Shown here: one piece after another, positions 1 through 59,425 of the stretch
How the letters are laid out: each line of letters begins with the position of its first letter
Position numbering within the stretch: position 1 is the stretch's first letter
From: an uncultured Oscillospiraceae bacterium
Lineage (GTDB): Bacteria; Bacillota; Clostridia; Oscillospirales; Oscillospiraceae
Length of the DNA stretch: 59,425 nt
Direction of reading: 5' to 3'
Assembly: GCA_944387285.1 (NCBI GenBank)
Contig: CALXEH010000006.1
Span: forward strand, 1-59,425
The notes under the pieces: generated by a model
Seen by the model: only the letters and a program-made list of their open reading frames with translations
The model's database searches: none
Told to the model about the DNA's origin: nothing
Position numbers and translations under genes: made by a program

Positions 1-3000
1 GGGGGGATTCCATCCAAATCCTTCACCGTCCAAGCCGCGCCCACGTTCAGTGTCGCCACGGCCATCCAGATTGAGGGGGAGAACAAGTGGTACTCCTATA
101 ATCCAGAGGACGAGGCCAATACCACCTCAGTCTTCACCGAGGGCGCAACCGCCAATGTGCGGGTCACCGTGACCAACAACAGCGGCGGCACAGTCAGTAA
201 CACGGAGGTGTACATCCCCGTCCCCAAGAAAGACCAGGCAAGCATGCTGGGTGAACATTTCATCAGTGAGACCGGGTTTGATATGTTCATCGCCGATAAA
301 GCTGACCTCACAGGTGCCAGCGGCTGGGATGTGCAGTACGGCCAGGTCACCGAGGTAAAGCTGGGAGACAACGGCGTACCCACCGGGGAATTTGAGCTGA
401 ATAGAAGCTGGTCTGATGAGTACGACGCCAGTACCAACATGATTAAGCTCTCCCTGTCCCGCGGCATGGCAAATGGCACCTCGGCGGAAATTATCCTGAA
501 ATTCAAGGCCACCGATGATACCAGCCAGACGGACAGCATGAACATCTTCAAGAGCTGGTACAAGTATTCTACGGGCGACGCCTCCATGGTGGACACCGAA
601 AAGGTCTACAACTTCGGCACCCTGCTCCAGAACGGCCAGCTGGACGGCACTGTCTATCTGGACGCCAACCGCAACGGCAAAATGGACGAGGACGAAACCG
701 GCGTCGAGGACGTCACCATCAAGGTGACCGACAGCGAGGGCCGCACCTATGAGACCCAGACCGGCGAGGGCGGGGCCTACTCCTTTAACTCCCTGCCCGG
801 CAGCAAGAAGCTGACCCTTACCGTCACCAACCCCAGCAGCCCCGACCCCAACAGCAGCGGCGGCTCCTATCGGTTCTACGGCGGTGATGTAACCCCCGCC
901 GAGGACAACCGCTCCGCCAGCAAGAGCGGCTTCACTCTGGAGGGCGGCGCCGCCACCGTCAACGCCGGCCTGATTACCCCTTACAAGGTGGAGTTCAAAA
1001 TAGACTCACAGGACGGCGTGGTATCCCCTGAAAGCGTCTGTATCTATGCGGATACCGAGCTGAGTGAAGTTGTGAAGGCTGTATATGTGGTATCCGCGGG
1101 AAGCGGACGCACCTTCACCAATCAATGGAAGGTGGGTGAAGATGCGACAGATCTCATTGACCACGAGGAACTACTGGATCAGACCGTGACCGCCGACACG
1201 ACCTTTACGGCGATTACATCCACCGCGCAGTGCGTGGTCACCTTCCAGCATGGTGCGGGACAGTTTACCGGGGATGATGCCGCCAAAGAGAGTATTACAA
1301 AAAACTATGATCTCAACGATACCATCAGTTCCAGCGACTTCCCCACAGTGACTCACCCGCAGGGCAACCAGCTCATCGGCTGGACTTACAATGGCGAGAC
1401 CAAGACTGCCGAAGGCTGGAACAACACACCGGTCACATCCGATATGACCTTCACCGCCCAGTTTGCCGGTGACGTGACCCTGACCCTGATCGCCAACGGC
1501 GGCCAGTTTGCGTCGGATGCGCAGACCACCTTCACCGGCGCGGCGGGAACTGAGATTACCGTCCCCACGCCGACCCGCACCGGCTGGACCTTTGCCGGCT
1601 GGTACACGGCTGAAAACGGCGGGGATAAGATCGAGAACCCCAATGTGCTGCCCACCGCCTCCGCCATCTGGTATGCCCATTGGACCAAGGGCGTGCTGAT
1701 GGTCACCGTCAACGACACCCCGACCTATGACGGCACGCCCCAGGAACCGGACATTACGGTTAAGATTGAAGGCGCCACTTTAACCAGTAAGCAGTATGTG
1801 GCGATCTGGAGCAACAATATCAATGCGGGTACTGATAAAGCCTCTGTTACGGTCCATGGCCTGGACGAGTACGCCGGCCTGAGCGGAACTGCAACCTTTA
1901 GCATCAACAAGGCCAACCAGACCGTGACCTTCGCCAAGCCCGGCGAACAGCAGACGGCCACCTATGGCGAGAGCTTCTCCAACACCGCCACCGCCCAGCT
2001 GGACAGCGCCAAGGCGACGATCTCCTACTCCAGCGACAATACGGGCGTTGCCACTGTGGATAAAAACGGCACCGTTACCATCCACAAGTCTGGTACGGTC
2101 ACCATCACGGCGACTGCGAAGGAAACGGATAATGTCAAAGAGGGCGAGGCCACTTATAAGCTGACCATCGGCAAGGCCAACCCCACGCTGACCTTTGCCA
2201 ACAGCACCGTCAGCGTCAAGACCACCGGCTCCGTGAGCAACACCCTGACCATCGTGCCGAAGGATCTGACCGTGACCTACACCAGCAGCAAGGAGGATGT
2301 TGCAAAGGTTGACTCTTCCACTGGCACAATTACCCTTGTAGGCGAGGGCAACGCCACCATCACGGCCAACTTTGCGGGCAATGACTGCTACAACGCGGCC
2401 AGCGCCAGCTACACCCTGACCGTGGACAACGACGCCATCGCCTACACCGCCGAGGGCTGGTACGGCCCCTATGATGGAACGCCTCATGGCATCACTGTGA
2501 ATGTCACCACCCCTGCTGATGGCGCAACGGTGACTTACAAGACCACCGAGGACGGCCTCTACACTGCGGTTGCCCCCACCTACACCGACGCCGGTACCTA
2601 CACGGTCTACTTCCAGATCGAGGCCGCGGGCTATGACACCGTGACCGGTTCGGCCAAGGTTGTCATCAATAAAGCAATGCTCACCGACGCCACCGTCACC
2701 GGCGGCGAATACACAGGCAAGGCAGTGGGCAGCGTCAGCGAGGTCAAGGCCGGAACACTGGTTGTCCCCGAGGGCAGCTATGAGGTGTTCTATGTGAATA
2801 ATGTGGACGCCGGCACCGCCGTGGCGATCATCACCGCCAAGGCCGGCAGCAACTTCATCGGGAATGTGCCCAAAACCTTTACTATCACTCCCAAGCAGTT
2901 GACGGCGGATATGGTATCCCCCATCGCGGATCAGCCCTATACCGGCGACCAGATCACTCCTACTGTCACCGTGACGGACGGCGCCCCGCTGGTGGAGGGC

Positions 3001-6000
3001 AAGGACTTCACCGTGTCCTATGGCAATAACAACACCGTAGGCACCAACGCGGGCACCGTGACCATCAAGGGCACCGGCAACTACGCCGGCGAAGTTAAAG
3101 TGAACTTCAACATCACCAACACCGGCGCTTTCAAGGTCATTGTGGATAACTCCGAGCACACCTATAACGGCAGCGAGCACACGCCTACCGTGGTGGTCTA
3201 CGCCGTGGACAAGGCCGGCGTGATGACTCCGCTGACCGTGGACACCGACTACGAGGTGACCTATGCGAACAACACCAATGCCGGCGCCGCCAGCGTGACC
3301 GTTACCGGCATGGGCGCTTATGCCAGCTGGGAGGACGCCAAAGCCTCCTTCACCATCCAGCGTGCGGAGCAGTCTGTGACCTTTGCGGATATGGAGGTGG
3401 AAAAGACCTACGGAGAGCCCGCCTTCACCCAGGCCGCCACGGTCGCCCTGAATCCGGATGTTGACGGCCAGGCCACCGGCGCAGTCACCTACGCCAGCAA
3501 CAATCCCGCCGTAGCAACGGTGGACAGTACCGGCAAGGTGACCATCGTGGGGGCCGGAACCGTCACCATCACCGCCAGCGCAGCGGCCACCGACAACTAC
3601 AAGAGGGCCGAGGCCAGCTACAAGCTGACCGTCAACCCCAAGGACATTTCCAGCGAGGATGTGACGGCCTCCCAGATCCCCGACCAGCCCTATGGCGGCG
3701 TCCCCGTGACCCCGGAGTTCTCTTTGACCGACAGCGACAACGATATTTCCAAGCACAATCTTGAGGTCAACGTGGACTACACCTTCGAATACTCCAACAA
3801 CGACGGCGAGGGCGAAGGCAAGATCACCATCACCGGCAAGGGCAACTACACCGGCAAAAAAGAAGTGATCTTTAAGATCATCTCCTGGAGCGAGTCCATG
3901 GTCATCGTCACCCCCGCGCCCATCACCATCTACATGGGCGGCGCGGACGGCTATGAGGGCGCCGTCGTGGACGAGGAAACCGGCGCAATCAAGGCCAGCT
4001 CCTCCCTGCCGGAGCCCGGCTTCCTGTTCACCCTGCCCGAGATGCTGAAAGAGGCATTGGAGACAAAGGGCGAAACCATTACCGCGGTCAAGTTCTATGA
4101 GCTGGCCAGCGGCAAGGAGTGGACTGTGGAGCCCTACGCAGAGGGAAGCAGTACCGTCTACCGGCTGGTCCCCAGCGGAACTCAGGAGCCGGTGCGCGTC
4201 CAGTTCACCAACGCCCAGGGCCAGACCGTCACCGAGGACAAGTTCGAGGTGGGCGAGAACATCAACCAGACGCTGACCATGACCCTCTACAAGGGCGATG
4301 TGGGCGTCATCTACGCCATCTATGACGGCGTGCAGTACCCCATCCGGCTGGGCAAGAGCACCCTGACCGTCCGGGGCGTGACCGATGAGGCACAGTACGC
4401 CACCGTGACGGACGTCACTACGGCCCCCGTTGAGGGCAAGCCCGCTGTGACCGCGGAGAGCGGCACCAGCTACACCATCAACGGCAGTGACGTACCCGTG
4501 GAGGATACCACCGGCGTGGCGCTCTTGTTCGACAGCATCATCGACGCCAGCGGTGAGGACCGCACCGGCCTGCTGGAGGATAAGGCAGAGAGTGCCATGG
4601 CAGCTCTGGGCAAGGAGCCTGCCAGCGGCAACCGCTTTGCCTACTCCTTCCAGTACCTTGACCTGGTGGATACCAACAACGGCAACGCCTGGGTCAAGGC
4701 CAGCCAGGACGTGACCATCTACTGGCCCTACCCGGCGGGCACGGACAAAAACACTGAGTTTACCCTGCTCCACTTTGAGGGCCTGCACCGTGAGATGGAG
4801 TCCCATGAGATCGGAGACCAGATCGCGGATTGCAATGTCAGAAAAGTGACCATCGTGAAAAAGACCGAGACCCATATCGTGTTCAAGGCCGGTTCCGCCG
4901 GATTCTCGCCCTTCGCCCTGGTGTGGGAGGAGAAGATCCCCACCTACACCATCACGGCCACATCCAACGGCAACGGCTCCATCACCCCGGCCGGTGTGAC
5001 CACCGTGCAGGAGGGCGGCAGCCAGAGCTACACCATCAAGGCCGACAGCGGCTACCACATCTCGGATGTGAAGGTCAACGGCAAGAGCGTGGGCGCGGTG
5101 GAGAGCTATGACTTTACCGATATCCGGAGCAACCAGACCATCGAAGTGACCTTTGCCCGCAACAGCTCCGGCGGCACCGGCGGTGGCGGCGTTACCACCC
5201 GCTACACCATCGAGGCCGAGGCCGGCCAAGGCGGCGAGATCTCCCCAGACGGCAGAGTGAGCGTGTCCAGCGGCAGCGACAAGACCTTCCGCATCACCGC
5301 CTACGAGGGCTATGAGATTGCCGATGTGATCGTGGACGGCAAGAGCGTGGGCGCGGTCAGCAGCTACACATTTGAGAATGTCCGCAAGAACCACACCATT
5401 TCCGTGACCTTCCAGGAAGCGGAGCAGGTGGCGGACCCGGATGACACCGGCGTGTCCGGCTGGCTCAACACCAAGGACCACATCCAGTACCTCAGCGGCT
5501 ACGGCGGCGGCAAGTTCGGCCCCACCGACAACATGACCCGGGCGCAGGCGGCGCAGATGTTCTACAACCTGCTGCTGGATAAGAATGTGCCCATCACGGT
5601 CCGCTTTACCGACGTGGCTGCGGACGCCTGGTATGCCCAGGCGGTCAACACCCTGGCATCCCTTGGCATCGTGAACGGCGTGGGCAGCAGCCAGTTTGCG
5701 CCGGAGCGGGCCATCACCCGGGCGGAGTTCACGGTCATCGCCATGCGCTTTGCCCACCTGGATACCACAGGGGAGAATATCTTCTCCGATGTGAAGCCGG
5801 ACGACTGGTTCTACGCGCAGGTGGTCGGCTCCATCAAATACGGCTGGATCACCGGCTACACGGACGGCACCTTCCGCCCGGGCAGCACCATCACCCGTGC
5901 TGAGGTGACCACCATCGTCAACCGGATGCTGGGCCGCAGCGCCGACAAGGCGTTTGTGGACAGCCATGCGGATACCCTGACCCAGTTTGACGATGTCAGC

Positions 6001-6096
6001 CGCACTTATTGGGCCTACTATCAGATCATGGAGGCCACCAACGCCCACGACTACAAGATGTCGGGCGGCGTTGAGGACTGGACCCGGCTCCAGTAA
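1..6096 (+). CDS. Giant SLH-anchored multidomain surface protein (5' partial)
   Basis: The frame is open from base 1, so the start lies outside the window and 2,031 residues are visible. Domain order by nucleotide: an SdrD-B-like segment with a calcium-loop-like DANRNGKMDEDE (about 640-830), two InlB/Flg_new-type beta repeats (about 1230-1470 and 1474-1690, the second ending in WYAHW), then alternating MBG-type repeats (YDGTPQEP, YGPYDGTPHG, YNGSEHTP, each with YxNNxNAG) and Big_2-like Ig repeats (about 1700-3880). A less typical region follows (3900-4940), then two repeats of the GHISDVKVNGKSVG kind (4940-5420), and finally three S-layer homology domains (about 5440-5940). It is expected to sit outside the cell, non-covalently bound to wall polymer through the SLH domains, with the Ig-like repeats as a stalk. 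Ligand unknown. Whether it belongs to the mobile element on its right cannot be told. Confidence 0.9.
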   Translation, partial: GGIPSKSFTVQAAPTFSVATAIQIEGENKWYSYNPEDEANTTSVFTEGATANVRVTVTNNSGGTVSNTEVYIPVPKKDQASMLGEHFISETGFDMFIADKADLTGASGWDVQYGQVTEVKLGDNGVPTGEFELNRSWSDEYDASTNMIKLSLSRGMANGTSAEIILKFKATDDTSQTDSMNIFKSWYKYSTGDASMVDTEKVYNFGTLLQNGQLDGTVYLDANRNGKMDEDETGVEDVTIKVTDSEGRTYETQTGEGGAYSFNSLPGSKKLTLTVTNPSSPDPNSSGGSYRFYGGDVTPAEDNRSASKSGFTLEGGAATVNAGLITPYKVEFKIDSQDGVVSPESVCIYADTELSEVVKAVYVVSAGSGRTFTNQWKVGEDATDLIDHEELLDQTVTADTTFTAITSTAQCVVTFQHGAGQFTGDDAAKESITKNYDLNDTISSSDFPTVTHPQGNQLIGWTYNGETKTAEGWNNTPVTSDMTFTAQFAGDVTLTLIANGGQFASDAQTTFTGAAGTEITVPTPTRTGWTFAGWYTAENGGDKIENPNVLPTASAIWYAHWTKGVLMVTVNDTPTYDGTPQEPDITVKIEGATLTSKQYVAIWSNNINAGTDKASVTVHGLDEYAGLSGTATFSINKANQTVTFAKPGEQQTATYGESFSNTATAQLDSAKATISYSSDNTGVATVDKNGTVTIHKSGTVTITATAKETDNVKEGEATYKLTIGKANPTLTFANSTVSVKTTGSVSNTLTIVPKDLTVTYTSSKEDVAKVDSSTGTITLVGEGNATITANFAGNDCYNAASASYTLTVDNDAIAYTAEGWYGPYDGTPHGITVNVTTPADGATVTYKTTEDGLYTAVAPTYTDAGTYTVYFQIEAAGYDTVTGSAKVVINKAMLTDATVTGGEYTGKAVGSVSEVKAGTLVVPEGSYEVFYVNNVDAGTAVAIITAKAGSNFIGNVPKTFTITPKQLTADMVSPIADQPYTGDQITPTVTVTDGAPLVEGKDFTVSYGNNNTVGTNAGTVTIKGTGNYAGEVKVNFNITNTGAFKVIVDNSEHTYNGSEHTPTVVVYAVDKAGVMTPLTVDTDYEVTYANNTNAGAASVTVTGMGAYASWEDAKASFTIQRAEQSVTFADMEVEKTYGEPAFTQAATVALNPDVDGQATGAVTYASNNPAVATVDSTGKVTIVGAGTVTITASAAATDNYKRAEASYKLTVNPKDISSEDVTASQIPDQPYGGVPVTPEFSLTDSDNDISKHNLEVNVDYTFEYSNNDGEGEGKITITGKGNYTGKKEVIFKIISWSESMVIVTPAPITIYMGGADGYEGAVVDEETGAIKASSSLPEPGFLFTLPEMLKEALETKGETITAVKFYELASGKEWTVEPYAEGSSTVYRLVPSGTQEPVRVQFTNAQGQTVTEDKFEVGENINQTLTMTLYKGDVGVIYAIYDGVQYPIRLGKSTLTVRGVTDEAQYATVTDVTTAPVEGKPAVTAESGTSYTINGSDVPVEDTTGVALLFDSIIDASGEDRTGLLEDKAESAMAALGKEPASGNRFAYSFQYLDLVDTNNGNAWVKASQDVTIYWPYPAGTDKNTEFTLLHFEGLHREMESHEIGDQIADCNVRKVTIVKKTETHIVFKAGSAGFSPFALVWEEKIPTYTITATSNGNGSITPAGVTTVQEGGSQSYTIKADSGYHISDVKVNGKSVGAVESYDFTDIRSNQTIEVTFARNSSGGTGGGGVTTRYTIEAEAGQGGEISPDGRVSVSSGSDKTFRITAYEGYEIADVIVDGKSVGAVSSYTFENVRKNHTISVTFQEAEQVADPDDTGVSGWLNTKDHIQYLSGYGGGKFGPTDNMTRAQAAQMFYNLLLDKNVPITVRFTDVAADAWYAQAVNTLASLGIVNGVGSSQFAPERAITRAEFTVIAMRFAHLDTTGENIFSDVKPDDWFYAQVVGSIKYGWITGYTDGTFRPGSTITRAEVTTIVNRMLGRSADKAFVDSHADTLTQFDDVSRTYWAYYQIMEATNAHDYKMSGGVEDWTRLQ

Positions 6097-6115
6097 CTGC
6101 ATCAAGGCGGAGGGG

Positions 6116-6142
6116 AAAGGGGCTTCGGCCCCTTTCTTCTCT
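6116..6142 (+). terminator. Intrinsic terminator after the SLH protein gene
   Basis: A perfect 8-bp stem AAAGGGGC / GCCCCTTT closes a TTCG tetraloop and is followed by a pyrimidine-rich CTTCTCT tract, 20 bases after the stop codon. The next gene starts 50 bases downstream, so it may have its own promoter or depend on readthrough. Confidence 0.75.
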
Positions 6143-6184
6143 ATGCCGGGAAAACTGATACGAAAGAGAGGGGAGCGCACCACA

Positions 6185-6511
6185 ATGAACGATGAATTAG
6201 CAGTTGTCCAGGCGGCAAAGGAAGTCTATGGGGCGGTGAACTCCATGGTAAGCAGATACCGTTCCCAGCGGATGGTAACACGGCAGCAAAAAATCCTGTT
6301 GGATGAAAAGATTCGCGCATTTCGCGCGATTGCCCACACCCGTGCTTCTGGTGAAGTATTCAACAGCACAATCAACGAATTGGCCAAGGCACAGCGCCTG
6401 ATTGACAGCATGGACTTACACGGTCTCGGATATGAGATGGCAATGGAACAGTACCGGGTCCTGGGCGAACAGCTCAGGCGCAATCTGGAGGAGTTTACAA
6501 ATGGTATTTAA
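6185..6511 (+). CDS. Hypothetical alpha-helical protein, 108 aa
   Basis: Family not recognised. The ATG is preceded by a GAGAGGGGAG ribosome site, and the longer upstream reading frame only runs over the previous gene's end and terminator, so this start is preferred. The product begins MNDELAVVQAAKEVYG, is rich in Arg, Glu and Gln and is predicted mostly helical, with no signal peptide or membrane span. It overlaps the next gene by 11 bases, so the two are probably translated together. Together with the next two small genes it looks like accessory cargo of the element. Confidence 0.6.
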   Translation: MNDELAVVQAAKEVYGAVNSMVSRYRSQRMVTRQQKILLDEKIRAFRAIAHTRASGEVFNSTINELAKAQRLIDSMDLHGLGYEMAMEQYRVLGEQLRRNLEEFTNGI

Positions 6512-6794
6512 TTCTAAAAAACGCAAGCCGGAGGATGAACCGGCTCCCGCTGCAAAAGTTGTACCCGCCCAGAAGGTAATATCCGCCCAGCAGGAGGCCA
6601 CACAGGGCCCTGGACCAGAACTGAAAATCCCCGAGGATGCGATGGCCCGGGACCTGATGGCGCTGATCCAGCAGGCCATTGAACTCTGGGCACAGAAATA
6701 TGGCCTTGAGAATATGCCCAAGGATATGGTCTTTCGCCAAGCAATGGTCATTATGAGGCGGATGGACGACCTGCTGGGCTCCATGCGTCCGTAA
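6501..6794 (+). CDS. Hypothetical protein with Pro/Ala-rich N-terminus, 97 aa
   Basis: Family not recognised. The start ATG lies inside the end of the preceding gene, with GGAGGAG 8 bases upstream, which favours it over the longer frame. Residues 1-40 are charged then Pro/Ala/Gln-rich (KKRKPEDEPAPAAK), likely disordered; the rest is a compact helical region with KYGLENMPKDMVFRQAMVIM. No membrane span. The gene is followed after 3 bases by a small membrane protein gene, so the three probably form one transcription unit. Confidence 0.55.
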   Translation: MVFNSKKRKPEDEPAPAAKVVPAQKVISAQQEATQGPGPELKIPEDAMARDLMALIQQAIELWAQKYGLENMPKDMVFRQAMVIMRRMDDLLGSMRP

Positions 6795-6797
6795 GCA

Positions 6798-6959
6798 ATG
6801 TTTTGGCTCATTGCGATTGTAATCGCTGCGGCCCTGTGCTGGCTGGGCGTCATCCCGCTTCGGAAGTGGTATTACCTCCTGAAAAACAAATTATATGGGA
6901 AATGGCTCCATATCAAATTGTTGCTAATTAAACTGCTGAACGACTTGGGGCTGCTATGA
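6798..6959 (+). CDS. Small single-span membrane protein, 53 aa
   Basis: A short open frame starting 3 bases after the previous stop. The first 20 residues (MFWLIAIVIAAALCWLGVIP) form one clear hydrophobic span, followed by a basic, Tyr/Trp-rich cytoplasmic tail (RKWYYLLKNKLYGKW). This fits a small inner-membrane protein with the N-terminus outside or a signal-anchor. There is no obvious ribosome site apart from coupling to the preceding gene, so translation by re-initiation is the assumption. No family recognised. Confidence 0.45.
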   Translation: MFWLIAIVIAAALCWLGVIPLRKWYYLLKNKLYGKWLHIKLLLIKLLNDLGLL

Positions 6960-7163
6960 AAGGGTGTGCAGATGACAATGCCTGAACGGTGCAGTGAAAA
7001 TCGCTGGGAACAGATGGTGCCCATGGGAACGGGGGGCGCGGCGTCAACGCTCTATCGTATGTAGCATAGGCCGTCTGTGGGGGGATGAATATGCTGAACC
7101 TTTCCTTTTAGGAGGCTTTGTACAAACCATGTTCCGCCAAACCGAATACCATTTCCCGCAACA

Positions 7164-7205
7164 ATGGCGCGGACGGCCAGATGGCTGTCTGCGCCATATT
7201 TTTTC
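7164..7205 (+). terminator. Intrinsic terminator upstream of the sigma-like gene
   Basis: A 15-bp stem (7164-7178 with 7183-7197, starting ATGGCGC and ending GCGCCAT, two G-U pairs) closes an AGAT loop and is followed by ATTTTTTC. It is strong and insulates the sigma-like gene from upstream transcription. Confidence 0.8.
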
Positions 7206-7213
7206 TTCGACAG

Positions 7214-7258
7214 CTTATCCGAATATCCCTTATCGAAAGATAAGGGGTTTTGGGATAA
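7214..7258. repeat. Nested inverted repeat with GAAA tetraloop
   Basis: CCCTTATC-GAAA-GATAAGGG (7227-7246) is a perfect 8-bp hairpin. It is enclosed by CTTATCC (7214-7220) and GGATAAG (about 7252-7258). The repeated TTATC unit occurs four times within 45 bases. It could be a protein-binding site, an oriT-like dyad or an RNA hairpin; the sequence does not decide. Confidence 0.6.
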
Positions 7259-7422
7259 GGCGTCGAGGGGTTCCCTTGCCGCATTGGCGTTTCCGCTGGA
7301 AATAGCGAAACGCGGGAGTTTTTTTAGAGAAAATTTACACTTTGGCGGGAAATGGCCCCGCTGTCGGGGGCCGCCCCCGAGAGCTTGAAAACCTGACTTT
7401 TCAAACTTTCGGAGGTATCGCC

Positions 7423-7875
7423 ATGAGCAAGGAAGATAAGAGATATTATCTTTACATAGATGGACAGGCTGTGCCTGTCAGCGAACAGGTCTACCGGGAG
7501 TACCACCACTACGCCCGGAAAGAGGAATACTTCACCTACGACCTGAAACGGGAGAAGTTCGCCTGCGACCAGGAGGCGCAGACGGCGCACTTCACCCCCA
7601 GCCGGGAGGATTCCTATGAGCGTCTGCTGGAGGCAAATCAGCAGTTTGCCTCTGCCGGCCCTTCCCCAGAGGAAGAAGCCGTGTCCTCCCTCTGGCTGGC
7701 GGACCTGATGCGCGGCCTGACCCAGGAGGAACGTGAGATCATCACCCAGCTCTATATCCTGGACAAGTCGGAACGGGAGGCCTGCGCTGCCCTGCGGCTG
7801 GCCCGGACAACCTTCCAGCGCCGGAAGGCGGCCCTGCTCAAAAAGCTGCGGGCTTTGCTGGAGGATAACGCCTGA
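7423..7875 (+). CDS. Sigma-70 region 4-like protein of mobile elements
   Basis: The 150-residue product begins at an ATG preceded by GGAGG 8 bases upstream. Its C-terminal third (LTQEEREIITQLYILDKSER... then TTFQRRKAALLKKLRAL) has the helix-turn-helix layout of sigma-70 region 4, with a spacer helix rich in Lys/Arg at the end. No region 2 core-binding motif is evident; the N-terminal half (YYLYIDGQAVPVSEQVY, EYFTYDLKREKF) matches the short sigma-like proteins common in Firmicutes conjugative elements. Known homologues are annotated as sigma factors, but most lack experimental proof. Its position ahead of a structured non-coding region and ParB-like genes suggests control of element functions. 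Confidence 0.75.
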   Translation: MSKEDKRYYLYIDGQAVPVSEQVYREYHHYARKEEYFTYDLKREKFACDQEAQTAHFTPSREDSYERLLEANQQFASAGPSPEEEAVSSLWLADLMRGLTQEEREIITQLYILDKSEREACAALRLARTTFQRRKAALLKKLRALLEDNA

Positions 7876-8290
7876 AAAACGGGCCAAAGCCGCCCTGACA
7901 GCGGGAAAGTAAGTGAAGGGGCCTAACTGCCCCTCCGCACCTTGACAAACAGCGGGACAAGCTCCCGTTCATATCAGTATGTGAGTTCCAAGACCCGTTG
8001 AGACGAGCGGCACAGGGGCGGACGCCAAGACTGCCTGCGGGCCGGGGATGGATGAAAGGAGGTGTCTCCCCATCCCTGGCCCGTCAAAGCGATCACATCA
8101 AAGGTACGAGCGGCAACCCGCCAGCCTGTTACCCGGCATTGGTAAGGCCGGGGGCGCAGGGACCCTCAACGGGAGATCACCGAATGATACCCGACCCACT
8201 GGGTAAATGTGGACTACGATGGGAACGGCGTGCGCGGTTTAGTCACCCGCGGTTCACCTTCCGTTGGTTTTTAAGGCGTCCAATACCAGG

Positions 8291-8322
8291 ACGGGCTCAC
8301 ATACTCCCGTGCCGGGGGTGAG
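8291..8322 (+). other. Predicted H-type pseudoknot
   Basis: ACGGG (8291-8295) pairs with CCCGT (8306-8310), and the directly adjacent CTCAC (8296-8300) pairs with GTGAG (8318-8322). The two helices interleave and could stack coaxially, the classical H-type arrangement. It lies inside the candidate structured RNA. Confidence 0.45.
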
Positions 8323-8371
8323 CAGCAGGGCGGTCCCGCCGCCTGAGAATACGGCACACATTTATCATAGA

Positions 8372-8451
8372 GGAAGCGGGAGCGCCCCGCGCCGGTTATG
8401 GCCCAACACAGGACGGGGCATCGCCACACAAGGCCGGGCGCTCCCTTTTCC
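8372..8451 (+). repeat. Long-stem hairpin within the candidate RNA
   Basis: The arm 8372-8387 (ending GGGAGCGCCC) pairs with 8436-8451 (starting GGGCGCTCCC). The inner ten pairs are perfect. The 48-base loop itself contains further GC-rich complementary segments. Confidence 0.7.
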
Positions 8452-8528
8452 ATCCCGTACTGGATGCGGGACGTTGCGCCACAAGGAGCTTTCTTTGTGG
8501 CGCAAGGTGTTTCATCCAGCAGGATGGG
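8450..8528 (+). repeat. Three-tier hairpin ahead of the ParB-like gene
   Basis: Nested helices CCATCC/GGATGG (8450-8455/8522-8527), TGGATG/CATCCA (8461-8466/8513-8518) and TTGCGCCACAA/TTGTGGCGCAA (8474-8484/8495-8505) stack into one long arm. It is not followed by a T tract, so it is unlikely to be a terminator. It ends 34 bases before the ParB-like start codon. Confidence 0.75.
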
Positions 8529-8561
8529 ACAAACCTGCGGCACAGCCGGGGGAGGTGAAGT

Positions 8562-9560
8562 ATGCGTATTCCAATCAGCGAGATCAAAATCAATCCGGGC
8601 CGCCGTGAGGCCCTGCCGGAACGGGTAGCGGAGCTGGCCAAGAGCATTGCCGAGGTGGGCTTGCTCAATCCCGTAACCATTGACAGGTCCAATACACTCA
8701 TCGCCGGCCTGCACCGCCTGGAGGCGGCGAAGCTGCTGGGCTGGGGTGAGGTGGACTGTACCGTGAGCAGCCTGGAGGGCTTGCAGGCCGAGCTGGCGGA
8801 AATCGACGAGAACTTTGTCCGCACCGACATATCGGCTTTGGAATACGGTGAAATCCTTTTGCGCCGTAAAGAGATTTACGAAACACTCCACCCGGAAACA
8901 AAAGCCGGAGCATCACAGGCAGCGGCGATGAACCGGGCGGTTGGACGGAACGTGGGCGACAAAATGACGCTCACGTCAAAGTCGTTCGTGGAAGATACCG
9001 CGGAAAAGCTGGGAGTTGGGAAACGGACGGTAGAGCGCCAAATCCAGACCGCCAAACACCTGACCCCGGAGGCCAAGGCCATCATCCGCGAGTCTGGCAC
9101 CAAGGTGACGAAGAAGGACGCCATGAAGCTCTCCAAGCTGAAGCCGGAGCAGCAGAAGGACGCGGCCAGCAGGCTGGCCGCCCAGGAAATCCGCTCCATG
9201 GCGGAGTATCAGCCGCCGGAGGAGTCCGAACCCCAGGAGACGGTTACAGAGGCGCTGGCTGTGGACCCGCCCCCGTTCAAGCTGAGTGAGCAGCAGTTCA
9301 CCAGCTTTCGGGAATCGGTGGCGGCGCTCAAGGACACGGAGAAGGACTTCAGCTGCACCCCGGACAGCTTCCTGGCGGAGATCACCGCCTTTGTGCGGAA
9401 ATTCCACCGGGAAATCGGGTGGTACGGCACAGCGTATTACGAAGCCGCTTTCCCGGAGCTGAGCGTCATACAACGGGATTACCTGCGCCAGCAGATGGAA
9501 TCCATCTGTGAGGCGGCGAACCATTTATTGCATCAAGTAGAAAGGATGAAACGCACATGA
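8562..9560 (+). CDS. ParB/RepB-like nuclease-fold DNA-binding protein
   Basis: The 332-residue product has an N-terminal ParB domain: IPISEIKINPGRRE, then ELAKSIAEVGLLNPVTI and the signature LIAGLHRLEAAKLLGW (about residues 46-61), the CTP-binding-type GxHR motif. A central helix-turn-helix follows (SFVEDTAEKLGVGKRTVERQIQTA), and the C-terminal 130 residues are helical and element-specific. ParB family members bind DNA sites and slide as clamps in plasmid segregation; in integrative elements they are often regulatory or maintenance proteins. No ParA partner is in the window. Start supported by GGGGGAGGTG upstream; its stop overlaps the next start as ATGA, so the two are translationally coupled. 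Confidence 0.85.
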   Translation: MRIPISEIKINPGRREALPERVAELAKSIAEVGLLNPVTIDRSNTLIAGLHRLEAAKLLGWGEVDCTVSSLEGLQAELAEIDENFVRTDISALEYGEILLRRKEIYETLHPETKAGASQAAAMNRAVGRNVGDKMTLTSKSFVEDTAEKLGVGKRTVERQIQTAKHLTPEAKAIIRESGTKVTKKDAMKLSKLKPEQQKDAASRLAAQEIRSMAEYQPPEESEPQETVTEALAVDPPPFKLSEQQFTSFRESVAALKDTEKDFSCTPDSFLAEITAFVRKFHREIGWYGTAYYEAAFPELSVIQRDYLRQQMESICEAANHLLHQVERMKRT

Positions 9561-10408
9561 GCTACCGAAAAAAACACTATCCGGCCAAGCCGGAGCGGGA
9601 GGTGCCGGCTTTATTCGATGTGGAGTACAGCAATCCGGGCGTAGACCGGACGCTGCCCACCAGCCGCCTGACCTCCGGCCTGCCCTATCAGCGGCCCGTG
9701 GATGAAAAGGAGGTGGACCGGCTCATCCGGGAGTGGGATGACCGCCTGCTGGAGCCGCTGACCGTCAGCTTCCGGGACGGGCGCTTTAACGTGGTGGACG
9801 GCCAGCACCGCATCGCCGCCATGGTGAAGAAGAACGGGGGCCGGGAGGTCATGGCCCCCTGCAAGGTTTACAGCGGCCTGAGCTATGAGGAGGAAGCGGC
9901 CCTGTGCTACAAGCTGGACAAGGCCAAGTGGCGTCTGAGCCTGTCCCAATCCACCAATGCCCTGGTGGAATCAGGGATGGATGCGGAGTCTGCCGAGATC
10001 CGCCGGCTGGTGGAGGGTGCCGGCTTCCGGTGGGCGCTGGGCAAAAAGAGCGGGCGGGAGCATGAGATTATCGCCACCCGGGCGGTCATCAACGCCTACC
10101 GCCTGCTGGGCGGGGACACCTTCTCCCGGATGCTCCGCCTGCTGGAAAGCACATGGGGCGGCGTGCCCCGCTCTCTCAACGCGGTGGTCCTCTCCGGGCT
10201 GGCTTTGTTTCTGAAAACCTATGACACAGAAGTGAATGACCGCGTTTTTATCAAACGCCTGTCCGCCGTGGACCCCGATGAGATCATCCGCCGGGGCCGG
10301 CTGGATTTCAGTACCAACAGTACCGCCCTGCGCTATGCCCGCGTCTTTCTGGAGAAGTACAACGGCCAGCGCGGGGGCCGGCGGCTCCCGTACCGCTTCA
10401 AATCCTGA
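9557..10408 (+). CDS. DUF6551-like ParB-fold protein
   Basis: The product is 283 residues and overlaps the preceding gene by 4 bases. It carries the ParB/sulfiredoxin-like signature VVDGQHRIAAMVKKNGG (about residues 77-93), preceded by PYQRPVDEKEVDRLIREWDD, and a long helical C-terminus. The layout matches the DUF6551 proteins that sit beside ParB genes in Firmicutes integrative elements; function is not established. It probably works with the ParB-like protein, as partner or adaptor, on element DNA. Confidence 0.7.
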   Translation: MSYRKKHYPAKPEREVPALFDVEYSNPGVDRTLPTSRLTSGLPYQRPVDEKEVDRLIREWDDRLLEPLTVSFRDGRFNVVDGQHRIAAMVKKNGGREVMAPCKVYSGLSYEEEAALCYKLDKAKWRLSLSQSTNALVESGMDAESAEIRRLVEGAGFRWALGKKSGREHEIIATRAVINAYRLLGGDTFSRMLRLLESTWGGVPRSLNAVVLSGLALFLKTYDTEVNDRVFIKRLSAVDPDEIIRRGRLDFSTNSTALRYARVFLEKYNGQRGGRRLPYRFKS

Positions 10409-10483
10409 TACATACCCGCCCATAGCGCCGCAGGCCCACAGTCTGCGGCTTCCACGTTTCCATTCGCAAAGGAGGCCAAAAGG

Positions 10484-10702
10484 ATGGAACAGAATTTTCC
10501 CAACCGTGTGAATCGGGCCGAACTGGCCGACATCCGGGCTGTCACTGTCAACCAATCGCTCCCCAAGGAGGAGCGCATTGCGGAGTTTCTGCGGCAAATC
10601 AAAAATCCCTACTGCTTCAAATGCGGCAAATTTACTGTTCAGGCGCAGTTTTCCCCCAATGGCGTATCTTTAGAGGATTGCCTGAAGCAAATCCTGGTTT
10701 AG
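10484..10702 (+). CDS. DUF6870-like small protein, 72 aa
   Basis: The short product contains LPKEERIAEFLRQIKNPYCF followed by CGKFTVQAQF, the pattern I associate with DUF6870, small proteins commonly found just upstream of serine recombinases in Clostridia elements. The ATG has AAAGGAGG 9 bases upstream. Two cysteines (CFKC) might bind a metal but stand alone. Function unknown; position suggests a role in recombination control. It is followed by the recombinase promoter. Confidence 0.65.
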   Translation: MEQNFPNRVNRAELADIRAVTVNQSLPKEERIAEFLRQIKNPYCFKCGKFTVQAQFSPNGVSLEDCLKQILV

Positions 10703-10714
10703 CACTTTAATGTG

Positions 10715-10743
10715 TTGACTTCCCCGGAGTGGTATGCTATACT
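10715..10743 (+). promoter_or_regulatory. Sigma-A-type promoter of the recombinase operon
   Basis: TTGACT (10715-10720), a 17-base spacer and TATACT (10738-10743). About 85 bases of leader precede the ATG, including an imperfect dyad AATCACTCTTTGATT that could be an operator. Confidence 0.75.
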
Positions 10744-10831
10744 GATTCTCGGAAAAAGAATTACATAGGCAAGTCTGAATCACTCTTTGATTTATGGGGT
10801 AAGTCCGTAAATTTGAAGGAGTGAATTTTTT

Positions 10832-12454
10832 ATGCCTAAATATCAAGCGACTGCCTACCTGCGGCTATCCTATACGGAAAACCGTGAATATGAGAGCGAC
10901 AGCATTGCCAACCAGAAGAAGCTCATTGAGGACTATCTGAAAGGCCATCCGGACATTGAGCTGGTATCCGAGAAGGTAGACGATGGGTACAGCGGCATCC
11001 TGTTTGACCGTCCAGCCTTCCAGGAGATGATGCAGGACATTATGGCAGGAAAGGTCAACTGCGTCATCGTCAAGGACCTGTCCCGCCTGGGACGTGAGTA
11101 CATTGAGACTGGGCGCTACCTGCGCCGGATCTTCCCGGCCTACGGCGTCCGGTTCATCGCCATCAACGATAGCATCGACACGGCCCACGAACACGCCGGG
11201 GATGATTTGAGCATCTCCATGAAAAATCTGATCAACGACGCCTACTGTCACGATATTTCCGTCAAGACCAGAAGCGCGTTGGAGGTCAAACGGAAGAAGG
11301 GCGACTATGTGGGCGCCTGCCCGGTCTACGGCTACCGGAAGTCCGAGGAAAACCGGAACCAGCTTGTGGTGGACGAATATGCCGCCCGTGTGGTGCGTGA
11401 TATCTTCCGGGCGAAGATTGACGGGCGCAGCGCCAAGCGGATTGCAGATGAGCTGAACGCCCTGGGTGTCCTCTCTCCCCTTGCCTATAAAATCAACCGT
11501 GGGCTGCCCCACTCCAAGGGCGGCTTCGCAGACCGGCCAGATACGAAATGGTCTGCGACCACGGTGATCCGCATTTTGCAGGACGAAATCTATACCGGGA
11601 CGCTGGTGCAGGGCCGCCAGGGGACGTACAACCACAAAATCAAGGAGGTGATACGAAAGCCAGAAGAAGAATGGATTCGCGTGGAGAACACCCATGAGGC
11701 CATCATCCGCAAAGCGGATTTTGACCTGGTGCAGCACATCATGGGCCTGGATACGCGCACGGCCCCTGAGGGCGAGAAGGTCTACCTGTTCTCCGGTCTG
11801 CTGGTATGCGGCTGCTGCGGGACGCGCATGACCCGGAAAACCAATACCATAGGCGGGAAAAAGTACATCTATTACCACTGTCCCACCGGCAAAAAGCACG
11901 GCTGCACCCATCCCGTGATGCTGCGGGAGGATGATTTGATACAATGCGTCCTGGCCAGTGTGCAGGCCCACATCAAAAATGTCGTGTCGGTGGACGAGCT
12001 GCTGAACAGCATCAGCGAGGAGAGTATCAACCGGGAGCTGGTGGCAGGCTGCAAGGCGCAGATTGCCGAGAATAAAGCCCAGCTGGAGCAGATCAGTGTG
12101 TTCAAGGCCGGCCTTTACGAGAGCTTTGTCAACGGGATACTGGACAAGGCCGAGTACAAGGCCCTGCGGGACGGCTACACCGGGCGCATGGAGGAACTGC
12201 GTTCTGCCATAGGCCGGCTCCGTCAGGAGATGGAGCGCGTCACAGACCGAACCAGTGAGCGGCAGAAATGGACCCGCCAGTTCCGGGAGTTCTCCAACAT
12301 GGCCGAGCTGGACCGCCGCACCGTGGTTACGCTCATCCAGTCCATCCGTATCATCAGCAAAACCGAAATCAAAATCAATTTCCGTTACCAGATGGAGTAT
12401 GACGCCGCCTTGCAAAAGCTCTCTCAGGCGCGGTTGGAACAGGAGGCGGTCTAA
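10832..12454 (+). CDS. Large serine recombinase 1 of 3
   Basis: 540 residues. The N-terminal resolvase domain has the catalytic serine in AYLRLS (Ser13), the conserved VIVKDLSRLGREY segment and FIAIND. A Recombinase domain follows (YVGACPVYGYRKSEENRNQ, then RAKIDGRSAKRIADELNALG), then a zinc-ribbon with CGCC (near residue 329) and further Cys in YYHCPTGKKHGC, and a C-terminal coiled coil. Such enzymes cut and religate att sites through a Ser-DNA link to integrate or excise an element. GGAG lies 9 bases upstream of the ATG, after a run of T. The next gene starts directly after its stop codon, so three recombinases are made from one transcript. Confidence 0.95.
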   Translation: MPKYQATAYLRLSYTENREYESDSIANQKKLIEDYLKGHPDIELVSEKVDDGYSGILFDRPAFQEMMQDIMAGKVNCVIVKDLSRLGREYIETGRYLRRIFPAYGVRFIAINDSIDTAHEHAGDDLSISMKNLINDAYCHDISVKTRSALEVKRKKGDYVGACPVYGYRKSEENRNQLVVDEYAARVVRDIFRAKIDGRSAKRIADELNALGVLSPLAYKINRGLPHSKGGFADRPDTKWSATTVIRILQDEIYTGTLVQGRQGTYNHKIKEVIRKPEEEWIRVENTHEAIIRKADFDLVQHIMGLDTRTAPEGEKVYLFSGLLVCGCCGTRMTRKTNTIGGKKYIYYHCPTGKKHGCTHPVMLREDDLIQCVLASVQAHIKNVVSVDELLNSISEESINRELVAGCKAQIAENKAQLEQISVFKAGLYESFVNGILDKAEYKALRDGYTGRMEELRSAIGRLRQEMERVTDRTSERQKWTRQFREFSNMAELDRRTVVTLIQSIRIISKTEIKINFRYQMEYDAALQKLSQARLEQEAV

Positions 12455-14107
12455 ATGGCGCGGAAAAGCAGGAAGGGTACGGCGGCAGCGCCGGCACCGC
12501 GCGGTATGAAGCTCTGGAGGGCTGCCCTCTATATTCGCCTGTCTGTGGAATTTAACGGCAGGCGCGGGGATTCTTTGGAGACACAGAGGGAGATTATGGA
12601 GGCCCATCTGGCGCTCTATCCTGATATTGAGGTTGCAGGCATCTATACCGATAACGGCATCACTGGCCGCACCTTTGAACGGGAGGCATTTCAGCGGATG
12701 CTGGCAGACATTGAAGCCGGCAGAATCAACTGCGTTGTGGTCAAGGACCTGTCCCGGCTGGGCCGGAACACCATTGACACAGGCTATTACATCGAGAAAT
12801 ACTTCCCACTTCATCAGGTTCGCTTTATCGCCGTCAACGACCAGTATGACAGCGAGGGCGCGGACAACAGCGGCAGCCATATCACGGTCCCGCTGAAAAA
12901 TATGATCAACGAGGCATACGCCGCCGACATCAGCAAAAAGGTCCGCTCCCAGGCCCACCAGAGCATGAAGGCCGGGGAGTTCATCGGCGCAAGGCCGCCC
13001 TACGGCTACCGGAAGGACCCGGGCAACTGCCACAAGCTGCTGCCTGATGAGAACACAGCCCTTGTGGTGCGCCAGATCTTCGCCTGGGCGGCAGAGGGTG
13101 TACCCCTGAACCAGATGGTCAAGCGGCTGAATGAGGCTGGTATCCCTACGCCCAGCCACTATAAGGCCAGCTGCGGCTTAATCAAGCATGAGAACCTGAT
13201 GGGGAGCGGCGTGTGGCAGACGATGACTGTCACCAAGATTCTATCCGATGAGGTCTATATCGGCGATATGGTACAGGGCAAGACCACTGTAATCGGCCAC
13301 AAGCAATTCCCTGTCCCTCCCGAGGATTGGATTATCGTGCGGGGCACCCATGAGCCGCTGGTCAGCCGGGAGCTATTTGAACAGGCCCGGGCGGCCCGCG
13401 AGGTGGCCGCAAAAAAGTACACGCAGACAGTGAAAACGCCCTATTCCGAAAATATCCTGCGCGGGCGTATCTTCTGCGGGTGCTGTGGGAAGCCCCTGCA
13501 CCGGCAGCGGAGTAAAAATAAAAGCCGACGCGATGACTATTTCTATCGCTGCATCTCCAATGACCGCATCAAGAAGGATGCCTGCCAGCGTCCTGTCAGT
13601 GTCCGGGAGGACCATCTGCTCCAGGCCATCCTGACGATCATCCGCAAAGAGGCGGAGGTCGTGATGGGGAACAGCCTGCGGCTGAAGCAGCACAGCGGGC
13701 AGCTGGCGCAGGACAAGGCTGACGCAGGCCGGGAGATTGCCAAGCTGCGCCAGTCCGCCGCAGATAGCCGGAAGTACCTGACCAGCCTATATGAGAATTT
13801 CATTTCCGGCATCCTCACCGCAGAGGAATACCGCACCCTGAAAGCGAATTACGAAGGGACCACCGCCGCTGCGGCACAGCGTATCCGGGAGCTGCAACGC
13901 CGACAGGCGGAGCGCACCGCGCAGGTGGCGGAGTACATCAGCATGGCAGACCGGCTGGCCGGTATCAGTAAGGGCCGTAAGCTGTCCGCCCTGCTGGTAG
14001 AACAGCTCATTGAGCGCGTTACTGTAAATGGCCCGGAGGACGTTTTGATTCAATTCCGGTTTGAAAGCTGCTTTGAGCGCGTGGCGGAGGTTCTGGAAGA
14101 TGAATAA
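12455..14107 (+). CDS. Large serine recombinase 2 of 3
   Basis: 550 residues, starting on the base after the preceding stop, with AGGAGG inside the previous gene. A basic N-terminal tail (ARKSRKG) precedes the resolvase domain with catalytic Ser30 in LYIRLS and VVVKDLSRLGRNT. Recombinase domain (FIGARPPYGYRKDPGN), zinc ribbon (FCGCCGKPLHRQR with a later DACQRP) and a long coiled coil near residues 395-480 follow. Full-length and apparently intact. Having two or three non-identical recombinases suggests the element needs more than one for integration and excision, as in other Clostridia elements with tandem recombinases; this is inference. Confidence 0.95.
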   Translation: MARKSRKGTAAAPAPRGMKLWRAALYIRLSVEFNGRRGDSLETQREIMEAHLALYPDIEVAGIYTDNGITGRTFEREAFQRMLADIEAGRINCVVVKDLSRLGRNTIDTGYYIEKYFPLHQVRFIAVNDQYDSEGADNSGSHITVPLKNMINEAYAADISKKVRSQAHQSMKAGEFIGARPPYGYRKDPGNCHKLLPDENTALVVRQIFAWAAEGVPLNQMVKRLNEAGIPTPSHYKASCGLIKHENLMGSGVWQTMTVTKILSDEVYIGDMVQGKTTVIGHKQFPVPPEDWIIVRGTHEPLVSRELFEQARAAREVAAKKYTQTVKTPYSENILRGRIFCGCCGKPLHRQRSKNKSRRDDYFYRCISNDRIKKDACQRPVSVREDHLLQAILTIIRKEAEVVMGNSLRLKQHSGQLAQDKADAGREIAKLRQSAADSRKYLTSLYENFISGILTAEEYRTLKANYEGTTAAAAQRIRELQRRQAERTAQVAEYISMADRLAGISKGRKLSALLVEQLIERVTVNGPEDVLIQFRFESCFERVAEVLEDE

Positions 14108-15644
14108 AACGATGGCGTATGTGATCGCCCTCTATATCCGGCTGTCCCTGGAGGACAGCCGGGTGGAGAGCATGAGCATTGAGAACCAGAAGCGCGCTTT
14201 GCACAGCTTTGTGGATCAGATGGAGAACGTCCGAAATGTAGAGGTGCTTGAGTTCATTGACAACGGCTACTCCGGTACAAACTTCGAGCGGCCCGCCGTC
14301 CAAAAGCTGCTGGGGCAGGTGCAGGCCGGTGAGATCAACTGCATCATTGTCAAGGATTTCACCCGTTTTGGCCGCAATGCTATTGAGGTCGGCTACTTCA
14401 TGGAGCGCGTGTTCCCGCTATATGGAATCCGCTTTATCTCCATCAACGACAATTTTGACAGCGGGCGGCTTCACGGCGATACCGGCGGCCTGGATGTGGC
14501 GTTCAAATATCTGGTGGCGGAGTTTTACAGCCGGGACCTGTCCGTCAAATCCAAGTCAGCCAAGTATGTGAAGATGAAGCGGGGCGAATACCAGAGTAAA
14601 ATCTGCCCTTACGGCTACCGCAAGGGCCCGGATGGGCGGATGGAGCCGGATGAGGAAACCGCCCCCGTTGTGCGGCTGATATTTGAATTGGCAAAGGACG
14701 GCCATAGTACCACGCAGATTGCAAAGGCGCTGCTGGAGAAAGGAATCCAGACCCCCGGCGAGTACAAGGCCGCCAAGGGAATCGTCAAGCGCGATGTTTC
14801 CCGGTGCGGCGGTATTTGGCACACCTCCACCCTCCGCAATATTTTAACCGATGAGCGGTACACCGGGACTTATATCATGGGGAAATGCGCTGTACGGGAG
14901 GTGGGCAGCTCTTTGGTCAGGAAAAAAGCGGAAAGCGAATGGTTTAAGATACCAGACCATCATCCGCCAATCATCTCCAAAGAGCTGTTCCAGCAGGTGC
15001 AGGAGTCATTCCCGCATTTTGCCTGTGCCAAGAAGCAGGTCCACCGCTACGCCCTTCGGAACAAGGTGTTCTGTGGCGTCTGCTCCCATACGATGTCACG
15101 CACCAGCAATAAGAACCACGCCTTCTACTGCCGCCATTCCCGGGCAGACGAAAGCACCCCCTGCCACGGCCTGCGCATTTTGGAGGCCGATCTGGAGGGG
15201 GTGGTGTATGAGATTATGAATAAGCAGGCACAGGTCATTCTGAGTCTGGACAACATCTCTGATGCGGAGCCGATGGACGTGCATCTGGCACAGCAGAAGG
15301 ACTACCTGAAGCAGATTGAAGGCTGCCAGGACCAGAAGCGTATCCTGTATGAACAAATGCTGCTGAGGGAAATCAGCGCAGAGGAATACAAAACGAGGAA
15401 AGCTGAGGTGGACAAGGAATTAGACCGTCTGGACCGTATCTACACCGCTCTGTGTAAGCAGACGGAACAGATGCGGATGGGTGATGAGTCACGGGCCGCC
15501 CGGAGGCAACTGGCGCAGGAAGTCACCGGGACCGGCGGCCTGACTGCTGCGCTGGTGGACGCCCTGATAGAGCGGATAGAGGTGTATCCTGGCAATCAGG
15601 TGCGGATCACTTGGAAGCTAAAAGACTTTTGCACGGAGGAATGA
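14100..15644 (+). CDS. Large serine recombinase 3 of 3
   Basis: 514 residues from the ATG at 14100, which overlaps the end of recombinase 2 by 8 bases (ATGAATAA), a clear translational coupling; a start further upstream would lie deep in the other gene. Catalytic Ser16 is in LYIRLS, and IIVKDFTRFGRNA carries the conserved Arg residues. Recombinase domain (KICPYGYRKGPDGR), zinc ribbon (VFCGVCSHTMSRT with YCRH and a later Cys) and coiled coil are all present. Same family and likely the same complex or pathway as the two upstream enzymes. Confidence 0.95.
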   Translation: MNKTMAYVIALYIRLSLEDSRVESMSIENQKRALHSFVDQMENVRNVEVLEFIDNGYSGTNFERPAVQKLLGQVQAGEINCIIVKDFTRFGRNAIEVGYFMERVFPLYGIRFISINDNFDSGRLHGDTGGLDVAFKYLVAEFYSRDLSVKSKSAKYVKMKRGEYQSKICPYGYRKGPDGRMEPDEETAPVVRLIFELAKDGHSTTQIAKALLEKGIQTPGEYKAAKGIVKRDVSRCGGIWHTSTLRNILTDERYTGTYIMGKCAVREVGSSLVRKKAESEWFKIPDHHPPIISKELFQQVQESFPHFACAKKQVHRYALRNKVFCGVCSHTMSRTSNKNHAFYCRHSRADESTPCHGLRILEADLEGVVYEIMNKQAQVILSLDNISDAEPMDVHLAQQKDYLKQIEGCQDQKRILYEQMLLREISAEEYKTRKAEVDKELDRLDRIYTALCKQTEQMRMGDESRAARRQLAQEVTGTGGLTAALVDALIERIEVYPGNQVRITWKLKDFCTEE

Positions 15645-15646
15645 CA

Positions 15647-16033
15647 ATGAGTGGAAACAGGACATGGATTTATTGCCGCATTGCCCATGGCAGTGTGCTG
15701 GGGCCGGACGCCATTGAAATCCAGAGGCGGCGGCTGGAGTGGTACGCGGCCCAGCATGGTTTGACGGTTGTGGGCAGTTCCGAGGACTGCCAGCCGGGGA
15801 CAACGATGGACCGTCCTGGGGTGCAGAAAATGAACCGGGCTGTTGAGCAGCATACGGTTGACGTGGTGCTCGTGTTCAGCCTGGACCGGCTGTGCCGGAA
15901 AATTGGGGACGCCATCCGATATTGGCATTATCTCAGCAAGCATGGCGTCCGCCTCTGCTCAGTAAGCGATGGGGAGATTGACCTGAGCATGGATGCGGAT
16001 ATTATTGGAACCCTAAGCAGTGGTGTGATATAA
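15647..16033 (+). CDS. Catalytically altered serine-recombinase N-domain protein
   Basis: 128 residues resembling only the resolvase catalytic domain, with VVLVFSLDRLCRKIGDAIRYW and an ISINDN-like LCSVSDGEIDLS. At the position of the nucleophile the three larger neighbours have YxRLS; here it is YCRIA, so Ala13 replaces Ser. It therefore should not cut DNA and may act as a directionality factor, dimerisation partner or regulator. Start chosen at 15647 because GGAGG (15635-15639) is 7 bases away, whereas the in-frame ATG at 15641 is too close. After its TAA the same frame stays open for 59 more codons (see next entry), so it may also be the front part of a broken gene. Confidence 0.7.
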   Translation: MSGNRTWIYCRIAHGSVLGPDAIEIQRRRLEWYAAQHGLTVVGSSEDCQPGTTMDRPGVQKMNRAVEQHTVDVVLVFSLDRLCRKIGDAIRYWHYLSKHGVRLCSVSDGEIDLSMDADIIGTLSSGVI

Positions 16034-16213
16034 GAACAACTTATCGCCTTCTTATTAAAAAGAGACAAGTTTTGTGAGATATTTCCTGAGGCGGATTGGC
16101 TGACTACATACAAATACAAATCAAAAAAGCAGTTTATGATGTGGAAATACTTAAAGCCAAAAACGCCTATGCAACTGTCCTCCCCAGGGCAAAGCTATTT
16201 ACACGGTTTATGA
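16034..16213 (+). pseudogene. In-frame continuation after the small recombinase stop codon
   Basis: Directly after the TAA at 16031-16033 the frame continues without a start codon for 59 codons, reading EQLIAFLLKRDKFCEIF and then KYKSKKQFMMWKYLKPK before TGA. The composition is protein-like (Lys, Phe, Tyr rich) and more AT-rich than the upstream part. It may be the displaced 3' part of a longer ancestral gene, or chance. No initiation signal is seen. Confidence 0.35.
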
Positions 16214-16235
16214 CCTCTTTGAATAGTTGAAGATA

Positions 16236-16294
16236 CGAAAACGAAAAACCCAGGCGACCAAAATGGATTTGATAGCTTGGGCTTTCCGTTTTCG
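16236..16294. repeat. Imperfect inverted repeat ahead of the defence cassette
   Basis: CGAAAACG... (16236-16252) pairs with ...CGTTTTCG (16278-16294) over 17 positions with two mismatches and a 25-base loop. It may be a weak bidirectional terminator or mark the border of the AT-rich cassette. Confidence 0.5.
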
Positions 16295-16318
16295 GTACTT
16301 TTATAGATGCGCAATAAG

Positions 16319-16327
16319 TGGTACAAT
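16319..16327 (+). promoter_or_regulatory. Extended -10 promoter of the Gabija-like operon
   Basis: TGGTACAAT gives an extended -10 (TG-N-TACAAT); the -35 (TTTTAT at about 16299) is weak. It lies 18 bases before the ATG with AAAGGGG between. Weak constitutive expression would suit a defence system. Confidence 0.45.
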
Positions 16328-16345
16328 ATGTAAAGGGGTGAGGCA

Positions 16346-18364
16346 ATGTACATATCTAAGGTAACAATTAGAAATTTTAGAATATTTGATGAAATAGGCA
16401 TAACAGCTTTTTTCGAAAAGGGTGTTAATGCTATTATTAGCGAGAATAATTGTGGTAAAACAGCAATAATTGATGCAATTCGAATCGCATTTTCTACGGC
16501 TTCGTACAAAAAAGACATATATTTCAATTTGTCGGACTTTCATGTTTGCAATAATGGTATTCGTTCTGATGAAGCGTTTATTAGCGTCTATTTTGACGAA
16601 ATATCACCGGATTTTTTTGAGATTTGGGACCCTGAGAATCCATCTAAGGGAGAATTTCACATTCGGTATTATATGATAAAAACTCCTGAGGGGAAAGAAA
16701 AAATTCGCTATAATATTTGGGGAGGACCTGTTGAAGGAAATCCCGTTTCTTCTGATATCTTTGAAGCAATTCAGTTAGTGTTTCTTGGCGCGTTAAGAGA
16801 TGCCGAAACTGAGATGCGCCCTTCTCGGTCAAGTAAGTTGGCCTCACTATTTAGTACTGCCACAAATACCGACGAAGCGAAGGAAGAAATCGTAAATGTT
16901 TTGCGCATGGCAAACAGTGAAATTTTAAAAAAGGATTCTTTAATCCGAGTGGGGCATATTGTCAACGATAACCTCTCAACGATTGAACAGGATGTATTAA
17001 AACAGAGTATAGAACTTGGATTGGTAGAGCCGCGCTTTGAGGCCATCGCAGGAGCCTTAAGAGCATGGATCAAGCCACGTTGGGTATATTTACGAAAGGA
17101 TCATTCAGAATTTCATCTGCTCAAGGACTCATATTCTGAAGAAGAATGGACGAAAAACACTTCTGAAGACGAGGCGGGAGTATATCTTGACATCTTGGCA
17201 CTTAGACAACTGAAAAAGGATCTCCCGGCTGCTGTTGTAATGCTATTAGACACATTATCATTAAATTCTTTTGAGCTTTTTCAAAACGGATTAGGCTATA
17301 ATAATATCTTATTTATGTCTACCGTATTAGGAGACATGAAAACAAGCGCAGACACTGCATTGTTCAACCTCTTATTGGTTGAAGAACCAGAAGCCCATCT
17401 GCACCCACAATTACAGGAATTAGTACATGGCTTTTTTGATAAAAACTCAAACCGCGAAAGTTTTCAGGTGATATATACATCACATTCTCCCACATTGGTT
17501 TCGCGTATTGGGATAGATAAACTTGTACTTCTTTATGAGCAAAAACATCGAGTAAATTGTCTTTCTCTGTCGCAAAGTAATATAGATGAAGATGATAGAG
17601 ATAATCTTGAACGGTATCTTGATGTTACCAAATCTCAAATGCTTTTTGCAAAAGGAATTTTGTTTGTGGAGGGAATTAGCGAAGCGCTATTACTCCCCAT
17701 CTTTGCAGAATATTTAAATCGCCCCCTAGATAAATATGCAGTCGAGGTTATTAATGTAGATGGTGTTTCTTTCAAACCATTTGCAAATCTGTTATGTTAT
17801 GCAAATGATACTCACCAAGTAACGATTAAAGCAACCATTATCACCGATGATGATAGGTGTACAAACAAAGAAGATAAAGAAACCTATATTATGAAGGACA
17901 TTGATTATGACACAGATGATATTAATTCTATTGTTTTGAAACTCAAATCAACTACACCCTCTGAACGTTTTCAAAGTATTGATGCCTTATGTCAAACAGC
18001 GCACGTAAATATTTTTGGAGCCCGAAAAACTTTCGAGTACGAACTTGCTGCTTATCCGGAAAATATTCCTTATCTTCTTGAGGCAATTATTCAGGCTCAG
18101 CCTGTAGCTGGTAGAAGACTAGCCGCTGTGCTTGCGAAGCTTCATAGTGATGAAGAAAAAGCCGCTTGCCTGTGGTTGTATATTCGAGATCGCTCTAAAT
18201 ATAAAGGCGAAATAGCACAAAATCTTGCTCGTCGATTAAAAAGAGAATTAACCACTATGCTCTGGCCACGTCCTGAAAGCTCTGATATTTGCGCCATTAC
18301 TAAACCGTTTATTGTTCCAGATTACATTAAAAAAGCAGTATATTCTGTAACGGAGGAAGCATAA
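16346..18364 (+). CDS. gajA: OLD-family ATPase-TOPRIM nuclease (GajA-like, Gabija)
   Basis: 672 residues. The N-terminal ABC/SMC-like ATPase has Walker A SENNCGKT (residues 32-39), Walker B LLLVEEPEAHLHP (about 342-354) and an H-loop TSHSP. The C-terminal TOPRIM nuclease has FVEGISEALLLP (about 440) and the metal-binding TIITDDDR (about 498). GajA of the Gabija system is a sequence-specific DNA nickase whose ATPase part senses nucleotide depletion during phage infection. This protein is longer than the Bacillus cereus one (about 578 aa). It lies 5 bases ahead of a UvrD-like helicase gene, the defining Gabija pair. The AT-rich composition contrasts with the GC-rich neighbours and points to transfer. 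Other OLD-helicase pairs outside Gabija are the alternative. Confidence 0.85.
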   Translation: MYISKVTIRNFRIFDEIGITAFFEKGVNAIISENNCGKTAIIDAIRIAFSTASYKKDIYFNLSDFHVCNNGIRSDEAFISVYFDEISPDFFEIWDPENPSKGEFHIRYYMIKTPEGKEKIRYNIWGGPVEGNPVSSDIFEAIQLVFLGALRDAETEMRPSRSSKLASLFSTATNTDEAKEEIVNVLRMANSEILKKDSLIRVGHIVNDNLSTIEQDVLKQSIELGLVEPRFEAIAGALRAWIKPRWVYLRKDHSEFHLLKDSYSEEEWTKNTSEDEAGVYLDILALRQLKKDLPAAVVMLLDTLSLNSFELFQNGLGYNNILFMSTVLGDMKTSADTALFNLLLVEEPEAHLHPQLQELVHGFFDKNSNRESFQVIYTSHSPTLVSRIGIDKLVLLYEQKHRVNCLSLSQSNIDEDDRDNLERYLDVTKSQMLFAKGILFVEGISEALLLPIFAEYLNRPLDKYAVEVINVDGVSFKPFANLLCYANDTHQVTIKATIITDDDRCTNKEDKETYIMKDIDYDTDDINSIVLKLKSTTPSERFQSIDALCQTAHVNIFGARKTFEYELAAYPENIPYLLEAIIQAQPVAGRRLAAVLAKLHSDEEKAACLWLYIRDRSKYKGEIAQNLARRLKRELTTMLWPRPESSDICAITKPFIVPDYIKKAVYSVTEEA

Positions 18365-18369
18365 CGCCT

Positions 18370-20118
18370 ATGGGACTAACCGTGGAGCAACAAGATTTTT
18401 TGGCTGCTGAGGGGCGTATTGTGCTATGTGCAGTCCCAGGAAGTGGCAAAACCTTTATCGTTGCAAAAAAAATAATTAAATACTTAGAAGATTGGCGCTT
18501 TCCACATCGGGGAGTTGCAGCACTTTCGTTTACAAATGTAGCTAGTGACGAGATACGAAATCAAGTATCAGATACAACTTATGCGTATAGTGACATCGGG
18601 TATCCCCATTTTGTTGGTACGCTGGATAGCTTCATAAACAATTTTATTCTTCTTAGGTTTGGCTATCTAATGCAAAAAGAGAATCGTACGCGTCCAGTAA
18701 TTGTACATGAAAATTTCAGCAAACTTACATTTCAATCGAAATATGCAGTTTGTCATAAACAAATGTGTACACAACATCCAGAGTGGTTTCACTGGTCAAC
18801 GACAAAGCTTTTAAAAAAAGGCAAAATTATTGATTGTGATGTTTCTACTAAACCTTGCGTCCTCTACAAAAAAAGTTTGTTAAAACGTGGGATTGTATTT
18901 CAACGCGAGGCGCCAGCGCTTTCTTTGCTCTTAATAAGGAAATATCCGCAAATTGCCAAAGAGGTTGCTTACCGATTTCCTGTCATCATTGTTGACGAGG
19001 CACAAGACACATCGTGTGAACAAATGGAGATATTAGAATGTCTTGCACAGGCTGGTGTTCATACAATGATACTGGTAGGAGATCCAGATCAATCATTGTA
19101 TGAATGGCGAGATGCTACTCCTGAATACTTTCTCAAAAAGATGAACGATATAAATTGGCGTTGTATGCATTTGTCATGTAATTTCCGTAGCTCACAATTA
19201 ATTTGCAATGCGGTTCAACCGTTTTCGAGTATTCTTTCTAAGCCGGGAAAAACACCAGCTCTTGCGAAAGGAGAAAATGCAGCTTTTGCTAGCAAGCCAG
19301 TGCTTCTACAAGTCCCTAAAGGGAAAAGCAAATGTGATATTATAGAAATGTTTTTAAAAATGTGCTGTAAAAATGGCATTGCCATTTCTCCACAAAATGT
19401 TGCGATTTTAACACGCGGGAAAATACATTCTGATATTATTTCTGATGCATGGAAAACACCTGAGACGGAATTGCTAGCCAAAGCCTCATACTTATGGCAT
19501 TGCTCAGATCGAAAAGAGGCATATCGAACTTGCGAAAAAGTGCTCTATGAAATTGAAATTGGCAACCCTATTGGATTATCACGTAATGAAATTACTGTTA
19601 TATCTGAAGAAAGATTTACACCAACTCTTTGGAAAAATAAAATTATCAATCTCCTAAAAGCATTACCAAATCCTATTCTTACTCTTGCGGATTGGGAAGA
19701 GCAAATGACTATGAGCATTTCCCAGCAAATAGATTCTGACACAATAAAACCGTATGATGGTAAATGTGCTTCAGATATAATTAAGATAAAATCTAGGGAT
19801 AAAAAGCAACCAAATTTTAAAGAACATAAGGTAAAAGAGTACTTTGAAAAACGAGTGGAAACCAATTATACACTTTCTTCTGTGCACGGCGTAAAAGGCG
19901 AGACTTTTGACGCTACTTTATTAATTGTTGATAGTACGAAAGGTGCAAATACATTGACACCCGCAGTGCTTAATAGTGGAAATCTGGACACAGAACTTAT
20001 TCGCATAGCATATGTTGCGATGACACGTCCTCGAAAACTTTTGATGGTCTCAATTCCTAAAACAAAAACTACACTATCCAGATTTTCTACGGCCTTGTGG
20101 GATTACCAAGAACTTTAA
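18370..20118 (+). CDS. gajB: UvrD-like superfamily 1 helicase (GajB-like, Gabija)
   Basis: 582 residues with the full set of SF1 motifs: Walker A AVPGSGKT (21-28), VDEAQDTS (about 206), GDPDQSLYEWR (about 237), NFRSS, SSVHGVKGETFDATLL and VAMTRPRKLL. Start ATG 5 bases after the gajA-like stop. In Gabija, GajB assembles around a GajA tetramer and acts on the nicked DNA or consumes nucleotides. Longer than characterised GajB (about 494 aa), mainly between the DEAQD and HGVKG motifs. Same low-GC composition as its partner, so both moved together. Confidence 0.85.
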   Translation: MGLTVEQQDFLAAEGRIVLCAVPGSGKTFIVAKKIIKYLEDWRFPHRGVAALSFTNVASDEIRNQVSDTTYAYSDIGYPHFVGTLDSFINNFILLRFGYLMQKENRTRPVIVHENFSKLTFQSKYAVCHKQMCTQHPEWFHWSTTKLLKKGKIIDCDVSTKPCVLYKKSLLKRGIVFQREAPALSLLLIRKYPQIAKEVAYRFPVIIVDEAQDTSCEQMEILECLAQAGVHTMILVGDPDQSLYEWRDATPEYFLKKMNDINWRCMHLSCNFRSSQLICNAVQPFSSILSKPGKTPALAKGENAAFASKPVLLQVPKGKSKCDIIEMFLKMCCKNGIAISPQNVAILTRGKIHSDIISDAWKTPETELLAKASYLWHCSDRKEAYRTCEKVLYEIEIGNPIGLSRNEITVISEERFTPTLWKNKIINLLKALPNPILTLADWEEQMTMSISQQIDSDTIKPYDGKCASDIIKIKSRDKKQPNFKEHKVKEYFEKRVETNYTLSSVHGVKGETFDATLLIVDSTKGANTLTPAVLNSGNLDTELIRIAYVAMTRPRKLLMVSIPKTKTTLSRFSTALWDYQEL

Positions 20119-20189
20119 ATAAAAAGCGAATTCAAGATGTCTAGCCGTATGATCTGTTCTACGTCAATTACAAAAGCAGAAACTTTAGA

Positions 20190-21179
20190 TTATCGAATCA
20201 ATTCTCTGATAGCTTGAGTTGTCTGCTTTTTAGAATTATTTTTTGTCGTGCACTTGACATACTGGTGTCTCAAATCGTGGATTCTGATGACCTTGACGCC
20301 AGATGCCTTGCAGCCAAACGTCATGCCGCGCTTCAAGGCGTATTTGGACAGCGGAAAAATACGGCTGTCCGCTTCCAGCCCATAAAGCTGCTTGAAGTAG
20401 TCCTGCATCTCGCCGCAGAGAAAGTCCGGCATCTGGATTACGCGGTTGCTTTTCTTCGTTTTCGGCGTGGTGATAACATCCTTGCCCTGTAAGCGCTGAT
20501 AGGATTTGTTGATGCGGAGCGTTTTCTTCTCAAAGTCGAAGTCCGCAGGTGTCAGCGCCAGCAGCTCGCCCTCGCGGATGCCGCACCAGTACAAGATTTC
20601 AAATGCGTAGTACAGCATGGGCTTGTCCATCATGGCGTCGATGAATTTGAGGTATTCCTCCTTCGTCCAGAACAGCATTTCCTTCGGCTGCTCGTTGCCC
20701 ATATTGCCCGCTTTTGCGGCGGGATTGATCTGCAAGCCGTAATACTTAATGGCATGGTTGAAAATGCAGCTCAGTTGGGTGTGGACGTTCTTGAGATAGT
20801 CCGGTGAATAGCTTTCACCGTCCGATTTGGTGTGCTGCCGTATCTCATTCTGCCAGTCGATCACATCGCGGGCGGTGATCTCCGAGAGCTTACGCTTCTT
20901 GAAATACGGCAGAATCTTTGTGCGGATGATATGCTCCTTGCTGAGCCATGTATTGAGCTTCAGCTTGGGCTTGACATCTTTTTCATAGAGTGCCACAAAG
21001 CTCTCAAAGCTCATATTGATATCAGCCTGCTTCTGCATCAGAAACTCGCGTTCCCATGCCTGCGCCTCTTTCTTGGTGGCAAAACCGCGCTTTAATTTCT
21101 GCTGGCGTTCGCCGCGCCAGTCGGTGTAGCGGAACTGCACATACCACGAGCCGTTCTTCTTGTCCTTAAACGCTGCCAT
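20190..21179 (-). pseudogene. Tyrosine integrase, 3' end lost
   Basis: From the ATG at 21179 (MAAFKDKKNGSWYVQFRY), the protein has the N-terminal AP2-like arm-binding domain, a SAM-like core-binding domain (about 60-160) and the catalytic domain with Arg I in YWCGIREGELLAL and box II HDLRH. Right after HDLRH the normal sequence, which should carry the third His/Trp and the Tyr nucleophile, is replaced by about 24 unrelated Lys/Thr-rich residues before a stop. The expected remaining 50-60 residues are missing. The change coincides with a shift to AT-rich DNA, so another element or the Gabija cassette has cut the gene at about 20250-20270. Activity is not expected. Its start overlaps the excisionase gene by 14 bases. 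Confidence 0.85.
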
Positions 21180-21363
21180 TTGATTCCCTTCTTTCCTTCG
21201 GATCTCTCGTTCCATAGAACTTCTCATGGAAGAACTTGCGGTCGATCCTGCCTGCAATAGTGATGCAGCCGGTCTTTCGCAGCTCTTCGTTCAACTCACG
21301 AATGAGCTTGTACGCATACGGAACAGACACGCCCAGTTCCTCGGCTACTTCGTTTACTCGCAT
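21166..21363 (-). CDS. Excisionase-like small HTH protein
   Basis: 65 residues starting MRVNEVAEELGVSVPYAYKLIRELNEEL, a winged-helix DNA-binding motif typical of MerR/Xis-type excisionases. Start chosen at 21363 because AGGAGA lies 7 bases upstream on this strand; the longer frame adds eight residues across that ribosome site. It overlaps the integrase start and is read just before it, the standard xis-int order. It would direct excision, but the integrase partner is truncated. Confidence 0.75.
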   Translation of the reverse strand: MRVNEVAEELGVSVPYAYKLIRELNEELRKTGCITIAGRIDRKFFHEKFYGTRDPKERRESNGSV

Positions 21364-21803
21364 AAAAATTTCTCCTGCCATAGGCAAAATACCTTCCTTT
21401 CCTGATTTGTGGTTGGTTTCTTCGCCGTTCTATCCGCAGGACTCTGGCAGGCAACCCTTTTCGGCGCTGTGTCGTTTTCTTTTCTCCTTGGCACGCTCAT
21501 ATCATCGCCTGCTTCCCCGGAGAAAGCATCCCTTGGACGGTCATTCAATTTTGCGGCTTTTGGATGCACCTCCTCTCACCTTACAACGGACATTTTTTCT
21601 GTATTTGGTGGTATCCTAAATTGTAAAATTTCTATGAATTAAGCAAATAAGCTTAGCTTGCCATTATTGTACTATACATATTAGCTTAAGTCAAGCTGGT
21701 TTGCATGATAATATTAAATAAATTTGCTTAGATTTTTCTTGACGGAATTAAACATATCTGCTATACTCGTTATCAAAGACAACCGACACAGGAGATGGCT
21801 ATT
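21364..21803. promoter_or_regulatory. Divergent control region between xis/int and the XRE regulator
   Basis: Leftward promoter on the minus strand: TTGACT (21689-21694), 17-base spacer, TACAAT (21666-21671). Rightward promoter: TTGACG (21739-21744), 17-base spacer, TATACT (21762-21767). Repeated AAGCTTA/TAAGCTT/TTGCTTA units between about 21640 and 21735 overlap or flank both promoters and are good operator candidates for the XRE protein. A possible minus-strand reading frame at 21354-21569 lacks a well-spaced ribosome site and is not called. Confidence 0.7.
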
Positions 21804-22334
21804 ATGGCGATTGGCGAACGCATTCACTTTTTCCGCACAATGCGGGGCATGACGCAGAAATATCTTGGCATGGCACTGGGCTTTCCAGAGAAATCCGCAG
21901 ACGTCCGCCTTGCGCAGTATGAGAATGGTTCCAGAACTCCAAAAGAAGACGTGACCGCTGCGCTGGCAAAGGTGCTTGACGTTTCCCCCAAGGCGTTGGA
22001 CGTACCGGACATTGACTCCTATATCGGGCTGATGCATACGCTTTTTACGCTGGAAGACCGGTACAGTCTTGAAGTCTGCGAATGTGATGACGAAGTTCAT
22101 CTTCGGGTCAATTTCCGAAAAGGGCGCGATGCCGATCAACTTCATCTGATGCTTGCTGCATGGGGCAAAGTTGCCGCAAAGCTGAAAGCAGGCGAGATCA
22201 CGCAAGAAGAATATGACCGCTGGCGTTATCGGTATCCAGAGTTCGACACCTCTGGTCAGTGGCACAAGATCACGCCATCGCAGGAACTGAGCGATCTGCT
22301 CCTTGCCGATCTCAAAGAATACACCGAAAAATAA
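21804..22334 (+). CDS. XRE-family (HTH_3) transcriptional regulator
   Basis: 176 residues. Residues 1-60 form a lambda-repressor-like helix-turn-helix (ERIHFFRTMRGMTQKYLG, then RLAQYENGSRTPKEDVTAALAKVL). The C-terminal part has acidic helices and no peptidase motif. Start taken at 21804 because AGGAG (21790-21794) is 9 bases away, while the in-frame ATG at 21795 touches it. It is divergent from xis-int and probably represses them and itself. A strong terminator follows the stop. Confidence 0.85.
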   Translation: MAIGERIHFFRTMRGMTQKYLGMALGFPEKSADVRLAQYENGSRTPKEDVTAALAKVLDVSPKALDVPDIDSYIGLMHTLFTLEDRYSLEVCECDDEVHLRVNFRKGRDADQLHLMLAAWGKVAAKLKAGEITQEEYDRWRYRYPEFDTSGQWHKITPSQELSDLLLADLKEYTEK

Positions 22335-22335
22335 C

Positions 22336-22384
22336 AAAAGGCTCTGCCGACCTTCTTTCACAGAAAGTCAGCAGAGCCTTTTTC
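22336..22384 (+). terminator. Intrinsic terminator of the XRE regulator gene
   Basis: A perfect 12-bp stem AAAAGGCTCTGC (22336-22347) / GCAGAGCCTTTT (22371-22382) followed by T residues, starting 1 base after the stop. Confidence 0.85.
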
Positions 22385-22470
22385 GCTCTCAATATAGGAT
22401 TGGATACGATAGCTCAAGGTGCAAACCGTGCGTCCCTTGAAACAAGAATGAACAAAACGGCTTTGGTATC

Positions 22471-22489
22471 TGCTATCATTTTGCTATCA
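22471..22489 (+). repeat. Direct repeat TGCTATCA near the element end
   Basis: TGCTATCA occurs at 22471-22478 and again at 22482-22489, an 11-base period. Short direct repeats one helical turn apart next to an integration end are typical arm-type sites for tyrosine integrases or Xis. Confidence 0.4.
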
Positions 22490-22508
22490 AACGGGAAATG
22501 AAATTTTC

Positions 22509-22556
22509 AAAAAGTGAGTATTTTCAAGGCTTTGCAGCCTCGCACATTCACTTTTT
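22509..22556. terminator. Bidirectional terminator at the guaA 3' end
   Basis: AAAAAGTGA (22509-22517) pairs with TCACTTTTT (22548-22556), with an inner AGGC/GCCT helix. T runs on both strands make it usable in either direction. It ends 2 bases before the guaA stop, so it should terminate the glnN-guaA operon. The island-chromosome boundary is probably close by. Confidence 0.6.
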
Positions 22557-22558
22557 TC

Positions 22559-24085
22559 TCATTCCCACTCCACCGTGGCGGGAGGCTTGCTCGTGATGTC
22601 GTAGACCACCCTTGAGACCTCCGGCAGCTCGCCGGTGATGCGCTCGGAGGCCCGGGCGAGGGCCTCAAGAGGCAGGCGGCTCCAATCCGCCGTCATGAAG
22701 TCGTCCGTCGTCACCGCGCGCAGGGCGACCGTCTCGCCCCAGCTCCTCGCGTCGCCGCGCACGCCCACGCTCCGCGTGTCCGTCAGCACCGCAAAATACT
22801 GGCTCGGGCGCTCCGGCAGGTGCTCCACCTCCTCCCGGAATATCGCGTCCGCGCGCCTGAGCACCCTCAGCCGCCCCTCCGTCACCTCGCCGATGACCCG
22901 CACGGCCAGCCCCGGACCGGGGAAGGGCTGGCGGCCCACCAGCTCCTCCGGCAGGCCCAGCTCGCGCCCCAGCGCGCGTACCTCGTCCTTGAACAGCTCG
23001 CGCAGCGGCTCCACGACGCCCTCGAAGTCCATCCGCTCCGGCAGGCCGCCCACGTTGTGGTGGCTCTTTATCGTCGCCGCCTCGCCCGTGCCGCTCTCCA
23101 CCACGTCCGGGTAGATCGTGCCCTGCACCAGCAGCTCCGCCCCGCCCAGGCGTTTCGCCTCGGCCTCGAACACGCGCACGAACTCCTCGCCTATGATATG
23201 CCGCTTCATTTCCGGCTCCGCCACGCCGCGCAGCCTGCCCAAAAAGCGCTCCTTCGCGTCAACGCGCACGAAGTTCAGGCCGCTCCGGCCCCGGAACGCA
23301 CGCTCGACCAGCTCCGCCTCGCCCTCTCGCAGCAGGCCGTGGTCCACGAACACGCAGTGCAGCCGCCCGCCCATCGCCCGCTCGAGCAGCGCCGCCGCAA
23401 CGGCTGAATCCACACCGCCGCTCAGGCCGCATATCGCCCGCTTGCCCGCAAGCTCGCTGCGGCAGCGCTCTATGAGCCTCTGCGCGAGGCCGTCCATGCG
23501 CCAGCTGCCCTCGCAGCCGCAGATGTCGTAGAGGAAATTCCGCAGTATCTCCCGCCCGCGCTCCGTATGCGTCACCTCAGGGTGGAACTGCAGGCCGTAG
23601 AGCCTCGCCGCGCCGTTTTCCATGGCCGCGACGGGGCATTTTTCCGTCCGGGCCGTGGCCTTGAATCCCTCGGGCAGCGCGAGCACCCTGTCCGTGTGGC
23701 TCATCCAGCACTCGCTCTCCCCGGCGCAGCCCCTGAACAGCTCGCTGTCGGCGGCGCTCAGCCTCACGCCGCCGTACTCGCCCGCGGCCCCGGCGGAGCC
23801 GACCTCGCCGCCCTCAAGCCAGGCCATGAGCTGACAGCCGTAGCAGATGCCCAGCACGGGCACGCCGAGATGCAGCACCTCGCGCGCACACCTGGGCGAG
23901 TCGGGCTCCGGCACGCTCTGCGGCCCGCCCGTGAGGATGAGGCCCGAGCAGTGCGCCTCCGCTATGCGCTCGGGCGCGGCATTGCGCCAGCTCATTATCT
24001 CCGCGTACACGCCCAGCTCCCTCACGCGCCGGGCTATGAGCAGCGCGTACTGCCCGCCGAAGTCTATGACCAGTATCTTTTCCAC
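22559..24085 (-). CDS. guaA: GMP synthase (glutamine-hydrolysing)
   Basis: 508 residues, full length. It converts XMP, ATP and glutamine to GMP. The N-terminal class I glutamine amidotransferase has the nucleophile motif GICYGCQLMAW and QFHPEVTHT; the ATP-pyrophosphatase has the P-loop GLSGGVDSAVAAALL; the C-terminal dimerisation domain ends in TSKPPATVEWE, the highly conserved family terminus. Last gene of a five-gene leftward operon, 16 bases after glmS. The 3' end of guaA is a frequent integration target for genomic islands, and here mobile DNA does begin directly beyond it. Confidence 0.98.
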   Translation of the reverse strand: MEKILVIDFGGQYALLIARRVRELGVYAEIMSWRNAAPERIAEAHCSGLILTGGPQSVPEPDSPRCAREVLHLGVPVLGICYGCQLMAWLEGGEVGSAGAAGEYGGVRLSAADSELFRGCAGESECWMSHTDRVLALPEGFKATARTEKCPVAAMENGAARLYGLQFHPEVTHTERGREILRNFLYDICGCEGSWRMDGLAQRLIERCRSELAGKRAICGLSGGVDSAVAAALLERAMGGRLHCVFVDHGLLREGEAELVERAFRGRSGLNFVRVDAKERFLGRLRGVAEPEMKRHIIGEEFVRVFEAEAKRLGGAELLVQGTIYPDVVESGTGEAATIKSHHNVGGLPERMDFEGVVEPLRELFKDEVRALGRELGLPEELVGRQPFPGPGLAVRVIGEVTEGRLRVLRRADAIFREEVEHLPERPSQYFAVLTDTRSVGVRGDARSWGETVALRAVTTDDFMTADWSRLPLEALARASERITGELPEVSRVVYDITSKPPATVEWE

Positions 24086-24101
24086 CTTGTATCCTCCAGT
24101 T

Positions 24102-25928
24102 TCACTCGACAGTCACGGATTTTGCGAGGTTCTTGGGCTTATCTATGTCGCAGCCCTTCTCCCGCGCCGCGTAATAGGCCAGCAGCTGCAGCGGGACGAT
24201 CTCTGCCACGGCGTCGAAGACCGGGTCGGTGCGCGGGATAAAGATGACGTCGTCCGCCGCCGAGAGGATGCGCCGGTTTCCGGCCAGCGCCACGGCCAGC
24301 ACCTTCGCGCCGCGCGCCTTGACCTCCTCAATGGCGTTCACCATCTTCTCCATCAGCTCCTCGCGGCAGCAGAGCGCGACGACCGGCGTGCCCTCGTCTA
24401 TGAGCGCTATCGTGCCGTGCTTGAGCTCGCCCGCGGCGTAGGCCTCCGAGTGGTTGTAGGATATCTCCTTCATCTTCAGCGCCGCCTCGAGCGCCACGGC
24501 GCTGTCCACGCCGCGTCCGATATAGTACAGCGCGTCGCCCAGGCAGTATTTCCTCGCCAGCGCGGGCAGGGCGCGGTTCATGTCTATGGCCCTCTGTATG
24601 GCGTCGGGGATATAGTAGAGCTTCGAGGCCAGCGCGTTCAGCTCGCCGGCGCTTATCCTGCCCAGCCTCTGCGCGAAGTGGGCCGCGAGGGCGCAGATGA
24701 CGGCTACCTGGGTCGTGTAGCCCTTGGTCGAGGCGACGGCGATCTCCGGCCCGGCGCGGGTGTACACCACGTCGTCCGCGAGCTTTGCGAGGCTGCTGCC
24801 CACGACGTTCACGATGGCGAGCAGCCTTGCGCCCCGGGCCCTGCACTCCTTCGCCGCCGCGAGGGTGTCCGCCGTCTCGCCCGACTGCGAGAGCGCTATG
24901 ACCAGCGTGTCTGGCCCGATGAGCGGGTCTGAATACCTCAGCTCGCTGGCGAGCTCGGCGGTGATGGGCACCCGGCAGAGCCGCTCGAGCGCCTTTTTGC
25001 CCACGCAGCCCGCGTAATAGGCCGAGCCGCAGGCGGTGATGACGACGGAGCGTATCCGCCCGAGCGCCTCGTCGCTGATGCCCAGCTCCTCGAACTCGAT
25101 GCCGCCGCCGCGCAGCCTCGGCTCGAGCGCCGCCCTCACCGCGCGGGGCTGCTCCATGATCTCCTTGAGCATGAAGTGCTCATAGCCGCCCTTCTCCGCA
25201 GCCTCGACGCCCCACTCTATGCGCGTGACCTCGGCCTGCACCGGCCTGCCCGCGCAGTCGAAGACCGTCACGCCCTCGGGCCGCAGTTCCGCGAACTGCC
25301 CGTCCTCGAGGAACACCGCGTTCTTCGTGTGCGCCACCAGCGCCGTGACGTCTGAGGCGAAGTAGTTCTCGCCCACGCCGAGGCCCAGGATGAGCGGGCT
25401 GGACTCGCGCACGGCGTAGAGCGTGCCCGGCGCCTCGGAGCAGACGATGCCCAGGGCGTAGCTGCCCTCGAGCCGCGCCGTCGTGCGCATGACCGCCTCC
25501 TTCAGGTCGCCCGTATAGCAGGTCTCGAGCAGGTGGACGATGACCTCCGTGTCCGTCTCGCTGGTAAAGCTGCAGCCGCGCCGTATGAGCTCGTCGCGCA
25601 GGCTGCGGTAGTTTTCGATGATGCCGTTGTGGACGACGGCGAAGCGCCCGTCGTTGCTCACATGCGGGTGGGCGTTCAAGTCCGTCGGCGCGCCGTGCGT
25701 CGCCCAGCGCGTGTGACCTATGCCCGAGCGGCCGTGCAGCGCCCGGCCTCCCTTCGTCAGCTCGCAGAGGCTGTCTATCCTCCCGCTCGTCTTCGCCAGC
25801 TCGAGGCCGTCCTCGCCCATGATGGCGATGCCGGCCGAGTCATATCCCCTGTATTCCAGCGCCCGAAGGCCGTCCAGCAGCACCGCGGCCGCCTCTTTCC
25901 TGCCCGTGAAGCCTACTATGCCGCACAT
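24102..25928 (-). CDS. glmS: Glutamine-fructose-6-phosphate aminotransferase
   Basis: 608 residues, normal length. It makes glucosamine-6-phosphate from fructose-6-phosphate and glutamine, the first step towards peptidoglycan amino sugars. Cys2 (MCGIVGF) is the N-terminal nucleophile, with GIGHTRWATHG for glutamine binding. Two SIS sugar-binding domains follow (TACGSAYYAG, ALSQSGETADT), and the C-terminus is DKPKNLAKSVTVE. I see no glmS ribozyme in the 16-base gap upstream; control appears to come from the operon promoter ahead of glnN. Confidence 0.98.
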   Translation of the reverse strand: MCGIVGFTGRKEAAAVLLDGLRALEYRGYDSAGIAIMGEDGLELAKTSGRIDSLCELTKGGRALHGRSGIGHTRWATHGAPTDLNAHPHVSNDGRFAVVHNGIIENYRSLRDELIRRGCSFTSETDTEVIVHLLETCYTGDLKEAVMRTTARLEGSYALGIVCSEAPGTLYAVRESSPLILGLGVGENYFASDVTALVAHTKNAVFLEDGQFAELRPEGVTVFDCAGRPVQAEVTRIEWGVEAAEKGGYEHFMLKEIMEQPRAVRAALEPRLRGGGIEFEELGISDEALGRIRSVVITACGSAYYAGCVGKKALERLCRVPITAELASELRYSDPLIGPDTLVIALSQSGETADTLAAAKECRARGARLLAIVNVVGSSLAKLADDVVYTRAGPEIAVASTKGYTTQVAVICALAAHFAQRLGRISAGELNALASKLYYIPDAIQRAIDMNRALPALARKYCLGDALYYIGRGVDSAVALEAALKMKEISYNHSEAYAAGELKHGTIALIDEGTPVVALCCREELMEKMVNAIEEVKARGAKVLAVALAGNRRILSAADDVIFIPRTDPVFDAVAEIVPLQLLAYYAAREKGCDIDKPKNLAKSVTVE

Positions 25929-25944
25929 ATGCTCTCCTTTCCGC

Positions 25945-27219
25945 TCAGAGCTTTATGTATTCGTCCCGGCCCGCGCCTACCGATACCCAGCCGATGGGGC
26001 AGCCCGCCTCCTCGGCTATCCTGCGCACATAGCGCCTGGCGTTGAGCGGCAGATCCGTCCACCTGCGGGCCTTCGAGATGTCGCAGAGCCAGCCGTCCAT
26101 GTATTCTATGACCGGCCTCGCCTGCGAGAGCGCCGCCGGGAAGGGGAAATCCCCCGTCCTGGCGCCGTTTATCTCGTAGCCCACGCAGAGCGGCACCCTG
26201 TCCATGTAGCCGAGCACGTCGAGCTTCGTGAGCGCGAGCTTCGTCGCGCCCTGCAGCCGCACGCCGTACCTGGTGGCGACGAGGTCGATGGGCCCCACGC
26301 GCCGGGGCCGGCCCGTCTTCGCGCCGTACTCCGCGCCCGCGCGGCGCAGCGTCTCCGCCTCTGGGCCGAACCACTCGCACACAAACGGCCCCTCGCCCAC
26401 GCAGGTCGAGTAGGCCTTGACGACGCCGACGACCTCGTCCAAACTGCCCCGCGCCATGCCGCTGCCCATGAGGGCGTAGGCCGCGAGGGTGTTGGACGAG
26501 GTCGTATAGGGGCAGATGCCGTGCTCGAGGTCGCGCAGGGCGCCCAGCTGGGCCTCGAAAAGTATGCTCAGGCCGGTCTTGGCCGCCCCGTCCATGAAGC
26601 GGCCCGTGTCGCGTATGAAGGGGCGGAGCGGCTCGGCATGGCGCTCGACCCAGGCCGTAAGCTCCTCGAGCGTATAGCCCTTCGCGCCGTAGACGCGCGT
26701 GAGCGTCAGGTTCTTCCACTCGAGCAGCTCCCCGAGCCGCTGCCTGAACTGCTCGGGGTAGTTTAAATCGCCCGCCTGCAGCGTCTTCTTCTGGTACTTA
26801 TCCGAGTAAAAGGGCGCTATGCCCTGGCCCGTCGAGCCGAACTTGTGCGCGCCCAGCCGCGCCTCCTCCAGCGCGTCCTGTTCCCTGTGCCAGGGCAGCA
26901 CCAGGCCCGCGCGCTCGCTTATCATGAGGTTGTCCGGTGTTATGTCAACCCCGCCGGCCCGCACCTGGGCTATCTCCTCCGAGAGGCTTTGCAGGTCGAG
27001 AGCCACGCCGGGGCCGAGGACGTTCACTACCCCGGGGCGGAAGATGCCGGACGGCAGCAGATGCAGCGCGAATTTGCCGCGCTCGTTCACCACCGTGTGC
27101 CCGGCGTTGCCGCCGCCCTGATAGCGCACGACCACGTCGTAGTCCGCCGTGAGCAGATCCACCATCCGGCCCTTGCCCTCGTCGCCCCAGTTAATCCCCA
27201 CTACCGCACAGTTTGACAT
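25945..27219 (-). CDS. purA: Adenylosuccinate synthetase
   Basis: 424 residues, full length. It joins IMP and aspartate with GTP to form adenylosuccinate. The GTP-binding loop reads GINWGDEGKGRMVD (Asn where many have Gln), followed by GGGNAGHT, KFGSTGQGIAPFY and the C-terminal GAGRDEYIKL. Its start overlaps the end of asnB by 19 bases, showing co-translation. It is the only aspartate-using enzyme among glutamine-using ones in the operon, so the shared theme may be amino-acid nitrogen rather than glutamine alone. Confidence 0.97.
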   Translation of the reverse strand: MSNCAVVGINWGDEGKGRMVDLLTADYDVVVRYQGGGNAGHTVVNERGKFALHLLPSGIFRPGVVNVLGPGVALDLQSLSEEIAQVRAGGVDITPDNLMISERAGLVLPWHREQDALEEARLGAHKFGSTGQGIAPFYSDKYQKKTLQAGDLNYPEQFRQRLGELLEWKNLTLTRVYGAKGYTLEELTAWVERHAEPLRPFIRDTGRFMDGAAKTGLSILFEAQLGALRDLEHGICPYTTSSNTLAAYALMGSGMARGSLDEVVGVVKAYSTCVGEGPFVCEWFGPEAETLRRAGAEYGAKTGRPRRVGPIDLVATRYGVRLQGATKLALTKLDVLGYMDRVPLCVGYEINGARTGDFPFPAALSQARPVIEYMDGWLCDISKARRWTDLPLNARRYVRRIAEEAGCPIGWVSVGAGRDEYIKL

Positions 27220-28823
27220 TTTACTTCCTCCATGCTGTCTATGCTCTTTCCGCTCGCGCCGTAGTTCGCGAGGAACCGGGCCGAGGGGTCGCCGACGTCG
27301 CAGCCGGCCCAGCTCCGGTTCGGCATCCAGAAGCCGGGTATCATCTCCGCCTGGCCGGGGTAGTAACGCTCGAATATCTCCCGGTAGAGCAGGGATTCCT
27401 TCGTGAAGGGCTGCGCAAAGGTGTATTTTTTGCGTTTGCGCTCAAAGTCCGCGTCGGAGTACATGCGCTCGGCGAGGGCCTTGAGGTTGTCGGCCAGCGA
27501 GTGGCCCACGGCGTCCGAGAAGGCGGCCTTCTCGCGCCAGAGTATGTCGTCGGGGATGAGGTCCTCGCCGTCGAAGGCGCGGCGGAGCAGGTACTTGCCC
27601 ACGCCGTGGCGGTTCATTTTTAGCTCCGGGTCTATGGCCATGACGTAGCGCTCAAAATCCAGGTCGCCGAAGGGCACCCGCGCCTCGAGCGAGTGCACCG
27701 AGATGCAGCGGTCGGCGCGCAGCACGTCGTAGGCGTAGAGCTCGCGCACGCGCTTTTGCGCCTCGCGCTGGAATTCCTCCGCCGAGGGCGCGAAGTCCGT
27801 GTACTTGTAGCCGAAGAGCTCGTCGGAGACCTCGCCCGTAAGCAGGACGCGCACGTCCGTCTGCTCGTGTATGGCCTTGCAGACGAGGTACATGCCTATG
27901 CTGGCCCGGACGGTGGTGATGTCGTAGCTGCCGATGGCGGCGATGACCTCGGGCAGGGCGGAGACGGCCTCCTTGACCGGCACGACGACCTCCGTGTGCT
28001 CGCTGCCGAGGAAGTCCGCGACCTCGCGGGCGTAGCCGAGGTCGATGGCGTCGCCGCTCATGCCTATGGCAAAGGTGCGTATCCTCTTGCCCGTGAGCCG
28101 CGCCGCTATGCCGCACACCAGCGAGGAGTCCAGCCCGCCGCTCAGGAGAAAGCCCAGCTTCGCGTCCGAGACGAGGCGTTTTTCCACGGCCCGCACGAGC
28201 CGCTCGCGTATGCCCGCGCAGACCTCGTCCTCCGTGCCGCCCATCACTTCCCTGACCTCGCCTGGGTCGGCGTAGCGGGTGAACTCGCCGCCGCGCCAGA
28301 AGCAGCCGGGCGGGAATGGCGTCACCTTTTCCACGAGGCCGACGAGGTTCTTCGCCTCGCTCGCGAACACTATGCTGCCGCCGGCGTCATAGCCGTAGAA
28401 CAGCGGGCGGATGCCTATGGGGTCGCGCGCCGCGACGAACTCGTGCGTGCCGCCGTCGTAGAGGACGAGCGCGAACTCCGCGTCGAGCATTTTGAACATC
28501 CCCGTGCCGTATTCCTTCCAAAGCGGAAGCAGAACCTCGCAATCAGAGCCGCTCTTGAAGGTATATTTTCCCTCAAGCTCCGATTTTATCTTCTCAAAGC
28601 CGTAGATCTCGCCGTTGCAGACCACGCGGCTGCCGTCCAGCTCGAAGGGCTGCATGCCGCTCGGCTCTAGGCCCATGATGGCCAGGCGGTGGAAGGCCAG
28701 GACGCCCTCGTCGAGTGCGACGACGCGGCTGTCGTCCGGGCCGCGCGACTTCGTGCGCCCGAAGCCCGCTTCAAAGGCGGGCATATCCGGCACGGGGCCG
28801 CAGTATCCCATGATGGAGCACAT
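27201..28823 (-). CDS. asnB: Asparagine synthase (glutamine-hydrolysing)
   Basis: 540 residues. Cys2 (MCSIMGYCG) is the glutaminase nucleophile; glutamine-site motifs are RGPDD and VCNGEIYG. The synthetase half has the ATP pyrophosphatase loop FLLSGGLDSSLVCGIA and the C-terminal SLEARVPF and WREKAAF motifs. It makes asparagine from aspartate with glutamine as amide donor. It lies 11 bases after glnN. A second, ammonia-dependent enzyme (asnA) is encoded at 51.9 kb, so the cell can choose nitrogen source. Confidence 0.97.
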   Translation of the reverse strand: MCSIMGYCGPVPDMPAFEAGFGRTKSRGPDDSRVVALDEGVLAFHRLAIMGLEPSGMQPFELDGSRVVCNGEIYGFEKIKSELEGKYTFKSGSDCEVLLPLWKEYGTGMFKMLDAEFALVLYDGGTHEFVAARDPIGIRPLFYGYDAGGSIVFASEAKNLVGLVEKVTPFPPGCFWRGGEFTRYADPGEVREVMGGTEDEVCAGIRERLVRAVEKRLVSDAKLGFLLSGGLDSSLVCGIAARLTGKRIRTFAIGMSGDAIDLGYAREVADFLGSEHTEVVVPVKEAVSALPEVIAAIGSYDITTVRASIGMYLVCKAIHEQTDVRVLLTGEVSDELFGYKYTDFAPSAEEFQREAQKRVRELYAYDVLRADRCISVHSLEARVPFGDLDFERYVMAIDPELKMNRHGVGKYLLRRAFDGEDLIPDDILWREKAAFSDAVGHSLADNLKALAERMYSDADFERKRKKYTFAQPFTKESLLYREIFERYYPGQAEMIPGFWMPNRSWAGCDVGDPSARFLANYGASGKSIDSMEEVKCQTVR

Positions 28824-28834
28824 AGTTTACCTCC

Positions 28835-30931
28835 TTATCCCACGCTGTAGAGCAGCTCGCTGTAGGTCGGGTAGGGCCAGAACTTCGCGGCGGTGATGCT
28901 CTCGGCCTCGTCGGCGGCGGCGCGCAGCTCGCGCATGCGCGGCAGCAGGTCGTCGCGGATGGCGCGGCTCTCGGCCGTGACGTCGCCGGCGTCGTGGAGC
29001 CGGAGCAGCGCGCCCTCCAGCGCCTCGGTGTTTGCGGCTATGACCTCGCAGAGGGTCGAGAGCCGGCGAACGAGGTTCCGCTCGTAGCCGCAGGCGCAGT
29101 CCGGGTCGAGCGAGCGCTTCGCCGCGGCGGCGCGGGCCGTGTCGGCGGCGTAGGCCTCTACGGCGGGGAGTATCTCCTTCTTCGCCATGTCGGCCATGGT
29201 CAGGGCCTCGATGTTCACCGTCTTGCAGTAGTTCTCGAGCATGATCTCGTACCTCGAGCGCAGCTCTGCCTCGGTGTAGACGCCGAGGGAGGTGAGCATG
29301 CCGATGTTCTTCTCATCCAGCAGGCGCGGCATGCAGTCGGGCGTCGTGCGCAGGTTGGAGAGCCCGCGTACCTCCTCGGCCTCGCGCAGCCAGGCGGCGT
29401 CGTAGCCGTTGCCGTTGAAAATGATGCGCTTGTGCGCCGCTATTACGCCGACTATGAGCTCGTGCAGGGCGGCGTCGAAGTCCTCCGCGCCCTCGAGCGC
29501 GTCCGCGTAGCGGCGCAGGACCGAGGCTACGGCGGAGTTGAGCATGATGTTCGCGCAGGCGATGGAGTTCGAGGAGCCGAGCATGCGGAACTCAAACTTG
29601 TTGCCCGTGAAGGCAAAGGGCGAGGTGCGGTTGCGGTCCGTGGCGTCCTTCATGAAGCGCGGCAGGGCGTCCACGCCGAGGCGCATCTGGCTGCGCTCCG
29701 CGGCGGAGTAGGGCTCGCCGGATTCGATGGCCTTGAGTATGGCCGTCAGCTCGTCGCCGAGGAAGATGGAGACGATTGCCGACGGGGCCTCGTTCGCGCC
29801 GAGGCGGTGGTCGTTGCCCGCCGTGGCGACGGCCAGGCGGAGCAGGTCCTGGTACTCGTCCACGGCCTCGATGACAGCGCACAGGAAGGTCAAAAACTGC
29901 GCGTTCTCGTGCGGCGTATCGCCCGGCGAGAGCAGGTTCAGGCCCGTGTCGGTGGCTATCGACCAGTTGTTGTGCTTGCCCGAGCCGTTCACGCCCGCAA
30001 AGGGCTTCTCGTGCAGCAGGCAGGCCAGGCCGTGCTTGGCCGCGACCTTCTGCATTATCTCCATCGTCAGCTGGTTGTGGTCCGTGGCTATGTTCGCCGC
30101 GCCGTAGATGGGCGCGAGCTCGTGCTGCGCCGGGGCGACCTCGTTGTGCTCGGTCTTCACCAGCACGCCGAGCTTCCAGAGCTCCTCGTCCAGCTCCTGC
30201 ATGTAGGCCTCGACCCTCGGCTTGATGCTGCCGAAGTAGTGGTCGTCCAGCTCCTGGCCCTTGGGCGGGCGCGCGCCGAAGAGCGTCCGGCCCGTGCACA
30301 CTAGGTCGCGGCGCTTTTTGAAGAGCTCCTTGTCTATGAGGAAGTACTCCTGCTCCGGGCCGACGGAGGGGACCACCCGCCGCGCGTCGGTGTTCCCGAA
30401 GAGCCGCAGGACGCGCAGCGCCTGGCGCGAGAGCGCGTCCATGGAGCGCAGCAGCGGGGTCTTTTTGTCCAGCGCCTCGCCGCCGTAGGAGCAGAAGGCC
30501 GTGGGGATGCAGAGCGTGCGGCCCTTTATGAAGGCGTAGCTCGTCGGGTCCCAGGCGGTGTAGCCGCGCGCCTCGAAGGTCGCGCGCAGGCCGCCCGACG
30601 GGAAGCTGGAGGCGTCCGGCTCGCCCTGTATGAGCTCGCGGCCCGAAAACTCCATCAGTACGCCGCCGTCCGGCGCGGGGCTTATGAAACCGTCGTGCTT
30701 CTCCGCCGTGATGCCCGTCATCGGCTGGAACCAGTGCGTGAAGTGCGTAGCGCCGCGCTCCACCGCCCAGTCCTTCATCGCAGAGGCCACCTCGTCGGCC
30801 ACGTTCTGATTGAGCGGACGCCCGGCTTCGATGGTCTCCCTCAGGGAATCGTAGACCCAGCCGGGCAGCCTCGCCCTCATGGCCCTGTCGTCAAAAACCA
30901 TACATCCAAAATACTCGGGAACTGGCTTCAT
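28835..30931 (-). CDS. glnN: Type III glutamine synthetase
   Basis: 698 residues, the length expected for GSIII. The N-terminal GSIII domain begins [18 protein letters not shown]; active-site motifs include [39 protein letters not shown] and [17 protein letters not shown]. It forms glutamine from glutamate, ammonia and ATP. The ATG at 30931 is preferred because the AAAGG ribosome site is 10 bases away; a GTG at 30940 is too close. First gene of the leftward amidotransferase operon, behind a promoter and a strong terminator-like hairpin. Confidence 0.95.
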
Positions 30932-30950
30932 TCCGCTCACACCTTTTCTG

Positions 30951-31004
30951 AAAAATAAAAAAGGCAGGGACGCCGCAGGTTATGCTGCCTGCGGCGTCCT
31001 TGCC
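30951..31004 (-). terminator. Leader terminator/attenuator of the glnN operon
   Basis: Read on the minus strand, a 17-bp GC-rich stem (31004-30988 with 30979-30963, one G-U pair) with an 8-base loop is followed by TTTTTTATTTTT, only about 20 bases before the glnN start codon. It lies between the promoter and the gene, so transcripts must pass it. This is the layout of an attenuator. Confidence 0.75.
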
Positions 31005-31017
31005 GTACAACGCGATT

Positions 31018-31046
31018 AATATAAACTCCCCTGTGCAATTTGTCAA
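31018..31046 (-). promoter_or_regulatory. Promoter of the glnN-asnB-purA-glmS-guaA operon
   Basis: Minus strand TTGACA (31046-31041), 17-base spacer, TATATT (31023-31018): near-consensus. Transcription should start near 31011, directly ahead of the terminator-like hairpin. Confidence 0.8.
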
Positions 31047-31088
31047 TACGGCAATTGCAAAAATCAGCACTTTAGTCAAAACTCGCCG

Positions 31089-31117
31089 TTGACAAACCCG
31101 CGCCCATATGATAAAGT
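31089..31117 (+). promoter_or_regulatory. Promoter of the glnA-nitR-pyrG operon
   Basis: TTGACA (31089-31094), 17-base spacer, TAAAGT (31112-31117). It is divergent from the glnN promoter, with 42 bases between the two -35 boxes, enough for a shared regulator. Confidence 0.65.
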
Positions 31118-31123
31118 CACCGG

Positions 31124-31190
31124 GTGAACGAGGGAGTTCATTCGGAGTGAGGGACCAGTGCCGGATGTATTCCTCGATTTTTTGATTTTA
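31124..31190 (+). promoter_or_regulatory. Candidate antitermination leader of glnA
   Basis: A small hairpin TGAAC-GAGGGA-GTTCA (31125-31140) with a hexaloop overlaps the 5' arm of a longer fold: CGAGG (31129-31133) with CCTCG (31172-31176), enclosing CATTCGG/CCGGATG (31139-31145/31161-31167), followed by ATTTTTTGATTTT. The two folds exclude each other. ANTAR proteins act by stabilising hexaloop hairpins against a terminator, and an ANTAR gene is next door. The loop has G at position 4 but not A at position 1, so the match to the known motif is partial. Confidence 0.4.
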
Positions 31191-31214
31191 TCAGCCGGAA
31201 AGGTCGGATACGAC

Positions 31215-32429
31215 GTGAATTACACAGCTGAAGAGATAATACAGTACGCGAAAGAGGAAAATGTCAAGTTCATCCGCCTCGCCTTCTGCGACGTCTACGG
31301 CAGGCAGAAGAACGTATCCATAATGGGCTCGGAACTGGAGCGGGCCTTCCGCTCGGGCATAGCCATCGACGCCTCGGCCATACCCGGCTTCGGCGGCGAG
31401 GTGCGCTCCGACCTCTTTCTGCATCCCGACCCCGCCACTCTTGCAGAGCTGCCCTGGCGGCCCGAGAACGGCAAGGTCGTGAGGCTCTACTGCGACATCA
31501 AATACCCCGACGGCAAGCCCTTCGAGACCGACACCCGCGCCCTGCTGCGCGAGGCGGTCGGGGACGCGGAAAAGGCCGGGTTCAGCTTCGCCTTCGGCTC
31601 CGAGATGGAGTTTTACATCTTCAAGCGGGACGAGGCCGGCGAGCCCACCCGCATACCCTACGACCACGCAGGCTACATGGACATCGCGCCCGAGGACAGG
31701 GGCGAGAACATCCGGCGCGAGATCTGCCTCACCCTCGAGCAGATGGGCATCCGCCCCGAGGGCAGCCACCACGAGGAGGGCCCCAGCCAGAACGAGATAG
31801 ACTTCCGCTACTCAGACCCGCTGCAGGCCGCCGACAACGCCGTGACCTTCTGCTCCGTCGTGCGCACCATCGCCGCCCGCAACGGGCTGTGCGCCGACTT
31901 CACGCCCAAGCCCCTGCCCGACAGCGCCGGCAGCGGCCTGCACATCAACATGTCCGTCAAGGGCGAGGTGGAGGGCTGCGACCCGCTGCCCTATGTCATC
32001 GCCGGCGTGCTCGACAAGATCTACGACATGACCGCCTTTTTGAACCCCTGCGAGGCCTCCTATGCCCGGCTCGGCAGCTTCAAAGCCCCGCGGTACATCA
32101 GCTGGTCGAGCGAGAACCGCTCCCAGCTCATCCGCATCCCGGCCGCAGAGGGTGAGTTCAAGAGGGCCGAGCTGCGCTCGGCCGACCCCATGGCCAACCC
32201 CTACATCGCCTACGCCCTGCTCATCTACGCCGGGCTGCACGGCATCAAAAACCGCCTCATCCTGCCCGAGCCGGCGGACCTGAACCTCTACACCGCCCCG
32301 CCGGAGGTGCTCTCGGCCTACAGGCGCCTGCCCGCCTCGCTCAACGAGGCCGCCGCCGCGGCCGAGGCCAGCGACTTTGTGGCTAAGCACCTGCACGTCT
32401 CCATAGCCCGCGCCTACTACCGGCGCTGA
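31215..32429 (+). CDS. glnA: Glutamine synthetase, GS-I type, short C-terminus
   Basis: 404 residues from the GTG at 31215, chosen because the family begins YTAEEIIQYAKEENVKFIRL and AAAGG lies 11 bases upstream; a GTG at 31158 would add 19 atypical residues across the leader. Motifs: GSEMEFYIF, EGSHHEEGPSQNEIDFRY, GSGLHINMS, NRSQLIRIPA and RSADPMANPY. It ends at HLHVSIARAYYRR, about 20-25 residues short of typical clostridial GS-I, which usually finish with an EWD...V..WE segment. That tail contacts GlnR/TnrA in Bacillus, so its loss fits control by an ANTAR protein. Activity is likely but the enzyme could be a divergent glutamine synthetase-like ligase. Confidence 0.85.
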   Translation: MNYTAEEIIQYAKEENVKFIRLAFCDVYGRQKNVSIMGSELERAFRSGIAIDASAIPGFGGEVRSDLFLHPDPATLAELPWRPENGKVVRLYCDIKYPDGKPFETDTRALLREAVGDAEKAGFSFAFGSEMEFYIFKRDEAGEPTRIPYDHAGYMDIAPEDRGENIRREICLTLEQMGIRPEGSHHEEGPSQNEIDFRYSDPLQAADNAVTFCSVVRTIAARNGLCADFTPKPLPDSAGSGLHINMSVKGEVEGCDPLPYVIAGVLDKIYDMTAFLNPCEASYARLGSFKAPRYISWSSENRSQLIRIPAAEGEFKRAELRSADPMANPYIAYALLIYAGLHGIKNRLILPEPADLNLYTAPPEVLSAYRRLPASLNEAAAAAEASDFVAKHLHVSIARAYYRR

Positions 32430-32463
32430 GCCCGGCACAAACACGGCGAAGGGAGGGTCACGC

Positions 32464-34660
<2,197 letters not shown>

Positions 34661-34670
34661 GCATTTGTCC

Positions 34671-34714
34671 GCCTCCTGCATAGAATGGCATCGGGGGAAA
34701 CCCCGAAAGGAGGC
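34671..34714 (+). promoter_or_regulatory. Possible ribosome-site-masking hairpin
   Basis: GCCTCCT (34671-34677) is exactly complementary to AGGAGGC (34708-34714), which contains the ribosome site of the vWA gene. A TCGGGG-GAAA-CCCCGA hairpin (34691-34706) lies between and would bring them together. Confidence 0.4.
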
Positions 34715-34722
34715 AGCACCGG

Positions 34723-36048
34723 ATGGGTGTGACCAATTCCAACAAGACTGCGGACGCCGCGGCGATATGCTGCGGCGATTCCTTCAACGTGACCCTCGCC
34801 CTCACCGCCGCGCCGGATATCGTCACGAATCCGACCGACATCGTGCTGGCGCTCGACCGCTCGGGCAGTATGAGCGGCACGCCGCTCGCGGACATGAAGG
34901 CCGGGGCCAAAACGTTTATTGACATCATCTCCGAATCCACGGGCGGCTCCGGCTCGGGCGAGATAGGCTCGGGCAGCCGCATGGCCATAGTCAGCTTTGC
35001 CGCCACCGCCAGGGCCGATACCCAGCTCGTCACCTCGACCTCAGAGCTGAAGGCCGCTGTGGACGCCCTCGCCGCCGGCGGCGGCACCAACCACGGCGAG
35101 GCCTTTGAAAAGGCCCAGGGCCTCTTCGAGCCCTCCTCGCTGAACGCCCGGGTCATCGTCATGTTCACCGACGGCGTGACCACCTCGGGCCCGGCTCCGG
35201 CGCCCATCGCCGCCGCGGCCAGGGCCGCAGGCACCACGATCTACTGCATAGGCCTCATCGGCAGCGACGGGCTCAATGTCGCCGCCCTGAACAACTGGGC
35301 CACGGACCCGGACTATTCCCATGTGGCCATCACGCCCGACGCCGCCGACCTGGAGGCGCTCTTTGCCGAGCTCGCCGCCAACATCTCCAAGCCCGGCGCC
35401 ACGGATGTGCTCATCAAGGAAAAGCTCGCGGCGGATTTCGAGCTCGTGGACGTAGAACCGCCGGCTGTCGGCTCCGCCATCATCACCGGCCCGCGCAGCC
35501 TGCGCTGGAGCATCGGCTCCCTCGGCACCACCTCCAGCGAGAGCGCAGCCCTGCACTTCCTCGCCCGGCACACGGGGCATACGTCGGGCAGCGTCAAGGT
35601 CAACGAGTCCATCGACTACTCGGACGCCGAGGGCAACGAGGTACACTTCCCCGAGCCCGAGGTATATGTCGACTGCGGCGAGACGGTGCATCCCGAGCCC
35701 TGCCCCGAGCCGATCGAGCTCTGCCTCGCCGGCTGCGAAGAGGTGCAGGAGCTGGAACTCGGCGAACTCGGCGTGGCCTCGCCCGGGCGTATAGTTGAGC
35801 TCAACCTCTGCCTCAAGGCGGTCTGCCCGCACAAGCGCGTGGCGCTGGCCGTGCAGCTCTCTGACGGCTTCGAGGGCGGCTTCAGCTCGCTCAAGACCTA
35901 CACCATCCCCGCGCACTGCGGCCGCTGCTGCCGGGACGTCAGGGTGGAAGGCATCCTCTTTGCCGTGCCTGACAGCGCTCCCCACTGTCAAAAACGCAAG
36001 ATGTACGTCAGGCTCCTTGCCAACTATATGGACAGCTCGGAGCTGTGA
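34723..36048 (+). CDS. von Willebrand A-domain protein, cysteine-rich C-terminus
   Basis: 441 residues, no signal peptide. A vWA domain (about 25-220) has the metal-ion site DRSGSMSG, a Thr in GGGTNHGE and the Asp in FTDGVT, so it should bind a divalent cation and a protein partner. A beta-rich DUF11-like segment follows (ALHFLARHTGHTSGSVKV). The last 120 residues carry many Cys pairs (CCRDVRVEG, CPHKR). I know similar proteins only as uncharacterised in Clostridia. It follows pyrG by 62 bases without a terminator, but its ribosome site may be masked. A convergent terminator follows. Confidence 0.75.
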   Translation: MGVTNSNKTADAAAICCGDSFNVTLALTAAPDIVTNPTDIVLALDRSGSMSGTPLADMKAGAKTFIDIISESTGGSGSGEIGSGSRMAIVSFAATARADTQLVTSTSELKAAVDALAAGGGTNHGEAFEKAQGLFEPSSLNARVIVMFTDGVTTSGPAPAPIAAAARAAGTTIYCIGLIGSDGLNVAALNNWATDPDYSHVAITPDAADLEALFAELAANISKPGATDVLIKEKLAADFELVDVEPPAVGSAIITGPRSLRWSIGSLGTTSSESAALHFLARHTGHTSGSVKVNESIDYSDAEGNEVHFPEPEVYVDCGETVHPEPCPEPIELCLAGCEEVQELELGELGVASPGRIVELNLCLKAVCPHKRVALAVQLSDGFEGGFSSLKTYTIPAHCGRCCRDVRVEGILFAVPDSAPHCQKRKMYVRLLANYMDSSEL

Positions 36049-36052
36049 AAAA

Positions 36053-36094
36053 AACCGCGGACGGCGCTCTGCCTGTCCGCGGTTCTTATTTTTC
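36053..36094. terminator. Bidirectional terminator between convergent genes
   Basis: AACCGCGGAC (36053-36062) / GTCCGCGGTT (36075-36084), a perfect 10-bp stem, followed by CTTATTTTT on the plus strand and preceded by A7 for the minus strand. It serves both the vWA gene and the radical SAM operon. Confidence 0.85.
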
Positions 36095-36100
36095 CGGCCT

Positions 36101-36835
36101 TCAGCCCTCGGGGCTGTAAAAGGGACAGCGGCCGCACAGGCATTCCCGGTTTTTGGCCTTGTAGCCGCACTCCGGCCTCGAGGCCGGCATGCTTATGCCG
36201 TATTCCCGGCCCAGCCAGCCGGCGGCTGTCTCTATGGCCAGGCGGCCTGTGCGCTTGCAGCAGCGCGGGCCGCCCACGGCGCTTATCGCGGCCAGGCACT
36301 CCGCCGTCAGGCTCTGGGGCCGGGCCCAGACCTCGCCCGCAAGCGGGGTGGACTCGCAAAGTATGCTCGCGCAGATGCCCGCGCCTATCGCCGCGCCGCA
36401 GGCACCCAAAAAGCCGCAGGCCCCGCCCGGCACCTTCCGGCCGCGCTTCCAGGCCTCGCCCAGGCAGGCCGCAAGGTCCTCCACCGGGCCGCCGCAGTTC
36501 CGGAAGGCCGTCAGCAGCACGCAGGGGACGATGCTGTGGTGCTCCGGCCCGTGCATGTGTACGCCCGGCAGCCGGCAGGCCTCGAGATAGAGCCGCACCG
36601 CGTCCCTTTCATCGCTGTCCTGCAGGAAGGCCAGCACCGCCGCGCCGCCGCCGGCGTGGCAGTCGTCGCAGACGAAGTGGCCCGCCTCGCAGGCCGCGTC
36701 CGAGGGCTTCAGCCTGTGGCAGATGCAGCATTCGCGCAGCACAGTCTCGGTCGAGTAGACCAGCGGCCTGCCGCAGATCATGCAGTTCTGCTCCTTTCCG
36801 CCGGGCCCGCCGCAGCAGCAGCTTTGGTTTTCCAT
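36101..36835 (-). CDS. DUF5714-like cysteine-rich protein
   Basis: 244 residues from the ATG at 36835; longer frames run over the upstream gene. Cys motifs in order: CCCGG, CMICGRPL, CCICHRL, HFVCDDCHAGG, then MHGPEHHSIVPCVLLTAFR, KVPGGACGFLGACGAAIGAG and GGPRCCKR. This pattern matches DUF5714 proteins of anaerobes and methanogens. The GACGAAIG/GGPRCCKR portion resembles C_GCAxxG_C_C redox proteins, so metal or Fe-S binding is likely. Last gene of the nine-gene cluster, ending at a strong terminator. Function unknown; probably an electron carrier or cluster-bearing subunit for the radical SAM steps. Confidence 0.75.
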   Translation of the reverse strand: MENQSCCCGGPGGKEQNCMICGRPLVYSTETVLRECCICHRLKPSDAACEAGHFVCDDCHAGGGAAVLAFLQDSDERDAVRLYLEACRLPGVHMHGPEHHSIVPCVLLTAFRNCGGPVEDLAACLGEAWKRGRKVPGGACGFLGACGAAIGAGICASILCESTPLAGEVWARPQSLTAECLAAISAVGGPRCCKRTGRLAIETAAGWLGREYGISMPASRPECGYKAKNRECLCGRCPFYSPEG

Positions 36836-36849
36836 CCGCCCGCCTCCCC

Positions 36850-37053
36850 TCAGCAGCCCGCCGCGGCGTTCAGGGCCTCGATGAAGCCCTCCGGCTCGCG
36901 GCCGAGGCTCCGCGCCAGCTCGCCCAGGCTCAGGCCCTCGTTTTCCTCGTTCACGCAGCACAGCCCCTGCGAGAGCAGCGCGGGATATATCTGCGGATAG
37001 AGCTCCAGCGCCGAGCCGAGCGCCATGTCCGCGTCCACGCCCATCCTTTTCAT
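36850..37053 (-). CDS. DUF1858-like small protein
   Basis: 67 residues: ADMALGSALELYPQIYPALLSQGLCC followed by LSLGELARSLGREPEGFIEALN. This is the DUF1858/ScdA N-domain pattern, a small helical fold often beside redox or hybrid-cluster proteins, although the usual C-x-G-C is here GLCCVNEENEG. It lies 12 bases after the radical SAM gene and 14 before the DUF5714 gene. Possibly a redox sensor or accessory protein. Confidence 0.7.
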   Translation of the reverse strand: MKRMGVDADMALGSALELYPQIYPALLSQGLCCVNEENEGLSLGELARSLGREPEGFIEALNAAAGC

Positions 37054-37065
37054 CGCCTTACCTCC

Positions 37066-38385
37066 TCAGTTTTCATACAGCCTGCCTCCGCGCTCGTCCG
37101 TGAGATGGAAGGCGCAGAAGGGCACCAGCCGGCAGTCCGCCGTCACTACATGCACGCAGCAGCCGCGCAGCCGCCCCAGGTCCAGGTTCCACACGTCCTG
37201 GAAGCCCATGCCCGAAATGCAGAACGAGTGCGTCAGCGTGCGCAGGGCAAAGCGGCCCAGGGCCGTGTCCGCCTGCCCGCCGGGCTGATAGCGCCAGCGC
37301 TTCTGCGTGTACTTGTTCGTCTTCTCCACAAAATCCGTCCGCTCCGTGTCGCCATCGTTCTGCGAGCGCTCCGACAGCGCGGCCAGCCTGCCGCCCGCGT
37401 CCAGGAAATATGTGCTCGAGAAGTCGCAGTGCGGGTCAAACTGCTTCCTCGGCACAAAGTGCTCCAACCTGAGCTCCCCCGGGCACTGCTCGCACAGGGC
37501 GTGGATGACGTCGCACAGGCCGCAGCGCTCCTCGTCCGCCGGGGCCCCACCCGGGAAGCGCCCGAAGCAGCTCATGGGCTGGAAGTGGACGCCCTTCACG
37601 AAGGGGATGTGCGCCTTGCCGAAGCGGACGATCTCGCCCAGGCTGTCCAGGTTCACGCCCGGCACCACCACGGGCACGAGCAGCACGCCCAGCCCGGCGG
37701 CCTCGCAGCGGGCTATGGCCTTCAGCTTGAGCTCCAGCAGGTCGCGGCCGCGCAGCCTCCGGTACACGGCGTCGTCCAGGCCGTCAAATTGCAGGTAGAC
37801 CAGGTCCAGCCCCGCCGCCTTCAGCTGCGCGGCGTAGCCAGGCTCGGCGGCCAGCCTCAGCCCGTTCGTATTCAGCTGCAGGTGCACCGCGCCCATGCGC
37901 TTGCCCAGGCGTATGATATCGGGCAGGTCCTCCCTCATCGTCGGCTCGCCGCCCGAGAGCTGTATGCTGCAAAAGCGGTTCGAGGCGAGCGCGGCGGCGT
38001 ACATGCGCTCGAGCTGGGCGGGCCCGGGCTCGAAACGCCGCGAGTTGGCGTCCGCAAAGCAGACCCTGCAGTCCAGATCGCAGCGATAGGTCAGCTCTAT
38101 GACCGCCGTGCAGGTGCCGCTCCTGTGCGCGTCGCACAGACCGCAGCTGAAAGGGCAGCCGGCCTCGTCCGGCGGACGGCCCCTGTCCTTTGCAGGGGCG
38201 TGGACGCCCTGGCGCAGCCAGCTCTCGTACATGTCCGCATCCCGCCAAAAGAGCGTGCTGAAGCCGCCGTGCTCGGGACAGGCCTTGGTAAAATAGGCCC
38301 TGCCGTCCCGGCGCTCATACCGCGCCGGTATCCTGCGCAGGCAAACCGGGCAGAGGCTCTCCGTCTCGTGCAGTATGACGTTCAC
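37066..38385 (-). CDS. Radical SAM enzyme of the Tes/TrsS type (paralogue 1)
   Basis: 439 residues, GTG start overlapping the preceding CoA ligase stop by 4 bases. An N-terminal zinc-finger-like part (Cys12, Cys15, Cys36 in CPEHG) is followed by CPFSCGLC (77-84) and Cys92, then the 4Fe-4S radical SAM motif CDLDCRVC (Cys102/106/109), QLSGGEPTMRED and LQLNTNGLRL. The C-terminal region has GMGFQDVWNLDLGRLRGCC and FCAFHL. The layout matches the family containing archaeal tetraether lipid synthase and the NCBI-named TrsS (from memory; some of those are selenoproteins). It should make a 5'-deoxyadenosyl radical and, through auxiliary clusters, form a C-C or C-S bond. Substrate unknown. Confidence 0.8.
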   Translation of the reverse strand: MNVILHETESLCPVCLRRIPARYERRDGRAYFTKACPEHGGFSTLFWRDADMYESWLRQGVHAPAKDRGRPPDEAGCPFSCGLCDAHRSGTCTAVIELTYRCDLDCRVCFADANSRRFEPGPAQLERMYAAALASNRFCSIQLSGGEPTMREDLPDIIRLGKRMGAVHLQLNTNGLRLAAEPGYAAQLKAAGLDLVYLQFDGLDDAVYRRLRGRDLLELKLKAIARCEAAGLGVLLVPVVVPGVNLDSLGEIVRFGKAHIPFVKGVHFQPMSCFGRFPGGAPADEERCGLCDVIHALCEQCPGELRLEHFVPRKQFDPHCDFSSTYFLDAGGRLAALSERSQNDGDTERTDFVEKTNKYTQKRWRYQPGGQADTALGRFALRTLTHSFCISGMGFQDVWNLDLGRLRGCCVHVVTADCRLVPFCAFHLTDERGGRLYEN

Positions 38386-39713
38386 GGCGCACCCCTTTCC
38401 ACGATACGCTTTTTCTCATAGCAAAACTCCCTAAGCGCGCCGCAGGGCAGGAGCTTAAGCCCTATTTCGGGCGCGCCCTCCATGCAGGGCAGGGACATGA
38501 GCCGGGACTTGAGCCCCTCTGCATCAAAGCAGGCAGGTTCCAGCACCTCGAGCTCAAAGCCCAGCCGGCCGCCTTCCAGGAAGATGCGGTAGTCCAGCAG
38601 GCCCTCCGCCGCGAAGAGCGTCTCGTCAAAGAGCGCCGGCCAGACGCTGCGGCCCCTGTACTCCGCCGCGCCCTCCTTCCGCCTTCGGATATGGCCCAGG
38701 CAGCGCAGGTGGCTGCCGCACACGCTCGGCGTCATCGCCGCTATGTCCCCGGTGCGGTAGCGGATGAGCGGCATGCAGTCGCGCGCGATGTTCGTGAGCA
38801 CCACCTCGCCCTCCTGCCCATCCGGCAGCGGGGCGCCGGTCTCGGGGTCCACGATCTCCAGGATGTGGTCCAGCTCGTCGTAGTGGTAGCCCGGGCACCG
38901 GCCGCAGTCCACGGCCAGGCCCCAGCCGCTCTCCGTCAGGCCGTAGTGCGTGGAGACGCGGCAGCCCCAGGCCCGGCCCAGGTACTCAGCCATGCTGCCG
39001 GGTATGTTCGACATCGTTGCAAATATGCACTTCATCCCCAGCGCGCGCAGGTCGGCGCGGCGCTCGAGTATGCGGCTGGCCCGGAAAATGGTCACGGCGT
39101 CGCCGAACCAGACGTTCACCCCATGCTCCACGCTCACTCGCAGCAGCTCCTTCGCGCTCTCGCGCAGGTCGGCCGTCCAGGCCCTCATGCCGAAATCCTC
39201 AAGGCTCCGCGCCAGCAGGCCGCCTATGCCCCGGCCCTGCGTATTCGGCAGGAGCACCAGCACCCGCGCCTCGTCCCGGCCCGCGACCGTATTCATACCG
39301 CGCGGCAGAAATTCCAGTATCTTCTGTATATCCACCGCGGAAAAGAAGATGCGCTTCTTCATGCCGGTCGAGCCGGAGCTGTAGAAGGTGACGGGCTTTT
39401 CCACCTCGCCCTGCGAGCAGCACATCAGGCCGTATCCCGCGCCGGCAAGGTCCTCCGGCCGGGTGAAGGGCAGCTTCGCTATGTCCGCGAGGCTTGTCAG
39501 CTGCTCTTCCGTCACGCCCGCCCCGCCCAGCAGGCGCCGGTAAAAGGGGCTCATTTCCCGCACGCGGCGCACTGTCCGGCGCAGCTGCCAGAGCCGGTAG
39601 GCGTCAAACGCCGCGTCGTCCAGCGGCCGCGGCCTCGGGCCGGGATATTCCGCGTCCCGCGCCATCCTCGCCTCGCACAGGCTGTAGAGCCCCTCCTGCA
39701 GGCTCACGCACAT
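38382..39713 (-). CDS. AMP-forming CoA ligase, phenylacetate-CoA ligase-like
   Basis: 443 residues from the ATG at 39713 (AGGGGG upstream); longer frames enter the upstream gene. AMP-binding motifs: YSSGSTGMKKRIFF, THYGLTESGWGLAVDC, LIRYRTGDIA and a C-terminal EKKRIVERG with the likely catalytic Lys. This ANL family activates carboxylic acids to acyl-AMP and then acyl-CoA (or another thiol). VDCGRCPGYHY is typical of the ligase seen in related anaerobe clusters (DVU_1553 type, from memory). Encoded between two radical SAM enzymes, it presumably activates their substrate or product as a thioester. Confidence 0.8.
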   Translation of the reverse strand: MCVSLQEGLYSLCEARMARDAEYPGPRPRPLDDAAFDAYRLWQLRRTVRRVREMSPFYRRLLGGAGVTEEQLTSLADIAKLPFTRPEDLAGAGYGLMCCSQGEVEKPVTFYSSGSTGMKKRIFFSAVDIQKILEFLPRGMNTVAGRDEARVLVLLPNTQGRGIGGLLARSLEDFGMRAWTADLRESAKELLRVSVEHGVNVWFGDAVTIFRASRILERRADLRALGMKCIFATMSNIPGSMAEYLGRAWGCRVSTHYGLTESGWGLAVDCGRCPGYHYDELDHILEIVDPETGAPLPDGQEGEVVLTNIARDCMPLIRYRTGDIAAMTPSVCGSHLRCLGHIRRRKEGAAEYRGRSVWPALFDETLFAAEGLLDYRIFLEGGRLGFELEVLEPACFDAEGLKSRLMSLPCMEGAPEIGLKLLPCGALREFCYEKKRIVERGAP

Positions 39714-39724
39714 GCGCCCACCCC

Positions 39725-40984
39725 CTAATCTATGCCCGGCAGCAGCCTGTCCCCGCCGCTGGAGCTCAGGTACTTCGCGCACAGCGGTATGCCGGCGCCG
39801 TCCTCGCCGATTATCTGTATCGAGCAGCGCCCAAGGCGCAGCAGGTCGATGTTCCAGGCGTCCTGGAAGGCCATGCCGCCCACCGTCAGCAGCGGGGACT
39901 TCGAGGGCAGCCAACTGCGCCTGAGCGTGGCGCGCAGGCGCTCCACGCCCGGCTCCGGCCGCGTATCCGGCCCCGTCAGCGCGCACAGGCGGCCCCGGCG
40001 GTCGAGCATATAGCAGGCGTTGAAGGAGCACTGGGGATGCTCGTAGTGCCCGGGTGAAAAGTCCCGCTCCGAGATGTCCGGGTGCTGCCCGGTCAGGCGG
40101 CGGATGAGGCCCGGTATCGTTATGCGCCGGGCCTGCGCGCCCGCGGGATAGATGCCGAACCAGCTCGCCGGCTGGAAATACACGCCCCTGACCCCGGGCA
40201 TATGCCTGCGTGCATAGTCCACCACGGCGCCCAGCTCCCCTTCGTTCCCGCCGGGCAGGACGCAGCAGGCCAGCACCACCGCCAGGCCCGCCGCAATGCT
40301 GTTTTCCACGGCGCGCTGCTTCGCCTCCAGCAGCGGCCGGCCGTACTTGGCCAGGTACGGCCCCTCGCTCAGGCCGTCAAAGCCCAGGTAGACGGTCGTG
40401 ACGCCGCTCTCCCTGAGCCTTGCGCAGAGCTCCGGGCTCTCCGCCAGCCTCAGCCCGTTCGTATTGAGCTGGATGAAGTCGAAGCCCAGCCCGCTGGCCA
40501 GGGCGGCCAGCTCGCAGATATCCCGCCTTTCCGTCGGCTCGCCGCCGCACAGCTCCAGCAGCGCGCCCTCACCCGCCCGCTGCCTGAAGGCGCGCAGGCG
40601 TTCCGCGCACTCGTCCAGGCCCGGCTGCCTGGGCGCTTCGCCGCGCCGGCGTGTAAAGCAGACGGGGCAGTCCAGGCCGCAGGCGTTCGTCGTCATCAGC
40701 GCCGCGCTTGCGGGCTGCCGGGCCGCGCGGGCGTCAAAGCTGCCCGGCAGGGCCTCCGCCTCCGCCTCGCTGGCCGGCAGCTGTCCGGGCTCCAGCCCGC
40801 CGCGTCGGAGCCAGGCCAGGTAGGCCTCGCTCGTGTCCTCCCAGACCAGGCAGCGGAAGCTGCCGTGCTCCGGGCAGCCCTTTTCCATATACACCGCCCC
40901 GCCGTCCTCCAGCAGCGCCGCCGGGACGGCGCGCAGGCAGCGCGGGCAGACGCTTTTCGTGTGATACAGCAGCCGGCCTGGCAT
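39725..40984 (-). CDS. Radical SAM enzyme of the Tes/TrsS type (paralogue 2)
   Basis: 419 residues. Its architecture parallels the enzyme at 37.1 kb: N-terminal Cys13, Cys16 and Cys37 in CPEHG, the radical SAM motif CGLDCPVC (Cys102/106/109), LELCGGEPTERRD, FIQLNTNGLRL, YFQPASWFG and C-terminal GMAFQDAWNIDLLRLGRCS. It lacks the CPFSCGLC motif present at residues 77-84 of paralogue 1; that stretch is Ala/Glu-rich here. It has therefore probably lost one auxiliary Fe-S cluster and may act on a different step or form a heterodimer. It lies 17 bases after lpd and 11 before the CoA ligase. Confidence 0.8.
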   Translation of the reverse strand: MPGRLLYHTKSVCPRCLRAVPAALLEDGGAVYMEKGCPEHGSFRCLVWEDTSEAYLAWLRRGGLEPGQLPASEAEAEALPGSFDARAARQPASAALMTTNACGLDCPVCFTRRRGEAPRQPGLDECAERLRAFRQRAGEGALLELCGGEPTERRDICELAALASGLGFDFIQLNTNGLRLAESPELCARLRESGVTTVYLGFDGLSEGPYLAKYGRPLLEAKQRAVENSIAAGLAVVLACCVLPGGNEGELGAVVDYARRHMPGVRGVYFQPASWFGIYPAGAQARRITIPGLIRRLTGQHPDISERDFSPGHYEHPQCSFNACYMLDRRGRLCALTGPDTRPEPGVERLRATLRRSWLPSKSPLLTVGGMAFQDAWNIDLLRLGRCSIQIIGEDGAGIPLCAKYLSSSGGDRLLPGID

Positions 40985-41001
40985 CTCAGCACCCCGCTGC
41001 C

Positions 41002-42414
41002 TCAGCCCTTGTCAAAGGACAGCCCTACGGCCCGCTTGCAGGCCTCGAGTATGAGCTCGCTCAGGGTCGGGTGGGGATGGACGCAGTTATACAGCTGCTC
41101 GAGCGTCAGCGAGTTCCCCACGGCCGCCGCCAGCTCGGCTATGAGCCCGCAGGCGCCCTCGCCGAAGATCTGCGCGCCGATGAGGACGTGGTCCGAGGCC
41201 CGGGCCACGACCTTTATGAGCCCCTCCGTCCTGCCCTCGGCTATGGCCCGCTCGTTCGAGGAATAGGGCAGGCTGCCGCACAGCGTGCCTATGCCGCGCT
41301 CTGCCGCCTGCGAGGCCGTGAGCCCCAGCCAGGCCAGCTCGGGCCGCATGAACACCGTGGACGGTATGCTGCCGTAATCCATGGCGCAGGCCCGGCCCGC
41401 TATCGTCTCCGCGATAACCAGCCCCTGCCGCTGCGCCTTGCCCGACAGCTGCGGGCCGGCGGTTATGTCCCCGGCTGCAAAGATGTTCGGCACCGTGCTG
41501 CGCAGCTGCGCGTCCGTCACCACCCGGCCGTCCTCCGTCAGCCGCACCCCGGCCTGCTCCAGGCCCAGGCCCTCGGTATTGGGCCTGCGTCCCGCCGCCG
41601 CGAGCACCGCCTCCGAAACCAGCTCCTGCCCGTCTTCAAGGCGGGTCCTCACCCGGCCGTCCTCCAGCCGCTCGACGGCCAGCACGCCCGAGCCGCATTT
41701 GACGCACACCCCGCGCTTTTCCAGCGAGGCGCGCAGGGCCGCGCTGATCTCGGGCTCTTCCAGCTCAGGGACGAGCGCCGGCCGCTGCTCCACCACGGTC
41801 ACGGCCGCGCCGAAGGCGTTGTAGATGTGCGCGTACTCGAGGCCCGCGGCGCCCGAGCCGATCACGACCACGCTGCCGGGCAGGGGCCGCGAGAAGTCCA
41901 TGGCCTCGTCCGTCGTGAATATCTTCTCCCCGTCCGCGTTGAAGGCCGCAGGCACGTCCGGCTCGGAGCCCGTGGCCAGGACTATGTGCCCCGCAGTGAG
42001 CCGGCGCTTTTCACGGCCGTTGTCCACCTCGAGGCTGTGCGCATCCAGCAGCCGGGCCCGGCCCTTTACCACGTCGATGCCCCGGCTCTTCTTCCACAGG
42101 AAGGCCTCGAGCCCGAAGCCCAGATTGTTTACCACCGTGTTCTTGCGCCGGTTGACCGCCTTGAAGTCCACGGATACGGCGGACATGTCCAGCTCGATGC
42201 CGTAGGCCCCGGCGCCCTTTATGGCGGCGTAGAGGTCCGCGGAAGCCAAAAGCGCCTTGGTCGGTATGCAGCCGCGGTTCACGCAGGTGCCGCCCGAACC
42301 GTTTCTCGCCCGCGCCTCCACTATCGCCGCCTTCAGGCCCCGGTCGGCACAGCGCATGGCGCAGGCCGAGCCGCCCGGTCCGCCGCCTATGCAGATGACG
42401 TCATAGTCGTACAT
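41002..42414 (-). CDS. lpdA: Dihydrolipoyl dehydrogenase-type flavoprotein
   Basis: 470 residues from the ATG at 42414. FAD site GGGPGGSACAM, redox-active disulfide GGTCVNRGCIPTK, NAD site VIGSGAAGLEYAHIY, FAD site NIFAAGDI and the C-terminal His-Glu pair HPHPTLSE, all intact. It normally reoxidises dihydrolipoyl groups with NAD+. No E2 or lipoyl protein gene is nearby; inside this cluster it more likely exchanges electrons with a dithiol or with the small CxxC protein. It is 13 bases after the dehydratase-like gene. Confidence 0.9.
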   Translation of the reverse strand: MYDYDVICIGGGPGGSACAMRCADRGLKAAIVEARARNGSGGTCVNRGCIPTKALLASADLYAAIKGAGAYGIELDMSAVSVDFKAVNRRKNTVVNNLGFGLEAFLWKKSRGIDVVKGRARLLDAHSLEVDNGREKRRLTAGHIVLATGSEPDVPAAFNADGEKIFTTDEAMDFSRPLPGSVVVIGSGAAGLEYAHIYNAFGAAVTVVEQRPALVPELEEPEISAALRASLEKRGVCVKCGSGVLAVERLEDGRVRTRLEDGQELVSEAVLAAAGRRPNTEGLGLEQAGVRLTEDGRVVTDAQLRSTVPNIFAAGDITAGPQLSGKAQRQGLVIAETIAGRACAMDYGSIPSTVFMRPELAWLGLTASQAAERGIGTLCGSLPYSSNERAIAEGRTEGLIKVVARASDHVLIGAQIFGEGACGLIAELAAAVGNSLTLEQLYNCVHPHPTLSELILEACKRAVGLSFDKG

Positions 42415-42427
42415 GGCCACGCTCCTT

Positions 42428-43690
42428 TCAGCAGATATCCTGGCCTGCGCGGCGCTCGCACCAGAAATCGTAGTCGAGCTCGCGCACGGGCAGGCCGTAT
42501 TCCTCCTCAAGCACGCGCGAGTAAGCCCCGCCCGCGCCGCCCATCGGGCAGGCGAAGCCTCCGCTCAGGCAGGCCCGGCAGCCGGAACGCCGCGCCTCGC
42601 GCGCCGCGGCGCGGCAGAGCTCCTCCGGCGGGCCGGCCAAGCCCATGGCCTTCAGCCAGGCGGCGCTCAGGCCGCCCAGGCCAGTGCCCAGCTGCCTGAA
42701 ACCATACAAAAATGCCGCGCTGCCCAGCAGGTCATATCCCCGCTCGTAAAAGCCGAGCTCGAGCTCCGGCAGGGTCAGCGGCGCGTAAAAGCAGTACAGC
42801 CGCGTCCTGCCCGGCTCGGCCGCAGGGGCGTCCTCCAGCTCGCGGCAGAGCAGCTCCAGGGCCGCCAGGGCGCGCTCCGGCTCGGCAAAGCACATGAGCT
42901 GCGCAGTCTGGGCCAGGGACAGGCCCGTGCCCCTCAAGGGGCGCCTGTCCGGCCTCGCGTTGAGCTCCAGCAGCCGCGATTGCAGCCGCAGCCCGGCGGC
43001 GGCGAGCTTCGAGGCCGCGCGCAGCTCGTCCGGGCCGGGCGCCCTTATGCCCAGCGCCCGCGCCGCCTCTGCGCCGAAGCCCTCAAACCTCGACGCCAGC
43101 CAGGCAAAGTCCCGCCCGGCCTCGCCGTTCAGGCAGAGGTCCAGCACCGCAGCCCGCCCGGGCAAGCCCTCGCAGGCCCGGATGCAGTCGCCGCAGAGCA
43201 GGCCGAACTGCAGCACCAGCTCCGGCGGCTCGAAGGGCGGGCACAGCAGCCGGCGGCGCATGAGATTCAGCCCGCAGCGCGGCCCGGGGCCCTCCTGCCC
43301 GCCCAGGGGCCGCCTCGAGAGCAGCACGGCCCGGAGCAACACCTGCAGCGCCAGCGCGCGGCTGCCGAAGCGCAGCCCGCCTCCGGCCGAAAGCCTCAGG
43401 GCCTGGGCAAACACCGGCGGGGCGGGCACGCTCAATTCGCAGTACCTGCCCTGGCCGGCCGAAAAGGCCTCCAGCGCCTCGCGCACATATTCCGCCAGCA
43501 GGCGGCGCAGGCCCTCGTAATTCAACTCAAAGTGCCGGGGCAGCAGCAGCGCCGCGCGCTCCAGCCCGGCCTCGTCCAGCCCAAAGTACCGCAGCGCCGC
43601 CCTGAGCTCGGGCTCAAGCCCCTCGCAGCCCGGAAGCTGGCCCAGCAGCTGCCGGCAGACATCCGGCCTTCCGCCCTCCCCGGGCCGCAC
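42428..43690 (-). CDS. 2-hydroxyacyl-CoA dehydratase-like protein (tentative)
   Basis: 420 residues, GTG start 3 bases after the preceding stop. The second half resembles HgdB/FldB-type subunits: LTLPELELGFYERGYDLLG, a Cys-containing GCRACLSGGFACPM and VLEEEYGLPVRELDYDF, the place where family members end with a GIPvLxLExD segment. Cysteines that could hold a 4Fe-4S cluster include LLCGDCIRAC. These proteins eliminate water through ketyl radicals after ATP-driven one-electron transfer by an HgdC activator, but no activator gene is present. It is very rich in Ala, Leu, Arg and Gly, so similarity is weakened and the assignment is uncertain. Confidence 0.5.
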   Translation of the reverse strand: MRPGEGGRPDVCRQLLGQLPGCEGLEPELRAALRYFGLDEAGLERAALLLPRHFELNYEGLRRLLAEYVREALEAFSAGQGRYCELSVPAPPVFAQALRLSAGGGLRFGSRALALQVLLRAVLLSRRPLGGQEGPGPRCGLNLMRRRLLCPPFEPPELVLQFGLLCGDCIRACEGLPGRAAVLDLCLNGEAGRDFAWLASRFEGFGAEAARALGIRAPGPDELRAASKLAAAGLRLQSRLLELNARPDRRPLRGTGLSLAQTAQLMCFAEPERALAALELLCRELEDAPAAEPGRTRLYCFYAPLTLPELELGFYERGYDLLGSAAFLYGFRQLGTGLGGLSAAWLKAMGLAGPPEELCRAAAREARRSGCRACLSGGFACPMGGAGGAYSRVLEEEYGLPVRELDYDFWCERRAGQDIC

Positions 43691-43693
43691 AGG

Positions 43694-43885
43694 CTACTTG
43701 CCCTCCAGCATCTCCTCCGCGGAGGAGAGCTGCTCCACGACATAGCTGCCGTCCAGCAGCTCAAAGCCGCAGGACGGGCATCTGTAGCCGCTGGCCTCGG
43801 GCAAGGGGATGTCCTTGTAGAATATCCTGATGTCGTCCGCCTGCTCCGCCCTCACATTGCAGCGGGCGCAATACCAAACGCTCAT
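43694..43885 (-). CDS. Small two-CxxC redox/zinc protein (DVU_1557-like)
   Basis: 63 residues with two CxxC pairs: WYCARCNV and YRCPSCGF, then LDGSYVVEQLSSAEEMLEGK. This matches the small DVU_1557-type redox protein that accompanies TrsS-type radical SAM clusters (recollection, not searched). Rubredoxin-like metal binding is likely. Second gene of the operon, 13 bases after the first. Confidence 0.7.
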   Translation of the reverse strand: MSVWYCARCNVRAEQADDIRIFYKDIPLPEASGYRCPSCGFELLDGSYVVEQLSSAEEMLEGK

Positions 43886-43898
43886 CGCCGTCCTCCCC

Positions 43899-44165
43899 TC
43901 ATTCGTCCGCAGCGAGCTTGACTATGTGGCTGTACACGTCCAGGATCAGCGCCGCGCCGTCCTCAAGGCTGTACTCCACGCAGGCGCTGAAGCTGCCCAG
44001 GCGACGGCGCGCCAGGCAGCGCCGCCCGTCCTCCGAACGCAGCTTATCCCCGCCGCCCTCCGCGTACTCCAGCACGGCGCGGATGTCCTCTTCCCTGACC
44101 CCGCGCTCCTCCATGGCGGCCGCGACGCCCTCGGCATATTTCAAATCGGCGGTTTTGAAATCCAT
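43899..44165 (-). CDS. Small conserved-looking protein, 88 aa, first gene of the radical SAM operon
   Basis: Begins MDFKTADLKYAEGVAAAMEERGV and has a C-terminal beta-rich part ending LILDVYSHIVKLAADE; one or two Cys only. No family named with confidence. AGGAGG lies 7 bases upstream and a near-consensus promoter about 35 bases upstream. Being the promoter-proximal gene of the cluster, it may be a dedicated accessory protein. Confidence 0.65.
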   Translation of the reverse strand: MDFKTADLKYAEGVAAAMEERGVREEDIRAVLEYAEGGGDKLRSEDGRRCLARRRLGSFSACVEYSLEDGAALILDVYSHIVKLAADE

Positions 44166-44196
44166 TCCAGTTCCTCCTCAGGTACAGGCTGTAAAA

Positions 44197-44225
44197 ATTG
44201 TACCAGATATACCCGCGTATTTCAA
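44197..44225 (-). promoter_or_regulatory. Promoter of the nine-gene radical SAM operon
   Basis: Minus strand TTGAAA (44225-44220), 17-base spacer, TACAAT (44202-44197), a good sigma-A-type match ahead of the first gene. No other convincing promoter is seen inside the tightly packed cluster. Confidence 0.7.
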
Positions 44226-44419
44226 TCCTGGCCCAAAGGCAAAGCCGCCCGATTGACGCGGCGGCCTGAATAATGGTATTAAAGCAGTTTGCACCGCACT
44301 CCGTCCTCAGCATAAGCGGCCTGAGTACCGAGAACGCGAGTTCCACCTTTCTGGCGTCATATAGGAGAGGAGTATGAGCTGTATGGTGAATAGCTCGTGC
44401 AGCAGCGCGCTCACCACTA
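44226..44419. other. Intergenic stretch without recognised features
   Basis: I see no gene, strong hairpin or known RNA here beyond the -35 end of the operon promoter. Confidence 0.4.
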
Positions 44420-44761
44420 CTATTGGATAGCCGCGAATGAAGGGCCATTATAGCTGACCATTGGCTTTTCATGCACCACATAATCTAGGTCAAACAGGAA
44501 ACTGTCTATTGCCGAGGGCACGTTCACGGTAAATACGGCGGCGATGCTCTTGCCGCCAGCAAGGCCCGATATGCAGAAAACAGGCAGAATCAGCGACTCG
44601 CCCACAACAATATATGGGCTATTATTTGTCTGGCTGATACAAGAAGTACCATGATTCGCAGCGACGCAAGTACCAGTACACTCCTGAATACTTCCTCCTG
44701 CGGCGGCCTCTCTGCGTCCGCGCAAGTTTACCACCGAGTTTCCTACGAATTTCTCTGCCAT
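44420..44761 (-). CDS. Hypothetical protein, 113 aa
   Basis: Begins MAEKFVGNSVVNLRGRREAAAGG, includes CTGTCVAANHGTSC and a beta-rich second half (FTVNVPSAIDSFLFDLDY). No signal peptide, membrane span or family recognised, and no clear ribosome site upstream, so the start is uncertain. The composition looks like a real protein. It could be a shortened relative of the larger uncharacterised surface or spore-type proteins of Clostridia, but that is speculation. Confidence 0.4.
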   Translation of the reverse strand: MAEKFVGNSVVNLRGRREAAAGGSIQECTGTCVAANHGTSCISQTNNSPYIVVGESLILPVFCISGLAGGKSIAAVFTVNVPSAIDSFLFDLDYVVHEKPMVSYNGPSFAAIQ

Positions 44762-44798
44762 TATGTTACTGTCCAGCCCGGATTACATTCGTAAAATG

Positions 44799-44837
44799 CA
44801 AAAACACCGCGCAGCAGCGAAAAATGCCGCGCGGCGT
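44799..44837 (-). terminator. Intrinsic terminator of the zinc-ribbon protein gene
   Basis: On the minus strand a 13-bp stem (44837-44825 with 44816-44804, two G-U pairs) is followed by TTTTTG. Confidence 0.8.
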
Positions 44838-44923
44838 CCATGGCTTCGGGTCGCTGTCTCTCAGCGCTCCTTCCGCACCAAGCATCTGTCTTACTGCGGA
44901 AAAACTTCATCCGCTGTCGCGGT

Positions 44924-45571
44924 TCAGTTTACAAACAGGTACATACGTTTTTTATAATAAGTATAGTTAATTACAAGCCCAATCAGGCCCCCAGCAACAT
45001 TGCCGCTTAAGACTCCAGATTCCAAGGGAACGTCCGTGATTACCTGAACCAGAACAATATAGGCTATCAGGACGACCGTATTTGCAATGCTCAGAATATA
45101 GAGCATAACAGGCGCGGCCACGCGGAATCTCATCAGGCGCAGGCAAGTGATGACAGCAAAAACCGCCAATGCGAAACTGCAGATGGCAACTGTCATGTCT
45201 AGGGCCTTCAGCTCATTGCCGAATACGAAATATACCAGCTCGGCGTTTGCGCCCTCTCCCTCATAGATGCTGCCACTAAAATAGGATAAACCCGTGACCA
45301 CATTAACTACCGCCGATGCCCAGAGCCCAAAATAAACCAGAAAATGATGCCACTTGAGCTTGTCCCCAGGCTCCAGCCGTCTTTCACGTCCAGGCCGCCG
45401 TTCATATGGAGCGCGCTCCTCATAGGGTTGCCGCCCGCCATATCGTTCCTGATCCAGTGTGCTGCCATACCCAGGCTCCGTCTGCTGCGCCTGATACATA
45501 GGCGCGCCGCAATAGGAGCAGAATCTTGACTCGTCCTCATTACGGTTGCCGCATTTGGTGCAAAATGCCAT
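44924..45571 (-). CDS. Zinc-ribbon membrane protein
   Basis: 215 residues from the ATG at 45571; a longer frame would cross the promoter. N-terminal zinc ribbon FCTKCGNRNEDESRFCSYCG (3-22), then a charged Arg/Tyr-rich linker (about 30-70) and four predicted membrane spans (about 75-210), ending YYKKRMYLFVN. Such proteins are common and uncharacterised in Firmicutes; the ribbon faces the cytoplasm. It has its own promoter and terminator. Confidence 0.8.
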   Translation of the reverse strand: MAFCTKCGNRNEDESRFCSYCGAPMYQAQQTEPGYGSTLDQERYGGRQPYEERAPYERRPGRERRLEPGDKLKWHHFLVYFGLWASAVVNVVTGLSYFSGSIYEGEGANAELVYFVFGNELKALDMTVAICSFALAVFAVITCLRLMRFRVAAPVMLYILSIANTVVLIAYIVLVQVITDVPLESGVLSGNVAGGLIGLVINYTYYKKRMYLFVN

Positions 45572-45629
45572 GTTATGATCCCCCAACCATTCTATTTCAT
45601 TTCTCACCGGCACTGCGGTAGACAACGGA

Positions 45630-45658
45630 ATTATACCGCATTATAGGCTGCATTTCAA
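45630..45658 (-). promoter_or_regulatory. Promoter of the zinc-ribbon protein gene
   Basis: Minus strand TTGAAA (45658-45653), 17-base spacer, TATAAT (45635-45630), about 60 bases before the start codon. Confidence 0.75.
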
Positions 45659-45771
45659 GTAATTCCTGGCAATTTCTCCTGTCAAACGCGGTACATAAAG
45701 TTCGGCTTAGTCGAGGGATTGAACAGATACAGCAAAAGCAGAAGGCAAAAGCTTCCTGCACATAAGCAGAG

Positions 45772-45807
45772 GAAAAGCCTCCGCGAAGCTACCACTCCAC
45801 GGAGGCT
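45772..45807 (-). terminator. Terminator downstream of tRNA-Gly
   Basis: AGCCTCCG/CGGAGGCT (45776-45783 with 45800-45807), 8 bp with a 16-base loop, followed on the minus strand by TTTTCC. The rest of the 45.6-45.9 kb gap shows nothing else. Confidence 0.65.
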
Positions 45808-45899
45808 CAAAAATTCCATTACATCAAGTCTCATTTCCCCTGCAAGGCGACTTTTGCGCTGTACACACGACCTGCTGAAATTTAGGCGCTGGAATAATA

Positions 45900-45973
45900 T
45901 GGAGCGGGTGAAGGGAATCGAACCCTCGTATTCAGCTTGGGAAGCTGATGTTCTGCCATTGAACTACACCCGC
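45900..45973 (-). tRNA. tRNA-Gly, anticodon CCC
   Basis: All arms fold: 7-bp acceptor GCGGGTG/CACCCGC, D stem GTTC/GAAC, anticodon stem TCAGC/GCTGA with loop TTCCCAA (anticodon CCC), T arm with TTCGATT. Discriminator T at 45903 and an encoded CCA at 45902-45900. Confidence 0.95.
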
Positions 45974-45984
45974 AATGCCCGATT

Positions 45985-46013
45985 AGTATAGCACACTTAT
46001 TCAGGCCATGCAA
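45985..46013 (-). promoter_or_regulatory. Promoter of tRNA-Gly
   Basis: Minus strand TTGCAT (46013-46008), 17-base spacer, TATACT (45990-45985), 12 bases before the tRNA. The -35 lies inside the end of the isocitrate dehydrogenase gene. Confidence 0.7.
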
Positions 46014-47008
46014 GACATTTTTCTTATGATCGCATCCGCGAACTCGTCCGTGCCCAGGCTGCCGCCCAGGTCGCGGGTCGTCTCCCGGCCGTCCTTTATG
46101 AGCTCGAGGACGGCTTTCTCTATTCTATCAGCCGCCTCCGTCTCGCCTATGTGGCGCAGGAGCATCACCGCCGACAGGATGAGCGCCGTCGGGTTCGCGT
46201 CGTTCAGGCCCGCGTGCTTCGGCGCGCTGCCGTGCACCGCCTCGAATATCGCGCAGTCCTTGCCTATATTCGCGCTCGGCGCCAGGCCCAGGCCGCCTAC
46301 CAGCCCCGCGCAGAGGTCGGACACGATGTCGCCGTACAAATTGGGCAGCACCATCACGTCAAATGCCTCCGGCTTCTGCACCAGCTGCATGCAGGTCGCG
46401 TCCACGATCTTGTCCTCAAACTCTATCTGCGGGTACTCCGCCGCCACCTGCCGCGCGACTTCCAGGAACAGCCCGTCCGTGCACTTCATGATATTCGCCT
46501 TGTGCACCGCCGTCACCTTTTTCCGCCCGTTCTTCACGGCGTAGTCAAAGGCGTAGCGCACGATGCGCTCCGAGCCCTTGCGCGTGATGAGCTTGATGCT
46601 CTCGGCCGCGTCCGTGCCCACCATGTGCTCTATGCCCGCGTACAGGTCCTCCGTGTTTTCGCGCACGGTGACGATGTCCACATTGTCATAGCGGCCCGGG
46701 ACGCCCGCGAAGGTGCGCGCCGGGCGCACGTTGGCGTAGAGGTCGAACTCCTTGCGCAGGGCCACGTTCACGCTCCGGAAGCCCGTGCCCACCGGCGTCG
46801 TGATGGGGCCCTTCAGCGCCAGGCCGTCCGCCCTCACAGAGTCGATGGTCGCCTGGGGCAGAGGCGTGCCGCAGACCTCCATCTGGGCCGCACCGGCCTC
46901 GGCCACATGCCACTCTATCTTCGCGCCCGAGGCGTCCACTACCTTCCTGGCCGCCGCCGCGACCTCCGGGCCTATGCCGTCGCCCGGGATAAGCGTTACT
47001 GCGCGCAT
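46001..47008 (-). CDS. Isocitrate/isopropylmalate dehydrogenase family, probable isocitrate dehydrogenase
   Basis: 335 residues. Family motifs: [78 protein letters not shown] and [13 protein letters not shown]. The short NAD-type form could act on isocitrate or isopropylmalate; the preceding citrate synthase and aconitase genes, and the NTEDLY-type substrate loop, favour isocitrate, giving 2-oxoglutarate. Two adjacent ATG codons (47011, 47008) follow GGAGG; 47008 has better spacing. Overlaps the aconitase stop. Confidence 0.85.
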
Positions 47009-48945
47009 CATTCTTCCTCCTTCCCCGCCTGCTCGCGGGTGTAATTGAGCAGCCCGCCGGCCAGCAGGATATCCCGCTGCCTCGGCGTTATCGTCATCCT
47101 CACCTTTATCTCGCGCCCGCCGCATTTGAGCACTACTCCCTCGCCCCTCGCGGCGGCGGCGATCTGCCCGTGCACGTTCTCGATGACCACTTCGTCGCCC
47201 TGCGCGAGCGCGGCGTAGTCCGCCTCGTCCTCGAGGCAGAGCGGCAGGATGCCGTTATTTATGAGGTTGGCCCTGTGTATCCGCGCGAAGCCCAGGGCTA
47301 TGACGCCCTTCACGCCCAGGTACAGCGGCGCGAGCGCCGCGTGCTCGCGGCTCGAGCCCTGGCCGTAGTTCTGGCCCGCCACGATGAAGCCTCCGCCCTG
47401 CTCCTGCGCCCGCTTCGGGAACTCCGCATCGCAGGGCGTCAGGCAGAACTCCGACAGGTAGGGCACGTTCGAGCGGTAGGGCAGCAGTTTCGCGTTCGAG
47501 GGCATGATATGGTCTGTCGTGATGTTGTCGCCCAGCTTTATGAGCACCCGGCCCTCTATCGTCTCCGCCGGGGCCTTCGCCTTCGGGAAGGGCTTTATGT
47601 TCGGACCGCGCACGACCTCTACGCTGTCAGGGTCGTCCGAGGGCGCGAGCACCATGCTGTCGTCCACCGCAAAACGCTCCGGCATCGCGGGCTTTTCCAC
47701 CGGCGTCCAGGTCTCGGGGTCGGTCAGCACGCCCGTTATCGCGGACACCGCCGCCGTCTCCGGGCTCACCAGCCACACGCTGGCCGAGGCGGTGCCGCTC
47801 CTGCCGCAGAAGTTGCGGTTGAAGGTGCGCAGGCTCACCGCGTCCGTCGCCGGGGCCTGGCCCATGCCTATGCAGGGCCCGCAGGCGCACTCGAGTATCC
47901 TTGCGCCCGCCGCGACCATCTTCGCCAGCGCCCCGTTCGAGGCCAGCATCGTCAGCACCTGCCTCGAACCCGGCGAGATGACGAGGCTCACGTTCGGCGC
48001 GACGCTGTGCCCGTCGAGTATCTCCGCCACCTTCATCATGTCCGCATACGACGAGTTCGTGCAGCTGCCGATGGCGACCTGGTCTATCTTTATCCCGGCC
48101 TTGTCCGCGACCCGCGCCACGTTGTCCGGGCTGTGCGGCATGGCAGCCAGCGGGTGCAGGGCCGAGAGGTCGATCGTGATCTCCTCGTCGTACTCCGCGT
48201 CGGGGTCGGCTTTCAGCTCTGACCAGTCCGCGAGCCTACCCTGCGCGGCGAAGAACTCGCGCGTCACCTCGTCGCTCGGGAACACCGTGGTCGTCGCGCC
48301 CAGCTCCGCGCCCATGTTCGCTATCGTCGCGCGCTCGGGCACCGAGAGGCCGGCGAGGCCCTCGCCCGTGTACTCCATTATCTTCGCCACGCCGCCCTTG
48401 ACGCTCAGGCGCCGCAGCACCTCGAGGATGACGTCCTTCGCCGTCACCATGGGCTTGAGCTTCCCCACCAGCTCGACCTTGCAGATCTTCGGCATAGCGA
48501 GGTAATAGGCCCCGCCGCCCATGGCGACCGCCACGTCCAGGCCGCCCGCGCCTATGGCGAGCATGCCCGCCGCGCCGCAGGTCGGCGTGTGGCTGTCAGA
48601 GCCCAGCAGGGTCTGGCCCGGCACCGAAAAGCGCTCGAGCTGCACCTGATGGCAGATGCCGTTGCCGGGCCGCGAAAACCAGATGCCGTGCTTCGCCGCC
48701 ACGGTCTGGATGTACTTGTGGTCGTCCGCGTTCTCAAAGCCGGACTGGAGCATGTTGTGGTCCACATAGGCCACCGAGCGCTTCGTCTTCACCTTCCCCG
48801 TACCCATGGCCTCGAGCTGCAGATAGGCCATCGTGCCCGTCGAGTCCTGCGTCAGGGTTTGGTCTATCCGTATCGCTATCTCCCCGCCGGGCGTGAGATC
48901 GCCGGATACCAGGTGGCTCGCTATCAGTTTCTGCGCTGCGTTCAT
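47008..48945 (-). CDS. Aconitate hydratase
   Basis: 645 residues, the compact aconitase form. 4Fe-4S ligands are in [15 protein letters not shown] and [11 protein letters not shown]; substrate motifs include [12 protein letters not shown] and the C-terminal swivel [15 protein letters not shown]. It isomerises citrate to isocitrate. Its start overlaps the citrate synthase stop by 4 bases and its end overlaps the dehydrogenase start: three coupled genes for citrate to 2-oxoglutarate. Confidence 0.92.
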
Positions 48946-50297
48946 GCTTCTTCCGCCTCCATCTGCTTATATACCTGCCAGAGCTCGCCGTCGCCTATGT
49001 TCGTGACGCGCCCGGCCTCGTACTGGTCGTCTACCCAGTTTTTGAGTATGTGTACTATCTCCTCGGTCTTCGCCACGGGCCTGCCCAGCTTCTGCGTCAG
49101 CCAGACCGCTATGCCCGCCGCGCCCGAGTTGCGCGAGATGCCCACCCGCGGCGGGCTTTTCAGTATCTTCCGAGTATCGAAAATGCTGTATATCTCCTCG
49201 TCCTTGAGCAGGCCGTCCGCATGGATGCCCGCCTGCGTCGTGTTGAAGCTCTCACCCACGAAGGGCGTGTTCTCCGGGATGTGGTAGCCCAGCTCGCGCT
49301 CGTAGTAATCCGCAATGTCGCGTATGACTGTCGTATCCATGCCGTCGAGCGTGCCGCGCAGCTGCGCGTACTCGATTACCATGGCCTCGAGCGGGGTGTT
49401 GCCCGTGCGCTCGCCTATGCCCAGCAGCGAGCAGTTCACGCTCGACGCGCCGTAGAGCCAGGCCGTCGCCGAGTTCACCACCGCCTTGTAGAAGTCGTTG
49501 TGCCCGTGCCACTCCAAGAGCTCCGAGGGGAAGCCGCCGTAGTAGCGCAGGCCGTAGACTATGCCCGGCACGCTTCTCGGCATCGACGCGCCGGCATAGG
49601 GCACGCCGTAGCCCATCGTGTCGCAGGCGCGTATCTTTATCGGTATGCCGCTCTCGTTCATGAGCTGGCTTATCTCGTGCGCAAAAGGCACCACGAAACC
49701 GTAAAAGTCCGCGCGCGTGATGTCCTCAAAGTGGCACCTCGGGTAAATGCCCGCGTCCAGCGCGTCCTTTATGACGGCCAAATAGCCGTCCACCGCCTGG
49801 CGGCGCGTCTTCTTCAGCTTCTTGTATATGTGATAGTCCGAGCAGCTGACCAGTATGCCGCACTCGCGCAGGCCCAGGTCGCGCGCGAGCTTGAAATCCT
49901 CACGGCTGGCGCGTATCCAGCCCGTTATCTCCGGGAACTCGTAGCCCAGCTCCTGGCACATGCGCAGGGCCTTCCTGTCCCGCTCGCTGTAGACGAAGAA
50001 TTCCGACTGCCGGATGACGCCCTTCGGCCCGCCCAGCTTGTGCAGCAGCTTGAAGAGCTCCACTATCTGCTCCGGCTCGTAGGGCGCGCGGCTCTGCTGC
50101 CCGTCCCGGAAGGTCGTGTCGGTTATCCAGATCTGCTCCGGCGGGTTCGCCGGGGTCAGGCGGAAGTTGAAGGTGCACTTGGGTATCTCCTCATATGGGA
50201 ACATGTCCCGGTAGAGGTTGCCCGTCTCCCTGTCCTGGAGGCTGTACTTGTACTCGCACTCCATGAGGACGTTGTTTTTGCTGTTCAGCTCTATCAT
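48942..50297 (-). CDS. Re-citrate synthase (homocitrate/isopropylmalate synthase family)
   Basis: 451 residues. The HMGL-like TIM barrel has ITDTTFRDGQQSRAPY, the metal-binding HGHNDFYKAVVNSATAWLYG and SLLGIGERTGNTPLEAM. The length and N-terminal region (LMECEYKYSLQD) match the Re-face citrate synthase of Clostridium kluyveri rather than homocitrate or isopropylmalate synthases, and no leucine regulatory domain is present. It condenses oxaloacetate and acetyl-CoA; the enzyme type is oxygen-sensitive and found in strict anaerobes. First gene of the operon with its own promoter. Confidence 0.88.
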   Translation of the reverse strand: MIELNSKNNVLMECEYKYSLQDRETGNLYRDMFPYEEIPKCTFNFRLTPANPPEQIWITDTTFRDGQQSRAPYEPEQIVELFKLLHKLGGPKGVIRQSEFFVYSERDRKALRMCQELGYEFPEITGWIRASREDFKLARDLGLRECGILVSCSDYHIYKKLKKTRRQAVDGYLAVIKDALDAGIYPRCHFEDITRADFYGFVVPFAHEISQLMNESGIPIKIRACDTMGYGVPYAGASMPRSVPGIVYGLRYYGGFPSELLEWHGHNDFYKAVVNSATAWLYGASSVNCSLLGIGERTGNTPLEAMVIEYAQLRGTLDGMDTTVIRDIADYYERELGYHIPENTPFVGESFNTTQAGIHADGLLKDEEIYSIFDTRKILKSPPRVGISRNSGAAGIAVWLTQKLGRPVAKTEEIVHILKNWVDDQYEAGRVTNIGDGELWQVYKQMEAEEA

Positions 50298-50327
50298 GCC
50301 GCCGCTCCTTCCTAAGAGTCTGCGTCC

Positions 50328-50355
50328 ATTATAACACCGAATATGAATTTGACAA
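50328..50355 (-). promoter_or_regulatory. Promoter of the citrate-to-2-oxoglutarate operon
   Basis: Minus strand TTGTCA (50355-50350), 16-base spacer, TATAAT (50333-50328), 30 bases before the start codon. Confidence 0.75.
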
Positions 50356-50442
50356 GAGGCAATTTTGCATTTTTACGTGTTATCTCCGCTTGTAACAGGT
50401 ATTATTTGCAGGATATATTATTGCATCTTGCATTGTCTGGCA

Positions 50443-50476
50443 TAAAGACACCCCGGAGCAGCGGGGCTTCGGGGTG
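50443..50476 (-). terminator. Probable terminator after the cysteine-containing hypothetical gene
   Basis: CACCCCG/CGGGGTG (50476-50470 with 50455-50449) followed on the minus strand by TCTTTA. The T tract is weak. Confidence 0.5.
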
Positions 50477-50485
50477 GGGCGCCTC

Positions 50486-51265
50486 TCAGTCGGAGCCTGA
50501 GGCGCATTCGTTAGAGGGGAAGAACTCCTCGACGGGGAAGCGTATCTGAGAGAAGATCTCGCAGGGGTCGTCGCTGCAGCTGCCGCCGGCGCACTCCTTT
50601 TCGGGGATGCAGTAGTCGTAGGCCGGGATGAGCAGCTGGGTATCGCGCTCGAGGCGGATGATGGAGAATTGGCCGAGCGTGACGTACAGCCGGCGTACTG
50701 CGTCGCCCGTGACGAGGGCCTCGCCGAAGCGGTCGAGGATGCAGGCGGGAATATCGTGCCTGTCATTGTCGCAGCTGACGATGCAGTTCGCGTCCACGAG
50801 CTTGAGGTGGAGCGCGATGGGGTCCACGGCCTCGACGTAGGCGATGGGCATGCCGTCGTCCACGCAGCTGCAGTCGCACAGGTCGGAGGAGAAGGTCTTG
50901 ACGGTCCCCTCGCCGCCGCAGAGCATCACGCGCTTATCGAAGATGGCGAGGCCGGTGACGGTATTGCCGCCCGGGAAGGTCTCGCCCGTTATCTTGTAGA
51001 AATAGGTCACGTCCACGGTGTAGTAGCCCTTGTTGAAGCCTATGGCCTCAACGTTCACCTCAGCGTACAGCAGCTCCGCGCTCTTGGGCCGCACGCTGAA
51101 CGCATTGTCTATGTAGGTCTGTGAGCCCACGGTGGGATAGACCCTGAGGTCCTCGATGCAGTCTTTGTCCCTGCAAGAATCGAATATTTTCTTGGTATGG
51201 ACGCAGACGGCTTCCCGGATGCAGGCCGTGCCGTCCACCGGGCCGGGCAAAACCCTGTCTGCCAT
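50486..51265 (-). CDS. Uncharacterised cysteine-containing protein, 259 aa
   Basis: Starts at the ATG at 51265 with GGAGGAAAC upstream. N-terminus ADRVLPGPVDGTACIREAVCVHTKKIFDSCRDKDCIEDLRVY; further Cys in LCDCSCVDDG, DANCIVSCDNDRHDIP and CIPEKECAGGSC. Beta-rich, no signal peptide or membrane span. I have seen this type only as hypothetical proteins in spore-forming Clostridia; disulfide or metal cross-linking in a coat-like structure is a guess. Monocistronic, between a terminator and a divergent gene. Confidence 0.65.
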   Translation of the reverse strand: MADRVLPGPVDGTACIREAVCVHTKKIFDSCRDKDCIEDLRVYPTVGSQTYIDNAFSVRPKSAELLYAEVNVEAIGFNKGYYTVDVTYFYKITGETFPGGNTVTGLAIFDKRVMLCGGEGTVKTFSSDLCDCSCVDDGMPIAYVEAVDPIALHLKLVDANCIVSCDNDRHDIPACILDRFGEALVTGDAVRRLYVTLGQFSIIRLERDTQLLIPAYDYCIPEKECAGGSCSDDPCEIFSQIRFPVEEFFPSNECASGSD

Positions 51266-51365
51266 GTTGTTTCCTCCTATTTGATAATTTGAAGCGGACT
51301 TCATTACAGTGTATGCGCCCGGCCGCCGCTTGTGAAAATAAATGGTGTACCTCCGCCGCGAACTA

Positions 51366-51374
51366 TGTTATAAT
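51366..51374 (+). promoter_or_regulatory. Extended -10 promoter of the DUF4364-asnA operon
   Basis: TGTTATAAT, an extended -10 (TG-N-TATAAT) 30 bases before the start codon, without a clear -35. Confidence 0.65.
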
Positions 51375-51403
51375 GTGTGCGAATTCGGATTGGAGGTGCG
51401 GAT

Positions 51404-51937
51404 ATGGAGCGCTTCGGCTTCATCCACGGTGAGCTGGACACCAAGCTGCTCATTCTCTTCGTGCTCCGGCGGCTGCCGAGGCCCGTGGATATGAATACCC
51501 TGGCGGAGCTCTGCTTCTGCGACGGCGGCGTCGGCTGGTTTGAATACTCCGACTGCCTGGCAGCGCTGGTCGACAACGGCCACATCGAAAAGCTCCCCGG
51601 AGGCCGCTACCTCATCACCGAAAAGGGCAGCCGCAACGGCGAGACCGTAGAGAGCAGCCTGCCCTACTCCGTGCGCAAAAAGGCCGAAAAGCTCATCAGG
51701 CCCGTCGCCGAGCAGATGCGGCGCGACGCCATGATCGTCACCGAACACGTCCCGCAGGGCGAGGCCTTCATGGTCACGCTCGCCCTCTCCGACGAGCAGG
51801 GCACGATACTCAAAGTCGAACTGCGCGCCGCCTCCGAGGCGGAGGCCGTCCAGCTTGAGCAGCGCTTCCGCAGGCAGGCCGAACTCAACACCGGCAGGAT
51901 AGTCAATTTACTTATGGATGGAGCGACAGAAAAATGA
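51404..51937 (+). CDS. DUF4364 family protein
   Basis: 177 residues from an ATG with GGAGGTG upstream. Motifs GELDTKLLILFVLRRLPRPV, FEYSDCLAALVDNGHIEKL and YLITEKGSRNGE form a winged-helix DNA-binding fold typical of DUF4364, a Clostridia-specific family presumed regulatory. The C-terminal half is a mixed alpha/beta domain. Its stop overlaps the asnA start (ATGA), so the two are co-translated; a link to asparagine or nitrogen status is plausible but unproven. Confidence 0.85.
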   Translation: MERFGFIHGELDTKLLILFVLRRLPRPVDMNTLAELCFCDGGVGWFEYSDCLAALVDNGHIEKLPGGRYLITEKGSRNGETVESSLPYSVRKKAEKLIRPVAEQMRRDAMIVTEHVPQGEAFMVTLALSDEQGTILKVELRAASEAEAVQLEQRFRRQAELNTGRIVNLLMDGATEK

Positions 51938-52947
51938 ACACTACAGTCCCCGCAGGCTACAAAAGCATACTCTCGGTCTATGACACCCAGAAGGCCATCG
52001 GCCTCATGAAGCGCCTGTTCGAGGACAGGTTCGCCGCCGTCCTGAACCTCTTCCGCGTCTCGGCCCCGCTCTTTGTCGAGGGCAAGAGCGGCCTCAACGA
52101 CAACCTCAACGGCTGGGAGCGGCCCGTGGACTTCGACATCGCCCACACCGGCGCGCACGCCCAGGTCGTGCAGTCCCTCGCCAAGTGGAAGCGCCTCGCC
52201 CTCAAGCGCTACGACTTCTACCCCGGCAAGGGCATCTACGCCGACATGAACGCCATCCGCCGCGACGAGGACGAGCTCGACAACCTCCACTCCGTCTACG
52301 TCGACCAGTGGGACTGGGAAAAGGTCATCCTGCCCGAGAACCGGAACCTCGACTACCTCAAGGGCACGGTCATGGATATCGTGGGCGCGATGTGCGACAC
52401 GCAGGAGACGCTGCAGGCCATCTACCCCGCCCTGACCTGTCTGGGCAAGATAAAGCGCCAGGTCAGCTTCGTCACCGCGCAGGAGCTCGAGGACCGCTGG
52501 CCCGGGCTCACGCCCAAGCAGCGCGAGCACGAATACCTGCGCGAGCACGGCACCGCCTTCATCATCGGCATCGGCGCGCCGCTCAAGTCCGGCAAGCCCC
52601 ACGACGGGCGCTCTCCCGACTACGACGACTGGTCGCTCAACGGCGACATCCTCGTCTGGTACGAGCCGCTCGACTGCGCCTTCGAGCTCTCCAGCATGGG
52701 CATCCGCGTTGACCCCGCCTCGCTCGATAGGCAGCTGACGCTCGCCGGCTGCGACGACAGGCGCGGGCTCATGTACCACAAAATGCTGCTGAATGGCGAG
52801 CTGCCGCTCACCATCGGCGGCGGCATCGGCCAGTCGCGCATGTCCATGCTCATGCTCGGCAAGGCCCACATAGGCGAGGTCCAGGCCTCCGTCTGGGATG
52901 AGGAGACCATAGAAAGCTGCAAAAAGGCCGGCATCATGCTGCTTTGA
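51934..52947 (+). CDS. asnA: Aspartate-ammonia ligase
   Basis: 337 residues, class II synthetase-like fold, full length. Motifs VSAPLFVEGKSGLNDNLNG, RPVDFDIAHTGAHAQVVQSLAKWKR, GIYADMNAIRRDE, SVYVDQWDWEKV and TIGGGIGQSRMSMLMLGK. It makes asparagine from aspartate, ammonia and ATP, complementing the glutamine-dependent asnB at 27.2 kb. Confidence 0.97.
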   Translation: MNTTVPAGYKSILSVYDTQKAIGLMKRLFEDRFAAVLNLFRVSAPLFVEGKSGLNDNLNGWERPVDFDIAHTGAHAQVVQSLAKWKRLALKRYDFYPGKGIYADMNAIRRDEDELDNLHSVYVDQWDWEKVILPENRNLDYLKGTVMDIVGAMCDTQETLQAIYPALTCLGKIKRQVSFVTAQELEDRWPGLTPKQREHEYLREHGTAFIIGIGAPLKSGKPHDGRSPDYDDWSLNGDILVWYEPLDCAFELSSMGIRVDPASLDRQLTLAGCDDRRGLMYHKMLLNGELPLTIGGGIGQSRMSMLMLGKAHIGEVQASVWDEETIESCKKAGIMLL

Positions 52948-52999
52948 GCCGCCCTGCGCCCCGCCGCGGCAAGGCCGCCTTTGAAAGGAGACCGCGCAC

Positions 53000-53242
53000 A
53001 TGAAAAGGGAACGGATATCCGCCAGGGGCAAGCTGCTGTTTTGCGTGCTTGGCCTGCTCTGGTATCCCGCAATACTATTCTATGCCGCCAGCGTGCTCTG
53101 GGGCAGCCTGGACGAGGTCTCCGGCGCCTGCCTGGCCGCCTTCCTCGGCCTGCTCGCCGCCGGCGAGCTGGGCATCGCCGCCCTCGCTTTCTTCGGCTGG
53201 AGAAAACACCGGAAAAAACAGGACGAAGAACAGGAAAAATAA
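53000..53242 (+). CDS. Small two-span membrane protein, 80 aa
   Basis: ATG preceded by AAAGGAG. A basic N-terminus (MKRERISARGK) leads into two hydrophobic spans (about 12-34 and 41-66, the second with AAFLGLLAAGELGIAALAFFGW), and the tail is strongly charged (RKHRKKQDEEQEK). Both termini should be cytoplasmic. No family recognised. It follows asnA by 52 bases and may share its transcript; a hairpin follows at once. Confidence 0.6.
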   Translation: MKRERISARGKLLFCVLGLLWYPAILFYAASVLWGSLDEVSGACLAAFLGLLAAGELGIAALAFFGWRKHRKKQDEEQEK

Positions 53243-53244
53243 AT

Positions 53245-53497
53245 GAGGCTCTCCCTTTCGGGAGAGCCTCTTCTTGTCGAAGAAGGCTTTGCCTTCTTCG
53301 ACAAAGGGGATAGCGCTGCGCTGCGCGCCTCGGTCGTCCGCCAAGGGCGGACGATTCGACACTCCGCTCCGCGTAAAGTATTTTCGGCGACGTACACGCC
53401 GCCGTCGAAAATGATCAAAATTCATTTCGCGGCTGCGGCCGCGAAACTCTGCGAGGCTTTTTCGACAGACTAAGGCTCTCCCTTTCGGGAGAGCCTT
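53245..53497. repeat. Cluster of perfect palindromes bounded by the same hairpin
   Basis: In 253 bases: GAGGCTCTCCC-TTTC-GGGAGAGCCTC (53245-53270); a 14-bp stem TTGTCGAAGAAGGC (53274-53287) with its complement (53291-53304) around TTT; CGTCCGCC-AAG-GGCGGACG (53335-53353); TTTCGCGGC-TGCG-GCCGCGAAA (53425-53446); and AAGGCTCTCCC-TTTC-GGGAGAGCCTT (53472-53497). The first and last share a 20-base core. They can act as terminators for the convergent genes on each side. The set looks like a palindromic interspersed repeat unit. Confidence 0.8.
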
Positions 53498-53506
53498 TCT
53501 GCGTCT

Positions 53507-56179
53507 TCAGAACTTTTTTCGCACCCAGAATATGTTTTGGCCGTCTTTATACTCGTAGCCGCACTCGTCCATCGACTTCTTTACCATGAATATGCCCAGG
53601 CCGCCGGCCTCGCGTTCCTCGGCGGCCAGGCTGATGTCCGGGTCGGGCCGCTCCAGCGGGTTATAGGGCCGGCCGGCATCCCTGAACGTCAGCTTCACCG
53701 CGCCGTCCTCGCGCTCAAAGGCTACCGACGCCCTGCCGCTGCCAGGCGCGTAAGCATACTGGGCGATATTGCTGAGTATCTCGTCTATGGCTATCGCCAG
53801 CTGCGTCTGCGCCTTCATCGGGCAGTCCAGCCGCTCCAGCCGCTCCTCCACGAAGGCCGTTGCCTTCCCGATATTCTCCACCGTCGCCTCAAAGCTCAGT
53901 TCGTCCACGGGCATCTCCTTCCGTTTCAGGCTCAACATCGTGATGTCGTCAAACTGCGGGGCCTCCGCCACGAAAGCGTCTATGTCCGCCTTCACCGCCG
54001 CCAGCAGCTCCTCGGGCCCGCAGTCGCCCGCGCTGTCCAGGGCACGGAGCAGCCTGTCGGTGCCATAGAGCCGGTTGTCCTTGTCCGTCGCCTCCGTCAC
54101 GCCGTCCGTATAGACGAAGAGCATGTCCCCTTCGCCCAGCTCGAGCTCGTACTCCCTGTACCGCGCGTCCTCCATGCCGGCCAGCACAAAGCCGTGCTTA
54201 TCCTTGAAAAGCTCAAAGCTGCCGTCGCGCCGCCTGATCGCCGGATACTCGTGCCCGGCGTTCGCCGCGCGCAGCTTCCCGGTCGATATCTCGTAGACGC
54301 CCAGCCACACCGTCACGAACATCTCCGCGTCGTTGTTCTCGCACAGCTGGTTGTTCACGATCTCGAGCACCTCCTTCGGGCCCGAGCCCATCTGCGCCCG
54401 GTTCTTCAAAAGCGTCTTCGCTATGACCATGAACAGCGCCGCCGGCACGCCCTTGCCAGACACGTCCGCTATCACCAGCGCCAGGTGGTCGTCGTCAACC
54501 AGGAAGAAGTCATAGAAGTCGCCTCCGACCTCCTTCGCCGGGTTCATCGAGGCGTAGATGTCAAACTCCTTCCTGTCCGGGTAGGGCGGGAAGATGCAGG
54601 GCAGCATGCTTGCCTGGATCTGCGTGGCGACGTGCAGCTCCGCGCCTATGCGCTCCTTCTCCGCCGTCACGCGCGAGAGGTTTTCGATATACTCCCTCAG
54701 GCTCGCCGTCATGTGGTTGAAGGCCTCGCCCAGTTCCTCGGCCTCGTCGTTCGAGTGTACCTCCAGCTTGAAGTCCAGCTCGCCGCCGCTTATGCGCTTG
54801 GCGCCCTCCGTCAGCAGCGCCAGGGGCTGGGCCAGCCGGTGCGAGAACTTGTAGCTCAGATACACCACCAGCGCCGTCACCGCCACCGCCACGAGCACGA
54901 ACAGCAGCGCAATGACGCCCAGCTTGGCGTTCATCTCCCGCGTCGCCTCCGCCGTGATGGCGTCAGCATTCTCCTGCAGGGCCTCGATCGGCCCGCTTAT
55001 CGAGGCGTCGTCCACCTCTATCACCGTCACCATCGCCCACTCCGTCACGCTCATGGGCGAGTAGGCGATATAGCAGTCCGTGCCGTCGAGCGATATCTGC
55101 TCTATGCCCGACTGCTTTGCCGCTATCTTGTCCAGCACCGCCAGCAGCCCGGTATTGCCGCTGCTCAAGAGGTCGTCGTGGAAGATGTTCATCTCGCTCG
55201 TCTCGTCCTGGTCGGCGCTGGCGATGATGTTCATGCTGCCCTCCACGGCGGTATTGAGCAGCACGGCATAGCCCGTCTCGCCTATGGTCGTGCCCTGGAC
55301 CAGCTCGCGGATGTTGTTGATATCCCCGCCGCTGCCCGCGACGCCTATCAGCTCGCCGTCCACATACACCGGCATGGCGCAGATGAGCGACAGCCCGCGC
55401 CCGGAGGCGTCCGGCGTCGGGTTCGTCCAGTATATACCGCCCTCGCCGAGCTTCGAGGCCTCCTTATACCAGGTGGACTCGCGCGCGTCGTACTCCACCA
55501 TCTCCATCGTCAGCGTGTCCGCCAGCACGTCTATGCCCGAGGAAGCCAGGCAGAAGTAGCTCGCGCCTATGCCGGTATAGGTGCCGTCGCCGTTGTCGAA
55601 GTTGCGTATGCCGCCCAGCACGCCGGCGAGGTACTTGGTGAGGTAGTATTCGACCCGCTGTTCCTCAGTCAGCGCGCTCAGATCGAGCTGCGCCGCGACC
55701 ACCGTGCCGTCCTCCTCCACGATGCTCTCCGCCGCCATGACCGACCTCGGCGCGCGGATATGCAGCGAGTAGCTGCCTATGAGCTCCTCGGGGTAGTTGC
55801 AGCTGAAGTCGTAGCTGTCAAAGCTGAGCTCGTCCGGCGACAGGCCATCCAGATAATGCTCCGGCTCGGAGTAGATGTCCGCGGCGGCCATGGCCACGAG
55901 GCGGGTCTGGTTCAGGATGAGGGTCAGGCTGGTATCCGCCTGCATGCTCCGGTTCCCGACCAGCGTGACCAGCTCCTGCTGCAGCTGCTCGCGCAGCGTG
56001 TCCGTGGCGTCCTCGGAGGTCTGCCGGTTGAGCTCGTCCAGGCTGTCGACCGTGTCCTGCCGGATATTCGCAAGCCCCAGGCCCGTGGCTATGCCCAGCA
56101 GCAGCACCGTCGCCAGCGAGACGCCCAGGATGAGCTGGGCCACTTTCTTTCTTATTGTGCGCCTTTTTCCCGTTTTCAA
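53507..56179 (-). CDS. Membrane sensor with PP2C phosphatase and RsbW-like kinase domains
   Basis: 890 residues from a TTG at 56179, the first possible start after the upstream gene's stop. Order: membrane span (about 13-35), a 350-residue extracellular Cache-like sensor, second span (LGVIALLFVLVAVAVTALVV), HAMP, SpoIIE/RsbU-type PP2C phosphatase (GGDFYDFF, ADVSGKGVPAAL, FVYTDGVTEA, FDDITML) and a C-terminal HATPase (AIDEILSNIAQYAY with the N-box Asn, FRDAGRPYNPL, GGLGIFMVKK). One chain thus has both the phosphatase that dephosphorylates a STAS protein and the kinase type that phosphorylates it, under control of an external ligand. Last gene of the STAS operon. Confidence 0.9.
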   Translation of the reverse strand: MKTGKRRTIRKKVAQLILGVSLATVLLLGIATGLGLANIRQDTVDSLDELNRQTSEDATDTLREQLQQELVTLVGNRSMQADTSLTLILNQTRLVAMAAADIYSEPEHYLDGLSPDELSFDSYDFSCNYPEELIGSYSLHIRAPRSVMAAESIVEEDGTVVAAQLDLSALTEEQRVEYYLTKYLAGVLGGIRNFDNGDGTYTGIGASYFCLASSGIDVLADTLTMEMVEYDARESTWYKEASKLGEGGIYWTNPTPDASGRGLSLICAMPVYVDGELIGVAGSGGDINNIRELVQGTTIGETGYAVLLNTAVEGSMNIIASADQDETSEMNIFHDDLLSSGNTGLLAVLDKIAAKQSGIEQISLDGTDCYIAYSPMSVTEWAMVTVIEVDDASISGPIEALQENADAITAEATREMNAKLGVIALLFVLVAVAVTALVVYLSYKFSHRLAQPLALLTEGAKRISGGELDFKLEVHSNDEAEELGEAFNHMTASLREYIENLSRVTAEKERIGAELHVATQIQASMLPCIFPPYPDRKEFDIYASMNPAKEVGGDFYDFFLVDDDHLALVIADVSGKGVPAALFMVIAKTLLKNRAQMGSGPKEVLEIVNNQLCENNDAEMFVTVWLGVYEISTGKLRAANAGHEYPAIRRRDGSFELFKDKHGFVLAGMEDARYREYELELGEGDMLFVYTDGVTEATDKDNRLYGTDRLLRALDSAGDCGPEELLAAVKADIDAFVAEAPQFDDITMLSLKRKEMPVDELSFEATVENIGKATAFVEERLERLDCPMKAQTQLAIAIDEILSNIAQYAYAPGSGRASVAFEREDGAVKLTFRDAGRPYNPLERPDPDISLAAEEREAGGLGIFMVKKSMDECGYEYKDGQNIFWVRKKF

Positions 56180-56183
56180 TGCC

Positions 56184-57164
56184 CTAACACCCCATAATGT
56201 ACTCGATGAGCCACTGTCCCGGCCCGTCGATATGCAGCGTCTGCGTCCAGCTGGGCCTGAGCCGGCCGTCTGCCAGGAGCATGAACTCGCCGTTGTCATT
56301 TAGCGGCTTTATGCCCGCAAAGCAGAAACCTCGCCCGGCGAGCTCCTCATACGCCGCCTGCGCGCCCTCGGCCCGCAGGTCCAGATAGCAGAGGAAGGCC
56401 TCCTCCCTCACGCCGTCGAGCCTCCTGCCCAGGTCGCGGCCCGCGCTCTCTATTATCCAGACCCGGCTGCCGTGCAGCGCGTCCGCTTCCTCATGTATCA
56501 CGGAGCGCTCCGGCGGCGGCGCCGAGCCCTCGCGCAGGCTGACCTCCACGCCCAGCATACCGTAGATGCGCTCCACGGCCTTGCGGTGCTCTGCCGGGCA
56601 GTACAGCCCGCCCGCGTCCCCGACGCTGCCGCGCCGGCACATCACCGCCTGGCTCAGGCGCGCGCCCTCGGGCCAGGCCCTGTCGGGCAGCATCAGCTCC
56701 GCCCTGTACAGTACCGGGCGCAGGCCCGTCAGCACAAAGCCGTTCGTCCACAGCCCGTGCTGGCTCACGCAGTCGTGGGTCATGACGTCCGCATACAGCG
56801 AGGCCCCGCCCCGCCGCGCGGCATATTCGAGCTGCACCCGCTCCTGCTCTCGGCCCACGCCCAGGCCGCGGCACTTGCGCTTCACCACCCGCAGCAGCAT
56901 CAGCCCGCTGCCGGGAAAGTCCCCGTCGTAGCGGATGGCGCAGGTATTCACTATCTCGCCCGAGCGCGCCACGCCGCAGAGCACCAGCATGTCGCCCGAG
57001 GCGCATTTGCCGGCGAGGTAGCCCGGCTCGAAATACTCCTTGTACGGGTAGCCCTCGCCGTAAAAGTCCTCTATGCACTCGCGAAAGCCGGCCTCGTCGC
57101 CCGGCTCGAAGGGCCGGAACTCTATGTCCAGCTCCGCGCCCGTCTTCTCGTTCCTGAACAGCAT
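56184..57164 (-). CDS. GNAT-like acetyltransferase domain protein
   Basis: 326 residues. The N-terminal half resembles GNAT enzymes: FRPFEPGDEAGFRECI, then a CoA-binding RxxGxG-type turn in CRGLGVGREQER and the paired helix EYAARRGGASLYADV, followed by HDCVSQHGLWTNGF. The C-terminal 150 residues (about 175-326) may be a second, degenerate GNAT-like fold (EEAFLCYLDLRAEGAQAAYEEL). Substrate unknown. Encoded between the MATE-ATPase fusion and the sensor with gaps of 9 and 4 bases, so it is part of the signalling unit, perhaps its effector. Confidence 0.65.
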   Translation of the reverse strand: MLFRNEKTGAELDIEFRPFEPGDEAGFRECIEDFYGEGYPYKEYFEPGYLAGKCASGDMLVLCGVARSGEIVNTCAIRYDGDFPGSGLMLLRVVKRKCRGLGVGREQERVQLEYAARRGGASLYADVMTHDCVSQHGLWTNGFVLTGLRPVLYRAELMLPDRAWPEGARLSQAVMCRRGSVGDAGGLYCPAEHRKAVERIYGMLGVEVSLREGSAPPPERSVIHEEADALHGSRVWIIESAGRDLGRRLDGVREEAFLCYLDLRAEGAQAAYEELAGRGFCFAGIKPLNDNGEFMLLADGRLRPSWTQTLHIDGPGQWLIEYIMGC

Positions 57165-57173
57165 ATATCCACC

Positions 57174-58943
57174 TCAAAAGCGGATGAGGAGATTGTTCGT
57201 ACCGAAGGTGTCGTGGAACTCTATCTGCTTCGCCGTGCCGGCTATCAGCTTTATGCCCAGCACGCTGTCGGCCATGTCCTCCCTGTCCCGGTTCTCCTCG
57301 TAAAACCGCACGGGGTCGAAGATGCGGCCCGTATTGCGTATCCTCAGCAGCACCCCGTCCTCCAGCTTCACTATCCTTATATCTATATACTGCCGCTTCT
57401 CCTTGTCCATGCAGCAGCTTATGATGACCGTCAGCATCTCCTCGATTGCCAGGGACAGCCGCATCGTGGTCTTCATGTCCATGCCGCAGCTCTCGCCGAA
57501 CTCCGTCATCTTCTCCGAGGCGTAGACCATGGCCTCCATGTTGTTCTCCACGGAAAAGGAGATCTCCGGCTCCGAGCAGTCCTCGAGCAGCAGGGCATCC
57601 AGCTCCGGGTGCCTGCGGCGTATCGCCGCTATGATAACGGCGGCGGTCAAAAGCGTCAGCGCTTCGGCGGCGATGAAAGCCAGCCACACGCCGTCTATAC
57701 CCAGGGCCCTGCCCAGCAACAGCGACGCCGGGGCCAGGTACACGATGAACCTCAGGCCCAGTATCAGGTTCGACAGCATGGGCCGCTTCACGGTATTGAA
57801 ATAGCCGCTCAGCATGAGGTTGAAAAAACCGAAGGCAAAGCTCGCCGCAAGGCAGCGCAGGCCGAAAATGGCGCTGCGCATGATCTCCGGCTCGCTTATA
57901 TTGAACAAGGAGCAGATGAGCCCGGGTATCGCCGCGGTCAGCGCCGCCGCGACGGCCGTGATCGCCCCGCCCAGCTGCAGGGCCTTCACGCACACGCGCC
58001 TTATGCTCTCCCTGTCCCGCTCGCCGAAGTACACCCCGACTATCGGCATCAGCGCCGAGGCCACGCCCGCGACGATGCCCGTCAGCAGGTCGGAGATGCT
58101 CTTTATTATCGCAAACGCAGGCAGGTACAGCTGCGCGCCCAGGCCGAGGATGACGCCGTTTATTATCATTATCCTCAGCGCCGTGAACAGGTTGTGGCAG
58201 CCGTTCGGGCTGCCGCAGGCGATAATATCCGCAAAAAGCCGGCCCAGGGGCGCGCCCCTCAGGCTCACCAGCCGCGTATTCGCCGTCTTCACGAAGAGTA
58301 TCCACAGGCCTATGAGCGCCGTTATGCCCATCGACAGGCCCGTGGCTATGCTCGCGCCCTTGATGCCCAGGCCGCACAGCGGCGACATGAACAGCCAGGT
58401 CAGCAGCACGTTCAGTGCGCTCGAGAGCAAAAACAAAAACGTCGAGGCCTGGGGCCGGCCCTCCATCTTCAAAAAGTTCAGCGGCAGGTATATCACCAGC
58501 GTGAAGCCGCCGAAGAGGATGTACCAGAACAGGTAGTCGCGCATGAGCGGTATGAGCTCGCCCTCGCCGCCAAGCAGCAGCACAAGCCGGTCTATAAACG
58601 CCAGGCCCAGCGCCGTCATCAGGGCGCTGAACGCTATCGCCGTCCAGAACGAGAGCGTGAACGTCCGCTTATACGAGGCGTAATCATTCCTGCCTATCGC
58701 CAGATTAGCGGCTATCGAGCCGCCCACGCCTATCACCGCGCCCACCGTATAGTACACCAGGTATACCGGGCTGAGCAGGGACATGGCTGATAGCCCCGTC
58801 TCGCTCATAAAACAGCCGACTATGACCGTGTCTATCATGCCGGACACGCTCGTCGCCAGCATGGCGAGGACCGAGGCTATCAGGTATTTGCCGTAGATGC
58901 TCCGCAGGAAGAAGTCGCTTCTCTGAAGCTGTCTGTCCTCCAT
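57174..58943 (-). CDS. MATE-family transporter fused to a degenerate RsbW-like ATPase domain
   Basis: 589 residues. Residues 1-450 form a 12-span MATE transporter (ASVLAMLATSVSGMIDTVIVG, GVGGSIAANLAIGR, IVAGVASALMPIVGVYFGER). After a short linker the last 130 residues form a HATPase of the anti-sigma kinase kind (ENNMEAMVYASEKMTEF, LSLAIEEMLTVIIS, LRIRNTGRIFDP, GTNNLLIRF). The N-box Asn that binds Mg is Val, and the Asp of the D-x-G box is Asn, so kinase activity is doubtful. It could act as a docking site for the STAS protein and gate the transporter. Eleven bases after the STAS gene. Confidence 0.88.
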   Translation of the reverse strand: MEDRQLQRSDFFLRSIYGKYLIASVLAMLATSVSGMIDTVIVGCFMSETGLSAMSLLSPVYLVYYTVGAVIGVGGSIAANLAIGRNDYASYKRTFTLSFWTAIAFSALMTALGLAFIDRLVLLLGGEGELIPLMRDYLFWYILFGGFTLVIYLPLNFLKMEGRPQASTFLFLLSSALNVLLTWLFMSPLCGLGIKGASIATGLSMGITALIGLWILFVKTANTRLVSLRGAPLGRLFADIIACGSPNGCHNLFTALRIMIINGVILGLGAQLYLPAFAIIKSISDLLTGIVAGVASALMPIVGVYFGERDRESIRRVCVKALQLGGAITAVAAALTAAIPGLICSLFNISEPEIMRSAIFGLRCLAASFAFGFFNLMLSGYFNTVKRPMLSNLILGLRFIVYLAPASLLLGRALGIDGVWLAFIAAEALTLLTAAVIIAAIRRRHPELDALLLEDCSEPEISFSVENNMEAMVYASEKMTEFGESCGMDMKTTMRLSLAIEEMLTVIISCCMDKEKRQYIDIRIVKLEDGVLLRIRNTGRIFDPVRFYEENRDREDMADSVLGIKLIAGTAKQIEFHDTFGTNNLLIRF

Positions 58944-58954
58944 CGCAGGCAGGC

Positions 58955-59251
58955 TTACTCTATGCTCAGGATATCGACGAAGCCGGTGACCTCAAAGACC
59001 TCGCTTATGACCTCGTTGACATTCCGTATCACCATGCCGCCCTTCTTGGACATGGTCTTCTGGGCCCCGAGCAGCACGCGCAGGCCGGCGGAGGATATGT
59101 ACTCCAGGCCCGCGAAATCCAGCACGAGCGTGCTCACGTCCGCGAGCGAGGCCTTCAGCTCGGCCTCAAGCTGCGGCGCCGTGCCCGTGTCCAGCCGGCC
59201 CTCGAGCGCCAGCGTGAGCTTGCCCTGTTCCGCCGTCTTGTTTATCGTCAT
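58955..59251 (-). CDS. STAS-domain anti-anti-sigma-type protein
   Basis: 98 residues from the ATG at 59251 with TTGGAGG upstream. STAS fold with LALEGRLDTGTAPQLEAEL, LVLDFAGLEYISSAGLRVLL (the Ser in the ISSAG turn is the usual phospho-acceptor) and VIRNVNEVISEVFEVTG. In known switches such a protein is phosphorylated by an RsbW-type kinase and dephosphorylated by a PP2C; both activities are encoded in this operon. First gene after the promoter. No sigma factor gene is in the window. Confidence 0.92.
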   Translation of the reverse strand: MTINKTAEQGKLTLALEGRLDTGTAPQLEAELKASLADVSTLVLDFAGLEYISSAGLRVLLGAQKTMSKKGGMVIRNVNEVISEVFEVTGFVDILSIE

Positions 59252-59285
59252 GTCATCAGCCTCCAAACATATTTATACATTATAG

Positions 59286-59314
59286 ACTATAAACCATCTC
59301 GCCCGATTCTGCAA
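59286..59314 (-). promoter_or_regulatory. Promoter of the STAS-MATE-GNAT-PP2C operon
   Basis: Minus strand TTGCAG (59314-59309), 17-base spacer, TATAGT (59291-59286), about 35 bases before the STAS start; an overlapping TATAAT lies 7 bases further on. Confidence 0.65.
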
Positions 59315-59352
59315 TAAAATAATTTATCCACCCCGTCCGGCGCGGGAAATAA

Positions 59353-59397
59353 AAAGGACCTGTCGCAGAATGGAAAAATTCTGCGGCAGGTTTTCTT
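59353..59397. terminator. Bidirectional terminator at the window end
   Basis: ACCTGTCGCAGAAT (59358-59371) pairs with ATTCTGCGGCAGGT (59378-59391), 14 bp with one T-G pair, flanked by TTTCTTT on the plus strand and TTTTT on the minus strand. It separates the operon from a gene beyond the window. Confidence 0.8.
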
Positions 59398-59425
59398 TAG
59401 CTGGGAAAGAGGAGAGCAGGTCTAA

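Follow-up and report, generated by a model that had tools for sequence, protein, structure and literature searches.

What might a bacterium do with two Tes-like radical SAM enzymes, a CoA ligase and a dehydratase-like protein that are encoded together? The question is raised by nine genes (A to I) in a window of 59,425 nucleotides, the whole stretch of DNA analyzed here, from an uncultured Oscillospiraceae bacterium. A sequence-only reading had taken them for one operon related to genes of Desulfovibrio, without a firm product and leading perhaps to a lipid or a cofactor. That interpretation is borne out in part. It missed the placement in a separate type of an already named TrsS system, the absence of a Mo enzyme, the benzoyl-CoA-reductase/2-hydroxyacyl-CoA-dehydratase (BCR/HAD)-type proteins and a type-1 cluster in the same genome.

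Operon layout and protein families

The nine genes run on the minus strand from 44165 down to 36101 as one tightly packed operon, with intergenic gaps of 3 to 17 bases and a sole overlap, of 4 bases, between F and G (Table 1); the operon structure first described is thereby confirmed. The promoter-like site ahead of A has 10 of 12 consensus bases and a preceding TG, and the consensus scan found three such sites in the region, compared with 0.8 in shuffled sequences. Because agreement with a consensus does not prove that one promoter drives the operon, the site is termed promoter-like only. The hairpin beyond I was called on the plus strand; on the minus strand its stem is followed by TTTTTC.

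Table 1. Features of the operon and its edges (window positions)
Feature	Position	Strand	Description
Promoter-like site	44197..44225	-	TTGAAA-17-TACAAT, ahead of A; consensus scan only
A, 88 aa	43899..44165	-	C-terminal domain of type-1 dicluster flavoprotein; NF045663 match
B, 63 aa	43694..43885	-	Two-CxxC protein, DUF7479; diverged DVU_1557 relative
C	42428..43690	-	Predicted BCR/HAD (BzdO/HadB) fold; three conserved Cys
D	41002..42414	-	Dihydrolipoyl-dehydrogenase-family protein; TIGR01350
E	39725..40984	-	Second radical SAM enzyme; sister clade of type-2 TrsS
F	38382..39713	-	DVU_1553 family AMP-dependent CoA ligase; NF045666
G	37066..38385	-	Radical SAM protein TrsS, all Tes cluster motifs; NF045646
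H, 67 aa	36850..37053	-	DUF1858-like
I	36101..36835	-	DUF5714 protein, Cys-rich N-terminus; PF18978
Terminator-like hairpin	36053..36084	.	Between operon and convergent VWA gene

G exceeds the TrsS cutoff (518.7 > 490) and F that of the DVU_1553 ligases (327.1 > 300), which places the operon in the Desulfovibrio-type Trs (DVU_155x) system and upholds both the predicted CoA ligase and the proposed link to the DVU_155x genes. E stays below the TrsS cutoff (330.4 < 490) and is a sister paralogue, so that the two paralogous Tes/TrsS-type enzymes of the first description are also recovered. The TrsS family includes Cys forms; a search for selenocysteine revealed no internal stop in G or in the genome's other TrsS. 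D scores above the cutoff for dihydrolipoyl dehydrogenase (430.7 > 408.8). B passes that of DUF7479 (38.6 > 27) and falls short of the DVU_1557 redox protein (23.7 < 60), and I passes that of DUF5714 (183.2 > 26.2) and falls short of the MbdU double selenoprotein NF045648 (95.6 < 600, positions 38-268 of 468). H matches DUF1858 weakly (19.4 < 32.2) and lies under both cutoffs tried; DUF1858-like proteins are also found beside TrsS at loci L010 and L015/L052. The match of A covers only the last 79 residues of the dicluster flavoprotein family (positions 678-756 of 759; E 1.5e-11, 43.1 < 530), and the full-length protein is absent from the window operon. An assignment of A to DUF4258 was rejected at 14.3 bits, below cutoff.

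The dehydratase-like protein of the sequence-only reading corresponds to C, whose match to HGD-D (PF06050) is just below cutoff (26.6 < 28.4) and whose predicted fold resembles the BCR/HAD/double-cubane family (BzdNO 8s02, HadBC 3o3m, DCCP 6eno). C has only three other homologues. Cys 139, 166 and 300 are conserved in a seven-sequence alignment and are candidate counterparts of the BzdO cluster residues Cys 95/128/380.

Two types of Trs operon

The Trs or DVU_155x system is reportedly the subject of a paper by Haft and Tolstoy (2025, mSystems 10:e0141724). It is attributed to these authors in the table, text and reference list of PMC13188914, as far as that source was available. Its NCBIfam families comprise TrsS NF045646, DVU_1551, 1553, 1556, 1557, NF045663, NF045664 and NF045668. 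The absence of a firm product agrees with the sources consulted, which name the system and assign it no product. For TrsS together with radical SAM, the literature searched gave only a review, the available part of which assigns no reaction to TrsS, and searches for DUF5714 and for DVU1551, 1553, 1555, 1556 and 1557 by name returned nothing.

What appears to be new is a division of this named system into two types, the window operon being a variant of the second. In type 1 a single TrsS is often accompanied by a Mo aldehyde oxidoreductase, the dicluster flavoprotein and a C-GCAxxG-C-C protein; an NTP transferase and XdhC-type maturation factors are added. Type 2 combines TrsS with the sister paralogue E, a dihydrolipoyl-dehydrogenase-family protein, DUF5714 and BCR/HAD-type proteins. 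Besides TrsS and the ligase, the window shares with the Desulfovibrio-type system a DVU_1557 homologue (B) and a homologue of the dicluster protein's C-terminal domain (A); it lacks the DVU_1556-like methyltransferase that 8/10 type-2 assemblies have. Unlike that system, type 2 has the second radical SAM paralogue, D, DUF5714, C/HGDa/HGDb and an activase. Mo aldehyde oxidoreductase, XdhC and NTP transferase are absent from the window operon and all 10 pooled type-2 assemblies, which also contain no full dicluster protein or C-GCAxxG-C-C match. Type-1 operons contain no HGD-type protein, and a reductive step therefore cannot belong to the shared core. In a tree from which six fragment or remote rows had been dropped, type-1 TrsS, type-2 TrsS, E and the Tes-like proteins form four separate clades. 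Both types occur together in 7/9 type-2 genomes, including the window's own, whose type-1 cluster carries a Mo aldehyde oxidoreductase; the type-1 cluster of G829 consists of a partial TrsS at a contig end and a ligase. A replacement of the C-GCAxxG-C-C protein of type 1 by a homologous DUF5714 protein in type 2 is not supported, the profile comparison giving a probability of 3, although TIGR01909 has a weak match in a single type-2 DUF5714 protein (E 9.8e-4, 19.2 < 47.4).

The sequence-only reading had called for a survey of genome neighborhoods and would have been refuted by a lack of co-occurrence in other genomes. This refutation failed: the Trs genes co-occur in several bacterial families, and E, F, G and D are found together in 9/10 type-2 assemblies, more than expected by chance, as counted by tblastn with queries some of which came from these very loci. 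For G391, G392, G396, G829, G831 and G832, the contigs of each genome were combined, with adjacency judged within contigs only, and G828 (L010) contributes only G and H. At 11 Tes-like loci, several on short contigs, no match to F, D, A, B, DUF5714 or HGD-type proteins was obtained. A stands alone as a gene in 8/10 type-2 assemblies. HGDa, HGDb and an activase (249.1 > 125.4 in L013) are added in 6/10; the window operon itself has C only, with neither these three nor the methyltransferase. The methyltransferase resembles ArsM among many others and its Cys residues, compared by eye, differ between relatives; a role in arsenic methylation was not adopted.

Radical SAM enzymes compared with Tes

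Tes joins unactivated sp3 carbons. The closest solved structure for both G and E is that of Tes (GDGT-MAS, 7tol/7tom), with a pLDDT of 92.9 for the model of E. They resemble Tes in domain order, rubredoxin-like site, radical SAM cluster, C-terminal cluster cysteines and labile Met. G retains the rubredoxin-like, N-terminal, radical SAM and C-terminal cluster motifs together with this Met, whereas the N-terminal cluster motif is lost in E (8/9 E rows), which also lacks Arg275. The Arg-loop pattern matched 7/9 E, 8/8 type-2 TrsS, 12/14 type-1 TrsS and 2/15 Tes-like rows, and the pattern for the C-terminal block 8/9, 7/8, 5/14 and 4/15, respectively. The latter pattern itself requires Met; its conservation was therefore taken from a separate alignment of 32 of the 120 relatives listed and six others.

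These likenesses would suit a modification of membrane lipids in which TrsS and E, like Tes, join or bridge alkyl chains and the ligase activates a fatty acid; bacterial Tes homologues have been proposed for brGDGTs (PMC8941075, available part). Such a role is very improbable, however. Both proteins score below the Tes cutoff (NF045702; G 331.5, E 219.1, cutoff 450), and the TrsS/E rows separate from the Tes-like rows at 100/99. Tyr459, invariant in archaeal Tes enzymes according to the available part of PMC9433317, is V in G and I in E; it is absent from 20/20 matched TrsS/E rows and kept in 4/4 matched Tes-like rows. The stretch between two blocks aligned to 7tol measures 69 residues in G, compared with 117, and 52 in E, compared with 121, so that the roof of the lipid pocket is reduced in length. 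None of the recurring partners identified at the Trs loci is a lipid gene. The lipid half of the product first proposed is thus weakened, and the cofactor half is taken up below.

A proposed carboxylate pathway and its alternatives

The reading preferred here, held tentatively, is that the type-2 operon acts in anaerobic catabolism, where an organic acid would be converted to its CoA thioester, remodeled by radical chemistry and then reduced or dehydrated. F would form the acyl-CoA, from which G, perhaps also E, may abstract hydrogen with the 5'-deoxyadenosyl radical. The C-terminal [4Fe-4S] cluster, which keeps its labile Met, would then trap the substrate radical in the manner of Tes, and the product would be expected to contain a new C-C or C-S bond. 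A, B, D and H may carry electrons or thiol/disulfide equivalents, with stand-alone A and D in place of the single dicluster flavoprotein of type 1, and C would perform a low-potential step, in fuller operons together with HGDa/HGDb and the ATP-dependent activase.

BCR/HAD-fold enzymes act on acyl-CoA, and the predicted fold of C thus points to a carboxylate pathway, as do the ligase score of F, the HGDa/HGDb and activase genes of the fuller operons, the Tes-type cluster motifs with their Met, and the catabolic genes beside the L013 and G396 clusters. The L013 cluster, of Cuneatibacter, adjoins an acylating-aldehyde-dehydrogenase-like protein, an Fe-ADH, a phosphotransbutyrylase-like protein, a butyrate kinase (390.6 > 289.1) and a lactate/oxalate-type carrier; its DUF5714 protein has a C-terminal extension with no Pfam match. 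In G396, a Sir2-like protein, TauABC-like ABC genes and regulators lie beside the type-2 genes. Against a carboxylate pathway stand the sub-cutoff score and few homologues of C, the reduced gene set of the window, the lack of HGD-type proteins in type 1, and the occurrence of the catabolic flank in one genome and of TauABC in 2/10 assemblies. Known BCR chemistry is also not transferable: the six positions of the BzdN double-cubane cysteines are G, N, V, D, C and D in HGDb, a loss of five of six ligands that makes ordinary class I BCR chemistry by HGDa/HGDb doubtful.

The gene set is also compatible with cofactor assembly. Here the Trs core of radical SAM enzyme, adenylating ligase, methyltransferase and small Cys proteins would make a cofactor, organic or metal-containing, for the redox enzyme encoded beside it, which is the Mo aldehyde oxidoreductase in type 1 and the BCR/HAD-type protein in type 2. 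The same core indeed adjoins two unrelated metalloenzymes, accompanied by NTP transferase and XdhC-type factors in type 1 and by a CobW-type GTPase in 2/10 type-2 assemblies, and the altered ligands of HGDb together with a CxxC-x27-C pattern shared by the HGDa-type proteins suggest a metal site unlike known ones. A single cofactor serving two unrelated enzymes is nevertheless hard to picture, and the nearest relatives of the type-1 enzyme, 1dgj and 1sij, presumably carry only Mo-cytosine-dinucleotide and [2Fe-2S] clusters. The type-2 neighbors (carriers, regulators, butyrate kinase) are catabolic in character, and E-type genes are rare and patchy (3/391, 1/394 and 4/119), more like a specialized pathway than a core cofactor. 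On balance, cofactor assembly is unlikely, with an appreciable chance of being correct. An improbable alternative is radical thiolation to form a lipoate-like redox carrier: the ligase would present an acyl group, G and E would insert sulfur taken from their C-terminal clusters, and D would re-oxidize or reduce the dithiol so formed. Tes does form a bond between substrate carbon and cluster sulfur (PMC9433317, available part), D resembles dihydrolipoyl dehydrogenase by its score, and, unlike the usual setting of that enzyme, no GcvH or lipoate ligase match occurs in the window's own genome, which is 85.5% complete, or in G829 and G830. The other 6/9 type-2 genomes do have lipoate ligase matches, however (one partial and below cutoff), and 3/9 have GcvH. 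The one PF00364 domain of the window's own genome sits in a 1275-aa frame and is probably biotin-type; a carrier protein was not identified. The family of D is large, and D may instead reduce a protein or CoA disulfide.

A more far-reaching reading makes type 2 a Mo-free counterpart of the Mo pathway of type 1. Cells would keep both, as with alternative nitrogenases. The common core of TrsS, CoA ligase and methyltransferase would work with the Mo aldehyde oxidoreductase in type 1; in type 2 its partners would be a BCR/HAD-type enzyme that is activated by ATP and has a rewired metal site, and the second Trs radical enzyme. This is doubtful; if true, TrsS and E would be members of the Tes family whose C-C or C-S bond formation takes place on metabolites bound to CoA, not on membrane lipids. 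The second operon type, in which the radical enzyme is duplicated and simplified and the redox partner differs, offers a comparative handle: the shared parts (TrsS, ligase, methyltransferase, small Cys proteins) should point to the chemistry common to both types, and the differences to the mode of the redox step. The substrate of the type-2 operon, once found, would reveal an unknown pathway. Because the type-2 set of Cuneatibacter sp. NSJ-177 adjoins butyrate kinase, growth-substrate tests are thinkable if this organism is cultured. In Desulfovibrio, DVU1559 appears in a protein abundance table and, under 'Ethanol metabolism', in a proteome table, in the parts of those sources available.

Identity of the operon as a Trs variant

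The nine-gene operon is a new variant of a kind already known and uncharacterized, the Trs (DVU_155x) system. In profile searches, the radical SAM protein G reaches 518.7 bits with the "radical SAM (seleno)protein TrsS" profile (cutoff 490) and the CoA ligase F 327.1 bits with that of the DVU_1553 family ligase (cutoff 300); A aligns solely with a 79-residue C-terminal stretch of the Trs dicluster flavoprotein, whose profile has 759 positions, and B is a diverged relative of DVU_1557. Judged by these family matches, the operon is part of the Trs system. The sequence-only reading, which proposed a radical SAM operon for a lipid or a cofactor, had picked the right genes and was rightly cautious about the product. 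No product is reported for the Trs system in the literature covered, which includes part of the review PMC13188914. The covered part of that review tabulates TrsS and MbdU without a function. The genes are spaced by 3 to 17 bases, with one 4-base overlap; one promoter-like site lies upstream of A, and between the operon and the convergent VWA gene there is a hairpin.

Features of the operon, its surroundings, and compared loci
Feature	Location	Strand	Length (aa)	Remarks	Score (cutoff)
Operon, genes A to I	window 44165 to 36101	minus		nine genes	
A		minus	88	first gene	
B		minus	63	two CxxC	
C		minus	420		
D		minus		dihydrolipoyl dehydrogenase family	
E		minus		radical SAM	
F		minus		CoA ligase	
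G		minus		radical SAM	
H		minus	67		
I		minus		last gene; DUF5714	
von Willebrand factor A domain protein	window 34723-36048			convergent with operon	
HMGL-like protein	window 48942-50297			with two adjoining ORFs, 46001-50297	
ORF	window 47008-48945			neighbor of HMGL-like protein; aconitase-like by eye	
ORF	window 46001-47125			near HMGL-like protein; isocitrate/isopropylmalate dehydrogenase-like by eye	
Type-1 Trs cluster, contig 27	L034:9198-19500			canonical	
Aldehyde oxidoreductase	contig 27				1296.7 (1100)
Dicluster flavoprotein	contig 27				771.4 (530)
DVU_1556-like methyltransferase	contig 27			below cutoff	89.3 (155)
TrsS	contig 27				524.9 (490)
Ligase	contig 27				333.4 (300)
Second DUF5714 protein, Cuneatibacter	L013:14450-15508			~100 extra C-terminal residues, no Pfam match, lipoyl/biotinyl-like domain by eye	
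HGDa gene	L037:5582-7036			one in-frame TAA (assembly error or young pseudogene); relative in L039 without it	
THEP1-like NTPase fused to UbiE/ArsM-like methyltransferase domain	L045:1203-2408			adjoins type-1 cluster	
Two Tes/TrsS-like genes, Planctomycetota contig	L031:2019-7411			shorter radical-SAM-like stretches in between; one gene very long-branched in tree	
Type-2 TrsS, record labeled uncultured Bacteroidales	L010:3-1522			clusters with Oscillospiraceae rows in tree; transfer, or mislabeled/mixed assembly	

Two types of Trs neighborhood

A contig scan with G as the query gave 25 loci, to which 28 further stretches from whole genomes were added; a tblastn panel sorts the neighborhoods into type 1, type 2, and Tes-like. 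All 16 type-1 loci carry TrsS and the ligase, with the C-GCAxxG-C-C protein at at least 13, DVU_1557 and the dicluster flavoprotein each at at least 10, and a Mo aldehyde oxidoreductase, an NTP transferase, and XdhC at at least 8, 7, and 4, these lower counts being minima because many of the contigs are short. On the same often short contigs, the panel detects neither E, the sister paralogue of TrsS, nor an HGD-type protein. The 10 type-2 assemblies contain G (10), E, F, and D (9 each), A, B, and a DVU_1556-like methyltransferase (8 each), DUF5714 (7), an activase, HGDa, and HGDb (6 each), C (4), and H (3), and the panel finds no aldehyde oxidoreductase in them. The methyltransferase, HGDa, HGDb, and activase of other type-2 assemblies are absent from the window operon. 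The other 11 loci of the 25-locus scan are Tes-like, with no panel match to F, D, A, B, DUF5714, or HGD-type proteins.

Both types can share a genome. The operon's own genome (2.4 Mb, 85.5% complete) also holds, on contig 27, a type-1 cluster whose Mo aldehyde oxidoreductase is a close relative (~1006 bits) of the solved Desulfovibrio aldehyde oxidoreductases 1dgj and 1sij. A type-1 TrsS is present in seven of nine type-2 genomes searched (G000, G391, G392, G396, G829, G831, and G834; the G829 gene is partial and runs into the end of its contig), and none is found in G830 and G832.

Radical enzymes and the origin of E

The closest solved structure for both E and G is the tetraether lipid synthase Tes (GDGT-MAS); the E model (pLDDT 92.9) superposes on 7tol with a TM score of 0.80. 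PMC9433317 describes in Tes a rubredoxin-like Fe site and, besides the radical SAM cluster, an N-terminal [4Fe-4S] cluster (C73, C77, C80, and His) and one at the C terminus with the labile Met439; it reports Met439 and Tyr459 as invariant across 1000 archaeal homologues. The C-terminal Met and three Cys are invariant in all 38 aligned rows (33 E-type). Tyr459 is replaced in 20/20 matched TrsS/E rows and retained in 4/4 matched Tes-like rows. From these residues, radical-capture chemistry would be retained in TrsS and E on a nonlipid substrate. Of the two products first considered, the lipid is now the less likely. The N-cluster motif occurs in 8/8 type-2 and 14/14 type-1 TrsS and in one of nine E proteins, that of L013 on the deepest E branch; the position aligned with Tes Arg275 holds R or K in 20/20 matched TrsS rows and neither in 7/7 matched E rows. 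E would be a partner without the N-cluster electron path.

In a tree of 40 rows, type-1 TrsS (14 rows; 95/93), type-2 TrsS (8; 100/100), E (9; 100/100), and Tes-like proteins (9; 100/99) each form one side of a branch, and E is sister to type-2 TrsS (95/92). On this topology, E derives from a duplication tied to type 2. One Desulfovibrionaceae row falls within clades otherwise made up of Bacillota, same-genus genomes, and one record labeled Bacteroidales, a placement that suggests transfer. E-type matches are scarce: 3/391 class genomes and 1/394 order genomes (the own genome counted in both), 4/119 relatives (the four being among 13 genomes of the same genus), and, beyond the seed genome, none in two other families (299 and 199 genomes searched). 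A large protein collection holds 690 relatives of E at an E value of ≤1e-60 among 7995 scored.

A putative carboxylate pathway

Gene content, the two types, the clades, and the motifs are observed; we infer every reaction, and the most economical reading of type 2 is an anaerobic carboxylate pathway. F would activate a carboxylate with CoA, G and E would form a bond by radical chemistry, C (predicted BCR/HAD fold), or HGDa/HGDb with the activase, would act on the CoA ester in a low-potential step, and A, B, D, and H would handle electrons and thiols. This reading draws on the acyl-CoA families, carriers, and regulators and on the flank of the Cuneatibacter cluster (L013), which encodes an acylating-aldehyde-dehydrogenase-like protein, an Fe-ADH, a phosphotransbutyrylase-like protein, and a butyrate kinase. 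Its strongest rival is cofactor assembly.

D, which exceeds the dihydrolipoyl dehydrogenase cutoff in the profile search, may have a thiol of the type-2 system as its target. This is modestly favored because neither GcvH nor lipoate ligase is matched in the own genome (at 85.5% completeness), whose one PF00364 domain lies inside a 1275-aa frame, or in G829 and G830; G829 is probably the same as G244, listed as 100% complete. In the other six type-2 genomes lipoate ligase is matched, in one of them by a partial hit below cutoff, and GcvH is present in three.
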